Below, piece after piece: positions 1 through 64,000 of a stretch of DNA of 64,000 nt. Both the position numbers and the translations under genes were made by a program. The stretch is from NCBI GenBank assembly GCA_029964075.1, contig CM057129.1, positions 16,049,430-16,113,429 of the forward strand, written 5' to 3'. The stretch's first letter is position 1, and each line of letters begins with the position of its first letter. Origin of the DNA: Patiria pectinifera. Taxonomy: Eukaryota; Echinodermata; Asteroidea; Valvatida; Asterinidae. The notes below the pieces were generated by a model that worked only from the letters and a program-made list of their open reading frames with translations, was not told the origin of the DNA and did no database searches.

Positions 1-988
1 GAATCGCTTCTCCAGGGGCTGAAAATATTCCGAATACATGTACTGTAGTGTGGTGACACGCACTTCGGATTTCTTACCCATTCATTTGACACACATGAAT
101 ACTAGGTACCGACTAACGAGAACCGACACATCACCTGTTTTATCCATATCTCTCCGCGCAATTTTTAAGTATGTATTACGCACATTTAGAGCAGATAGAG
201 ATTCCAACGTGCAGGCTTGATCTCGTATTTTGAAAGATTTGAGTATTTTAATGAAATCTGATGTATTTTGTCTGAAGAGAAACACACAGTGTTCATTGTA
301 ATGTTGAAAGTAGTTTGTCGCGCAGTTGTGGCATGTTATTTGGGTCAGTGACTCAGTCGTGAAATACCTTGTATGGGGGCACTCCTATTTATAAACGGGT
401 TACATTGATACGTTTAATAACCATGCGCATGCTACTTTTATATAATTTTTTTGTTTTAGGCACTGGATTTACTAACTGGTTGCCGCCGAATATTTCGTGA
501 AAATTTGATACTGCTAGGAAATGTGTCTTGGTAGTATCTGTATCAAAACATGTTTTAAAATCTCTTTACAATACACAAATGACCCGCTCTATGCGAAATG
601 AAAATTCTTCCTTTATACTAATTTGCCATGTGTTTGTTAATGAGCGTTTCAAGAATAAAATCTTGGGCAATGCATAGGGTGGGTACCCCCTTGGGGCTTT
701 GACATTGCTGCATAATGGCGGTGTGGCTATAAATAATTTAGCAAAAACCCGTGCAGGAAACAAGCTGTATTACTGTGGGGAGTGTCGCGCTTTATAGTGT
801 GCAATATCTACTATGATCTGACAAGTGTCTGAATTGAAGCTAGCTTTGGCCATTCCACACACTGACAGCTTGCCCAACTAAAGGCTGAAGGCTGTTGCAG
901 TGTCGCACAATCCTGGAACAATATCCTTGAACGTCAGGGATTGTAACATTAGTGTGTAGTCTTTCTCTGGGAAATACCGTTGGAAAAA
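1..988 (+). promoter_or_regulatory. 5' flank of first tropomyosin first exon
   Basis: This non-coding stretch precedes the first tropomyosin start codon and probably contains its promoter and 5' UTR. It shares at least four blocks, in the same order, with the flank of the second first exon: about 95-165 (containing ATATCTCTCCGCGC), 349-394 (TGACTCAGTCGTGAAATACC), 667-691 (GCATAGGGTG followed by a C run) and 741-808 (GAAAACAAG-like core with a GGGAGTG block). The transcription start cannot be fixed from sequence, and no convincing TATA box at a normal distance is visible. That it is a promoter is inferred from position and from the retained blocks. Confidence 0.55.
349..394 (+). promoter_or_regulatory. 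Conserved block with AP-1, CArG-like and MEF2-like motifs
   Basis: Within 46 bases this block has TGACTCA (AP-1 type), CCTTGTATGG at 367-376 (one mismatch from the SRF CArG box) and CTATTTATAA at 385-394 (fits the MEF2 consensus YTAWWWWTAR). SRF and MEF2 sites are classical muscle-gene elements, which suits a tropomyosin promoter. The paralogous block at 1752-1800 keeps the AP-1 part but has a degenerate MEF2 site (CTATTTACCA). Function is inferred from motifs only. Confidence 0.4.
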
Positions 989-1102
989 ATGGAGCAAATA
1001 AAGACAAAATTCGCGAAGCTGAAGGGAGAAGTTGAAGATGCCCAGGACGAAGCCATGGCACAGAGAAATCTCGCGATGGAGTATAAAGCGCGAATGGAAG
1101 CC
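989..1102 (+). CDS. Tpm: Tropomyosin alternative first exon, copy 1 (residues 1-38)
   Basis: This exon has an ATG followed by 38 codons and ends at phase 0 with GCC|gtaaga. The peptide starts MEQIKTKFAKLKGEVED and ends LAMEYKARMEA, matching the length and style of the canonical tropomyosin exon 1a (MDAIKKK..., 38 residues). Tropomyosin is a dimeric coiled coil that polymerises along actin filaments; the N-terminus makes the head-to-tail overlap with the C-terminus of the next dimer. It can splice in frame to exon 3 at 8260. Copy 2 at 2652 shares 26 of 38 residues, including the last 11. The two start codons have separate upstream regions, so they are probably alternative promoters. Confidence 0.88.
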
Positions 1103-2651
1103 GTAAGAGTCAACCTCTAAATTCTCTATTTTGTTTGGGTTTCTCCGTTGCATGGTTGTGCTGTTTTCAAGCATGCCCTTTTCCTGCCTGCGCCGGGGTC
1201 GATTACAGACGTATTTTTTCTCTCAGACAAGTCAGAAAAGACGCATGATAAATACCATGGTCATGGAGGACTGTTAGGTTTTTAACCCGAGAACGTCCTT
1301 CTCTTGCAAAACCAACATATGGTCAAAAGAGCGGCACAATATTGTTTAGTGAAGCATTATCGTAACTCAACATTTACAAGGGTTGTTGCTAGAAAATAAA
1401 CATAATTTGCGAACGTTCTGGGAGGAGTAGGGGTTTGGTGAAGGGGTTTGATCGATATGAGCGCGCGTGAATAGTATGGTGGCTCATCATACTACATTTC
1501 TCTTCTATACTTGAATACTGGGTACCAACCACCACCGTTGCAACACCTGTTTGAGTGATAAATAATATCTCTCCGCGCGATGCCCAAAATCCCATGTCCA
1601 ATTAAAAATGAATATCTGCTTTATTGGTGTCATTTCTTCAAATCTAAAATATCAGCTGTATTATCACTCAGAAGGGGACTTTTTTTCACTGAATGAGAGA
1701 ACATGCCGTTTGTGGCAAAGTGGCATGTATTTGGCATTCTTGGGCCATGTGTGACTCAGTCGTGAAATACCTTTGCATGGGTGCACTCCTATTTACCAAC
1801 GGGATCATTTTGTTGATGTATTAATTATTAAATTGAAGACAGGGGGGGGGGGGGCTGGAGAACAGGATTGGAATACAGTACTGGTGTGACCACATGCGAT
1901 TTTCCTAGAAATTTTGCTGAAATCACAGGGCAGTGGTACCTAAATTTATGCCCAAACTTCTCTTTTCTACTTGCATTGGGAATACATTTTAATTGAATTC
2001 TTTGCACAAAATATTAGTATCAATTTTTTTGGTTTAAATCTTATTTTCCCTACAAAAGTTGGCAAGTGATACTTGTAGTACATGTATATGGTTTTATCAT
2101 TCACAAAATAGCTGACCAGTTTACATATTTGTTTCATGTAACTTTAAGAGCAACAAGGAAGAAAAACAGTTTGTAATTTTGTCACATTTTAGTATGTTTG
2201 TTTATCGATAGAGCGATGGAAACAAATTGAAAAGTTACCTGTTTGATCTTTTTAGCGACCTCGCGCGCGTGTGGCGTGCTTGACGTGTTGAAAAACTGCC
2301 GAGAATATTAATGCATTTGAGCTTCGCAGCTTTGCATAGGGTGAGGTCCCCCGTGTAAAATGACAAGGCTACATGTGGATAGCAGCGTGGGCTGTTATGG
2401 GTAAAACCACTGCATACAAAATCGTGTAGAAAACAAGTGGCGGTTGTATGTGGGAGTGCCGCCGATGATATAGCGTGTGTGTGTTGTATGTCAGACAACC
2501 TACCGGCGCCGAATCCTCTTTTCCACAACTCCAAGCTTGCTCAACCGAGTCCCATTCTTTCCTTCCTCCGCCCGGAATTGTGTCTCAGAACCTCGGGGGC
2601 TACGTCGGTGTTTAGCCTTTTCCTGTGAAACCTCGTAAAGTCGGCTTCAAA
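1103..2651 (+). promoter_or_regulatory. Intron and 5' flank of second tropomyosin first exon
   Basis: This stretch is both intron for the first promoter's transcripts and probable promoter for the second. Blocks shared with the 5' flank of copy 1 occur at about 1512-1580, 1752-1800, 2327-2352 and 2417-2490, in the same order. The gap between the second and third blocks is larger here (about 575 versus 318 bases), with a poly-G tract near 1842. No other gene is visible. Confidence 0.5.
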
Positions 2652-2765
2652 ATGGAGAAAATTAAGGCCAAGTTGTCAATCCTGCGCAATGAAGTTGACG
2701 ACGCTAGAGAAGAGGCAATGGAACAGAGAAAACTCGCCATGGAGTATAAAGCACGGATGGAAGCT
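2652..2765 (+). CDS. Tpm: Tropomyosin alternative first exon, copy 2 (residues 1-38)
   Basis: This exon has an ATG and 38 codons, ends at phase 0 with GCT|gtaaga, and encodes a peptide starting MEKIKAKLSILRNEVDD and ending LAMEYKARMEA. It is a paralogue of the exon at 989-1102 with the same length and splice phase, so either can join exon 3. Differences fall mainly in residues 3-27, which include the head-to-tail overlap region, so the two starts could change filament assembly or actin affinity. Codon 1 is chosen because it is the tropomyosin N-terminal methionine; no in-frame coding homology extends upstream. Confidence 0.88.
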
Positions 2766-2961
2766 GTAAGATGAAGCATAATGTCTTCTTCGAGACATTC
2801 TCAGTTTTCACTCACATGGGGATTTTTGTTTACATAACATATTGATAATTGAATCATTTAGTTTTCGACATTGAATCTAGTTGCATTATGATAGGCAAAT
2901 TGACATTGTTGAATGTCAATAAATTGAATAATAACACTTTTTTAACAGCCTAAATATAGGG

Positions 2962-3686
2962 TACTCCTAGAACTATGAGGCTCCGCGTGAGCGGAGCCTC
3001 ATAGATCAAGAAGCCCGCAAAATCGCCTGCAGCACAAAACACTAATAAAGTACAAAAACGTCCATCAAAATGCAGCCATTTCACACAGAAACGCTGCACT
3101 GTTTGCCCCTATACTCCGTACTTTATCTCTTGACATACTCACGTATCTTGTGCGGAACTAACATAGGTGGATTCTGTCGGTTTTTAGGCCAAAATGATGA
3201 AAAATATGCCCTTTCCGCACTGAGCCAACCTGACACTTGAAACGTGCACGCATATGATCGAGCGATGATTTTCGGTTCGCTCGGAGCGCGCTGGGGTACG
3301 GTACATGCACTTGTACGCATGCACATACTATGATTTCGCTTGTACTGCACTTCGCGGCGCGCTCCGAGCGAACCGAAAATCATCGCTCGATCATATGCGT
3401 GCACGTTTCAAGTGTCAGGTTGGCTCAGTGCGGAAAGGGCATATTTTTCATCATTTTGGCCTAAAAACCGACAGAATCCACCTATGTTAGTTCCGCACAA
3501 GATACGTGAGTATGTCAAGAGATAAAGTACGGAGTAAAGGGGCAAACTGTGCAGCGGTTCTGTGTGAAATGGCTGCATTTTGATGGACGTTTTTGTACTT
3601 CATTAGTGTTTTGTGCTGCAGTCAATTATGCGGGCTTCTTGATCTATGAGGCTCCGCTCACGCGGAGCCTCATAGTTCTAGGAGTA
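2962..3686. mobile_element. Foldback DNA transposon with 329-bp arms
   Basis: Two inverted arms (2962-3290 and 3358-3686, each 329 bp) flank a 67-bp spacer, so almost the whole element can fold into one hairpin. The ends read TACTCCTAGAACTATGAGGC and each arm has its own small hairpin (CTATGAGGCTCCG...CGGAGCCTCATAG). A 9-bp direct repeat, AATATAGGG, borders it at 2953-2961 and 3687-3695. Long inverted arms with a 9-bp target duplication are typical of Mutator-like foldback elements, but no transposase is present, so the superfamily is inferred. It lies in the intron after the second first exon. Open frames inside are by-products of the palindrome. Confidence 0.85.
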
Positions 3687-3692
3687 AATATA

Positions 3693-3968
3693 GGGGGCGT
3701 ATCATAAGTCCGACGCCTTATAGGTCCGACGCCTCATAAGTCCGAAATTTCGGACTTATGAGGCGTCGGACATATGAGGCATACAATTTATTTATTCCGC
3801 CTCATAGGTCCGACGCCTCATAAGTCCGACGCCTCATAAGTCCGACAACGGAAAAACGAGGCGTTTAATTTGTCGGACTTACGAAGCGTCGGACCTATGG
3901 GCCTTTATTTTGGTTAGGGGATGCGATTCTGTCGGACCTATGAGGCGTCGGACTTATGAGCGGACCCC
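3693..3968. mobile_element. 276-bp inverted-repeat element rich in CATAAGTCCGAC units
   Basis: The left end GGGGGCGTATCATAAGTC and the right end (reverse complement GGGGTCCGCTCATAAGTC) are imperfect inverted repeats. The interior repeats CTCATAAGTCCGACGC and CTCATAGGTCCGACGC in both directions. An 8-bp direct repeat TAAATATA borders it at 3685-3692 and 3969-3976, and the same 8 bp is found at 2951-2958 before the larger foldback. An 8-bp duplication fits hAT- or P-type insertion. It is non-coding and non-autonomous. Confidence 0.75.
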
Positions 3969-3976
3969 TAAATATA

Positions 3977-4753
3977 GGCCAAGTAAATTAGATCCCATAC
4001 AGTTGCAGTATATTTTTTGCACATACAGGCCTATTGTCTTTTTATTTGTTGTTGCCAACAAAATTGTAGCTATGTCATATACGCACTATGTAGAAAGGGT
4101 TATGGCTCCTTTTGACATAGCTTGAGTAACTCCAGCTGACATGCTCCATATTCATTCACATGTAACGCTGGAGGCATAACCTGTTCGTTAGAATGTGGTA
4201 GCAAGAGACCCTAAAAAAATGGCCTCTCAAAAATTGTTCATTTTCACCTCTAATATCCCACCCCAGAGTTCATTTACATACCTCATACATTCAGCAGTCA
4301 TTTACGAAGCTAATGATCGACTTGAAACGACCACAAAAAAAAAATGTGAAAAATCTTGACGATTTCGGTGGCTTGTTCGTAAAAAAAACGCCAGTTTCAA
4401 CGGCTGTTGCCATTTTGTTTTGGTAATTATGTAAATGTATGCATCACGTGATGACATCAAAAAAAATCTGCACGAGCTATGTATGTGGGTACCACACCGC
4501 TTTCAGGCGCCGCAAGTGAGTTCAATTTTCGTCTGGTGTGTTGTCGCGTTGTCAAAAATGAGTGAACTGTTGATTCAAATGTGAAATTTTACGAATGCAT
4601 GCCAAAAAACACAAACTTACAAAAAAATTAATCGACCATCATCCCGCCCTAATTTTTTTTCTGGCTTGAAAACTTTAAAGCAAAAAATAAAATAAAAGTA
4701 AGATATTCAAAACCCACCCCCCTTTTTCCCCCCAATGTGATAGAAAGTACCAC
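3977..4753. other. Intron stretch, no feature recognised
   Basis: This is AT-rich intron sequence between two mobile elements. Several poly-A runs are present. I saw no exon-like segment with splice sites and no repeat I could name. Confidence 0.5.
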
Positions 4754-5288
4754 TTAAAGGGAATATACAACATTTGCAAACATCGAAAAATAAAACTACC
4801 ATGTTTTTATGAAATACCTTACTAGGATGTTGGAAAATGACAGTCTAAAGCATCCTGTAAAATTATGGCACCTGGTGTGAAATCATTTTCAAGAAAATGG
4901 CATTTTTGTATCTGTTTCCAGCGGTGGTCGGCCGACCAGCGTTGGAAAAACCCAACTATTGTGCAACTACTGCTCAAAATTTACCATTTTTTATTCAGTT
5001 CAAATTTTGTTTGCTATTTGTTATATATTCATGAACGGGTGCAGGCCAGCTAGACTTGTTCCCTTACCTTACAATTTCCTGGCATCTGGAAATTGATCCA
5101 TTTTATCTTTAGTGGAGTCAGGGAACCAGACTACTTGAACGTTTTTTGTTTTTCTTGGTTTTTCCAGCATTTTCGAAGAAAAAACTTCAAACATGTCAGT
5201 GTAACAAAATTTGATCTATTATACTAACCCCTCAAATAGTTCATTTCTGAAAATTACAGCAAAAGCCAATGATGTACATTCCCTTTAA
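4754..5288. mobile_element. MITE with TTAAAGGGAA ends, copy 1
   Basis: The left end is TTAAAGGGAATATACAACA and the right end is GTACATTCCCTTTAA, so short inverted ends and TTAA sit at both borders. A related copy lies in inverse orientation at about 10005-10479; the two share the core GGTCGGCCGACCAGCGTTGG and the stretch around GCACCTGGTG. TTAA borders suggest a piggyBac-type non-autonomous element, but no transposase is visible and this family assignment is inference. Confidence 0.65.
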
Positions 5289-5498
5289 ACATGCACATGT
5301 ATACATTTACCATGCCTTTATATGGACATGTAAGACACATCACTGAATCTTGATAATATCCAAAGATTTTTTCAAACACCTTAAACACTATTGCACTAAG
5401 CAAATGTTTGTTTTGGGGCTTTTGTACATGTGTGTTTTTCCCCTTTCTAATCTAAGGTCATTTCTTTGTCATTATAACCACGGAGCAAGGAATCTTCA

Positions 5499-5536
5499 TG
5501 TATGGTACATGTACGTGTATGGTACATGTACATGTG
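5499..5536. repeat. ACATGT palindromic tract
   Basis: Repeated GTACATGTACGTGT and GTACATGTACATGT units. The same self-complementary hexamer tract recurs at 7132-7155, 7222-7252, 12065-12090 and in a dense cluster at 16370-16685. Confidence 0.6.
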
Positions 5537-5928
5537 CCAGTGCATAAACGACAAATGTACGCTATTTGCCGATTGCACGGAAGCAACCAGGAAAGGAGAA
5601 TCACATTTCTCTGTAATGAAAGGGTTAAACAGCCTTTTAATTCTGTTTTTTTTTTAATGCTAATCTCCTTTTCTGGTTTCGAAGTCTAACAGAAACCAAT
5701 GGCTCAGTGAGTATAAAGCCAGTTGCATCCAACAATGATCCAACCATATTTCAGCAGTGAGAACAAATGGTTCTTTGTTCATGTTTCCAAAACTGAACAT
5801 CCAGTAGGAATTGTCCACAAGTTGGATTGAGCATGCATGGGCGTCGCGAGGGGGGGGGGGGCAAGGGGGCACTTGCCCCCATGATCACATGCCCGGAATC
5901 GTCTTTATGTTGCACTGCATTGTGGGAC

Positions 5929-6093
5929 AGTATACAAATATAACATGGTTTGAGGGTGGACAGTCGATATTCGCTCCCCGAGGTATTGGAAGTTCGCCTC
6001 GGGGCTCGGGAACTAGTTTGTCAACTTCCAATACCGAGGGGAGCTAATATCGGCTGTCCACCCGAAATAAACCATGTTATATTTGTTTTACTA
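5929..6093. repeat. Foldback element of about 160 bp
   Basis: The left arm 5935-5994 starts CAAATATAACATGGTTT and carries GGGTGGACAG and CCGAGGTATTGGAAGTT. The right arm 6022-6085 is its near reverse complement. The short loop contains GGCTCGGGAACTAG. It is probably a small non-autonomous DNA transposon; no clear target duplication was found. The open frame that crosses it has no recognisable protein. Confidence 0.7.
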
Positions 6094-7408
6094 TACTTCA
6101 TACATATTCAGTTGCCGAATTTTTTTTATGTATATATGCACCTAAAACAAAATTCGGGGAAACTTGTACAGCTCACCAAAAGAATATTATTGCTGAATAA
6201 TTTCAATTACTATAGTTTGGTTCGTTTGCAATATAATACAGTAACTACAGTTGTAAATACAGTTGTTTGTGTACAACTTTCTTTTGTACAGGAGACATCT
6301 GTACACGGTCCAACACATTTTCTCCAGTGCGGCATCATTGAGCTCTGGAAATTAACATTTACGCGAACCGTGCAACCATTCATAGCTCTCTTGGGCGATG
6401 TTCGCGCATACGCGTGCGTACTGCACCAGGGCGACAGTTCCTCGATTGCTCAGTAAAGCGCATAACCCATGCGACAGTCTACTAGTACGCATGCGTATTT
6501 ACCCTGTGCGTGTTTGTTAAACAGCAAGAATAACATCTGGCACGTGATGGTGAATTGACCAGTGAGAGTTTGGCTCTCGATCATGAATATGTATGAGGTA
6601 TAGTAATATACGCTGCACAAAAACCCATTCATCAGCGTATGTCTTCACTGCATACTTCCGATCTGTCCTTGAAGGGTCTGTAGTGTTTTTGCCTTAGCCA
6701 AGTGCTATGGGCCTGAGTGTGTACATTCCTTGGCCATTTACTTCAGTTGGACTTGACACCTTTGTACATGTATGACACATACTAGGTACTTGGACTAATC
6801 TGTGCCTGTCATCATTACAGATTACCATTAACTAAGCAGGTATTTAGTTGATAAGGAAGTTAACACTCTACATGCCTGAGGTTTACACTTGTACTTTTCT
6901 TCTGCCTGAATAAAAACAGAGACCAGGGCATTGGTAATTTGGTAAAACATGCTTTCTCAAGTTTTGTAATACATTGTACATACGTGTACATGTACTTAAT
7001 GTTGTGCAAACCTGACCCGAAATTGACCCGACCGGAATTCTTCCATAATTTTGGTAACACGTGGAATACTGTTCTGTGCTTTGGTTGCTTGTGTTGGAAG
7101 CAGTCGGACACGCTTTGTGCTGAAAGAGGCAGATGTACATGTACATGTGTACAATTTCTGTACAGAGCAGCTTTCCGTGCACACAACCAATCACAAGCTC
7201 AACACACTTGACCAAGTACGCATGTACATGTACATGTACAGTGTACATGTAGGTGATGTGATTCAGGAATACCAAGGCCATCTGCACTAGTAATACATGC
7301 ATAATTTCATATTCAATTGGGCTATGCTTGGGGCAATTTAAAGAGACTCTGTGTGTGCCCCATAAAGGTTTGAAACCATTGTCACTCGATGCCAAAACAC
7401 CCAGATGT
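6094..7408. other. Intron stretch with ACATGT tracts only
   Basis: No coding exon or named repeat is seen except short ACATGT tracts (7132-7155 and 7222-7252). Overlapping open frames on both strands here are rich in cysteine, histidine and methionine from the ACATGT repeats and do not resemble proteins. Confidence 0.5.
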
Positions 7409-7589
7409 ATTGACCTATCGCCGTTTGCGAGTTAGCCACGCCCCTTAGACAACCCTATGGATTTTTTGTACACTAAGTTTTGTCTCAGATTTTGCGCGTT
7501 CCGCGTCCATTTGTATATCATGTAACTGGACAATATTTCACCAGCTGCATTGGCGCAAGTCTGACGCGATTCTACCGTGATAGGTCAAT
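7409..7589. repeat. Short element with 11-bp inverted ends
   Basis: ATTGACCTATC at 7409-7419 and its reverse complement GATAGGTCAAT at 7579-7589 enclose about 160 bp. It may be a small MITE. No internal coding and no second copy was found in the window. Confidence 0.4.
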
Positions 7590-7595
7590 TGAATT

Positions 7596-8010
7596 TTAAC
7601 CCTAACTCCCTTGGCCTTTTTTGCGAGGATGCATCCTCAATCCTGCGAAACCCTTCAACTGCCTCCATGTAAAAATTGCATACAGCATCAATCCTGTAAA
7701 ATCCTCCGTTATTTCTTGAATGTGGTCCTCGGAGGGGTGACCACTACCTTAATCCTACAAAATCCTCCAGTAATCACTGCCAATATGTTGGGGCAGAGCT
7801 AATGACATCCTGGAGAAGTGTGGAGGATTTCAAGTATATTTAGACCTACATTTATGTACAGCTGAGCATAAACAACACAAGGTCCAGCCCAAGACCTTGA
7901 CACAGAGCATTCTCCAAAATCAGCCACACATTTTTGCCATATAGCCTCAATCCTGCAAATCCTCCATTTTACAAAGAGGGTTTTAGAGGATTTGGGAAGG
8001 TTAGGGTTAA
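7596..8010. mobile_element. MITE with TTAACCCTAAC ends and AATCCTCC units, copy 1
   Basis: The left end is TTAACCCTAAC (7596) and the right end is GTTAGGGTTAA (to 8010). The interior is rich in AATCCTCC/GGAGGATT units. It contains a 283-bp stretch (7697-7979) that is repeated in the same orientation at 8420-8703, on the other side of tropomyosin exon 3. Related sequence continues to about 8090, and a third relative with matching ends lies at 17744-18152. TTAA at both tips suggests a piggyBac-like MITE. Confidence 0.6.
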
Positions 8011-8259
8011 TCCTAACCCACTTCAATCCTCCAAAATCCTCATGGCAGTTTTGGAGGATTTTAGAGGATTGAGGATGAATAGTGTTTGAGAAACAAGAGG
8101 ATTTTTATACTAAAGTGCATCTTTGTCAATTACTTGTGTTTAAAGTCGTTAAGAGGTCATAAGTAATGAATTTGGGGTTAACTTGATTTTAAAAAAAATG
8201 GCAGGTGACTATTTTTTAAGATTGTCTGAATTTGTTGATTATTATTTTGTTTTTTGCAG

Positions 8260-8393
8260 GCTGAAGCAGAGAAGGACGACTTAAACCGAAAGGCACAGCT
8301 TCAGGATGACGACCTCACAAGAGTCACAGAACAGAAAGATGTGCTTTCCGCAAAACTAACGCAAGTAGAAGAACAAGCTGAACTACACATAAG
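8260..8393 (+). CDS. Tpm: Tropomyosin exon 3 equivalent (residues 39-83)
   Basis: A strong acceptor (TTTTTTGCAG) is followed by 134 nt in frame, ending CACATAAG|gtaacg at phase 2. The peptide begins AEAEKDDLNRKAQLQDDDL, which aligns without gaps to vertebrate exon 3 (AEADVASLNRRIQLVEEEL), and the length of 134 nt is exactly that of vertebrate exon 3. The last codon is shared with the next exon (AG|G, Arg). It joins either first exon directly at phase 0, giving RMEA-AEAEKDD with the heptad pattern kept. No exon-2 equivalent was found before it. Confidence 0.92.
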
Positions 8394-8419
8394 GTAACGG
8401 GATGTCTGTATTTGCCTGC

Positions 8420-8716
8420 AAAATCCTCCATTATTTCTTGAATGTGATCGTTGGAGGGGTGACCACTGCCTCAATTCTGCAAAATCCTCCAGCAATCACT
8501 GCCAATATGTCGAGGCAGAGCCAGTGACATCCCGGAGCAGTGCGGAGGATTTCAAGTATAATCTAGGCCTAAATCTATGCACGGCTGTGCATAAACAATA
8601 CAAGGTCCGGCCCAAGACCTTGATACGGTGCATTCTCCAAAATCAGCCACATATTTTTGCCATATAGCCTCAATCCCCCAAAGTCCTCCATTTTGCAAAG
8701 AGGATTTTGGAGGATG
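8420..8716. repeat. Second copy of the AATCCTCC repeat segment
   Basis: This segment is a direct duplicate of 7697-7979, including ATTTCTTGAATGTG, the GACCACT block and CAAGACCTTGA, with scattered substitutions. It starts only 27 bases after exon 3, so exon 3 is bracketed by direct repeats about 440 bp apart. Confidence 0.75.
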
Positions 8717-10004
8717 TCAAATGATATAAGAAGTCATGAAATATCTGCAGTAATAAACAGGTGGTTGTGGGTTCGAGTCAAATCTGAAAATGCTTTTTAA
8801 AATTTTCTCACATTTTCTAAGAAAGCTTTTTAAGCAAACAGTGCTTGATATTACACTGCGGCAGATTAGGGCAATAAAGAATATTTAAAATCTATGTTTA
8901 ACATTTTTACATCAGCACAACACACACAAAAACATTGTAAGTCAAACATGTACAGAGTGCATTGTAATTTTAGCTTAAATACTGAAGGTGTGCACATTTA
9001 AGGTATTCAATTGTCCGAGTTAGTTATAGGTAAGGTTACCACTCAGCTTGAGTCTGCCCCTGAACTGAAGGGAAAAATTCCACGAGTAGGCGCGGCCCAC
9101 AACCGCACAGAAACTTGTATTTGTACGGAGCTTCACAGAACATTCTGGAGAAAGGGGTTGGGTTTTTGTTGCATGTTTGTTTTTCTTAGAAGGAATATGT
9201 ATACATGCACTTGTTCATTTCACTGCTTTAAGGGTTCATGACATGAATTTTACACTGGAGTATATTTGAAGCAATTATCCATTTCTCTGCAATGTATCAA
9301 GACATCCCTTTTTGATGAGATTTGAAGGTTTGCATGGTGGAAAGATTCTAAGACAAGTAAAACGTTTTGCAAAGTGCACTTTTTAAAATCATTTACAATA
9401 TTTCATGCTTTTCCTGACAAGCGATGTCACTTTAGGAACACACTCTTCAGGTTAAGGTTTTTCTCTTCGAATTGTAAAGCCAAAATTCCGCTTATTGAAA
9501 ACATTATGCATACAATTTTCTCATTGTCTTACTGTCACATACTGAGCCAACACTGCACCACCGAAAGTCTTTGGCCACATCATGTGCCCTATGGTGTGCC
9601 TTTCCTGGGGCTAGACTGATAATTGATCTCCTTGGTATCTAAATGACCCTGCCTCGACCTCATGTGACCTTACCCCTTGAGGTCATCATCTTGAAGTATT
9701 GGTTAGTGCCAGCTCCCAGGGAGACATTGAACAAAAAATAGAACATGATACAGTACACGTACACACTTCAGGAGCATGGGCTTACTAAGTTCTGTGGAAA
9801 TAAAAAATTACACTTGTACATGTAGATCATAGATGTACAATGACTGTACATTATGCACACTGTGTTCAACTAATTTAATTTTTACATAGTCGATTAGATA
9901 ATATTGCATGCATGTTTTTGTACTGCAAGCACAAGGTGTTACATAACTTTGTGTATTAAATTTCACTCCGTAAACTTTGTAGTGAAAAAATAAAATATAA
10001 AATA

Positions 10005-10479
10005 TGTGAGGCCTTTGATGCTCATCATTTGCTTTTGCTGTAATTTTCAGAAATGGATGGAATTGGGGGGTTGGAAATATATAGCAAATATAGTTGCACT
10101 GACTTTAACCAAGAAAAACATATACACACTCCATATAAGAAGAAACAGAGCAGTTTACATACATTGGGGAATTGTAAGGTCAGGGAACCAGTCTAGCTGG
10201 CTTGTACCCGTTCATAGGTGTGTAATTGATTGCAAACTAGTGCGATGGTCAATTGGGGCCAGTATTTGAAAAAAAGCCAGTTTTTTCCAACGCTGATCGG
10301 CCGACCAGCGTTGGAAATTGATACAAAAATACCACTTTTCTTGAAAATGACAGTATACCAGGTGCCATGATTTTACAGGATGCTTTATACTGTCATTCAC
10401 TAACAGTCCAGCAAGGTATTTCAAAATGATTCGGTAGTTTTATTTTTTGATGTTTGCAAATGTTGTATTTTCCCTTTAA
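10005..10479. mobile_element. MITE with TTAAAGGGAA ends, copy 2 (inverse)
   Basis: Reverse-complement relative of 4754-5288. It shares GGCCGACCAGCGTTGGAAA, the CAGGTGCCATGATTTTACAGG stretch and the end TTTTCCCTTTAA. The left end is eroded compared with copy 1, so the start is approximate. Confidence 0.6.
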
Positions 10480-13400
10480 ATTTAGCCTTTTTTTGTTTTG
10501 TTTTGTTTGTGAAAAATAAGTCAGGTTCAATATTCTTTTCCTTGACTACATGTACATGAACAGTACCTTTTGGGGAAAAAAAAAATCTTGACGTATGTAC
10601 ATTATGTCCTCTCAAGAAAACAACCCTTGCAGGATACATTTGGTAAATGCCCATTCTAAACTTTGACACCCAACACATTTTTCCACACCTGTGTTCCAGA
10701 ATAATTTGCCAAAATTGACATGAATCCGTGTTTCTAATACATGATCAAGGAGAACTGATCACGTCAATTTGAATAATCCAAACAAGGGATCTCAGGTTTC
10801 CTTCGCCTTCCGGCACTGTTTTACTACCCTTCAAAAATATTTCAAGAATTCCCTTACCCAGCTCTATGTCAAGGGCAAATTATAACCATGTATCCTGTTA
10901 TGCAGCGTAATCCCCCTTGTATCCATGTACACGTACACCAGCCGTGTGCAGTGTAACCCAAAAGGAATGTGGCACAAGCAAAATGCCAGCCTTTTGTGTT
11001 GACTCTTTGAATACAAACCCCAGTTCTTTTTTTAACTGAACAACCCAGGTGATCACCATTTACCCAAATGTGCCTGACTGGGCCCTCTCAGCTGCACAAA
11101 GGGGTGTATTCTGCCGCCACCCCTTTATGAATTGGTCTGCACGGTTGGGTGGTCCAGATGAGGTTATTTGGCTGACAGGGAAAACACAATGCTTTTTACA
11201 GCTTTTTGGATCGAATGAAACACCATCCTGTCGTCAAAACTTCGTCTGAAGAAGTGGCAGAAAAAGCAAGGAATACAAGAAACATTAAACTTACAAAGAA
11301 ATTGTGCTGTGCCAACTCCTCCAATTTTCCTGAAGTACATGCACTGGCCATTTTATGGCATTTCCCTCTCAATTTTTTAAAACCCTAACCTCACCTAAAG
11401 CTACAAAATACTGGTACTAAAAGTAGTAAACTATGCAGTACTTCAGCATTATACGTGGGCACAGCACTCATGGTATTTTTTGGTATTTGGTACCTACATA
11501 CATAATTATTGTAGCACTATGTAGTATGTGGTACTTTACCCGATTTTCCCTTTACCTCAAATGAACTCTTAGGGGGTTACGCTAGGTTAAGGAGCTATTT
11601 TTGTAGCGACACAAAAGTTATTCAATTTTGAAATTTGAATCGGACAGTCAACTCACAGGGCGGATATGTTTTTGTGCTAAAACAACCCAAAATTCAAAGC
11701 GTTTAGCAGGGTGTTACAGATGCCCAAACATAGGGGGAATATAAAACAGTTTAAACATTGCGAGGATAAAATGAAACTTAATTTGTTGAAGAGAATGAAC
11801 AGTCTGTATCCCAGTTTAGCTATGAATAACAAAAAACGAATGAAATATTTACTGTAGTAACATTTCAACTATTGGGTGAAATGAAGTTTACTCTGGAGTA
11901 TTGGATAACGATACGCACTGCATTGTATTTTTTTTAATCCACACACTGTGCATAGCTGATGCGAGTATTGATTGAATTCCATGCTCACAGTGTTCATGTC
12001 CATTGAATGATACACCCCTCAGCTAGCCTAAGCCAGAATCACACATAGAACCCAGCATACAGTACGTACATGTACATTTTGTACATATGCTCATGTAGCA
12101 CACAGCATACATTGTCTGGTTGTTTGCATTCCCCAAGCCATTCAAGCACCCCGCCCCATTCTTGTGTGTACTGGATTTTTGCAGGATTGAATACCTATTC
12201 AACATAGAGAGCCCCTCGCCAGGGTCAAAGTAAAGGGTTCAGATGACCCCTTTGCAAACATGAACAGCTACTTTGTTCAGGAAAGGAAACTATGATCCCA
12301 TTTCATTGTCTGGTTGATTTCAGTCACCGTTTTTATGATCAGACAGGCACTGCAAAGTCTGCATACTGTACTAGTAGTAACCATAGTACATCAATGATTT
12401 ACATGTACGTTTGTATACACTCTGCATTTAGAACACCCCAATGTGGTTCAGCATGGAATCTTTTATCTTGCAGACAGTACAGGGGTCAGAGAGATTGGAT
12501 TCTGTGGAGTTTCCTGTCACGCACTTCATAGGGTTAAATTAACATCGGCAGACCAGACTTTGACCTGGGTTTTTTTTTCCATCCATTTACTTTGCAATTG
12601 TAACTTGACCTTGGTACATATTGTATGAGGACTCACAAGAAACGTTGCTGTTGCAAGTAAAGATTCAACGGGATATAATTGGAGTCATGCCTTAGGATTT
12701 GCTTGCCCTAATTGATATCATATTTTTTTTTACATCAGAAAATCAGATTATCAGAAAATGTTAAGGACTACAACTTTCTTGCCTTTTGTGTCAGTACAGT
12801 CATACCAGGATATCTCATGATCTTCATTTAACCCACCCCCACCAGCTTCCCCCCCCTTCAAAAAAGAAAGGCCGATAAAACCTGAGCTGCCAACATTGTA
12901 CAACAAATTATTTTACAAATTGAACTATTTTTCATGCGGCCTTTAATTTACAGTACGTTGGTAAATGTCAGGGTTAAACTGTATTTAGCTATGTGCCCAT
13001 CTTCTCTGCAGGCATACCCCTTGCATGTCCCCGCTAGCCTGCAGGCCAGTTTGCATAATACATGTACACCGTCCTGTCTTTTGGATTGTGTGCAGTCAGG
13101 CACAGGGATCACCTAGAAAAATGCGTCAACAAAATGGGCAAGGAATTTCAGTCCGAAGGCAGTGATTTGCATACGTGTACATTTGATGACCAGCGGACTG
13201 TCCTTTGAAATGCATAGTGTATTTAGTGAATGTTCTTTTAAGTCTGACTGAAGTCAATGAAACGCCTTTTTATCAACCAAAGGGCTGGATTAAAAAAAAA
13301 GTAAAAAATTGATGATTGTTAATTGGACAAGGAAACAGATGGTTTGACAAAAACTAAATATGGTTTTATTATCCTCAATATTGAAAGCAAAAGGTCACAA

Positions 13401-14369
13401 AAATCATAGCTACGTGGTTGCAAGTATTTCCAGGAATTATTATTAGCTCAGTCTGACTTGTTTTGTACCCTGTGGGCGATTTTTGTGGTTGGCTTTGTCT
13501 GTTGTTTTGTGTGTAGGCATACAGGCATTACGCTTGACTTGGCCAGTCTACTGTTTTATAGTTTGATGTTTTTATGTACTGATTTGATTTATTGCTTTGT
13601 TCAGGTAGTAGCAGTGGCACTGTTTATGCAGCTAGGGTTTTTCATGTCGTGCAAAGTCCGTGGCTCTGTCTAGAGTTCATAGGTTTGTGATACTGCTCAA
13701 GTGTAATAAAATTCAGGACAGATGTTTGGGCCAAAAAGTCTCAATATACTGCAGCTACCATGAAAAAGTAAACATTTGCATTTGCTCATACGAAGAGCTT
13801 ATTGTTAATCATTTTGATTCAACCCTACACTTCCTGAATCAAACGAGATCCAACAGCCAAAATGTTCTGTTGGATTTGCATCTAGTTGATAGAAACAGTG
13901 GACGGCTGTACACATTGTTAGGTTTGGCTGGGTCCTTGCAGAATTCATTAATTACATGTAGATCATCGGAGTATAACATCAATGTGAATGAAATACTTGT
14001 GTCAGCAAGATTTCCATGTATACTACGTGTATGAATGGATCAGGTTGTAAATAAAACAAAAGGGAGTGCAAATCGTGCAAATACAGTATTGGGGGAAATT
14101 TGTAGGACACAGCTGTGGTCATTTACTGAAGGCGTGAACTCATTTCAGACACCTTGCATTTTGCCAGTAGTGTGGATCGTCCTATTTACTGTTGAAAACA
14201 CAAAAAGCTGGAAATTTCCGGCGATAAATATGAAGACCACAAGCTAAGATAGGATGTCCTGAATCCCACCACTAGGTGGATTACGTATTAGTTGCATTTA
14301 AGGATATCCGATGTTATCCGGTAAAGATAAACCAAAATAGTGTGTAGAATGGCAGGAAGTGTGTGGAAC

Positions 14370-14515
14370 TGGTGAGGCGGATTGTAGCCACCCTTATTCT
14401 AGCCGCACGTCCAAATTACAAGGCTACGGCTGGCGGTAACACACACATTGATGGGAAGTGGTTTCAGCCGCTTCCTTAGTTGCATGTGTAGTTTCTAGCC
14501 ATAAGTCAAGTAATT
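14370..14515. repeat. Dispersed repeat, GCTGTGGCTTGCAG family, diverged
   Basis: Read on the minus strand, this segment has CATGCAACTAAGGAAGCGGCT and CCACTTCCCAT, resembling the copies at 21270-21382 and 33056-33156. It is more diverged than those two, so assignment is tentative. Confidence 0.35.
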
Positions 14516-16369
14516 CAGGCACGGCCATAATTTAGACCAACATGAACAAAAAAATGCATCCATTTATCATACAAAGGACATGTGCATGTACATGTTCATG
14601 TGTGACCGCATGGCTGGTGTGCTTGTGGTTTTGTGGAGTCTGGACCATACTGTCTGGACTCACTATTGAAATTTATCTTTTCCAAGGACTGTCTGTGCTC
14701 AGAACATTTTGGTTTCATTTTGTCTTCATTTTACAAAAGGTATAAATGTTGAAACTAAATTGATAATCATCACATGATCAGTCAGTAATGAAGTCATTCA
14801 GTTATCAGTCTCCCCTCCTTTGAAGCCCAACTTCTGTTTCCTTTGGCTTTGCAGATCACCTGATATTGTGATTCTTGCTTAAAAAAAAAAATCAATCAGT
14901 GCTTTATAATATGCTGAGGCATTTATTATTTTGCCCTTGTGATGAAATCTGTACAGAAATCAGAGACTGTGTTGTAGGTACTTGTCCTTCAATTTTCAAC
15001 AATGAGGTTGGATTTGTGTCATTGTACTGACACCTGCATTATTCAGGTGAAGGTCGTTCTGGATCCTCTTAAAATTGGAATGGCTTTAGCATCACTGCAC
15101 ATAGTAAAACAGACTCTTGCATAGACTTACCGTATGTTTTAGTTGTTGTCCAAGAACAACCCTCATATTTCCATGCTGTCATACGTGACACCTTGACCAA
15201 ATAATGTATATACATCTGTGAGCATTTGTAAGTTCTAGTATCAACATGGCATAAAATTTAATTGCTCCAATGCATCCAGTGATAATATTGACTATAGGCC
15301 TACAATATTAAATTAACCCTTCTACTGTTTAAACAGTCGCAGACAGTCAAAATTTCCATCCACTTCCCCTGCCGTACTGTTAACACAGGCTAGTCACCAG
15401 CAGTCAGATCATATGTTAAGCAAGCACTGTGACTAGTCAAATTCAGTCAACAGAACATGATCAGACAAAGCAGGCAAGTTGTGGGAACAGCTGGCTTATC
15501 AATCACCCACAGTCAAAACAAAGCTGCATCAAGTTACATAAACAGTCACAGCCAGTCTATTCTGCTTTATGTAGGCTGGGAGCTCATAACTGTGGAAAAC
15601 AGTCACTTGATTGATTTTGACTAAAAGGATAACGTGGCACAGAATATATGTTTGCATACCGGTAGGAGGGTTTGTGAGTTTTGACATGAACATGTATGGT
15701 TCTGAAACGAACCAGTGGAAAGAGTTTCCACTGAGACACGCAAAATCACAAAAGCAATGTTATGTCACACTGTGCTACAGCAAACTTTTATTCTTATACA
15801 GTATGACTTCACCATGCGAACCATCAAATCTTACATAATTATATACATGTACACACATGTGCATGAACATGTATTAAGCAAATGTTCTGATGGAGCATAA
15901 ACTGTGACAAATACATGTATTGTACCAGGCACATAACTTGTTTTTCAGAATGTGGAATCCCTCTGGAAATTTATCAGAATGTAGCCCTGTATGGTTATAG
16001 GTGTACCGTAAAGTATGAAACCTAAATCCAATCTGATCCTTTTCAGTATGACTGTGAATGGGCTTTTATTCACTGCTCATAGCCCATTACATGTCTGTTG
16101 GAGTGTGTTGGATTCAGTAGACATTGGTAAAGGTGTATGTTCATGTAATCGATATCGCACAGCCTTTGGCTGAAACTGAAACTCAAAAACAGTTTTTCTA
16201 GACATTTAAAAAAACAACAGTGAAGAGTTAGACTCCTAGTCCTACAGTTGAATACATAAACTGCATATGTACATGTACCGTATGCATGTCCACTGAATGC
16301 AATGATTCATATGTACATATTCACATTCAAAATGAAACGAAAACCGATGATCACACCCATACATGCACA

Positions 16370-16685
16370 TTGTACATATGTTGAGCAACGTTGAGTGCAC
16401 TGTACATGTACATTTATCTTCAAGCAAACTATATTATCTGCATGTCGGTTGTCAATGATCAGATGTACATGTAAGTGATACATTATTCATGTACATGTAC
16501 CTGTACATGTACACTCTATACATTTCACATATTTATTTATGTCTACATGTACATGTACACAAAGAAGACAGCTTCAATAATTTATCATTTGATGTTTAGC
16601 ATTTTGGTAAAATTATCTCCTGGACCTTGAGAATGTTGTGTAGTACAAATGTATACTTGCATACATGTACATGTACATAAGGACT
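16370..16685. repeat. Cluster of ACATGT tracts
   Basis: Several runs of TGTACATGTACA-type sequence occur (around 16400, 16465, 16489-16512, 16543-16560 and 16662-16678). Each run is its own reverse complement, so each can form a small cruciform. Confidence 0.6.
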
Positions 16686-17743
16686 AATTTGTTCATACGG
16701 GTCCTTTCAGCACATCACATGCATGCCATGCCCTAATTGTCAAGCAGTGTGTGATTCCTGTCCGTTGATCATATGTTCTTGCGTGTCTGGCTTGGGTACA
16801 TGCAACGAGCCAAGTGAATCTATAATTATTGCTGCATTACTCACAGACTGCACATGCAATGTAGTCATGGCGACCCCTGGCCAGACACAGCCCATGAATT
16901 TATTATAATGATTATTATCCCAATTCTCGCATTACTTACGCGCTATGTAAATAACACCTGTTGGAGCAGTGTAAATTCCTGTGCCCTACTTATTAATTCT
17001 ACATCAACGCTTGCATAAATTGTACTTCATGAAAAAAAAAATATGAAAATGAAAAATCATGAGAAAAAGTAGAATTTGAAACCTAAAATATAAATGGTAT
17101 ATGTTGAGAGCATATCTGTAGCACGTAGAGATAAGGCCATAAAAAAAAAAAATTCTGCTTCCGGTTACCCTACCCATCCTTTCTCTATGCCCTACCTACC
17201 CTATTTTGACAGCCCCTAGTTGTTTGGGAAAAATGAGAAAAAACCCTGAAAATCATCAATTACTACCTTTTACCCTTGACTACACGCAGACACCTCCATA
17301 TGATCGTACGCACACAAAATCCCCCCCCCCCCAAAAAAAAATCCCTACCTACCTACCCTATTTTCAAATGCTATTTAATTGGAAGCAGAGCCTAACCAAT
17401 AACTGTTTACAGAAAATAATGTTTACAATAATGTTAACAGATGAGTGTTCATGAAAGTGTATTAAAATAAGTACATTTTAATTAATTAACACCCTCCTTC
17501 TCTGGCTGGCAATTTCAACAAGGCCAGCCCAGCTGTCAAAATAAATCAAGCGACTGTTTTTAACAGTTGAGTGCTCCGTGCCTTCATAAAGCAGGATTGA
17601 CTGGCTGTGAACGATATGAAACCTGATATGGTTAAATGCTTTGACTGCAGGAGATTGATAAGCTGGCTGTGCCTGCCAGTTGCCTGCTTTTGTCTGTTGA
17701 TGGAATTTGAACATCTGACTGTTGGCGACCAGCCTGTGTAAAA

Positions 17744-18152
17744 CTTAACCCTAACCCACCTCACTCCTCCAAAATCCTCCTGGCGGTTTTGGAGGATTCT
17801 AGAGGATTGAGGATGAATGGTGATTGAATCAAATGAGGATTCTGGAGGATTGAGGATGAATGGTGATTGAAGCACAAGAGGATTTTGGAGGATTGAGGAT
17901 GAATGCATTTTGAGGCAGGACTGTCTGATGATTTTGAAGGATTTGGCATTGGTTATCCTTCATTTAAACACGAGTGCAAAATTTTGGGATGAGGAGGATT
18001 TTGGAGGATTGAGGATGAATGCATTTTGAGGCAGGACTGTCTGACAATTTTGAAAAATTTTGGCGGAGTTGCAGAAAAAAAAAAAATTTGGGAGGATTTT
18101 GGAGGATTGGGGATGGTTGTAAGCAACAAGGGCCTAGGGGGTTAGGGTTAAG
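17744..18152. mobile_element. MITE with 14-bp CTTAACCCTAACCC ends
   Basis: CTTAACCCTAACCC at 17744-17757 and its exact reverse complement at 18139-18152 bound an interior made of degenerate repeats of GGATTTTGGAGGATTGAGG, with a GATGAATG spacer. The TTAACCC ends and units match the element at 7596-8010. It lies about 150 bp before exon 4a. Confidence 0.7.
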
Positions 18153-18303
18153 GCATGGCAGGGGAACAGGATTATAATTTTGACTGTCTGTGACTGATCA
18201 AACAAAGGGAGGGTCAAAACATTGTTTTTAAAAGCCTGTTCAAACCCATTGTGTATAATAAAGTTTTGAATTATTATTTTTTTGGTCTTTCTCTTTCTAC
18301 TAG

Positions 18304-18349
18304 GGCAACCAAGGCACTGGAAACCAGAAGCATTGCCGATGATGACAAG
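18304..18349 (+). CDS. Tpm: Tropomyosin exon 4a (residues 83-98)
   Basis: After TTTCTACTAG, 46 nt complete the split Arg codon and encode ATKALETRSIADDDK, ending AAG|gtttgt at phase 0. This aligns to the first 15 residues of vertebrate exon 4 (GMKVIESRAQKDEEK). In vertebrates exon 4 is one 118-nt exon; here it is divided into 46 nt plus a 72-nt second part (46 + 72 = 118), so an intron splits it at a codon boundary. The exon is short and supported mainly by exact alignment, phase and splice sites. Confidence 0.88.
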
Positions 18350-18466
18350 GTTTGTACGCATATGGAGAGGCTTCAAAACCACAAAATTACCGAATTTCAG
18401 TTTCCACTTCTAGGAAGAATTGTTTCAAGCTTGGTACCAAATCGTTACTAGACAGGGAGCACATGA

Positions 18467-18813
18467 GGGCAATTCCACGGTTACTCACGTTACATTTTTG
18501 ACATACTTTTGAGTTTCCTTGGGCTGTAATTACCTTACTGAAAAGGTTTAATAACTGTTATCCCCATGGCAGATAGAGTAGACCTAGACCTACCTAAGCA
18601 CCAAAGATGACATCCAGAAAAACGTGTTATGTATGATAAACAAGACGCACAAAATTGGTTACTCACGTTACATTTTCGTAACTTAAGTAGGTCTAGGTCT
18701 ACTCTATCTACCATAGGGATAACAGTTATTAAACCTTTTCAGTAAGATAAATACAGCCCAAGGAAACTCAAAAGTACATCAAAAATGTAACGTGAGTAAC
18801 CGTGGAATTGCCC
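18467..18813. mobile_element. Foldback element with GGGCAATTCCACGGTTACTC ends
   Basis: The left arm begins GGGCAATTCCACGGTTACTC and continues through TAACAGTTATTAAAC-type sequence (in reverse) to AGGTCTAGGTCTACTC. The right arm, ending at 18813, is the near-exact reverse complement. Arms are about 140 bp, with a loop around 18605-18675. A possible short target duplication is CATGAG (18462-18467 and 18813-18818), with ambiguity of one or two bases. It has no coding content. Confidence 0.78.
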
Positions 18814-19676
18814 ATGAGCTGAATTGTCCAAATTTCCTTTAAAAAAATTGTCTTCGTAAAAACTTTTGAGTTTGGCCTTCCATGCCCAGTGTCTAAAAAT
18901 TTATACAATTGGACATTTTTGAACCTGATGAAGGTGAACATTCCAGTTATACTTACTTCGCTGAACTTATTAGGAATGTTTTTAATTTCATCACCAATTG
19001 GAGAGCTGTGAGAAAGTTAAAAAAAATGTTTGTTCCCTGTCACACTGACGTCAAAATAAAATTTGTGAACAATTTTCATCTAACCTGCACTTGATCCACA
19101 ACTGATTCTCATACATCGTATTTCGTTTTAGTATTGGATGCTATTTTCTCACATTGTACATTAACATGTATATGCAACAACTAAAGCCAACAAAAAGTTT
19201 TAAAAAAAAATAAATAAATAAATAAATAAAATGTGAAGAAAATAAGAGGCCTCATCATTTCTTGAAGTGAGAAGTAACAATTATAGACTGTTTCATTTGC
19301 CAACTAAGAAGCAACAGCGTTGCTCTCTCAAATCCCAGCTGCGATTCCAAGTTTCTGTAAACCTAACATTGTAAGATGGCTTCTGCATGTACATGTAATG
19401 CATGTTGGTGTAAAAAGCAAGGGCTTGCCCCACCCAGTTCTGCTAGCTGTGTATGCGTAGAACTTCTACGTATTTCTGAATTTTAAACCTTTATTTACAT
19501 GTACCTAGTCACTTGGGGCCACCCCCAAAATTGAATGCATTTTGAACATTTCTTTGTAATGAGCATGTAATACGGTGGTTCATTGCTATGGACCACTATC
19601 TGGTGTTGTTTTAAGTATGTTCAAACCAATTCCCAACCTAAGAAAATGATTATGAACGGAAATGAAATTTCAAGCA
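18814..19676. other. Intron stretch, nothing recognised
   Basis: AT-rich intron. A short (AAAT)n run lies near 19210. No exon or named repeat is seen. Confidence 0.5.
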
Positions 19677-20026
19677 TAAGGCCAAAATAATATGGTCTCT
19701 TCTCTGGTCGCGCGCTGGTGATTTTTTAATGATTTTAATTTTTTTTTTCGATCAATTCAATTCCGCTGTTCCTCCAACAAGCGCCCTCTTTTTTCCCTCT
19801 CTTTTTTTTTTTTTTTAGCACCAAGGAATGGGGAATGGAAGCACCAAGGCAAGCAAATGAAGCAAGGCAAATTATGGAGGACCAAAATGGATATGAGACA
19901 CCAAAAAACAAAAAAACCAAAACCTTGTGTGTTACAATCCAAGCTTGAAGAAAAAAAAAGAAAAAAAAGCAGTTTGGTCAGAACTCTGACTTTTCCGACC
20001 AGAGTTTTTTTTTTTTTTTGGCCTAA
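19677..20026. mobile_element. MITE with AGGCC...GGCCT ends, copy 1
   Basis: The left end TAAGGCCAAAA with TCTCTGGTC and the right end GACCAGAG followed by a T-run and GGCCTAA are inverted. The interior has GCACCAAGGAATGGGGAA, GGCAAATTATGGAGGA and ACAATCCAAGCTTGAAGAA, all shared in the same orientation with the copy at 23945-24326. A TA dinucleotide at each border may be the target site. Poly-A and poly-T runs create false open frames here. Confidence 0.7.
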
Positions 20027-20526
20027 CATGTGTGTGATATGTTCTTCTAAAAATGTTTTCGACGTTCAAGCTAGCCTACTGAAATGCAAGATTCCAAATG
20101 TTAGCTTTGTGTCTTCATCAAAAATTCTTGATCTTTTGTTTTATTTGGGATGTGTGGTGATTTCCTTTTGATGCATATTTTCTGACGTACCGTACATGTG
20201 CTAATTTTTGTGCTTTATGTTGACAGTAATGTGGAAAGTTTGTGGAATGATTTTAGTTTGCTATTACTCTTATTTATTTTATCCTTTTTGTGTTTGCTTT
20301 CTCAATCCCAACTTCTTTCTCCCCCCCCCCCTTTGAATTCTCTACCTCCTCTGCCCTGCATACCCCCACCCCACCCCACCCCTCGCCTTGTTGGATGTTC
20401 ACTGTCTTCAACTTTTTCTTCGCTGTCAACTGGGGACTCTGTTGCCTACACCTGCTGCCTGGTTGACCTCCCGCCGCTCTGCGAAACGGACACGCCCCTC
20501 CTCTGCCTCCCCTGCCCTCCTTCTAG

Positions 20527-20598
20527 ATCAATTCACTAGAGAGCACAGTGCGATCGTACAAAGAGGCGGCAGAAGAATCCGATCGTAAATACGACGAG
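20527..20598 (+). CDS. Tpm: Tropomyosin exon 4b, version 1 (residues 99-122)
   Basis: A good pyrimidine tract and CTTCTAG precede 72 nt at phase 0, ending GACGAG|gtattg. The peptide starts INSLESTVRSYKEAAEE and ends SDRKYDE, which matches the second part of vertebrate exon 4 (ending ADRKYEE), including the conserved DRKY-acidic signature. A second 72-nt exon that can fill the same slot follows 138 bases later. This version is the conserved one. Confidence 0.9.
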
Positions 20599-20736
20599 GT
20601 ATTGATGAATTCATCTTGTCATCTTTCAAATTAACCTTGTGTGTTTGTTTTGTTTTCTCCCGTCATGGGGGGTTGTTTATTTTTTGCTCCCTTGCCATCG
20701 CAATCATGTACGGACTTCACCTTGACGTGTAAAAAG

Positions 20737-20808
20737 ATTACACGTATGGAGAAGGAGCTGATTAAGGAGAAGTCGTCTGCCGATCACAATAAATTTTTGT
20801 ACGATGAG
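20737..20808 (+). CDS. Tpm: Tropomyosin exon 4b, version 2, probably mutually exclusive (residues 99-122)
   Basis: The 72 nt follow GTGTAAAAAG and end TACGATGAG|gtaacg, phase 0 at both ends. The peptide starts ITRMEKELIKEKSSADHN and ends KFLYDE. It has the same length and coiled-coil character as version 1 and can replace it, but lacks the DRKY signature and is more basic. The acceptor has a weak pyrimidine tract, so it may be regulated or rarely used. Including both versions would add 24 residues, not a multiple of seven, and would break the heptad frame, which argues for either/or use. Confidence 0.75.
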
Positions 20809-20961
20809 GTAACGTAATTGTGCAATTGAACAGAATCCTGCTTGATATTTTGGTGAGGGTATCATTCAAATGCAAATTTGTGGTTTCCCCGTCCAGACTA
20901 CCCAGAAATCTTGGTTGGAGTGTTTTCAGTGTGGATGCAATCCGGGTGCAAATTTCATGAA

Positions 20962-21106
20962 GCTGCTAAGCAGAGAATGACTGCTTAGCAGATATTAGCT
21001 GGGAACCAGTCACAAGCAGTGTACATTGCAAGACAGTTTGGCTGGTTACCTGTTTTTGCCGGGCAAATATTTTCTGAGCTTAGCAGATTTCTGTGCTTAG
21101 CTGCTG
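20962..21106. repeat. Dispersed inverted-end repeat, CTGCTTAGCAG family
   Basis: It begins GCTGCTAAGCAGAGAATGAC and ends TGTGCTTAGCTGCTGC, with TGGCTGGTTACCTG inside. An inverse relative lies at 51188-51328 and a shorter one at 34701-34817. It is probably a non-autonomous DNA transposon. Confidence 0.6.
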
Positions 21107-21269
21107 CACACAAAAAATTGTGACAATGTAGCAGTTGGGAAAGGGAAAAAGCTGCAAGTGTGGTGAAATTGACAGAAACTTCTATATGTGTGAACCGGGG
21201 GGACGTAGCATTTTGTATGCAACTTGGGCCACATCCGAATTGGCATGGGTAGCGAGCGCCGCCTCTCAC

Positions 21270-21382
21270 CAAGTTATTACTTGGCTATGGCTTGCAGTTA
21301 CTTACCCATGTGCCTATGGGAACGGTTGAAGCCACTTCCCATAGACACCTGTATAAAGGCCGTCTGTAGCCACTAGCCATGG
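21270..21382. repeat. Dispersed repeat, GCTGTGGCTTGCAG family
   Basis: Contains TTGGCTATGGCTTGCAGTTA, CATGTGCCTATGGGA and TCCCATAGACACCTGT, and ends near GTAGCCACTAGCCA. The copy at 33056-33156 keeps the same blocks in order and orientation. The ends (TTGGCTATGGC and GCCACTAGCCA) are weakly inverted. Confidence 0.6.
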
Positions 21383-21943
21383 TTAAAGTGTTCCAATGAT
21401 GGCAGATTACTAAAAGATATGGGCTCCGTGCACAAGTACCCTCTTGCCTGCAAGAAAGGGAGAGTTGGAGGAGACCATCGGCTGAGATGCTCGAATGCTC
21501 GCAGACGACGCCTGACACTCGCGCGAAGATGGCGTTGTGCACATTCACAATGAAATAAGTCATGCGAACCAGTACGCGCACGCGGTGTGTCCCGTGCGCG
21601 GGGCTCTCAAAAGTGGTAAAAATGCACCCTCTCTTGTTGGCACACGGAGCCATTACTGTAAGCCAAAGTGCCTGGTGGTTAGGGTTTTATCAGTTGCCAA
21701 ATATTACTTTATAAATTGTGTATGCCTTGACATTGTGTTTGAATGTTGGAGGAGTTTAATTTCTTCTCGTTGTGTTGTTGTGACTTGTCCAGCTTGTCTT
21801 GTATGTGAATATTACTTTATTTATACATGTACTTGATGATGCTTGACCAACAACTGTTGGTGGTGACACACTTTTGTTTATAATAAGTCCTGGGAATTTT
21901 CTACAATTTTCAGTTTAATATTGAATATTATGTTTTTTCTAAC
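21383..21943. other. Intron stretch, nothing recognised
   Basis: Slightly more GC-rich than the neighbouring intron, with a GCGCACGCGG-like block near 21575-21602. No splice-flanked coding segment is seen. Confidence 0.45.
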
Positions 21944-22097
21944 GGGAGTCTTTTGAGACATTGGTGGCCGCAAACACACCGGTCCTGTTTCCACTGTTTG
22001 CGCCATATTGAGCATGCACGCTTTTAGCTTAAACGTGACGTAAACAATTCAAAAGAACCAGTGTGTTTGCTGCCACCAATGTCTCAAAAAGTCTCCC
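21944..22097. mobile_element. 154-bp foldback MITE
   Basis: GGGAGTCTTTTGAGACATTG at the left and CAATGTCTCAAAAAGTCTCCC-type sequence at the right are inverted arms of about 40 bp, also sharing GCAAACACACCGGT against ACCAGTGTGTTTGC. No coding content. Confidence 0.7.
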
Positions 22098-22282
22098 ATT
22101 GACTAGCACTAAAATGTTCCATTTTCTTTGCTTGTGTTGAGTTACATGTACATGTGGCGAGGATTCTGCAGTTGATGTTTTCCCTGTGGTCCTTTTATGT
22201 GTTTGAATCGTTGGAGAATTTTTTTTCCCGTTTTGTATCAGTGCTGACAATTTTCTCTGTAACAATTTGTTTTCCTGCAAAG

Positions 22283-22353
22283 GTCCTTAGAAAATTCACT
22301 GTTGCAGAGCAGGATTTGGAGCGTTCAGATGAGCGTTGCAAGGACTTAGAGAG
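22283..22353 (+). CDS. Tpm: Tropomyosin exon 5 (residues 123-146)
   Basis: After TTTTCCTGCAAAG, 71 nt run from phase 0 to a split codon (AG|gtaagc). The peptide starts VLRKFTVAEQDLERSDERC and ends KDLE, aligning to vertebrate exon 5 (VARKLVIIESDLERAEERA...). The exon length, 71 nt, is exactly the vertebrate length. The conserved DLER.DER core confirms the identity. Confidence 0.92.
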
Positions 22354-22460
22354 GTAAGCTAAAGAAAGACGGCTCGGTTTTGTGGAAAGTCGTCGCACAG
22401 TGGTTTTTAAAGTTAAAAATCCAGCCAAAAAGGAATGTTCTTGGCCTTCGAATAATTTGT

Positions 22461-22758
22461 GGGGCGCTGTGGTCCAGTGGTTACGGTGTTTGACTCATGG
22501 GCCGTGGTACATGGGTTCGAACCCTGACGGGGAACACGGTGCTTGTGTTCTTGGGCAAGACACTTTACTACGATTGCCTCTCTTCACCCAGGAGTATAAA
22601 TGGGTACCTGTGAAGGTAGAGACCAAATTGCGCTGATCTTGAGCTGCTGCAAGAAAAAATTGTCTCATTCCTGATGAACAGGGATAATAATTGTAAAGCG
22701 CTTTGACACCTTGGGTATAAAGCGCTACAAAAGCACCATATTATTATTATTATTATTA
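22461..22758 (+). mobile_element. tRNA-derived SINE, near full length
   Basis: The head resembles a tRNA: an A-box-like GTGGTCCAGTGG and a B-box GGTTCGAACCC at 22514-22524. A body follows with GGGCAAGACACTTTAC and GGAGTATAAATGGGTACCTG. The tail has GTAAAGCGCTTTGA and ATAAAGCGCTAC and ends in (ATT)n. This layout is that of an RNA polymerase III SINE whose 3' end resembles an L2/CR1-type LINE tail. A truncated relative lies at 54549-54795. It is inserted in the intron after exon 5, in sense orientation. Confidence 0.85.
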
Positions 22759-23065
22759 AATTTTATTTTTGAAATTGACGATACTTGCATATGGCACATG
22801 AAAATCTTGGTGTTTTTTTTCACATAGGCATGACACGTAACAGGATGACGAAAATTGCTGTCTAATTGCGAGAGATAAATGAGGGCCTTAAATGAGTTGT
22901 GCCGTTTATATGTGCAAAAACAAAACAAAAAGTCGCACGAGTGTTGTTCACATTTTCATTTTCACTTCAACAATCTGTTTACCCAATGAAGATTGTTCAC
23001 TGTTGTAGTCTTGATTCCTTCCGCAAACAGTCATCTGTGAATACTGTCCCTTGTCTCTCCCACAG

Positions 23066-23204
23066 CAAGCTCAACGAACTTACAGAACAGGTCAGCAACT
23101 TGCAGGCAGCCAACAAGTCGGCCGAGGCTCGATATGAGAAGGCTTCGGAGGCTGAGGAAGCATTGCTGGTCAGAGTACAGGAACTGACCGCTGAGAAGGA
23201 GGCT
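23066..23204 (+). CDS. Tpm: Tropomyosin fused exon 6+7 (residues 146-192)
   Basis: After CTCTCCCACAG, 139 nt finish the split Ser codon and run to GAGGCT|gtaagt at phase 0. The peptide starts KLNELTEQVSNLQAANKSAE and ends VRVQELTAEKEA. Vertebrate exons 6 (76 nt) and 7 (63 nt) together make 139 nt, and the alignment has no gaps, so this exon equals both joined. This fixes the internal part of the protein with no alternative exon 6, unlike vertebrates, where exon 6 is a common site of choice. Confidence 0.9.
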
Positions 23205-23388
23205 GTAAGTATTGACCCTACCCACCATACCCAATCTCCCAACTCCCCCACCCCCTAAAAAGCAAAGAAGAAAAAAAAATGAATAGCACATTGGCTGAAA
23301 TCTAATTGCAATGCACCTTGGCGATGATGCCACCTGACCTGTAGTATGTCTGGCATACGTCTCCAGCATGCCGATCTCAATGCCAGTT

Positions 23389-23537
23389 CATACTGCCTGC
23401 GAATGCAAAGCGACATTTGACGTCACAAAACAGTCACTGTGAAATTCTCCAGACTTGAAACGTGTTCAGCTTTTGCGAATTCTCAGCGCAAATACTTGTT
23501 GTGACGTCATAAATTCGCATTCACGTTCGCTGAGTAT
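23389..23537. repeat. Imperfect foldback with two TGACGTCA-like sites
   Basis: CATACTGCCTGCGAATGC at the left and GCATTCACGTTCGCTGAGTAT at the right are imperfect inverted repeats. GACGTCAC and GTGACGTCA lie at matching positions in each arm and also match the CRE consensus, but here they are more simply explained as parts of the repeat. Confidence 0.5.
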
Positions 23538-23944
23538 AAAATGGCCCTCATGCAGAATTCTGAACCCAATTTTTTTTTTACACATCAATTTTTAAATTGA
23601 AGTTGAGCTCTATGTCACGGGTAAATCAGCCAACAATCCGATCATCGTTCTGAGACTCAAAATCTGCTGTGAGAAATGTGGAGGTGTGTTCAGACAAGGC
23701 CTCAGCTCATTGTCCAGCGTTTGATCCCAAACTGACAGTCCAGATTTTTTTTTTACGTGAAGATCACAGTAGAAGTAATCGGAGCCTTCTATTAAAAGCG
23801 TATCAAGTTGTGACCGGAACTTGTGATGGATGTGTGGTGAGCTTGGCTACCTGGTTACAACAGGGGTAGTGGGGCAGATACGGCAAATATTTTGGGGAAT
23901 TGTCCCATCACCTATTTGCCTTTGGGATCCATAGTGCTTAAAAT

Positions 23945-24326
23945 TAGGCCAAAAAAAAAAAAATATGTCTATCTCTGGTCAGCGCGCGCGTCGATTTTAA
24001 TCATGCGCGTCAATCTTTTTTTTCTCCAAAATGTTCCGCGGTAGCGCCAACAGCGCCCTCTATTGCCGCACCTCCTCAATTTTTTTTAACAAAGAGCACC
24101 AAGGAATGGGGAAATTGCACAAAGGCAAATGATAAAGGGCACCAAGGCAAATTATGGAGGACACCAATGTACATGAGGACACCAAAAAAGCAAAATAGTA
24201 CCCCACCTTGTCTGTACAATCCAAGCTTGAAGAAAAGGAAAAAAAAAAGAAAGAAGTTGCGTCCCCGCGTCAATTCCGGAACTTTGGTCTGACCAGAGAC
24301 CGAATAGTTTTTTTTTGTTGGCCTTA
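23945..24326. mobile_element. MITE with AGGCC...GGCCT ends, copy 2
   Basis: TAGGCC followed by an A-run and CTCTGGTCA at the left, and TGACCAGAGA followed by a T-run and GGCCTTA at the right, are inverted ends. Interior blocks GAGCACCAAGGAATGGGG and ACAATCCAAGCTTGAAG are shared with copy 1 at 19677-20026. It stops about 75 bases before exon 8. Confidence 0.7.
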
Positions 24327-24403
24327 CACTTAATTTTTATTTTGCATCAAGTATTTCTATTTTATTCCGTTTCTCTGTTTGTTTTTTTTCTCTCTGACTT
24401 CAG

Positions 24404-24473
24404 TTGGCGAACCAAGAGGAGTTCACCAACCGGTCATTCAAAACTCTGCAAGTCCAGCTGGAGAGCGCCGAAG
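24404..24473 (+). CDS. Tpm: Tropomyosin exon 8 (residues 193-216)
   Basis: After TCTCTGACTTCAG, 70 nt run from phase 0 to GCCGAAG|gtgagt, leaving one base of the next codon. The peptide starts LANQEEFTNRSFKTLQVQ and ends LESAE, aligning to vertebrate exon 8 ([23 protein letters not shown]), which is also 70 nt. The trailing G pairs with AC or AT at the start of each last exon to encode Asp216. Confidence 0.92.
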
Positions 24474-24789
24474 GTGAGTGTGGCACTCGCTATCAGAGTG
24501 CATCACGGGTGACTCAAACTCGTTACCCACCATGCCTAGGGTGTAGAACGGGCACGGTTCGCACGCGTTGCGTTGGAATTGTCCTGCCCGTCGTGAACTT
24601 GGAGGACAAAGGTTTGCATTGTGGGAAAAATTACCCACAATGCTCAGGTAACAGTGTAGGTTTGTTTGTAAGTGTCCAGGTGGCGTTACTTTATTCTTTG
24701 TCATTTTGTTGAGTAGAATGTTAAGTGTAATTACGTTTTGTCGCACATAGTTGTTTCTAGTTGCGTACAAGTTGTTCATGGGTCATCTT

Positions 24790-25025
24790 ATAAATTTGGG
24801 GTCCACTTTTTTTCCTGTCCCTGTTACATTGACACCTGTTATTTTTATAATTCTGATGCACTCCTTAATACAGTTGTCCTCCCAGAGTGATTAGGAATAG
24901 CAATCTACCCACCCAACAGATACAAAATCCTTTGAAGTCACTCTTAATGATGCTTGAATGGCAAATTGCAAAGTACCAAGGTAACAGGGACAGAAACAAA
25001 GTCACACTTTGGACCCTAAATTTAT
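24790..25025. mobile_element. 236-bp foldback MITE
   Basis: ATAAATTTGGGGTCCACTTT with CTGTCCCTGTTAC at the left, and GTAACAGGGACAG with ACTTTGGACCCTAAATTTAT at the right, form inverted arms of about 40 bp. The middle is unique and non-coding. Confidence 0.72.
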
Positions 25026-28000
25026 AGAGTAACCATTATTACCAAGCCATTTAGTGGTTACGAATAAAACTTGGACGTTCCTCAACAAGTCTGTGCTGAG
25101 AAATGCAATGACGGTGTAGGTTTTCAGTGAGAGGTTTTGGATAATAGCTTTTTGTTTTGTCCTACGTGTAGGTCCAGATTTTGACAGATGTTTGCAAATA
25201 GTGCACAAGAGTAAAAAAACAAAAACCACCAGCCATGTCTCATGCAGTACTCTTTACTTAACACAGTATAAAATGTACCGCAATGCAGTTAAAATCCAAT
25301 TTGATTTTTATTTTGCATTTAAGTTTATCTTGTTGTAGAGGATTTAGTCTTTCCTCGCAATATCTACGTCACTGAGTTTGAACCTCTTTGCCATTGGTGT
25401 TACACGATCACTGATTATTAATGTCAAATAGTTTAGGATTGTTTGACATCAAACTGCACATAAAGGTACATTTTACATTGTGTTCTTTTTTACCTTCAAT
25501 GTTTCATTTTTTTGATGAATTAATGTTCCCTTCTCTTCCAAATTCCCTCAAAATTCTGTATTTCTGTTGCAAAAATTGTTTCCCCTCTTTCTACACAGCT
25601 CCTATGCTTAACCCCCCCAATTCAACTGATATCAATCTGTTTGATTGCCTTTATTATCGATGTTCTTCTTTCTCAGGCAAATTTATACAAGTTTCTTAAC
25701 TTCCAGCTGAATTTTCTCGATTAGTTTTTTATTAATCGCCACACAGCAATCGCTTAAACATGATTCATTCTTTGCATAAACTGACTAATCTCACCCAACT
25801 AACGGAGTGAACATGATTAATGCCCAATCTCCTTGCTAGTGTTTGTTATTGTTGTTTGTTTTTTGTAGTTGTTGTTGTTTTTTGGGGGGTTGGGGGTTAT
25901 TGGTAGTTTATGATTTTTCTTTTCAATCAACTGTCAGCATTTCTGTCTTGGTTCTGTTGCTAAATGTCTTTATGTTGTAGATTGAATGATGCCAGTTTCT
26001 CATTTTTGTGGTCACGCTGCTTTAAAAAAAAAAATTTCTCAGAATTATGACATAGCCCCTTTAAGATGGGAGTATTACTAGGAATCATGGGCAGGCATTC
26101 CTGACGTGTGTATGATAATCTGGTGGTCAGAATGCCAGATATTTTCCCCCTGGTATGCCTGCAATGGGCCATATGGGCTGCAGTCACAGCCGGGCCAGCC
26201 TGGGGAGTATGTCCACCAGGCTAGCACTGGAGATATTTCCCCCCCTCCACATTACTGTGGAATAGGAATTGGTGATGTCACAAATATGCATCACCAAATA
26301 TGGTGTGGAGCCTTAAAGATGATTTGAGGACACAGGGGAGTGGGAGGAAAAAAGTGTTAATTGTGAGTCAATTTACGGGAATGGCGCAGAGGTTTAGCTC
26401 TTTAAAGCTTCCCTTGTCTAATAAAATGTGATTAGAATTAATCTAATATGCTCCAGTTTTAATGAGAGTGGAGCAAATCATGCCAATAATAACTAGAGAT
26501 TTCATTTGAAAAAAAGACCATACCAATGAACATGAAGGTACACGAAGAGATTTTATCCCACTTATACGCTGTAGGTACTAGTCTTCTGCATAAGACTTAA
26601 TTTAATAAAGAGTATAATCCGTTCAGGGATTGTAAAAGCACTCATAAATATCCAGCCCAGAAGAGTTTAACCCTTAGGGAATGAAAGGAAAAAAAATCCT
26701 TTAGAAAAAGCTTGTTAAATGGAAAAGGGGATGGTCTGTGTATGTAGCATTTTCTGTTTGTTTTTTTGTTGCTGTCAGTTATGAAATGTCTGAATTTGCT
26801 TCAAAGACTGTCGGAAAAAAAAATCAATTTGTTAAGTAATTCTTCTGTTTGTTTTATGGTTGTGTGTCTGAAATTGTTCCACGTTCTCATTGCTTCATGT
26901 GCAGCATTTGGGCCTCACTCAACTCATCTTCATCTCTCTCTTTTTTTAACATCAATCTTGCAAAATGAAAAAATTGACTTTGCTTTCACATCATCATTCA
27001 TTGAGCTACTTCATGTTGTTGCCTCTTATACTGTAGCCCTGAGCATTCAGATGTTATCTTTTGACCAGGCTCCCATTGCAGTACTAACCACCACTCTCCC
27101 ACCCTCCCCTCTGTTTTTCCTTCCCCAAAAGAAAATCATGGCACAATATCCGAAGACTAGTTTTCCCCAAACAGCTCAAGACAAAGCAAAATCATAGCCG
27201 ACAGAAAGAGAAACTTTCAAATGAAGATGCAATTCTTCCAACAGCACTGTTTAATCACAAGTGGAGCATCTATTAACGAGCACATGTCTTGCTTGTTGAT
27301 TCAATAGAATTTGTTTTAAAAGTAAACCTTTTTTGCATTGTCTTTGAAAACCTGATCTAGATTGAAACTGAACAAATAATTAGCAAAAGATTTTTCTGCA
27401 AAACAATTATGAAATTTTTGGTTATAATAAAAAGCTACAATTTTTTTGCCTTGGTATTTCTGGTTATATAACCAGGTATGAAGCTCTCCAAATCCTGTGG
27501 CATTCTTGATATGTTTTCCCTGCCCATGACTAAAATCCAGGCATTTATTCAGTTCTAAGAACAAACCACAGCGATGTTATTTTTTCAGCTAAAAGCAAAA
27601 CTCCACATGAATCTTGGACTAGTGCCTTACACCTTACTTGCCTATCTATCCCTAACAGTTCTGTACACACGTTCCTATATTAACCCACCTTATTCTTGTT
27701 CTGTATTATTTTGGCATGGATGGTGGTTTGATAGATATAAAAGCAGAAATGCTTGAATCCATTGTGTGATCATAAAAATTAACGAGTTAAAGAAAAAAAA
27801 GTAGTGGCGTAATGGGAAAGAACTCCCATTGTGTTGATTTGCATGGGATTTGCGGTGCAGAATTAGTTCAGTGATTAATTTGTGTTAACGGCCGAGAGCC
27901 ATGCATCTGGTTGCCACACACATAATAAGTAGTTACATGTAGGATAACGTGTTTTTTTATTTACGTAGGAAATGATATTATGTTCATGAATCATTCATAC

Positions 28001-31000
28001 ATGTACGTCTTAAAGAAACCAATCCACAAGTTTTACATCATCGATGACCGTTGTCAAATAGTTGTGGTGCTGTTCAGTACTAGTGCAGTATGAAGACTGG
28101 GCTCCCAGCCTGCCGTTGTCAGTACCTTGTGTCATGTTCTGTCGTCAGTTACGTAGTTTGGTGTTGTAAGTTTGTTACCCCCAGGAAAGGGCTAACGGAA
28201 TCCACAAAAACATAACATGTTTCCGTTTAGCGGACCAACTAACCGTAGTTCGTTTTGACAAAAAACTGCATGATTAGCATCGGAGGTTTATGGTAACTTT
28301 GCTGATCAAATCGAATATTGAATGGGAAAAAGGCAACAAGAACCCCTCTATAAGGTAGACAGTTGTACATGTACTTGTCACAGTTCTGAGCAAAGCACCC
28401 TGAGGTTTGATAGTGTTTGAAGAAAACGCCTTCACTGTATTCATCTTGGCTTTAATTTATGTATGGCCCCGATTCTTATGAGTAACGTGCATCCTGCTCT
28501 TGGCATGGTTTGACTTTAATATTGTCACGTACAATTCGTGCATCAGCGATAGTGAAAAGAGATTATGGCAGTCATGACATTGTTAATGTTCAACTAGGGA
28601 TAAGAGTTTCATCATCAGTGGCCCTTGTGTACCACACAGACAAGGAGACGCACTAGTTGTAGTAACGCCTGCATGCGGCAAAGAGTTTTTCCAACAGAAT
28701 TAAGCTGTTCCTCGTGTGTTCTAAAGCCAATTTGATTTTGTACACGGAAAGCCAACTTTGATTTGGGAAAAAGGAAAAATGTTATTTTTGAAACAACCTT
28801 GTGAAAGTTTGACGAAGAAAGTGTCAATTTTTTACTGCAGATCTGTCAAGATCAAAACTATCCTTTACGTAGGTAGAGGTCAGTTTGAGAGAGAAACACC
28901 GAGATTATTTTCATCTTTAATCTGTAGCGTGAAAACCTTTTCAAAGGTTATCATCCAAAATGCCACCCAGTAACTTTAAGAAAAAAAAATTCAATTGTAA
29001 TTGGCTTAAGAAAAGATAAGGACATCAAAAGATCAAGGTATAAATGGAGAAATTGGACAATCAGTAGGGGTACATCCTGATCACGTTCATTTGATTGTGA
29101 TTTTGTAGTTAAAATACACGTACCACCTGAAATATGGACTTAGGCAAAAACTGAGGGAACAATTTCACCCTAGTATTAAACTTCAGGGAAATGTTTTGCT
29201 ATTTTGTCTCTTAACCCTAAAACTTTGAAGTTTAAAAAGGTCTTGGCATTTCTGATTCAGTATTACATAATGACGTCATTCTTGCATGTTGTCGGTATTA
29301 ATACATGCATTTCATTCAAGTGAGTCACCACTGAGGCATGGAGATCGCTAATGTCCGCCATTCGTCCGAGGTCTAAACATTTTTGACTTCAGTCGGTTAA
29401 CTTGAGTCTAGTATGAGAACCTGGAAAGCATTATTTTGTTTACCAACCGAGCCTGCAAGCATGGGTGTGGACTTGTTTTCATTAATTAATCATTAACAAA
29501 AAGACAAAGGGTAAAACTGAAATGAATCGATACAACACGAGAGTTTGCTGCAACCCCGGCTGGTATCTAGAGACGTCCCAACAGCAGATTTCAGGGGGCG
29601 AAGTTAAAAACCAAAGCTCGGGCTCGGTCGCACGACAGGTTCAGTCGGTAAGATGGATTTCCACATTTTTGTGTGATTATTTTGTCCAAGTTTTTAAATA
29701 AGCATGCCGATTTGAGAGTGAGGATTGTTTTTGGAATTCCGTGGGGATGGATCTATTTTTATATTTCCCTGACATATTCATTCCAAAAAAAAAGAAAAGA
29801 AAGTTGCTGACTGTTTTTTGGTCGAGCCTTAAATTTGAAAAGAGATTCAATATAGTGAAGTATTACTCATCCGGAATGGCCTTGTGCATAATTTGACCAT
29901 TCGTAGACTGCGCCTAGGAGATATGGTTACCAACTCTCTCAGCATACTGTTTGCAGTGGGCAGTTGTTCCACTGGTACCCTGTGCAGAACACCCTGATCT
30001 GTGTTCAGTGAATAATTATCGAATACGTCACGCAGTAGCAGCTCTGCCACGTGATGAGCTTTTACCGTCTTCATTCCAACATCGGTGAAACTTGGCATCA
30101 ATGATTGTGATATATCCACACATTCGACATGTGTGGAAGAGTAATTTACTATAATATACTTGATCTTCAAACTAATTTCAAGTACTTGTCTGCAATATTC
30201 ATTAGATAATTACCTCAGTAGCGATTCCACTGAGTTAGTATACATGTAGATATCATTTATGGGCGAGAAGATCAGGTGTAATAATGATGTGTAATAGCCG
30301 ATTTATGTGTCCGACGCATGCACAGAAGTGCGTTATGCGTGCATGATGCGCGCGCTGCAGGAAAAAAAAAGCGTGGGCGTGAGGAGAGGAGCACGTGGTA
30401 ATTTGCCCACGTGTGCAGTGGGCGGGGCTTACTGGATCGGTCCATTCCCCAGGACCAATACCACTGTTATACCACCCTCAAACCCATGCACAGACCTGAT
30501 AAGACTTTACACGTCTGGCCAGCTCGATTTCTAGGACAAGTGTTATTGTAGTCAGAGAATGGAATATTTTGTACAAAAAGGTCATACATGTACATGTACA
30601 TTTGTGATATACGGAAAGTATTAGTTCCAATTTGTACGGTTGGATGGCATTACATTCTCCATTCCTTTTCCTTACATTTGGGAAGAGTTGGCAGAAACTT
30701 CAGTCATATTTCCAATGACATCCGCACTGTATACACCTTTCACAGGCATTTTGACCATGCGTTGTAGCTATTTCTCGACTGATCACTCATTTTTTTTCAA
30801 TGTCAGCCCCTTAAGCATTCATCTCCCATTGCTGTAGAAAAACTGCTGTTTCCTCCATGATCATTGTAACGTTCCTAGAACGTACCAACCTAGAAAGAAA
30901 ATAGTTCTGTAGAGCGTAATGCTAATGCTTATTCCGACTGATCACTAGCTTTTGCAGGTGGAATTTGTAGACTCGTTATACACTTGCTAACTTCATATAA

Positions 31001-31110
31001 ATGGCATTTGCTTAAAAATTGAAAGTTCCATTTCAATCTGTAAAAAATGATCACGGGTTTACAGGTTTGCTAAAATTGGAAATTTGAACTCCCTGTCATG
31101 TCGAGTACTC

Positions 31111-31156
31111 GTGACCTGTCACATCAAGCACTCGTGACCTGTCACATCAAGCACTT
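31111..31156. repeat. 23-bp tandem duplication
   Basis: The unit begins GTGACCTGTCACATCAAGCA and is present twice (31111-31133 and 31134-31156), with a partial copy before it. Confidence 0.7.
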
Positions 31157-32187
31157 CATTTGAGGACAGTGTTTGTCCCTAATCATGGTACCAATCATCA
31201 CTGAAACTTGGAAAACAAATAACCTTTATTCAAATATTGCTTTAGTTTTTATCTATAGATTATTGTGCAAAATGTCACGAATCATTCGCCACGAAAATAG
31301 TCGAGAAATAAGAATGTTTCAAGAAATTTGAGAACAAGAAATTGGAATTTCTTAATATGTTTTAGAATTTTGAACTCGGTGGTTCAGCTCTGATAAGTTT
31401 ATTGAAAAAAAACCAAACTAGACATCCACAGTGTATTTTTAGTATTATAGGGAAGCGTATTTAAGTAATTAACAAAAATAATTTCTTGTGTGGTCTTTTT
31501 TACTAAATAAAGTCATTGTTATTAAAGATGAAGAGAGGGTTGAGTAATTTTATCCCAGCTATAACTGTAAAATTGTATAAATCTTGATGAGATAATGTCG
31601 TAGCTTATAAAAATAAGAACAACATTTCAAAATGTACAATATTGCCCTTGTTATTACCAGTCCCCGAATCTGTTCTGAGATCAGAAAAGTCTGGGTTAGT
31701 CATTTTGCTGGAGCTGGCTTACCCAAAAATGATAATTTCTTTGGATACGAAATCAAATTATTTGCAACATCAAAACCTTTCTGCCATTGAAGAAAATAAC
31801 ACATTATTATCAATTTTGATCACAGCTCGTGAGCCACCTTGGCCATTATATAGACCAATTGGAGTTGCCAACTTTTTAAAATTACTGGGCTGGCTGTCCA
31901 ACATTACCGGGAAGCTCCAATTCTGGCTTAGGGATTTTACGCAATGCACTCGAGACGTGTTCAGAGTGTTACAAAACGCACATGCCATGGGCACACCGGC
32001 ATGGAAGCATCCCAGTAAGGGCTACCAGAACAGTTGCCATAAATTTCAAAATCAGATTGGTGTAAACTTGGTGCACGAGGAATTCCAAGCCAACTGCAAT
32101 ATGACTAAGCCAGATCTTAATGTCCCACTAACCAAAAAAACCCAAAACCCACACTCTTCTCAAGTTTGCATGTAAACATTTCCGCAG

Positions 32188-32270
32188 ACATGTTGGAAAA
32201 AGAACGCCAGAAGTCGGCAAAACTCCAAGCGGAGCTGGACGAAGTCAACACCGAACTCAACCTGCTATGA
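32188..32270 (+). CDS. Tpm: Tropomyosin alternative last exon 9a (residues 216-242, stop)
   Basis: After ATTTCCGCAG, 83 nt complete Asp216 and end with TGA. The 27-residue peptide starts DMLEKERQKSAKLQAELDE and ends LNLL. All three last exons and vertebrate exon 9 (DELYAQK...) encode 27 residues from the same phase. The C-terminus forms the head-to-tail overlap and binds troponin T in muscle tropomyosins, so the choice of last exon may set muscle or cytoskeletal use. A possible poly(A) signal AATAAA at 33152-33157 is weak evidence. Confidence 0.9.
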
Positions 32271-33055
32271 GCTACATGTACCTGGCCAGCCTCTCGCCTT
32301 TTTCCACTTCCCCCCAGTGGTCTGCATCCAATTTTTATTGAAATACATTATACTTTCGTAGATATTGAAACGTAGTGTGGATTCCAAGCGAAATGAGGAC
32401 ATCAGTGCGGTTGCCTAGTGAAGGTCAATTCAGTTGTGGATAAAATGGAGGGAATAATTTGGAAGCATTAAAGTACTTTTAACAAACGTGTTTTGCTTAA
32501 AGAAGTACATGTACCGTATCAAGTAGATTCATGACTTACAAGATACATCTAGTTGACATGCAAAAGTGTGGAAATTTAAGTACCTTTTTTGTTTTTTAGA
32601 TGTTCATTTTTTAAAAATTTCAATTCAAAGTGCTTTAGGTGTGATTCATGGTACTTCAACTAATAGACATGAAATCTATCTGCTCTGAAGCTAGGAGTGT
32701 CACTTGGGTTGTGGACAAATAATTCCCACTTTAGATTTTTTGGTGAAGTCAAGAAATGATCCGTACGTCACAACTTGACCCCACAATCAAGTTTAATTTT
32801 AAAGTTTCTCCACACATTTTGTATGTCTGGCCTCCTTGAACTGGTAGGCCAATTTCAAATTCTTAACTTACGCTTCTGCACTGATCTGCTACTTGCTTGG
32901 AATCCCCCTTGCGTTCTCTTTATTAGAATCTCTCATCCTGCTCGCTCTCTCTCTCTCTGAAAACTCTCTCTTGCTGTTTTCTTAGACTAGATGCTCGCCT
33001 CCGAGTGTGCCCATCTGTGCATCAGAGCCCCTTTGTGCCCTAATGGGCCACGCCC

Positions 33056-33156
33056 GAATGACTTGGCTGTGGCTTGCAGTTACACATGCACCTATGGAAG
33101 CCGCTCAAACCTAATCCCATAGACACGTGTGTAATACTGCTAGCCACAGCCAATAA
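33056..33156. repeat. Dispersed repeat, GCTGTGGCTTGCAG family, second clear copy
   Basis: Shares ACTTGGCTGTGGCTTGCAGT, CACCTATGGAA and CCCATAGACACGTGT with 21270-21382. Confidence 0.6.
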
Positions 33157-34700
33157 ATTCAGATGCTGCCATAGATTGTTTTCCCTTTGTTCCATAAAAA
33201 AAAACCTAGTATTTGAACGATATTAGAGATTTTAGGCACCTTGTGCGCAAACTGGGATTTTTTTTCTGCCTGAAAAAAAGAGAGAAAAACTAATGCAAAA
33301 TTTCTGGAGAACCACAATAGTTATGGTTCTCTCGTTTTATGCCTTCATTCTACTTGGAAGAAAAGTCTAAAAAAAAAATGCAGTTGAACAAGTGAAACGA
33401 TTTCACAATCATGAATGTACAGTCCAAGGCACCGTCTGAACAGTATTTCAGAAAATAATACAAAGGGACCTAGAGATAAGTGTTTTAACTAGCTATTGGG
33501 TACAAACTTTATTTGTTTGCCAAAGTTTCCATGATTGTTTTATTTCACAAGTAGCACCCTTTAGGCTTTGCAAACTGGTGGTAACATGCCTTACAGTTGT
33601 TTCCCAACCTTAGATGTACCCACAACAGTCCTAGATCAGTAAGATCCAGATTATCCCAAATTTCCCCCCAGTGGATGGTCCCATATATTTCTACTCCTCA
33701 TTATTTTTTTGAAATGTCAGTTTGCTTGACCTATTCCAGCTAATGTCAATCTGATTGTAACCCTCAAAAAAATTGTAGTATATCTGCGTAATGTAATGTA
33801 TGCACATTGACCCCTCTTGCAGTGCCACCTCTGTCGTGGAATACTTTGTATCATAATCTGTTTAAGGAATGGGGGCACATTTCTATTCCAATGTACCTGT
33901 GATTTCCAAACAAGTTTCCGGTTTGGCTTAAAAAAAAAAATACCAAAGGTCATTTTGAAGGTTGTGGCCCTCCATAGACAGATTGTGTATCTCTGACCTT
34001 GGCACTCAGTGGGGCTGGTTTACTAACATTTTCCTTGACTGCTGTGAATTGCTGCTGCTTAAAAATGTGAAAGCGTATTTTGTTTATTTCAGGAAATAAC
34101 CACAAGGCCATAACTTCCAAAAATCCTAAAAGCAAAAACAAGCTTGAAATCAAGTAGTATTAAAATTTCTTGCTTTGTTTTTTTTCTGAAGATTATTTAG
34201 TGTCCCATTACATTACCTCGTGCATATTCATGACCTAGCCACGCATCATTGGTCAAATTGTCACGACTGGCTCCCTGTGCCTCTTGTACAAAATGCATGC
34301 TTGGTGACCTGGTTCCCATCCATTTGCAAAATGTATTCCATCAGTGGTAGGATTTATTGAAACAATAAACCACACCACTGCATTGGCAGACTTAAATTTG
34401 TCACAATTTGCCAGATTTTGATGAGGCAAAGTAAAAACAAACAATGCAGATGCAGCATGGTTCCTCCTACTTCCCCAAGTACCTCAAAAAAAAAGAAGAG
34501 TTTTAAAAAACAAATGACCAACAAACCATGTTAAATTTGTATAATTTTTACTAAACCAAATTGCTCTCATCAGGTGAAAACAAATTGTACAATTTTCAAA
34601 GGACACTAGCAAATAAAAGCATTGTTTTAAGCATCTTGATAAAAATTGCTCTTGAGACAAATTTCCAAAGCATATGACATGGTCCAGGTCTCCAAAAGTC

Positions 34701-34817
34701 GCTAAGCAGAAAATGTACTTGGGGAAGAGAATCATGCTAACCACCAGCCAGATTCATAATCACATTTTGGCCTAACCGGTTACCATCAAAATATGCCTCA
34801 AAACCACTTTCTGCTTG
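34701..34817. repeat. Possible short copy of CTGCTTAGCAG family
   Basis: GCTAAGCAGAAAATGTACTT at the left and ACTTTCTGCTTGG at the right are inverted, and CGGTTACC lies inside as in the copy at 20962-21106. Similarity is limited. Confidence 0.35.
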
Positions 34818-35493
34818 GAGTTGCATTTCATGTTGTGTGCTTTAGCAGTATCTCGGGCCAGATCGGTTGGGTGGTAGTATCATGGCGTCAATCTCTCATG
34901 GCAATGTCACCCTTCATCTGAATCCACTTTTGTTAATAAACTACATGACCAAAGTGTACCATAAACGCTAATCATAAACAAGCTACTTCTGTCAACTAAA
35001 AAGACATGGTTTTCTTCATTAACAGAGTAATGTTGACTAACGTGACTGCTATCCTAACGTTGAGTTGGTTTCATGAGGCATTTTGTTCATATCTTGGCCT
35101 TTTTTTCCTTGGTGGTGTGCAAAAACTTTCATGTACCTCAGCACATGGATCACTGGGTTTACCAGAACTGTTTAAGTTAGCTGCCACAGTTTTAGCCATA
35201 GGCTTGAGTGGCTAGCTACAGAGGCTAGGACTAGTTGCAGTTGTTATCACACTGAGTGGGACTGCTCACTTTGACAATCACATTTGCTCGAACTAGAAGC
35301 CGCTTTATTGTCTGTGGCTATTTTGATTGCCAGGTCCACGCTGGTGCTACCTACAAATGTAAATGGCCACAACAATTTACGTGAAAAGCTGCAGCTGGCG
35401 TGTGTAAAACTTGATCAGAGAGTTTCAGATATGTGATGAAATGAAGTTACAAATAATCAAATTCTAAATTATTTAAAATATGGACAGCCCTAT

Positions 35494-35656
35494 CCGGTTC
35501 GTTAGTGCGACGTCATCTCAATTCAACCATGCGTACTTAACACGGTGTAGCATAGCAGGAATGAAACCGGAAGTTAACGCACATCGAATGTTTATCCAAT
35601 GGGCGCTAGTTATCAGTGGTGCGCGCGCGTGTATGACGTTTTTACTAACGAACCGG
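35494..35656. mobile_element. 163-bp foldback MITE
   Basis: CCGGTTCGTTAGTGCGACGT at the left and ACGTTTTTACTAACGAACCGG-type sequence at the right are inverted ends. The interior is non-coding and slightly GC-rich. Confidence 0.65.
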
Positions 35657-37648
35657 ATTGAAAGCACTACTGAATCATGGGTGTAGAAATATTGCACAAG
35701 GTGTTGGAGTGCATGAAGGTGTATTAAAGCTAAATTTGGTTTGGGTCTCAATTTTTTTGGCATTTGGCACCAGATCACAACACAAGAAAAGGGCAACAAA
35801 AGCCGAGGTGGTGGGTTTGGAGTCATGGGTTTAAAGTCGTTTTTCTATTTTATTTTTTTTCAGTAATGTAGGATATGTGAAACTTAAACTTCGAACAATC
35901 ATAGAAATGTCCTGTGGTTTTTGTTGGCAGGAATAGACTGTCAACTTTTACCAAATGTAGAAATGTGTTACTCAGAGAAATAGTATATTAAAATTAGCAT
36001 CAGCTAAGTTACTAGGTATTACTTAGATCTTCATGGAGTACTACATGTAAATCCAAAAAGTGTTTCCTTTCAGTCCTCCCATTTGCTAATGTACTAATGG
36101 TGTACTAACATACATGTACAAAGTTGTGCTGTGCTGTGTTGCGTGTTGGTGTGTGGTTGTAATGTTACAAATCGCAAGTAATTTTTTAAGGACATTTCAA
36201 TATAATTCTGGCTTATTTGTCAAGAGTAGACACTTGAGTCTAGTATCGTGGTAATTCATAAGCTTTCATTCCTTCCAATTTGTTGGAATCAGTTGATAAA
36301 GAAGTATAGACAGTACATCGGTTTTGAGACTTGAACATTTGTGCTTTAAATATTTTGTCACGTTATGGTAGGAATTCTACTAATTTCGTTTTTTTTAAAG
36401 AAGACAGCAAATGCTTTTTGCAGCATTAACACCTGGTTAACTCTTTGCACTGCCTACCTGTTGGTGGTTTTCTTCCCGCACCCTCACTTATTAACAACTC
36501 ACTACTCACCCGAGCCTCCACTGACCTTTAACCCTTAAATAAACCAACGCCTGACTGGTTTGAAAATGCTTTGATTAAAAACCTTCCTATTTTTATAGTA
36601 GACCCCGTTTGCTATTTGTCATTAGCCATCCACCGAAAACCCTGTCCCAGCCCCCTGTGGGTTGAGTTGTCAGACTTGTGCCGAGAAAGGGTTGTTTCCA
36701 TTCAAACATGGCACGGTATCCTTGAAAAAACACCATTCTTAAAGTTAAGCAAAAAATAGTTGCCAAAAAAACCTCGAAAAAAATAAATGAACTTATCAGA
36801 AACATGTTAAGAACACACATCTTTATCAAAATGTGCCACCTCTCTAAGCATGGCCATCAACATCAAAGTCATAAGCAAGGCCAATAGTCTGGTGTCCGCA
36901 CTACCAGCACTCTTCCTTTCGAAAAAAAAAGTTGACACCAACTTAGTCTTCAGTTAAAATGTTTGTTGTTTAAGAAGTGTGTGATAATATCGTTTCTTGG
37001 CACAAAGAAGTTACTTAACCAATCCAGGATGGGGATTGGTTCATGCAAATGCATGGGCTAATAATGTCTAGCTGCACCAACCTGCACGCTCTTTAATCCA
37101 CTAAAACCACCCACTACAAGCTTCCACATATGCCTAACTTCATACAAGTCACAAACTACAGCCAAACTTTAAAAGTGTTATTGTTCAACACTAAAAAATG
37201 GAAACGAGGGTGAACAATCAGATTGCAAGTCCTCAAAACACCTGTTTTTTTTTCTTTCTGCTTTCGGCCGTGAACCACACGGCCAACTCAAAATACATAG
37301 TCAACCATGCCATTGCGCTTTACTTTTACGGATGCACTTGTTAACGTAAACAAAATGATATCAATTTCCATTTACTATTTCCACCAGTTTGAAGGCTGAA
37401 AAGGGTGTCCTACCTCTTTTTGTCCTACTTTTGATTTGTCCTCAAAGTATCCTGTATTAGTTTTGTGTTGTATTGACATGCGATACTGAACATGCTTTTT
37501 TTGTTTCATTCTTTTCAATCCATCTCCCCTCCATCTCAATTCCATCCCCTCGTCCTCCCCCACCGAATTCTGCCTGTGGTCTTCCCCTTCCCTCCCCCCA
37601 CCCCATCCCCATCCCCCTCCCTGCTCCCATCCCCTTCCATCCATACAG
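35657..37648. other. Intron before last exon 9b, nothing recognised
   Basis: AT-rich, with a long pyrimidine-rich run (about 37505-37648) leading into the exon 9b acceptor. The open frames read from this run on either strand are low complexity and not genes. Confidence 0.5.
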
Positions 37649-37731
37649 ATGACTTAAACTCAACCAAGGAGAAACTCATGAGGATGCAAATAGAGCATGA
37701 CCAGGCTCTGAGTGACTTGGGAGACTTCTGA
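37649..37731 (+). CDS. Tpm: Tropomyosin alternative last exon 9b (residues 216-242, stop)
   Basis: After CCATCCATACAG, 83 nt complete Asp216 and end with TGA. The peptide starts DDLNSTKEKLMRMQIEHD and ends LGDF. Length and phase equal those of 9a and 9c. The unusually long pyrimidine tract upstream is a strong acceptor and a potential site for pyrimidine-tract-binding regulators. Candidate poly(A) signal AATAAA is at 38269-38274. Confidence 0.9.
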
Positions 37732-38268
37732 TGACATTGTCCGTCTTCTGGAAACGCCTCCCCTCTCTCTCTACCATCCTGGCAATCACGGGGACCGTCA
37801 CCAACCGCATCCGCATCCGGATCTAGTGGGACTTACAGCTGCGAGACCTTTATCCTTTTTTTTTTTTTAAGTGTTTGTCTGTCTTCTAATGTTAACGCCT
37901 TAATAACCCCATTCTGAACCTTCAGCTAGAAATGTAATTATACACGGTTTTTCCAAGGTTCCTTTCGACATGGCTGGGACGACTTTGAGAGGATATGGGA
38001 TATTTTGTTCTCTTCCGCCTGTAATTTACTCGTCCTCAGCTGTCCCTTGTTGTTGAAAACAGTAATTTCCATTATTTCATTTTCTGGTTTACGCCTTCTG
38101 GTTTACGCCTTCACGGAAACCAGGGAATCGAATGTTTAGTCTGAAATTTGCCGTCAAACAATTCATCATTGTAAACTTGACATGCTTTTGACCGTCACAT
38201 TGAGGACTTAAAAGTGAAGATCCGAGTGAACACAAAAGCTGACATTCTTGAGCAACACTTGTTAAATT

Positions 38269-38274
38269 AATAAA
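38269..38274 (+). promoter_or_regulatory. Candidate poly(A) signal for exon 9b transcripts
   Basis: AATAAA about 540 bases after the 9b stop. Assignment is by position only. Confidence 0.35.
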
Positions 38275-39242
38275 ATAATCAGGAATATCTGGGGGGAAAA
38301 AGATAAAATATTCCATGATCTCTCAATGTTTCAAGCCATGTTCAGAAACCGCTACGATGGAAAGCTGTTTTCAGACGGTGCCTTCCAATGTTCAGCACCG
38401 CCTGTCAACAGCCTCAGTCCATCAAAGCGGCCGATAATTGCACAAAGTGTAAAATGTCATGAGACTGGTGGTGGTGGATTTTGTTGGTTTTTTTACCGTG
38501 CACTTTTTTGTGAGTATCTGTGGTGATGCTAGTTGACATACCAGTAATTCAGTGATTTGTAAAGTATGTATCTGCCTTTTTTCCCTAGTTATAATGTAAA
38601 CAGAACATAGGTCGTAGGTTTTCAAAAAAAAAAAATATTAAGATATTCAGAAATTTTAAGATTTAATTTTTGTACTTATAATAATAATACATAATACATT
38701 GATTCATTCCAAGTTGCATAGTTTAGGCTGTATATTAGGTTTTTTTGCGTGTTTCTGTTTGTTTAATGGTTATCTTTTGCGTTGAGGTTTTTGGTGCCTA
38801 TGCAACTTAAATTATCACATTCTCTTTATTTTTTTTCTCTCTCTTCATTCCCGACTATGTCTGTGTCTCTGTTGCACCTTTTACCCATTAACACCTCGTG
38901 CTCTATGTGATCTACGATGACCTACACCTGCATGTGATCCACACCTTGATATTTACCATCTCCTTTGAATCGTTCTTGTCTGTGTCATACTCTCCTACAA
39001 TCCAACCGTCTTGTGATGTATTCTTACTATCCCTTGTCTTTGCAACCTTTTTGTGCGTCTGGAATACCTCTACCATGTGACTTGTCCATGTTGTCTCCAC
39101 GGCAACCGTCCATCTCCCTCCCATCTTATCTGTGGCATCCTCCATTGTGGCAACGTCTCATCTCTGCTTTGTCTTCATCCCCATGGCAACGTCTTCCTCA
39201 TTGTCCTCCTTGTGGCATCCTCCTCCCATTCTCAACCAACAG

Positions 39243-39325
39243 ATGAGCTGCTTCAGGAGAAGGAACGTCTGAAGGGGATGACGGACGAAGTTGAGAGGGT
39301 CATGCAAGAACTGGTGGAGTACTAA
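39243..39325 (+). CDS. Tpm: Tropomyosin alternative last exon 9c (residues 216-242, stop)
   Basis: After CTCAACCAACAG, 83 nt complete Asp216 and end with TAA. The peptide starts DELLQEKERLKGMTDEVE and ends ELVEY. It begins DEL like canonical exon 9 (DELYAQK), making it the most conventional of the three ends. Candidate AATAAA signals are at 39529-39534 and 39672-39677. No further exon of this type was found downstream. Confidence 0.92.
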
Positions 39326-39671
39326 ACACCTCCCTCAACCATCATAACCCTTCCTCTCCTCAGCTTTGCCCCCCCCCCCCAAGGCTTGCCTTCACCACAG
39401 ACAGAATGCACCACTTTGACCCTTTGGCTAAGGGGTCAATGGCTTGTTATATCACGGCTGGCATAGCTAAACTAGTCACCCTTGCTAGAGGTTGCATGAG
39501 TTAAAAAACTTTGTACAGTTTGCAGCAAAATAAAAAGACAAAGTTACTAGTTTGTTCCTAACTGTAACAGGCAGTAAGCACATGAAGATTAAAGTTGCAT
39601 TCTGGAGTGGCTAGAAGGCAGCCTATTTCCCAAGTCCATATATATTAATATTTTTCCTTTTCTGAATTAGG

Positions 39672-39677
39672 AATAAA
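39672..39677 (+). promoter_or_regulatory. Candidate poly(A) signal for exon 9c transcripts
   Basis: AATAAA about 350 bases after the 9c stop, with T-rich sequence following. Another AATAAA lies at 39529-39534. Confidence 0.45.
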
Positions 39678-42600
39678 GTTATCTTTTTCTTTTCTTCTTG
39701 CAAAGTGTGTTTTTTCTCCGCTGTATCATGTTTGTTATTTTTTTTTAATAGTAGTTAGCTTTTTTTGAAATAGCTGAAAAATTAATGTGACCCTTAAATT
39801 ATCAATGATTGAAGTACCTCAAATCCCCCAACAAACATCTTCATGAGACAATTATGTTTCTGAAGCTTAATGCAAATGCATCTTCAAAGTAATAAAAAAA
39901 ACACCATAATAATAAAATAAACGTAATTTAAAGGTGCAAATTTGTCTGGAACAGATGCTTGAATCCCTTGATGTATTAAGACTACTAAAATATTTATAAC
40001 TGCTGGTATAATTGTCATTCAATGCTTAAATGAATCATGTAACTTGAGATCTGTAAGGTTTGTATTGATGTATTAGCATAATCTGTAAATTGCCTTTTTT
40101 TTTCCAAACATGACAAAATTGTATCATCACAGAGGTTTCTTTTTTAAGTGTTTTGCCTAGATTCATGACAGCTGTTTCTTTGTATGTTATTTTGGTAATC
40201 ATTATTAACGCCTGAATAGCTTATCTTTTCCTGATTGTGATAGTTATTAACACCAGTTATGCGAGACAATGATGCGTGAAAACATGTAACGTAGACTTTC
40301 ATTTTCAAGAGCAGTATACATGTACATTCTTTCTAGAGAGACTTTTTTTCTCAATTAGAAGCAATGAGTCAAACATACTGATTGGCTATGAAGTCTGCTA
40401 CATTGAGCCTTTGACCAATCACCGTGATCGTTGCTCAGAAGGCTCTATCGAATAGATATTCTCTGCAAATATTGAGTCTTTATCCTGCAAAAAAAAATAT
40501 ACTTGTAATCATTCATCTTGTACATTATGGGGAGTGGTGTATTTTTTATTTTATTTTTTAGATTTTGGTTATTTTCAAAAGCATCAATCCGTCGCTTTCG
40601 GTTTATACAGTAGTTGGACTTGAAACAGTTTTCATAATTTTGGGACTTCGTTTTGACATAGTCAACCCATGTGTTTTGAAAAGTTAGAGAGAATTTACGA
40701 GAACGTGTGTTTTAATAACGTAGCTGGCTTTGTAATATCTACCTACTGAGTAGCATATCTGCCCATATCGAGTATCACATACTCGACAGGCATTAGCCTA
40801 CCAGAGCCACTGTATCATGCGGTATTGTGTAGGCTCCATGTAGCACATGTAACACCAGTTCTGATTGGTTCATTAGCTTATCTGCATATTGCTCACAGTT
40901 TTATTCTTTAACATTTGGTATTGGGCCTTACCCATTCCTGCGTAATTTAAACAGAAACAAAAGAAAGGTTATTGAATGTAATTAATGGCTCTGTAGTGTG
41001 TGTGTTGTGCTTTTTGACCGTAAAGGAGCAACTTATTGCTAGTTGATGCTAAACCCTCGGCTGGCTCTGGTAGGCTGCTTGTAACAATCTGATGATGTGT
41101 TCATAACTTTATTATACAGCAAATCATGAATCGAAACCCTCGCTTTGTTCTCATCTGAAAATCACGCGCCACTTTACCAAAGTATTGTAATAATTGTAAT
41201 CTAACTTTCATTTATTTTTTATTGAAACTTCATTTATTATTGTATGATTGTGCATTAGAGGCAGGTAAATAACGCCAAGTGGAAAGTCGTGTAGTTTTAT
41301 CTATTAATAATAGTGTACAGTTAATGTCCGTAGAATTCAGAAGAAACAAAATTTACAGTAAATTGTGAGCTAAATCTTGGAGATTTTTGTTTTGTTCGGT
41401 CGTGATTATCCGACTGTGAAACAAGAGCTTCAGTCATAGTGGACGCATTAATTAATCGTATAATTTCTGACAAACTGTAAAAAATTTCTTCAACTATAAA
41501 GTGTTGCATGAGAGAACTTTGTTTTTGGTTTGGCTGCAGAGAGTTGTATTTCATCAGAGGAAACTTGTAGTGCTGAATTTGTACGCGGCTAAAAAAAAAA
41601 AAGTAAATGAATCCAAAAAGTGAGAAACAAAATAGTACTAGGAAGACTTGCATGCCTCTATTCTTTAATCTCCTATTGTAGACAGTGGGGAAAAAATAGT
41701 GTGAATGTCATTGTGGATTGAAGCCAAACTGTCAACAAGGCAACAAGAATTGACGCACACCAGAAAAAAAAAATTAATAAAAAAACTCTTTGAGATTCGA
41801 TAGCTTACATGCTGTTCGTGCAAGCAGTTGGCAACCAAAGGACGAGCAACATCCAAATGTCCTGGAATGGTCACTCGGACCTGTCGCAGTCTATAACATC
41901 TTATATTAACAGATAAACCATTTTGACTGGGTGTTCAGATTTAAGAGTGGCCGACTGAATATTGTGTATTGCCATTGCCTTTTGTCTTAAGTACCAATAA
42001 AACAATACTGTCTCGTACACAAAAAAAGTGGTTGGTGTCACAGTTGTTATTTGAGTCGAACTCGAACTGTTATACGGTGACATACTTCGGACAAAAAGGA
42101 TTTTGTCCAATAGCTGTAGGTCAGAAGTTAGTTTTAAAATGACAGGCCGGCAAAATCATAATTTCTATGCCTTTCTTCAGATCAACTATATAATATTAAA
42201 TTACGTATAATAGCAAATTGTTGGCATGCACTGGAGGATTTAAATGCATAACAATGAACATTTCATTTGCTAAATTATTCTTGAAAAGGATGAAGTGGAT
42301 TTAGTGGAATTACCAATAAGAGACGAGTGGAAAGTTGCCCTTTCACTTAAGTCAAAGCATTTTTCTTGTACCAGCTTAGGGCTCAATTTGCTTTTTAAGG
42401 CAATCCTTAAAAATGCATCTTTGTGTACCATTTAACCTTATTTTGAGTTTCGTTTTGCCATTTTCAAAGGTATTTTGGTGCATTTTTGTTTCTATGCTAA
42501 TGCGAATTTCCATATTCATGAGCGTCAGTGGGATGTTATTTCAGGCAGAAACCTCAATGTTTAGTTATTCAGCAGCACAAGGTGCCATAATTTTGGATAT

Positions 42601-43088
42601 TTTGCTGTTGTAAGTTTTCTTTTCTTTGGTGATTCGTTGTTGTGACAGTATGCCTACATGGCAGTCAGAAATGAGCAAACTTTTCTCACAAATATATTTT
42701 CATTTAGCAAATGTTTGGTTCACAATTTGAACAGAAACCCCTGAAGTGTCCTCTGGAAAAGCATGGAAATTGGAAAAGTTTTTATGTAAAGAAGTGCACT
42801 TTTCAATAAAAAATTAACCAAAAAAGGATTGTCAAATAGTTTCCATACATTTAAAGAGGAGAAAGTTGCACAAAATATGTTCCAAAGAAAACATATATTG
42901 CATGGACCTCTTGAGAGACCGGGTTTTTTTAACTTGTAGGGAAAAGCTAGCCAAGGCATCCCATTTCGACCGCCAAGTTTAATTTTAATACATGTGCAAA
43001 TACATATACAAAATGTAGTGCTATACCACGCACCTAGCACGTCAAAAATGTCTCGGTGTGTTTTCAGTTTTTGTTTTGTTTTGCACCG
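39678..43088. other. Convergent intergenic region, nothing recognised
   Basis: AT-rich sequence between the tropomyosin 3' end (+) and the first GH31 gene's 3' end (-). TTTAAT at 42978-42983 could be an ATTAAA-type poly(A) signal for the minus-strand gene. No coding region or clear repeat is seen. Confidence 0.45.
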
Positions 43089-45155
43089 TTACGGCGAATT
43101 AGCTTTGTTCAGAATAAAGTATGCCACTTCATCGAGTGGAACGGGTACATTGCGAAGCCACTGCCCGCCTTCCACACTATCTCCTTGTGGCATGCGTGTC
43201 CACAGTCCAGCCACTGGAGGGAGGTAGACATCCCTCGAGTAGGTGGCGTTATTGACGATAGGCGCCACTAATAGGTCATCACCAACTAGAAACTCTGTGT
43301 CCATCTTGAGGGAGTCTTCGTCGGTCGGTGCGATCCACCATAAGGGTCTGATCAGCGGCTGACCGGGCTTTACGATGGTCTCCTCCCGGGCGATCTGGAG
43401 CAGCTTAGGCGTGATGACATCCTCGTGGAAGGTGACCCACTTCTTGGAGATGGTCACCACTTCGTCATCGTACTGCCAGGGCGAGATGGAGAACTGCATA
43501 GCCGGCATGAAGGCCGTGATTTCCAGCCATCGTATGAAGAGCTCCCGCGGTGGTACTTCGAGCCCGTGGAATTCTGAGTCCGACTCGTAAGAGTTGCCAC
43601 CAATCATGTCCGGTAGGATGTAAGGATAACCCATCAGACCGAACGTTAGCGCTGTGGTGATAAGTGTCTTTAGTCCGTTATCCCAGCCCCAGCGAGAATC
43701 CTTATCCATCATCCTGACAAAGATTGGTAGGTTCTGGTTTTCGAAGGCAGCCCTGATCTCGATTTGACCTCCAAAACGCGCTGCCATCTTAGCGTACAGG
43801 GTCGTATACTCGCAAGGATTGACAAAGGGAACGTAGGTTTCGAAATCCTCGACTAAATAGTTAGTTTCTCCAGCGTCAAATTTGAAGGAATCAATTCCTG
43901 TATCTTGTTGAAGCTTCTTGAGTCTTGCTACGAACCAATCCACTGCGGTCGGATTGGTCACATCAAGCATACCACCCAGGCCATTCCACCACTTGACCAC
44001 GCCTTCATTCTGCCCCCGTTTAGTCACCCAGTAGCCTTTCTCCTTACCTTCTTGGTACGCGTTGGTGTCAATGTTAGCAAATGGTATCACCCAGAGAGTC
44101 ACGCGAAATCCCTTGTCGTGAAGTTTCCGAACGGTGCCTTTCACGTCCGAGAACTTCGTGTGATCAAAGTCAAGTTCACCGTACTTCATGGAGTATCCAT
44201 CGTCGATTTCTATTTGGCTGTTGGTGAACCCATGGGCTATGATCTCATCTGCATAATCGTTCACTACACTGTCATTGATGAAGATTTTGTATCGTGCCCA
44301 CGTTGACCAGATAGGAGACCTGATCATTCTTTCGTCCGGTAAACCCGTCGGTTTCCCGCCAGCCGGGCCAATTTCGCGCCAAATGGCGTCGTGCACGAGG
44401 CGCACATCGTCATGCGTGCAAACTGTGTAGTCCAATAGATGCAAATTGTTCGTGAAGTTCGGATAGTAGGAATTGTCATATGTGCTTTTGAAGCACAGCA
44501 TCCCATCGCCATTGTCATTCAGACTGACATGCAGAGGGGTGTCATGGCTGACACGAATGGCAACCCCTCGAGACGATAACCAGTACCTGTCCAAAACCGA
44601 TCCGTACCTCTGCAAATTTGTGTACACGTCTCCAGATGCAAACATTGTACTTGATCCACTCATTTTCTCTATTGGCCATACCTGGCGGTACCGCTCACCT
44701 GCACCATACCAGTGAGCCCCATCCAGTGAATAGCAGTCTCGTAGGGGTGTGTCGGCAACAAATGACTCCCATTGCACGTGCGCACACGTAAATGGTCTAG
44801 CTTCATTCGTGTCAACCGGTTCAATCTTGACTTCAGCTATTCCTTTCCAAGTATAGCAGAGAGTGTTCCCTTCGGCGGAGCATTCGAGGCCTTTCACACT
44901 GGCAGGCGAGCTAGCAGCTAGGCTGCCACTCAACACCGTGTTTCCTTTGTGGTTTTGGATCGAGATTTTCCCGGTCGTAGCCTCCACACCAATTAGCTTC
45001 CCAATGGCAGGTGAGGAGAAGGCGGAGCTGGCAGGACTGGAATTCATCGACTTCAGGTTTAAAGTGAACAGAGAGCCGGAAAAGACACGGGCAGCTATCA
45101 AACACACTAACAGCACGGCCACAGCCCGAATAATGAGGCGCCATTTTGTAATCAT
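43089..45155 (-). CDS. MYORG-like GH31 glycosidase, tandem copy A (688 aa)
   Basis: A complete single-exon gene. Residues 1-6 are a short basic cytoplasmic tail, and about 7-30 form a hydrophobic signal anchor, so this is a type II membrane protein with a luminal or extracellular enzyme. The rest is a GH31 domain of the MYORG / SITS-binding-protein group: EIDDGY near 316-321, LWVIPF near 354-359, KWWNG near 388, KFDAGE at 425-430 and WGWDNG at 489-494. By comparison with MYORG, an alpha-galactosidase, Asp427 is the likely nucleophile and Asp492 the likely acid/base. The motif LGYPF-type (MGYPYILPDMIGGN) and MPAMQFSI are also typical. N-glycosylation sequons occur at 234, 294 and 636. Its substrate is not known from sequence. 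It is about 2.3 kb downstream of its near-copy B on the same strand. Confidence 0.93.
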   Translation of the reverse strand: MITKWRLIIRAVAVLLVCLIAARVFSGSLFTLNLKSMNSSPASSAFSSPAIGKLIGVEATTGKISIQNHKGNTVLSGSLAASSPASVKGLECSAEGNTLCYTWKGIAEVKIEPVDTNEARPFTCAHVQWESFVADTPLRDCYSLDGAHWYGAGERYRQVWPIEKMSGSSTMFASGDVYTNLQRYGSVLDRYWLSSRGVAIRVSHDTPLHVSLNDNGDGMLCFKSTYDNSYYPNFTNNLHLLDYTVCTHDDVRLVHDAIWREIGPAGGKPTGLPDERMIRSPIWSTWARYKIFINDSVVNDYADEIIAHGFTNSQIEIDDGYSMKYGELDFDHTKFSDVKGTVRKLHDKGFRVTLWVIPFANIDTNAYQEGKEKGYWVTKRGQNEGVVKWWNGLGGMLDVTNPTAVDWFVARLKKLQQDTGIDSFKFDAGETNYLVEDFETYVPFVNPCEYTTLYAKMAARFGGQIEIRAAFENQNLPIFVRMMDKDSRWGWDNGLKTLITTALTFGLMGYPYILPDMIGGNSYESDSEFHGLEVPPRELFIRWLEITAFMPAMQFSISPWQYDDEVVTISKKWVTFHEDVITPKLLQIAREETIVKPGQPLIRPLWWIAPTDEDSLKMDTEFLVGDDLLVAPIVNNATYSRDVYLPPVAGLWTRMPQGDSVEGGQWLRNVPVPLDEVAYFILNKANSP

Positions 45156-47430
45156 TTTGGAAGAAGAACCTGTACTCGATGCAGACGGCAGTTTTCGGCA
45201 ATGAAGTTGGTCGGTTCACCTATAGCAGTTATACCGCTTTCAGTTCAAACAACGTATTCAGTTGAAACTGTATATGCGGGCACTTTAAAAAATATTGAAC
45301 GTATCGTGGTCTTTACATCCCCTGTGCACTGTTTATCCAGTAGTGCTGTGTTCACGTCAAAGATAATTTGCAAAACAGATTACTACATATTACCACAGAA
45401 GTATATTGTATGCCTGGTATCGAGCAGGCAAAGTACGGATAGTCAAGTCTTGCTGTACCAATATGCAAGTCATTCAGCCATTCATTGCTGACTGTCTGTT
45501 CTCGGTCTCAGTACGTATTAGACTTCAAATCAAGTCGGTAATTGGCCGGGTTTTGTTCGTCTGCCGGGCACATCACCGCGACGGACAGTCACCTAGCCAG
45601 TGGCGTAGCACGGTTAATTTTTTGTTGGGGGACTGGGCACTCGCCTCATTCCTGGTGAAAGGTAGATAGTGTTTTTTTTAACCGTCACCCGGTCTCTGTA
45701 AAATCGGAAGGGGGCAGGGGTGTACCGTGTATTACATGACATTATTGGACAATAGGTGATGGCGGCCGCGGACAATAATGCGCTTTTCATGGCGGCACAC
45801 TTGCCGACGTTCGCGCCAACGTTAAGAAAAGGGTCACTCGTAAAAAAAAGGCCTTTTTAGTTAGCGTCTTTTTTCATGAGTACTCTATTTTCTATGAGTG
45901 CCCTTGTCAAAAAAGGGGACACTGGTGAAAAGGGGCACCCGCCCCCCGACACGCCACTGTGGCAGCGATATGGCACTTTTTTTTTTTCTTTTTTAAACTG
46001 AAAAAGAGAAATTAATTTGAAACAGTGACGTCACATTGGCCTCTTTGTCTGTTGCATCTTGCCCATAAAGCTGGTATGTCATTTCCTGAGTCCAGGTGGC
46101 GGCCATTTAAAAAAAAAAGTTGGCAGCCATCTTGAAAAATAGCCCAGTCGGGCGGCCATTTTGGAGGGGGGGGGGGGAAAGACCTCCTCCTCCTTTTTTC
46201 AAAAAGGCAAGACGCTAAACTTGTTTTTTTTTACACTTGGCCTTATACAGGCGGGGACGGTTTGTGCATACTCGACCCCAGTATTATGCGTGTACGGATC
46301 GACTCCATGTCGAACTTGGCCCAGATATATACCGTGAGGTAGATATTGGGAGTGCCGACGGACAAAACACGGTTGTTTAGCGACTTGTCCTCAAGTCTAG
46401 CTTTGCATGTGGACCATGACGTCTGCTTTGTGATATTAATAACGGGGCGTAATTCAATAGGTTTAATTTGAAATGATCGTTATCAAAATGTATTACCAAT
46501 GCCTTTGTGCACACTGCACTGTTGTGTAAACCTTTTCTTAATATAGGCTATATTCATCTAGTCGCTCAGTCTCTTTTGACTTACCTGCTTTTAAGATAAG
46601 ATTAAGGTCCTTATTAATGATATACATGTAGGTCGCCGACAAAAATAACCTTTAGCGGCTAATAAAGGGAACAGCGGCGTTATAAAATGGTGTCATAACT
46701 AACTAGCTGTCATTAATAACCAATTGTGTACGCCAGCGTATTGCAAACAAAAGTAATGTTATAAAATGTTTTGAAGTTACCCCCTTTGGACCTTAGATTT
46801 TTGTTATCTCTAATCAGACCACCGAGCATATCACCCCACTATGGTTAGCCTATCAACAGTGATAACATAATGAACCCGGAGCAGACTATTATTGTGCAAC
46901 AATATTAATAAGAGAGAAATAATGCATTAAAGGGGCTGGGACATCATATTTTATTCGGACAACTGCGAAAATGGCAAACAGAAACTTCCATTCATTTTTT
47001 TTATTGGCATCTGATAACAAAGGTACACGTAGCAATAAACAGCAACCATTGGCCTCGGCAATAAGATATTCTGCTTCCTTATAGAATTGATTATATCATA
47101 ATTATCTCCCATTCGGGAACTCATTGATAACACCGTTTCGAAGTTAAGGAAATGTACACCATCGGCATTTGAAGCATCTGAAATGAATTTTCAACATTTT
47201 GTGTGCAAGATTACTGTCTTTATTTACTTTTTCTCATGGGATGCTATCGCCAATCCCTTTTATAAATCTCAATGTCGGTATCCTTCAATGCGATAACACG
47301 TGCATATTGGCTAGGCCACGGTAATTTTCATTCAGTTGTCTTCGTTTAACATCCCATTTAAAAAATTAATAATAATTTTTGAACCTGCGGGGAAATTCGG
47401 AGATGGCCTTTTTTTCATCGTTTTAAATGT
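45156..47430. other. Intergenic region between tandem GH31 copies
   Basis: It contains the promoter of copy A (right-to-left transcription), a hAT-like repeat (45598-45959), a GGCCATTT-rich stretch near 46105-46175, and towards copy B a TTTATT at 46950-46955 that would be an AATAAA signal for copy B. No other gene is seen. Confidence 0.5.
45598..45959. mobile_element. Possible hAT-like non-autonomous element
   Basis: CAGTGGCGTAG at the left and ACGCCACTG at the right are inverted; CAGTGGCG-type ends are common in hAT elements. No 8-bp target duplication is visible, so the borders or class may be wrong. The interior has GC-rich stretches and no coding. Confidence 0.45.
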
Positions 47431-49476
47431 TTACTTGGCGTTGGTCCGAGTAAAGTACGCCACTTCATCAAGTGGAACGAGTACATTGCGAAGCCACTGC
47501 CCGCCTTCCACACTATCTCCCTGTGGCATGCGTGTCCACAATCCATCCACTGGAGGGAGGTAGACATCCCTGGCGTAGGTGGCGTTATTGACGATAGGCG
47601 CCACTAATAGGTCATCACCAACTAGGAACTCTGTGTCCATCTTGAGGGAGTCTTCATCTGTCGGTGCGATCCACCATAGGGGTCTGATCAACGGCTGACC
47701 GGGCTTTACGATGGTCTCGGCCCGGGCGATCTGGAGCAGCTTAGGCGTGATGACATCCTCGTGGAAGGTGACCCACTTCTTGGAGATGGTCACCACTTCG
47801 TCATCGTACTGCCAGGGCGAGATGGAGAACTGCATGGCCGGCATGAAGGCCGTGATTTCCAGCCATCGTATGAAGAGCTCCCGCGGTGGTACTTCGAGCC
47901 CGTGGAATTCCGACTCGTAAGAGTTGCCACCAATCATGTCCGGTAGAACGTAAGGATAGCCTAGCAAGCTGAATGTCAGCGCTGTGGTGATAAGTGTCTT
48001 TAGTCCGTTATCCCAGCCCCAGCGGGAATCCTTATCCATCATCCTGACAAAGATTGGAAGATCCTGATTCTCGAAGGCTGCTCGGACCTCGATTTGGCCT
48101 CCAAGGCGCGCTGCCATCTCAGAATGAAGAGCAGTATATTCGCAAGGATTGACTAAGGGAACATAGGTCTCGAAATGCTGGACTAAATAGTTGGTTTCTC
48201 CAGCGTCGAATTTGAAGGAATCAATTCCAGTATCCTGTTGGAGCTTCTCGAGTCTTGATACGAACCAATCCACTGCGGCTGGGTTGGTAACATCAAGCAT
48301 TCCAGCTAAACCATTCCACCACTTGACCACGCCCTCATTCTGCCCCCGTTTAGTCACCCAGTAGCCTTTCTCCTTACCTTCTTGGTACGCGTTGGTGTCA
48401 ATGTTAGCAAATGGTGTCACCCAGAGAGTCACGCGAAAACCCTTGTCGTGAAGTTTCTGAACGGTGTCATTCATATATGGGAACTTCGTCTGATCAAAGT
48501 CAAGTTCTCCGTACTTCATGGAGTATCCATCGTCGATTTCTATTTGGCTGTTGGTGAACCCATTGGCAATGATCTCATCTGCATAATCGTTCACCACGCT
48601 GTCATTGATGAAGATTTTGTATCGTGCCCACGTTGACCAGATAGGAGACCTGATCATTCTTTCGTCCGGTAAACCCGTCGGTTTCCCGCCAGCTGGGCCA
48701 ATTTCGCGCCAAGTGGCGTCGTGCACGAGGCGCACATCGTCATGCGTGCAGATGGTGTAGTCCAAGCGCTGCAAGTTGTTTTCGAGGTTGGGGTAGTAAG
48801 AGTTAGCATAGGTGCTTTGAAAGCACACCTTTCCGTCACCATTGTCATTCAGACTGACATGCAGAGGGGTGTCATGGCTGACACGAATGGCAACCCCTCG
48901 GGACGATAACCAGTATCTGTCCAAAACAGATCCGTAATCCTGCCAGTTTGCGTACATGTCACCAGATACGTACATCGTAGTGGTCTCATTCCATTTTTCA
49001 ATCGGCCACAGCTGATAGAACATCTCGGCACTCCCGTACCAATGAGCCCCATCCAGGGAATAGCAGTCTCGTAGGGGTACGTCGGCAACCAAAGATTCCC
49101 AGACCACGTGCGTACACGAAAACTGCTCGTCTTCCACTTCCTGTGTGGCAACCAAGTTGATGTTGACCTCTGCAGTTTCTTTCCAGAGATAGCAGAGTGC
49201 GTTCCCTTCAGCGAAGCATTCAAGACCTTTCACACTGGCAGGAGAGCTAGCAGCTAGGATGCCACTCATCACGGTATCTCCTTTGAGGTTCTTGATGGAG
49301 ATTTCCCCGGTTGAAGCCTCCACATCTACCACTGTTCGTATGGCAGGCGGGGATTTGGGGGGAGTCGAGTCATCCCGGCCCACGGTGAATACAATAGCAC
49401 ATATAATGCCAGCGCCCACGGCGCACAAAAGCAACACCACTACAACAGCGAGAATGAGCCTCCGTTTACTCAACAT
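47431..49476 (-). CDS. MYORG-like GH31 glycosidase, tandem copy B (681 aa)
   Basis: A complete single-exon gene and paralogue of the one at 43089-45155. Residues 1-6 are basic, 7-31 a signal anchor (VVVVLLLCAVGAGIICAIVF region), followed by a Pro/Ser linker and the GH31 domain. Catalytic motifs are intact: EIDDGY near 313-318, KFDAGE at 422-427 (Asp424, likely nucleophile) and WGWDNG at 486-491 (Asp489, likely acid/base). From about residue 180 to 675 it is nearly identical to copy A in protein and largely in DNA, while the N-terminal 180 residues differ more. It lacks a two-residue Ser-Asp present in copy A after NSYES. The last residues differ (FTRTNAK versus FILNKANSP). Substrate unknown; membrane location and enzyme class are well supported. 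Confidence 0.93.
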   Translation of the reverse strand: MLSKRRLILAVVVVLLLCAVGAGIICAIVFTVGRDDSTPPKSPPAIRTVVDVEASTGEISIKNLKGDTVMSGILAASSPASVKGLECFAEGNALCYLWKETAEVNINLVATQEVEDEQFSCTHVVWESLVADVPLRDCYSLDGAHWYGSAEMFYQLWPIEKWNETTTMYVSGDMYANWQDYGSVLDRYWLSSRGVAIRVSHDTPLHVSLNDNGDGKVCFQSTYANSYYPNLENNLQRLDYTICTHDDVRLVHDATWREIGPAGGKPTGLPDERMIRSPIWSTWARYKIFINDSVVNDYADEIIANGFTNSQIEIDDGYSMKYGELDFDQTKFPYMNDTVQKLHDKGFRVTLWVTPFANIDTNAYQEGKEKGYWVTKRGQNEGVVKWWNGLAGMLDVTNPAAVDWFVSRLEKLQQDTGIDSFKFDAGETNYLVQHFETYVPLVNPCEYTALHSEMAARLGGQIEVRAAFENQDLPIFVRMMDKDSRWGWDNGLKTLITTALTFSLLGYPYVLPDMIGGNSYESEFHGLEVPPRELFIRWLEITAFMPAMQFSISPWQYDDEVVTISKKWVTFHEDVITPKLLQIARAETIVKPGQPLIRPLWWIAPTDEDSLKMDTEFLVGDDLLVAPIVNNATYARDVYLPPVDGLWTRMPQGDSVEGGQWLRNVLVPLDEVAYFTRTNAK

Positions 49477-50835
49477 AGTGGAGGTCGAGTCATCATCCGC
49501 GTGACGAACTTCAGTTGAACACCCGTTTCTAACAAACTGTCAAGAGTTATGCAGTGATGATTTTTCGCGTCTTTAAAACTTCCGCAATCGAATGAGTATG
49601 TTTGAAGATGCGGCAAGACCGATGGCTATTAATAGACCACTCAAGTATCAGAATAGAGTACCGTTAGCTCTCCGGCTTAAGATGCACTCAACCGTATAGT
49701 CGGTACTCTCAGTCCTTGGATCATGGAGCTATGTTTGAATCCACCTACATGCCATAGGCTATCATTTTGCGTGTCTGTTTATCTCAGCTAGTGTTGTTTA
49801 CTTTAAGGATGAGCGCGGTCCAGATTGAATCAAAGGTCGTTCATCATTGCTATTTTCGTCAAGTTATGCTTAGGTTTCAGGTTTATTGAGGTTTTATAAG
49901 GTTTAAAGGTGTATATCACCGGGCCTGTGTTTCTTCTAAATTGAGTTTCTTCTCCTAACGAATTTTCAACGAAAAAAAAACTACTTTGATTTAAGTTTGG
50001 GCGTCTGCAGCCCCTGAGTCTCTCTGAAAAATTTCATTTGGTGCACATCAGCGTGCAGTAAAGATTTTTTGCGACGAAATAATTCAATATTAAACGGCGT
50101 ATTTTTTTTCGTTCGATGTCTCTTAATATACGAATGTGAAAAACTTTTGAGGGCGATTCATAATAGTCAATGTTAAACAATTTCGATCTTTTTTTTCGAA
50201 ACTGTTTCGACCACCCACCTAAGATTTGGACTTTTAAATGTTGAATGACCATTCAATATATCCCGTACACTTACGAACAAAGTAATGCTTCCAATGAAGC
50301 AGTGAGTTTAGGTACAGTGAATGCTCTCCCAGCCCCAGCTCAAGAGTTTTCAAGGGCTTTCCGGCCCGGCTTCCAGCATGCAAATATTGTAGTGGGAACA
50401 GAATAGGGCTCTGAGTGGGCAGTATTGACGAGTCGTTTTATTGATGATTGAAAGGCTTCTGATGTTTTCATTCTTAACCATTTATTCCGACTTCGTTTCT
50501 TCTTTAAAAAATAATCCGAGGAGGAACTGACCGAAGTTTCCTGGAGCCTGGTAAGGCGGCGCTTCATCAGGAGCAATCCAGCCCCAGTGGCTGTTCTGGG
50601 CAAAGACTGTTAATCAGTTTTAAGAGACTGCATTGATGAAAAGTTGATATGACCATAGAGCAAGGAATTGCTCTATGATATGACGGATGATATTCTTTTA
50701 GTAATTTCCACCAACACATTTTATTTTTTTACTTCTTTGAGTGGTCATGTCCACAGAAGAAAGTCATCAACACCATCTATAGAAAAACGGGTTGGCGGGA
50801 ATTTTAAGTGAGCCGATGAAATCATCTATTCATTT

Positions 50836-50920
50836 GCACGCCAGTTTTCACCGGTTGCGATGAGTTACCAATCAGAAATCCAGATTCAAGAACCATTGAG
50901 TTTAAAGTAAATAGGTTTGG
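50836..50920. repeat. Dispersed repeat with GCACGCCAGTTTTCACCGGT, copy 1
   Basis: Shares GCAC.CCAGTTTTCA.CGGTTGC, GTTACCA and ATTGAGTTT in order with 54350-54434. Confidence 0.5.
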
Positions 50921-51187
50921 GAACCAGACATCAGGGCAATGTAAGGAGCTCCCGGATGTCATCGCCCCCCTTATAGAAAAACTGATAATTGATAGGAGTT
51001 TCATTGATATTTTCTGCCGTATACTAGTACATGCTTTGGAAAACTTCACACTGCATGCAACTAAAGATCTCCTTTATATCTGGTAATCGAGGACATGGTG
51101 ATGATAGTGTCGCGAGTACATATTGACCAAAGGGAACACGGTAAGACCAGAATATTTCATAGAGCTGCGTAACTAAAGCACAGAATT

Positions 51188-51328
51188 CTGCTAAGCACAG
51201 AACATATTTGCTTAGCAAAAACATTTTACCTGCCCAATGTTATGGCAGGCATATTGTTGTTGACTGGTACTCGGACAATTTCTGCTCAGAATACACATTT
51301 GCCAAGTGGTATTTTCTGCTTTAGCAGC
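51188..51328. repeat. Dispersed inverted-end repeat, CTGCTTAGCAG family, inverse copy
   Basis: Begins CTGCTAAGCACAGAACATAT and ends TTTTCTGCTTTAGCAGC. Aligns to the reverse complement of 20962-21106, including GCAAAAACA and TTGACTGGT. Confidence 0.55.
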
Positions 51329-51863
51329 TTAATCAAATTGGCCCAGCTGAAAAAAAATGGCAATTCTTCTTCAGGGGTGGGGATTATCACAGTAATCATG
51401 GCAGTTTGCAGTAGCACTGTTTATGGCGGGGGTGGGGGTAGGGGGAAACACCCATCTCCCTCCCTCTGTATGGAGGTCTGCCCCATTCTTTTGTAAGTTG
51501 ATCATTGAATATAGGGAAAGCATTCTTGAAGGCATTCTGAAGGGCAAAACCTAGTTGGAACGACTGGTTTCAAAATCAAGAGAATCCCCCCCCCCAAAAA
51601 AATTGATCCTAACACGATAAATACAAGTTAACCAATTATGACTAATACCAGTTACTCCAAGCTTTTATAATGAGATATTATTGACAACATATTATTAATC
51701 AGTTGATTTTATTTGCAACAATTACGGCTGATATCTATTCATGGACACAATCTCTCTTCTTTGCATAGCTCTACTAATTTCACACTTTTACACACCATGA
51801 CGGACATTGATTCAACACAACAGTAAATGCGGATATCTAGAAATTGAGACAACATACTTTTTA

Positions 51864-52026
51864 CAAATGATGAATGTTTTGAGTGCAATGGTAAGAATAG
51901 TTTCATGAGGTGACAGATGGAGTATTCCATTCCACGAGGCTGCAAGCCGAGTGAAATGGAACATTCCATCTGTCAGCCAATGAAATTATTCTTTCCATTG
52001 CACGAATGTGAAACATTCATTATTTG
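51864..52026. mobile_element. 163-bp foldback MITE
   Basis: CAAATGATGAATGTTTTGAG and CATTCATTATTTG bound two arms of about 70 bp that also share TGCAATGG, TTTCATGAGGTGACAGATGG and ATTCCATTCCA with their reverse complements. Loop near 51940-51950. Non-coding. Confidence 0.75.
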
Positions 52027-53000
52027 TTGTATACAGCACCTGAATAAATCCTCTTCATCTGATTGGTCAGAGCCACCAATCATGTGACCATGCAATGGAA
52101 GGTCTGTTTTTTGTGGTGCAGCCGGGTCGTGGGTTGGGACGAATAATTCCACGACATGTGATCAACGACCCACCAATCAGATGCAGGGATTGATTCAGGC
52201 GTTGTATAATAACTAAATAAGCACCAAATTTGGGTCTCATAAACAAGTCTAGACATAAATAATGAAATGTTTGCGGAAACACCATGTGCGAATAATTTCT
52301 CAACTAAAGAGAAGAGTTCTGAAAGAACCAAATAAACTCAGACGCCTCGTCCCGTATGGTCTTCCGTCTTCTGACCGTCTCCAGAATAGAGCATACTGAC
52401 CGAACGCCGAGTTTATATACCTCTGGTTTGGTCTCTTCTTTCTTCTTCATTCTAATTATCATGCACATTCCTAAAACCAAACATTATTTAGTATCTCCAC
52501 CATGCAAAGCCTCAAATCTTACTTAAGTCTAGACATCACACAGCACAATCAAAATGGTATATATGTATACTTGTATTTGAAAAATTTTATTTCAGGTGGG
52601 GTGCTGCAACCCTCTGAATAAGGGCTTTACTAAACGTCCGTGATTTTTTATCTTTTGGTGTCTTATTTAAATGTGAGTAACTTTTTTATTCCTCAGAAAA
52701 CAGCAATGGAAAAAACAAATATATTTTTTGAGGTGAAACTTGAAAATAGCACGGGTAATGCATCTTTAATGTAACCGTCCACATAAACAAGGGCAACATA
52801 AAGAGTACTATTACAATCATGTATGTCTACTTTAGAAGGTAAAACAATTATTTTACATTTCTCATGCTCCATTCTGGTGGCCACATCATTACAAGAAGAG
52901 GAACACAATTTTTGGAATGTCATTTCATATACTGGCCTTATAAAATTAAAGTACACTCAAGACTACAGTCCATATGCACGCATTATCCACATTACATGTA

Positions 53001-53186
53001 CAGTCGAGTCTCGTTAATACAAACTCGTTCGGACCCATCCAAATTGTTTGTTATATCAGAATTTTGTATTAAGAGAAACATCAGTCCCATTCATTGTGCA
53101 CATAACGGCACAGTTGGGACCAAGGTTTTATGTTTGTTACAACCAGAATTTGTATTAACAGAATCTGTACTAACGAGAGTCGACTG
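53001..53186. mobile_element. Pogo/Tigger-like MITE (186 bp)
   Basis: The ends CAGTCGAGTCTCGTTAATAC and GTACTAACGAGAGTCGACTG are inverted repeats, flanked by TA at 52999-53000 and 53187-53188. TA target sites with CAGTCGA-type ends are typical of the Tc1-mariner/pogo group. A second inverted motif pair (TCAGAATTTTGTATTA and AGAATTTGTATTAA) lies inside. No transposase remains. Confidence 0.75.
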
Positions 53187-54349
53187 TATTTCACGGGGAC
53201 TATATGGCTCCCATTCACAATAGTGGTGTGCATTTATGGGTAGTACGGGAACCGGGCACCCTTTTGAAGTGGTTTTTATCAAAACTGAATTTGTCTGAAG
53301 GGCTTTATAGCTTTACAATGTCAACTGCAACTTTGCAAGCGTCATCTGTCGCGCGTTAAAACACACATTAACATTCAATCTGTTTTGGTTTTCCATGTAG
53401 CCGGGTTTTCATTTTGAACATTCCCCACAAATGGCATTCAAAATCTTTCCTTTTAATTGCCTGAGAATTTACCGAGTAATTTGTAAAGTTGGTTACAGAT
53501 ACCCGATCCCATAATCCATAACCGGTTCCTGACATCAGCGGTCGGGTTCTCGGGTACCCGGTTCCGTTTGCACAGCCCTAATTCACACGCTATATGTGGA
53601 AATTCAACGAAGTGAAGTTTGAACTTATCCCCCGTGATCATTGTTCATGTACATGTAAACACCCAGTTGAAGTCCAATAATACAACAAACAGTGAAGCTC
53701 GCATGCTTACATAATATATACATGTAACTTTAGAAACTTCAAAATCCCATGCCAGTTTGTGCAATTATAACTCCCCTAACATTATTGTATGCTTTACAAT
53801 TCTTTGTGTAGAAAGACACATGCTGACAATATTTCAATGACAAAATAAAATTCTATAAAAATCATGTATCAACAGAAACATAATAGAACCTAGTTAATTA
53901 AAATATAGATCCCACACATTTTAAGTGTAAAACAGAGAAAATCTAACCAAATTCTAAATAAAGTGTTAATAAAATTTAGTTGTACAAATTTGTTTGCAAT
54001 AATTTGTAAGCAATAAAGATCTTTTGCATAAATCAAAAAATGTCTGTACAATATATATTTTTTTTACCCCTGCTATGTTAAAATTTGTACGTAACACTTG
54101 AAAGTGCTTTGTACAGAAGATTAGCTTGCACACACATTCATATTGAGCTCATTTAAACATTGGAGGTAAAGCACACTGTATAATGTCCAAGTGTTTAAGG
54201 TATTCCACATTTATCATGTCTACAATTATTATATACATGTACTATAATGCATACGCACTAAAATGCACCTGTTATCAAGATATTTATCCTGCCTAGTCCA
54301 GTGTAGGTGGGGGCAGGATGACGTCAAATGATGAAAACAGTGTTTATCT

Positions 54350-54434
54350 GCACACCAGTTTTCATCGGTTGCCATTTGTTACCATTCGGCACTCGAGACT
54401 CGCGGACTATTGAGTTTCAAGAACATAGGTTTTG
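54350..54434. repeat. Dispersed repeat with GCACACCAGTTTTCATCGGT, copy 2
   Basis: Relative of 50836-50920 in the same orientation. Confidence 0.5.
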
Positions 54435-54548
54435 TAGCTAGATATTAAAGCCAATGTAAACAATTCCATGGCCACCTATTGTGGCCATCACAAGTCCATC
54501 ACAAGTCATCCGTTGCATCTCATAAGTCATCTCACAAGCTACACAGAT

Positions 54549-54795
54549 GTGGAACGTTGTGGTCCAGTGGTTATGGTGTTCGACTCATGTGCTATGGTTC
54601 ATGGGTTCAAACCCCGACGGGGAACATGGGTGCTTGTGCTCTTGGGCAAGGCACTTTACTACGATTGCAATCGATTGTCTCTCTGCACCCAGGAGTATAA
54701 ATGGGTACCTGTGTAGACCAAAATGCGCTGATATTGAGCTGCTGCAGAAAATAATGGTCCCATTCCTGATGAACAGCCTGGATAATAATGTGCAT
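54549..54795 (+). mobile_element. tRNA-derived SINE, 3'-truncated
   Basis: Head with GTGGTCCAGTGGTTATGG and GGTTCAAACCCCGACGGGG, body with CTTGGGCAAGGCACTTTACT and GGAGTATAAATGGGTACCTG, matching the SINE at 22461-22758. It lacks the AAAGCGCT tail, ending near GATAATAATG. Confidence 0.8.
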
Positions 54796-56976
54796 TTGAT
54801 CATAGAATTTGCACAATATAACTGTATACATTAACCCTAACCGAACTCAACCCATCAAAGTTCAACAGCAGGTTTTGTTTAAATCTGTTGGAATAGGTAA
54901 GGAACCCTACACTGATTGTCTTTCACACTGGGTTTGGCATACCTCCAGAAACTATGTCCAACAGTGTGTACAATTTCCCATGTGGGTGTTGGAATTTGCC
55001 TGAATGGGTACGGTTCCTGGTAAATTATGCTATGGAGTTAGGGTTAATATTATTACATATTATTATATAATGAACTGTGACAAGGGCATTTTTCCTTTGT
55101 TATTGTTTTACCATTTACTTGTGACAGACTTGTGATGGAGGCGACCACAACATTGTAACCTACATTAATAATGAAGGTGGGTGTTGGTTTCAAAGTGTTT
55201 ATTCTCTGGAAGGACAAAGGGTCCTCAAAGCAAGTATTAATTAGTTGTTAAACACACAAATGTACAATCCCAATGTCTTTACATCTATTGTTTTGTCAAT
55301 GGGAAGTTATGCTATGTACATGCTATGTATTTCCATATTTTTGCTCATCAATAATTTTGACCATCATAAACAAAATCCATCGAGACAAAATATTTAAGCC
55401 AAATACATCCATGAATTAAGCCTAGTTACTTCACTTCATGAAATATTGAATGTGCATTCATACTTCTGTATTTGTTTATACAGAATCCCCGTACTTGCAC
55501 ATAGAACATTTAACAGTTGTAGTCAAGAACTACATTCAACAAATGGATAAAATTCACAGTATTCAAGTATGCAGTGTGCCAACAGTTGCAGCCGAGTACA
55601 TGTACAAATTGATGTATTTGAATAGCCTTTTTAATGCATAACCGAACATTGTACAATACATGTATGTACGTACGGTATGCATATGGTAATAAAGCATGAT
55701 GTCCCAGCTACAAATGCACATGTGGAAAACGAATATGTAGATGGAAAGCAAAGCAAACCTGGATTCTTCACAACGATTGTGACCAATAAGAATAAAATAT
55801 TCAATACAGTGATTATCGTGTGCTTGTGGGGACATATATCTCATGTCAAGTTTTGTCATATTCATTTGATAAAACACAATTGGTAGACATTACAGAACCC
55901 CCACAATCCTTTCCAACACAATTCTTTTGCAGTTAAGTAATTTTCTTCCAGCCTTGTTTCCCAACAGGTGATAAACATAGCATTTATGATGTTTTCAGTT
56001 TAAAGATAAAAATTATTGGTTCAACTTTAGACTGAAAGCATTTGAGGCCAGAGGGCACTCCATACATTAAACCTTCTGTCTGGTTCTCTACTTTAGTGAT
56101 TGATTTTGATAACCTTCCTACTTTGGAAAACGTACTTGATACTTTACAACCCTTCAGTTTTTAACAGATGTTGTGATTCTCAAATGCAAATTTTGAGAGA
56201 TTTTGGAAGTGATGCAGACTGGTAGTAAAGGTATATGTGCATGCCAAACATTAAACTGACTATGAATCACATAAATCTACATGTATTATGTACAGACTAT
56301 CCTTCGCAATACAAAAGATAAGGTGTGTTGCGCATGTGACCAAATTACTATGTACATGTTTCTTAACATTCTTGTAAATAAGTACATGTACATGTATGAT
56401 TCACTTCCCAGTCATTTTATTGAGCGATGGACAAACAGGTCTAGAATATGGACATTTGGTGCTTGGTGACATCATTCAAACCAGTCCAATGTTATTGTTT
56501 ACATGTACATGCATCTTTCATCTTTCTGATTTTTTTTTTGTGACCAAAGAAACAATGTACTCTCATCAAGAAATTCCTCTGCTAATACCCCCAAATTCAC
56601 AATGAATTTACACTAGTCTTCGCCAGAGACATTACCAAATGGTTTTACAAAATGTACTTCAAAGTCCATACATTTCTCCAAGGCAAATCAGTCACAAGTC
56701 TTCTTCACAAGTCACATTCAGTTTGAATATTCATAGGTTTGAGTAACTATTACATTCCTTTTAAAATCATTTAACTGGAATATAACTCAATCATTTATGA
56801 GTCATTCCAAAAATCCACTTATGTTGGCCAATAAAGATATGCTAACTTTTTACGCTGAGCCTCTTATTGATTTGAGCTTCAAAAATGAAAACCTTTGATT
56901 TGAAAAACTGACTTGCACTAGAGAAAAACAATGGACTTTGAAGTGATTCAAGCATGAATCAATCAATAACGCTGCC

Positions 56977-59178
56977 TCATGCCCTAGTAAAATAGGGCAC
57001 CTGATCAAGCAAGGCTTCGCATTCAACCCATGCACCGCCGTTGACAGTTGTCCCATGAAGCTGATCCACCCACTTCCCTTCAGGTAAATACACCTGTCGC
57101 TTTACAAGTCCAAGGTCTAAGACAGGTGCAACTAGCATGTCATTACCAATCAAGAACTCGGAGTCCATGCTTTGGGCGACTGGGTCAGACGAGGCAGTCC
57201 ACCACAGAGGCCGGATGACAGTCGCTGTTGTGTTTCCACTTTCTGTGGCGACCTTTACCACTAAAGGAGCAATGGTTTCCTGGTGGAATTTGATGAACTG
57301 GTTCGCGATGTTGACTGTTTCCTGATCGTACTCCCAGATGGGGACGTTGATTTTCATGGCAGGAAAGAACGCGATGACCCCAAGCCATCGAAGGAGGAAC
57401 TCTTTATCCGGAAGACAATCCACGAAACACGAGGGGTCGTAATGTTGCCCTCTGACCTCGAGATCCGGCATGGTAAATGGATATCCGAGAATGCTCAGAG
57501 TTAATACTGTAGGAATGAGAGATTTCAACCCGTTTTCATAACCCCAGACTGACGTCTTTGGAATGGTTTGCACAATAAATGGAATGTCTTGGGACTGGGA
57601 AGCAGAACGCATGATGACAGAACCGTTGGTCTTATCAGCAAGCTCCACATAACGCTGTGTGAATGTACAAGGGTTCCTGAGATCCTCCACGGTTTGGAAC
57701 TCGACTGGGAGGTAACTGACTTGACCATAGTCGAAGGTAAAGAAGCTGACTCCAGAGGTATTCTGGAGACTCTTCAGTTGACTGAGGAACCAAGACGTGG
57801 CATTGCTGCTGGTGACATCCAGGAGACCTGCGACACCGTCCTTCCATTTGGTGAGTCCCGGAACTTGTGATCTAGGATCTTCTACCAAGTACTGATTCCG
57901 GAGACCTTCCTGGAAGGCCTTGGAGTCGGTGTTCATGAAGAGAGTAATTCCCACGGCCACGTCCATTCCAAAGTCCCGGATCCGTGAAATGGTTGTGGCT
58001 ATGTTTGAGAATCTTTCTGCATCAAACGCTAGATCTCCTTCACTGGTGGTATAATCACATTGGATTTCCAGAGAGTTTGCCCCCAATTTGCTGTCGCGAA
58101 TAGCACTTGCGAATTGCAAAAGGGTCGTCTCATTAAAAGTGCTCTCCCTTGAACATGCAGGCACAGACCACATGGGGCTCTTTGATAAAGCTTGCTGGGG
58201 CACAGCTCGTAGCTTCTTACCGAATTTGTCCATCATCTTTTGATGGACTGATGGCATGTCGACAGCAGCACACAAAGTGTATTGCAGTTTGGGCAACTCC
58301 TCTTTAGGATTTGGAAAAGGCGAGTCATGGTATGTAGCCTCAAAACAAAGTTTTTGATCGTCTTCATTGATGCTGACAAACAGAGGAGACTCGTCATTAA
58401 CCCTTATCCCAACTCCATGTGAGGCAAGCCAGAAGCGTTCCACGACTGGTCCAAAACTGTTTGCTTTATGGCCGGAAACAAACGGTGCACGTGATTGGTT
58501 CATCTTCTCCAGCGGCCACTGTTGATTGGCTGATACACCTCCCCCATACCAGTGGATATTTTCAAAGCTGTAGCAGTCTCGGTGAACAAGATCGTGAGAC
58601 AGAGCCTCCCAGGTTAAGTTGTAGCAGTCCATCCCTGAAAGCTGCTCCACGTGAATCAGCAATCTTGCAATGTCCGGGTACTCCAAACACAGGTTCTGTG
58701 AGTCAAAAGGGTCACACGATGATGGCAACATGTCCGGCAGGTTCATCCCGATAAGTCCCCTCGTGATGTTGGCTCCATTAAGATGGACGTCAAACTCCCG
58801 GGAAACCGCGTAGAACATGGCATTGCCGACCTTGTAATGCAAAGGCTCCTCGACGTAAAGCACCAGGATGCAGGTGGTTGAAGCAACAATGAGACAGAAG
58901 AGAAAGATGATGCTGATCTTGAGTTTGATCTCGCGAGGCTTCTTCAACATTCTTAAGGGCTTGGCAATGTCCACTTTGTTTGGATCAACGGTGGCATTTG
59001 TCCGCTTCTTGACCTCGTGGTGGTCAATGCTAGGCACCTCTAGGGAGATGGATCCGTTCCCCTCGGCGTCAACGACGACTTGAGATGTGGAAGCCATGGG
59101 TGATGGCGCACCCCCTGTCACCAACAAGGAAGTGTGAGCATTAACATTAGGTTCAGAGTTCTCCCGCACTTGTAACAT
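56977..59178 (-). CDS. SITS-binding-protein/MYORG-like GH31 protein C (733 aa), altered active site
   Basis: A complete single-exon gene. It has a longer cytoplasmic N-terminus (about 87 residues) than A and B, then a signal anchor at about 88-109, then a GH31 domain. Family motifs are recognisable: DVAVGITLF near 406-414, LLDVT near 452, TFDYGQ at 481-486, VWGYENG at 544-550 and LGYPFTMPDL. Asp483 keeps the nucleophile position, but KFDAGE has become TFDYGQ, the proposed acid/base Asp is Glu548 (WGYE rather than WGYD), and EIDDGY has become EIQCDY (372-376). It may have changed specificity or lost activity and act in binding or transport, as the SITS-binding name for vertebrate relatives suggests. 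The first Met gives the longest frame; Met28 is an alternative. Confidence 0.9.
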   Translation of the reverse strand: MLQVRENSEPNVNAHTSLLVTGGAPSPMASTSQVVVDAEGNGSISLEVPSIDHHEVKKRTNATVDPNKVDIAKPLRMLKKPREIKLKISIIFLFCLIVASTTCILVLYVEEPLHYKVGNAMFYAVSREFDVHLNGANITRGLIGMNLPDMLPSSCDPFDSQNLCLEYPDIARLLIHVEQLSGMDCYNLTWEALSHDLVHRDCYSFENIHWYGGGVSANQQWPLEKMNQSRAPFVSGHKANSFGPVVERFWLASHGVGIRVNDESPLFVSINEDDQKLCFEATYHDSPFPNPKEELPKLQYTLCAAVDMPSVHQKMMDKFGKKLRAVPQQALSKSPMWSVPACSRESTFNETTLLQFASAIRDSKLGANSLEIQCDYTTSEGDLAFDAERFSNIATTISRIRDFGMDVAVGITLFMNTDSKAFQEGLRNQYLVEDPRSQVPGLTKWKDGVAGLLDVTSSNATSWFLSQLKSLQNTSGVSFFTFDYGQVSYLPVEFQTVEDLRNPCTFTQRYVELADKTNGSVIMRSASQSQDIPFIVQTIPKTSVWGYENGLKSLIPTVLTLSILGYPFTMPDLEVRGQHYDPSCFVDCLPDKEFLLRWLGVIAFFPAMKINVPIWEYDQETVNIANQFIKFHQETIAPLVVKVATESGNTTATVIRPLWWTASSDPVAQSMDSEFLIGNDMLVAPVLDLGLVKRQVYLPEGKWVDQLHGTTVNGGAWVECEALLDQVPYFTRA

Positions 59179-60608
59179 GTTTGCAGACTTTGATGTGAAT
59201 CAAGCTCAGTTAAGGCTCAGTTGTTAAAGTTCAGTGAAGATGAAGCATGAATTTGTTGTCAAGTATCCACAGCAGAAGCCAGAATGTTAGCAGGTTGGTC
59301 AGTTATTGAGCTTGTGAATGAGTGGGAATACTTTCACAAAAACATGAGCACTACAGATGTTTTGCATCCAAACGTTTGAGATCTGTAAGAAACAAGCGGG
59401 GAAGCAAAGCAAAGTGTGAGTGGATCTGGTTGCCAATGAGCAACATGTTAATAGGGAAAAGGGAGATGATAATGTTAACGCAAAGCAAAGCATTGGAGTG
59501 TTTTGTATGTTAGTTTTAACCAGAACAGAACCATCAACTGCAACGTCCGCAAAAGGCGAACACTTTACGCGTACCAATGAAATCACAACTAGCATCCAAA
59601 CAGCTCGAATTTATGGGGTCGCAAAAGTGGACCCCGAAATTCGTTCTCGCACACATAATACAGGAATAACACAAAAACGCCCAGTTTTGAAAGGATAGTT
59701 GTGTGGATGTTTATATCCTACTTTTAAATGTTATTTCCGATTATCATCATCTCGTTCAAAGCGCGTTTTGTAGCCCAATTGGGCTGTTCCAGGACCCAGT
59801 GTCCCTTTAATGATCTCAATTACAATACACCTTGATACTACAACATTATTGCAAGAGCTCTGTAAGAAAGAAAATGAGGAAATAATAACACTAAGCTGGA
59901 AGTAGAATGGACCGTATATAATGGATCTGCTTTGTCGCAGACTCGCACCATAAATTGTTGCATTGGTGATTGGTCACCGCGCGCTGTTCCCGAGACACAC
60001 AACGTGTATAGCGTACACTGAGAACGACACGAAAAACCTATTCCTACTCCGTCATGTCCGATGTGAACAAACGTTTTTTTTTCGTCTTTTCTCGGGAACG
60101 GTAAGACATTAGGTTGGTTTCCTTTCAACCAGATGTTTGAAACAGGCTAAGTAAACAATCCAAAACATAACATTTTCGGGGATTTCGGGACCTAGTGCCC
60201 CTTTAACTGTACTGTTCTAAAACTTTTTGTATTCAATTTTATGCTTGTTGTAAATTTAATGAGTAATACTATTTTTTGGTGTAATTTTCAATGTGTGAGT
60301 TACTTAATGCTAACATGAGGATGCTCTGTAATGGATGGGCCAATATCCATATCGAATACTTCAACAAGAAATTAAAACATGAAGAACGAACCTATTGTTA
60401 TAACAATTGCAATTATGATGATGACTTCAATGATGATATTGTTCAGGTTGTGTTTGTTAGGATTTTAACAGAACATCAAAGTGGTAATAATGGGAATTGA
60501 GGTTATAGAAGCTGTGACATCTACAGTCTACAAATAAAACATGATTTGAGGATGGAAGGTGATGCAGTGATAGCACTGTAAAGGTCCACTTTAACCCCCC
60601 CCCCCCCT

Positions 60609-60654
60609 TTGCACCAGGCTGGCTCAGGCCCCTTGCACCAGGCTGGCTCAGGCC
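60609..60654. repeat. 24-bp tandem duplication
   Basis: TTGCACCAGGCTGGCTCAGG is present twice, 24 bases apart, after a poly-C run. Confidence 0.7.
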
Positions 60655-61048
60655 TGGGCTGTTAGTGTAGCTACTACTGGATTGGGCCAAGTAAAAAAGA
60701 AACCAGTTTCTCAACCCCGCCCACTTCCTTTTCCTGCCAGCTTCTTTTTTTTTCAAATTCTTTTTTCCCCCAGGAAAAATTGTTGCCATGTATGCAACTT
60801 CAGAATCTTTGGAAACTAAAGTATCAGTTCAGAAAATGGACGATTCCATCCACCGTCTTTGCAATCCGGCATCTTAGGGGGAACAAATGCCCGCTTCCTT
60901 CCCTTTTTAAAAAAGCCTGTACGAGAAACCTTTTTATATCTATTTTTTTTTACTTGGCCTGAGTTTAGAAAGACAATGTTTTGCTAAATTTAAAATGTTT
61001 TTCACAAGAAACGAACTTCAACGAGAACAAGTTCGTCCTCCTAATACT

Positions 61049-61447
61049 AGTCTAGGGGCTAGATGTTGCATGGTTTCTATCACGACCAACCAATATCGCA
61101 CACGGACTTGTCGGTAGCAACGTCTAGGGCATCTCCTGGAACCCTCCCCCCCCCCCCCGAAAAATGGGGGGAACTAGCACACATGCGTGAATTCTGCTGG
61201 TCATTACGGTCCATTTTCAGTCCCGTATAAGTGAAGTTGCACAAAAGTCTTGCTGCATCCATTTTTTTGAATTGTGCACTGCATATAGGCCAAACCGGTG
61301 CGCGCATTACACAACCAATAGGAGATGCCCTAGACATTGCAACTGACAAGTCTGTGGGCGATATAGGTTGGTTGTGATAGCGCCCTCTTGCGGCAGCGGG
61401 TTATCGCGGCGGAAGGTATCAAACAAGCAACGTCTAGCCCCTAGACT
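61049..61447. mobile_element. Foldback element of about 400 bp with unequal arms
   Basis: The left arm has AGTCTAGGGGCTAGATGTTG, ATCACGACCAACCAATATCG and GTCTAGGGCATCTCCT. The right arm is the reverse complement of these, with about 50 extra bases (near 61380-61425) that the left arm lacks. The central part is unique, with a poly-C run. It is non-coding. Confidence 0.7.
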
Positions 61448-61954
61448 ACCTCCTCACCAGTGGTGCATCCATCAGCTCCGGTGACTTTATCCAGTTCAAT
61501 GAGTTTATCATCGTAGTCATCCATGATGAGGACCTAGTAGTGCATTCTCACCTCTCAAAACAAGAGCGACAAATGATAAGAAAATGGGAAAATGTCCATA
61601 CTGGGCCACAACTTTACCTGCCGCTAAACACATCAATTTTCACCTCACCTTGTGATTTCACCCAAGAGGAATCCAGGAAGCTGTGTAAATGCGAAAAAAA
61701 AATTAGGCAAAATGTGTTTTTAGAGCACATTTTGGATGCACACGTCGTGCAGAACTAAGTTGAGGCAGCCGGTCAAAACTGATTGAAGTGGCTGAAAGAC
61801 AGCGGTATGTAATACGCATGACATCGACAACCATGACGTCGCATGAGCCGGCCAATGATATACGTCATTATGAATATTTATTTTCTCATGAATATTTAAT
61901 TTATTTCAATGGATACTTCAAACACGTCCAAAGATTGATTATTGCAACAGCGAT

Positions 61955-62040
61955 CGTGGGCGGCCTAGCGGTTAAAAGTCTCATGCATCAAGCAAGAGTC
62001 CGGGGTTTGAATCCCAATGAAGTAAGGAGAGGGTGAGAGT
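61955..62040 (+). mobile_element. tRNA-like SINE head fragment
   Basis: GTGGGCGGCCTAGCGGTTAA resembles a tRNA A-box region and GGGGTTTGAATCCC at 62002-62015 a B box. The spacing fits a tRNA-like promoter, but no acceptor stem pairing is convincing, so a functional tRNA is unlikely. It is different from the SINEs at 22461 and 54549. Confidence 0.45.
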
Positions 62041-63341
62041 AGAGGAGGGAAAGTGGAGGGAATCACCATAAAGGATGCAACTTTTTGGCGCTTGAAAATT
62101 AATTGAAAAAAGTGGTGGCCCAGCACAGAAATTTTCCCCCTAATTTTTCCAGTTGATGTAGGCCTAATCATGTCGTGATAATCATGCATTCGTGATTATC
62201 ACAGACAATGACAGATGAGCTGGCACTACATGCATCTCCAACTTCATACGTAATGATGGAGTAAATATGACATAAAACAAACAGACCTCATTAGATGTCA
62301 TCATGTACACAGATTGACAGATTTTTTTCCCCTGAACCTCAATGGATATGGCGCATGCATCATGATGATGGAGCATTGGAGGTTAGAATTTGTTAATCTT
62401 GTCTCATTTGCACATGCACTGATGCTGACTGCTGATCCGCCCACAAGTTGCATGACATGACTATCGACCGGCAGGTAAGGTGTGAAAACCATAAAAAAAC
62501 TAACGACAAAAAATGCAACTTTAACCTCACTATATTCAATCATCGGCACAATTTGTATCATGATATATTATCAGTTTCGTGAACCCAAGACTAGAGCAAG
62601 ACTACATGTTTACCTCAAGTCAGACCTGCACTTCAAGTCCGGTGAATCGGTGTGTTATGCTGTCAATAGTGTCACTGGTTCCAGTGGATTTCAACAGCGG
62701 TGACCGGTGATGCGTGCGCATGAAGCAACATTGGATAGCAAAGTACCAGTGTAATTTTGGGTAAAAGGGGAACGCCTAAAATACAAATTTAATAATGTTC
62801 TTCTTAAAAGCTCGCCAATTTTATATTTCAAGTACAGTTGTACATAATTAAAAAAATAAACATGTACGTGTATTGTATTTTTTTCTTGATTGATTGCGTT
62901 GAAAATCATGAAGATAACTGTTACGAATGTTCGAATTAAGTGCAAAGCAAATTGCAAAGAAACATTGGTCAGTGGCATGGTTAACCATGGTCAACCATGG
63001 GTCAACCATCACCAGCTAGTGTGAAAAAAAAACCCAATGAAAATACAACTTTTGTATACTTGTGACAGAAGTGATCAAAAACATGTTACCTCCACACGAA
63101 AAGTGAGACATTTTCCAGCTGTTGCTGTATTCGCGAATTTCACCTTTTTTAGCTTTCATGCGAATTGTGTTGTACAGTTGACATGATGTACAGACACCGG
63201 ACAGCACCGGATTTGTTCGGTAGTTTCCGTATGCAAATAACACGTGGTTTTGCCGTCCATAACTTTGTGCATGTGCAAGCGCGCACGCGCACGCAGCCGG
63301 TGACGCCATATTTGTCTCTCGTGTCGAGTGAGGAATACATC

Positions 63342-63391
63342 ATGGCATCTCAGAACTACTTCGGTTTTACTCATGGCGGTACACAGTACAC
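63342..63391 (+). CDS. ZFR: ZFR homologue, first coding exon (partial gene)
   Basis: ATG followed by MASQNYFGFTHGGTQY and two bases of the next codon, ending TACAC|gtaagt. This matches the conserved N-terminus of vertebrate ZFR (MATGNYFGFTHSG...AQYS), with NYFGFTH identical. ZFR is a zinc-finger and DZF-domain RNA-binding protein that acts in nuclear RNA processing. The preceding sequence is GC-richer (62900-63340), as expected for a housekeeping promoter. Only 16 residues are in the window; the zinc fingers and DZF domain would lie downstream. The match is short but distinctive and backed by a consensus donor. Confidence 0.78.
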
Positions 63392-64000
63392 GTAAGTCAG
63401 TGGTTGTTGAACAGATGATTTGCAAGGGCAGTAATATCTGCAGCTCAATTTGATCTTAGTCATGGGAAATTTGTGTGATTTATAATGCTCGAATTTGGCA
63501 TTCTTCTCAGTTCCCGATGGTCGAGAAATAATGCTAGCTATGCATGCACGCTATTGCAATGCACGCTTTCTGAAATTCTGTGTGCTCGCGTCTGAGGAGC
63601 GGGTCCGCCGCGGCAACATGGCAGGGGGCCTAAAACAAACCCGCCCTCTCCAAATGTTCATATATTTCATTGACATATTATTCCCTTTTATTTATCACTA
63701 TCAGGTTGTGTTGAATTTCCTGCTCCATCATGTCCATTACTTGTTAAAATAATAAAAATGAAGTTTGATTTGTGTTGCTTTTAAAAAATAGGCATCAGGT
63801 TTAGCGCCTAGCGGCAAGAATGTAGGTCCAGACACGCCACAGAGGTTGTGTACAAAGTCTATGGAGAGTCAAGAAAACAAAACTGTCTATGGAGGGACAA
63901 GAAAACGGAGAACAATTCAAGTCCATGCCAGCTACGCGGATATTGAGTGGGGGTCCATTATTTGAGAAAGAAGCAACACAAAAGGAATGGGAGTTGCTGA
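63392..64000 (+). other. First intron of ZFR homologue, nothing recognised
   Basis: No second exon is identified before the window ends. An open frame at 63495-63752 shows no ZFR-like content. Confidence 0.5.

Follow-up and report, generated by a model that had tools for sequence, protein, structure and literature searches.

Tropomyosin isoforms set what actin filaments do, and the question raised by this locus is whether a starfish tropomyosin gene chooses, in the middle of the rod, between two interchangeable second halves of exon 4, here called 4b1 and 4b2. We analysed a window of 64,000 nt from Patiria pectinifera, together with its flanking DNA (94 kb for most scans) and, where stated, the whole genome. 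Our reading is that 4b1 and 4b2 probably arose by tandem duplication and are used in a mutually exclusive way by this gene, the only tropomyosin gene that we recognised in the genome, and that the exclusion would most likely be steric.

The gene model on which this reading stands, apart from exon 4, comprises the following exons.

C1:16041237: first exon of the long form, 38 aa, about 8 kb upstream of the window
C1:16043180: exon 2, 126 nt, about 6 kb upstream of the window
989-1102, plus strand: first coding exon A of the short (LMW) form, 38 aa, 114 nt, from ATG to GT donor; rank 3 of 36 first-exon candidates in 94 kb
2652-2765, plus strand: first coding exon B of the short (LMW) form, 38 aa; rank 1 of 36 first-exon candidates
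8260-8393, plus strand: exon 3, 134 nt, AG/GT borders; identical to human TPM1 at 16 of 45 residues
22283-22353, plus strand: exon 5, 71 nt
23066-23204, plus strand: fused exon 6+7, 139 nt
24404-24473, plus strand: exon 8, 70 nt; top-scoring 70-nt candidate in scans
32188-32270, plus strand: alternative last exon 9A, 27 aa and stop; rank 1 of 1322 last-exon candidates
37649-37731, plus strand: alternative last exon 9B, 27 aa and stop; rank 4 of 1322, 186-nt AG-free zone upstream
39243-39325, plus strand: alternative last exon 9C, 27 aa and stop, DELLQEKERLKGMTDEVERVMQELVEY; rank 2 of 1322, 454-nt AG-free zone upstream

All three first exons are the top three of their 36 candidates, and the last-exon candidate at rank 3 of 1322 is a stretch inside exon 3. 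The 134 nt of exon 3 are the canonical length of that exon in tropomyosins; exons 6 and 7 of vertebrates measure 76 and 63 nt, and the vertebrate exon lengths are kept in the starfish gene save for the split exon 4 and the fused exon 6+7. Combining three starts, two versions of 4b and three ends gives 18 single-choice isoforms, each with one stop, of 284 aa (long) or 242 aa (short), the two lengths having separate starts and unbroken heptads. The rebuilt chain is identical to human TPM1 at 100 of 284 positions. Against the Pfam tropomyosin family (PF00261, cut-off 38.6 bits) the long form scores 126.7 bits with 4b1 and 111.2 with 4b2, both above the cut-off, compared with 87.4 with neither and 115.7 with both, and the closest PDB sequence to a short form is that of a tropomyosin 3 (E 1e-20). 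These similarities support the assignment of the gene as a tropomyosin.

The two short-form first exons, at 989-1102 and 2652-2765, lie in tandem and both end in LAMEYKARMEA, an arrangement that would imply two short-form promoters or a choice at exon 1. They were rejected as the sole first exons of the gene, as the upstream DNA holds exon 2 and the long-form exon 1; exon 2 was not found between 2767 and 8258, where it had been sought. An AG-free, pyrimidine-rich stretch at 25466-25596 was rejected as an exon lead-in, with no coiled-coil frame following it, and among the best four candidates per exon type across the gene we judged no other alternative exon of canonical length convincing. Elsewhere in the window, the minus strand carries three uninterrupted open reading frames of glycoside hydrolase family 31, which we assume to be MYORG-like, at 43089-45155 (688 aa), 47431-49476 (681 aa) and 56977-59178 (733 aa); by eye, the first two look like close copies.

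Whole-genome exon-by-exon queries, scoring the best candidates only, reveal no recognisable second tropomyosin gene. A human-type tropomyosin query gives four matches at E ≤ 10, one to the gene's own exon 1 and three elsewhere with E between 1.0 and 3.0, and the gene's own long form gives 11, nine of them in the gene itself and two at E near 9; we take these weak matches elsewhere to be other coiled coils. A whole-genome PF00261 family search returns no match at E ≤ 0.001, probably because the exons are short, and a diverged second copy could have been missed by the exon-by-exon searches. Genome-wide searches for neuropeptide motifs agree with a starfish origin, and with the echinoderms to which the initial annotation pointed; a COX1 search gave no match. 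Two tandem NGFFYG copies with dibasic sites, the signature of the starfish NGFFYamide precursor, lie at C5:11670603-11670649 (KRNGFFYGKRNGFFYGKR), the only two matches to a degenerate DNA pattern for NGFF(F/Y)G-KR, and the starfish S1 SALMFamide pattern has one match in the genome; reversed-pattern controls gave 0 matches in both searches. According to PMC4772807, Asterias rubens has two NGFFYG copies with dibasic sites and the sea urchin peptide is NGFFFamide.

Exon 4 is distributed over three segments.

18304-18349, plus strand: exon 4a, first part of canonical exon 4, 46 nt, AG/GT borders
20527-20598, plus strand: exon 4b1, 72 nt, with DRKY, AG/GT borders, INSLESTVRSYKEAAEESDRKYDE
20737-20808, plus strand: exon 4b2, alternative to 4b1 as second part of exon 4, 72 nt, without DRKY, AG/GT borders, ITRMEKELIKEKSSADHNKFLYDE

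The initial annotation had described a canonical 118-nt tropomyosin exon 4 cut into 46 and 72 nt, with two 72-nt second halves 138 nt apart, each running from phase 0 to phase 0, encoding 24 residues in the same heptad register and differing in that only the first keeps DRKY; every coordinate, length and phase in that description holds on re-examination. DRKY occupies residues 159-162 in the 4b1 form, where 4b2 reads KFLY. Exon 4a completes the codon begun by exon 3 and leaves phase 0, and joined to either second half it restores the canonical 118 nt. Its heptad score is weak: it comes fourth among the open 46-nt candidates of the gene strand, 84 in all, and the opposite strand has one that scores higher. 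We call the exon on its position, phase, borders and the 5 of 15 residues that it shares with human TPM1. Both second halves start at residue 141 of the 284-residue chain, an 'a' position, span residues 141-164 and have the boundary YDE|V at both ends, and the DNA of the pair occurs once in the genome. The two thus agree in anatomy, phase and register, and they resemble one another in sequence, as detailed below.

How closely 4b2 is related to 4b1 was gauged by scanning both strands of the 94 kb, which contain 628 AG...GT pairs spaced by 72 nt, 201 of them open. By BLOSUM similarity to 4b1, 4b2 ranks second of the 201, behind 4b1 itself only, and it is again second to 4b1 in similarity to human exon 4. 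The two are identical at 7 of 24 residues and, at the DNA level, at 31 of 72 bases. Slid along the gene's own chain, 4b2 scores 30 at its true site, which is 4b1, and at best 14 in the 37 other register-matched windows, and shuffles that preserve core and surface positions reach the 4b2-to-4b1 score with P = 0.0033. Support from human TPM1 is weaker: the true site scores 15, at residue 246 one register-matched window does better with 20, and shuffles give P = 0.07. The pair is adjacent and equal in length, phase and register, as tandem duplicates are, and we read 4b2 as a diverged tandem copy of 4b1, not as the product of chance.

Two explanations would deprive 4b2 of a role in the gene. It might be an open frame that happens to lie between an AG and a GT, and its heptad score alone, only seventh among the 201 open candidates, would permit that; what makes this account scarcely credible is that the candidate closest to 4b1 out of 200 others should sit 138 nt away, behind an AG-free intron, and match 4b1 in length, phase and last residues. 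That 4b2 is instead the decaying relic of an old exon duplication, without meaningful splicing into mRNA, we consider unlikely. Such decay could explain why only 7 of 24 residues agree with 4b1, why DRKY is lost and why the acceptor lacks an adjoining pyrimidine tract (pyrimidine fraction 0.52 just upstream), but the frame is intact, the AG is canonical, the heptad register is kept and the GT donor is a reasonable one, in the top 2.4% of 5802 GTs in 94 kb. An AG-free zone moreover fills the whole intron before 4b2 (P = 0.003), and a relic has no reason to keep one. Strong divergence is also compatible with function, in that exon 7c of worm lev-11, 17-19% identical to its sisters, is found in cDNA and matters for worm health, according to PMC10512467. 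We infer that 4b2 is used in mRNA.

The AG-free zones upstream of the acceptors bear on how a choice between 4b1 and 4b2 could be made. They measure 33-50 nt before exons 2, 3, 4a, 5, 6+7 and 8, the six whose acceptors we took to be constitutive, and at the alternative acceptors 268 nt (4b1), 136 nt (4b2), 21 nt (9A), 186 nt (9B) and 454 nt (9C); an AG exclusion zone of at least 100 nt upstream, the AGEZ threshold, is thus found at 4b1, 4b2, 9B and 9C and not at 9A. The zones and the candidate signal discussed below are as follows.

20257-20524, plus strand: AG-free zone before 4b1, 268 nt, pyrimidine-rich; second longest of 4981 plus-strand AG gaps in 94 kb
20599-20736, plus strand: intron between 4b1 and 4b2, 138 nt, without internal AG; its 136-nt AG-free zone ranks 7 of 4981 gaps
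20631-20635, plus strand: candidate distant branch point TTAAC, A at 20634, called on motif only; distance 36 nt to the 4b1 donor, 102 nt to the 4b2 acceptor
38787-39240, plus strand: AG-free zone before 9C, 454 nt; longest plus-strand AG gap in 94 kb

The 454-, 268- and 186-nt zones are the three longest of the 4981 plus-strand AG gaps. Eight plus-strand gaps reach at least 136 nt, four abutting 4b1, 4b2, 9B and 9C and four at no exon, and on the minus strand 4 of 5057 gaps do so, the longest being 204 nt. The exclusion is specific to AG at 4b1 and 4b2: of the nine dinucleotides compared, the runner-up in free-run length is TA at 4b1 (76 nt) and AA at 4b2 (31 nt), the GA-free runs are only 34 and 20 nt, and composition shuffles are free of AG with P = 0.0083 and P = 0.003, respectively. 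Specificity is lower at 9B (TA-free run of 161 nt) and 9C (GA-free run of 160 nt), and long runs free of other dinucleotides do occur, such as the GG-free run of 178 nt at the exon 6+7 acceptor. By the same shuffle P is 0.00005 for 9C and 0.08 for 9B, and 9B alone is therefore not convincing. According to PMC1431707, a distant branch point may be marked by a large AG exclusion zone, alternative splicing is more frequent where such zones occur, and the few exons of this kind that have been studied experimentally are PTB-regulated. The long zones before 4b1, 9B and 9C suggest regulated distant branch points, possibly under PTB-type control.

Of the branch motifs in the 138-nt intron, TTAAC with its A at 20634 is the best usable one, and a pyrimidine-rich run follows it; a motif at 20605 scores higher, yet lies only 7 nt from the 4b1 donor. 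Should the predicted branch point be used, it would lie so close to the 4b1 donor (36 nt for this candidate) that U1 and U2 could not both assemble on the short intron, and 4b1 therefore could not be spliced to 4b2; each mRNA would join 4a to one of the two and then continue to exon 5. The human OGDH exons 4a and 4b are kept exclusive by distant branch points whose separation from the 5' splice site, 25-41 nt, is less than a proposed steric limit of about 50 nt (PMC7969005). The predicted intron geometry would be similar, whereas the gene is unrelated, the OGDH branch points were mapped experimentally while the starfish one is a motif candidate, and the limit of about 50 nt comes from vertebrate work. 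The 4b1 donor, GTATTG, is weak, with 11.9% of 5802 GTs in 94 kb scoring equally well. RNA pairing finds no support as the means of control: the 138-nt intron folds no better than shuffles (z -0.13), and none of the three inverted repeats of at least 14 nt in 20100-22300 touches 4b1 or 4b2. One inverted repeat in the intron after 4b2 (21951-22089) has 39-nt arms that are 90% complementary and is possibly a small mobile element, and the intron after exon 5 contains, at 22460-22760, a tRNA-SINE-like element (GTGGTCCAGTGGTTA... ending in an ATT repeat) recognised by eye only.

Both exons could be real without being exclusive, 4b2 serving as a cassette that can be added after 4b1 to give a 308-residue chain. 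The two together stay in frame, the chain with both scores higher against Pfam than that with 4b2 alone (115.7 versus 111.2 bits), and the weaker branch motifs further down the 138-nt intron include one, best at A 20679, that lies 81 nt from the 4b1 donor; this is beyond the limit of about 50 nt, so a branch point there would not be sterically blocked and the distance would be enough for 4b1-to-4b2 splicing. Set against this, the chain with both scores below that with 4b1 alone (126.7 bits), and 24 added residues would shift the heptad by three and break the seven-fold actin period. As 24 residues amount to three heptads plus three, including both second halves or neither breaks the heptad register, and one of the two alone preserves it. 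We regard the cassette as quite unlikely; the splice-site anatomy, as predicted from sequence, favours the picking of one of 4b1 and 4b2, that is, mutually exclusive use.

To our knowledge, vertebrates make no isoform choice at tropomyosin exon 4. Tropomyosin genes have duplicated exons repeatedly and independently, and Irimia et al. reportedly found in 2010 that no tropomyosin exon has escaped duplication in all lineages. The proposal in the initial annotation that exon 4 would be a new site of isoform choice is not borne out: in human, fly and worm tropomyosin genes the penultimate exon alone takes no part in tandem-exon events, as section 17 of PMC9741552 presents them, so that exon 4 is not a new choice site among animals. 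Human TPM1, fly Tm1/Tm2 and worm lev-11 resemble the starfish gene in having tandem exon copies, long and short starts and several C-terminal exons, with three tandem last exons in TPM1, lev-11 and Tm1 according to the same section (PMC9741552). Unlike in those genes, an additional intron divides exon 4 of the starfish, and the doubling is confined to the 72-nt second part; a literature search of limited depth found no echinoderm with such a half-exon unit or with its distant-branch-point layout.

For vertebrate alpha-tropomyosin, Smith and Nadal-Ginard reportedly described in 1989 a distant branch point at mutually exclusive exons. In alpha-tropomyosin, an extended AG-free zone with a distant branch point is found at exon 3 (PMC1431707); the starfish gene likewise has an AG-free zone, but the site is exon 4 and the branch point is predicted only. 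Exon 7c of the C. elegans isoform LEV-11U (PMC10512467) is comparable to 4b2 in being an alternative exon of the mid-rod that has diverged strongly and belongs to an animal's single tropomyosin gene. It swaps residues 188-234, whereas the starfish 4b exons would swap residues 141-164. PMC10512467 reports that LEV-11U, with an exon 7c 17-19% identical to its sisters, binds actin poorly, and that exon 7c is used at about 1/5000 of the exon 7b level. Poor actin binding has thus been measured for LEV-11U, whereas for the starfish 4b2 form it would be a guess.

What the swap would change in the protein can be placed on the tropomyosin repeat. Pseudo-repeat 5 comprises residues 165-205 (PMC4714992), so that the swapped residues are roughly the final 24 of actin-binding pseudo-repeat 4, whose first part, encoded by 4a, stays constant. 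Arg160 and Lys161 of 4b1 become Phe and Leu in 4b2, and the contacts of the 4b2 form with actin or partner proteins may differ from those of the 4b1 form. Section 6 of PMC7109180 places the actin-facing positions in the N-terminal half of each tropomyosin period; that half of period 4 is mostly constant exon 4a, which counts against an effect of the swap on actin. The consensus positions that this section names for period 4 are 135 and 143 (PMC7109180), of which the former falls in 4a and the latter in 4b. A literature search for an actin contact of tropomyosin residue 160 found no source.

A bolder extension, which strikes us as rather doubtful as a whole, is that one starfish tropomyosin gene, independently of vertebrates, set a steric distant-branch-point switch at exon 4 that would swap the last 24 residues of one pseudo-repeat and give a form without Arg160 and with altered or weak actin affinity, a distant-branch-point code shared by 4b1, 4b2, 9B and 9C then coupling the mid-rod and C-terminal choices. 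If mutually exclusive use of 4b1 and 4b2 is true, a one-gene echinoderm would have its own mid-rod exon choice, made through a branch-point geometry that vertebrates use at other exons, and would clearly exemplify a splicing mechanism that evolved convergently.
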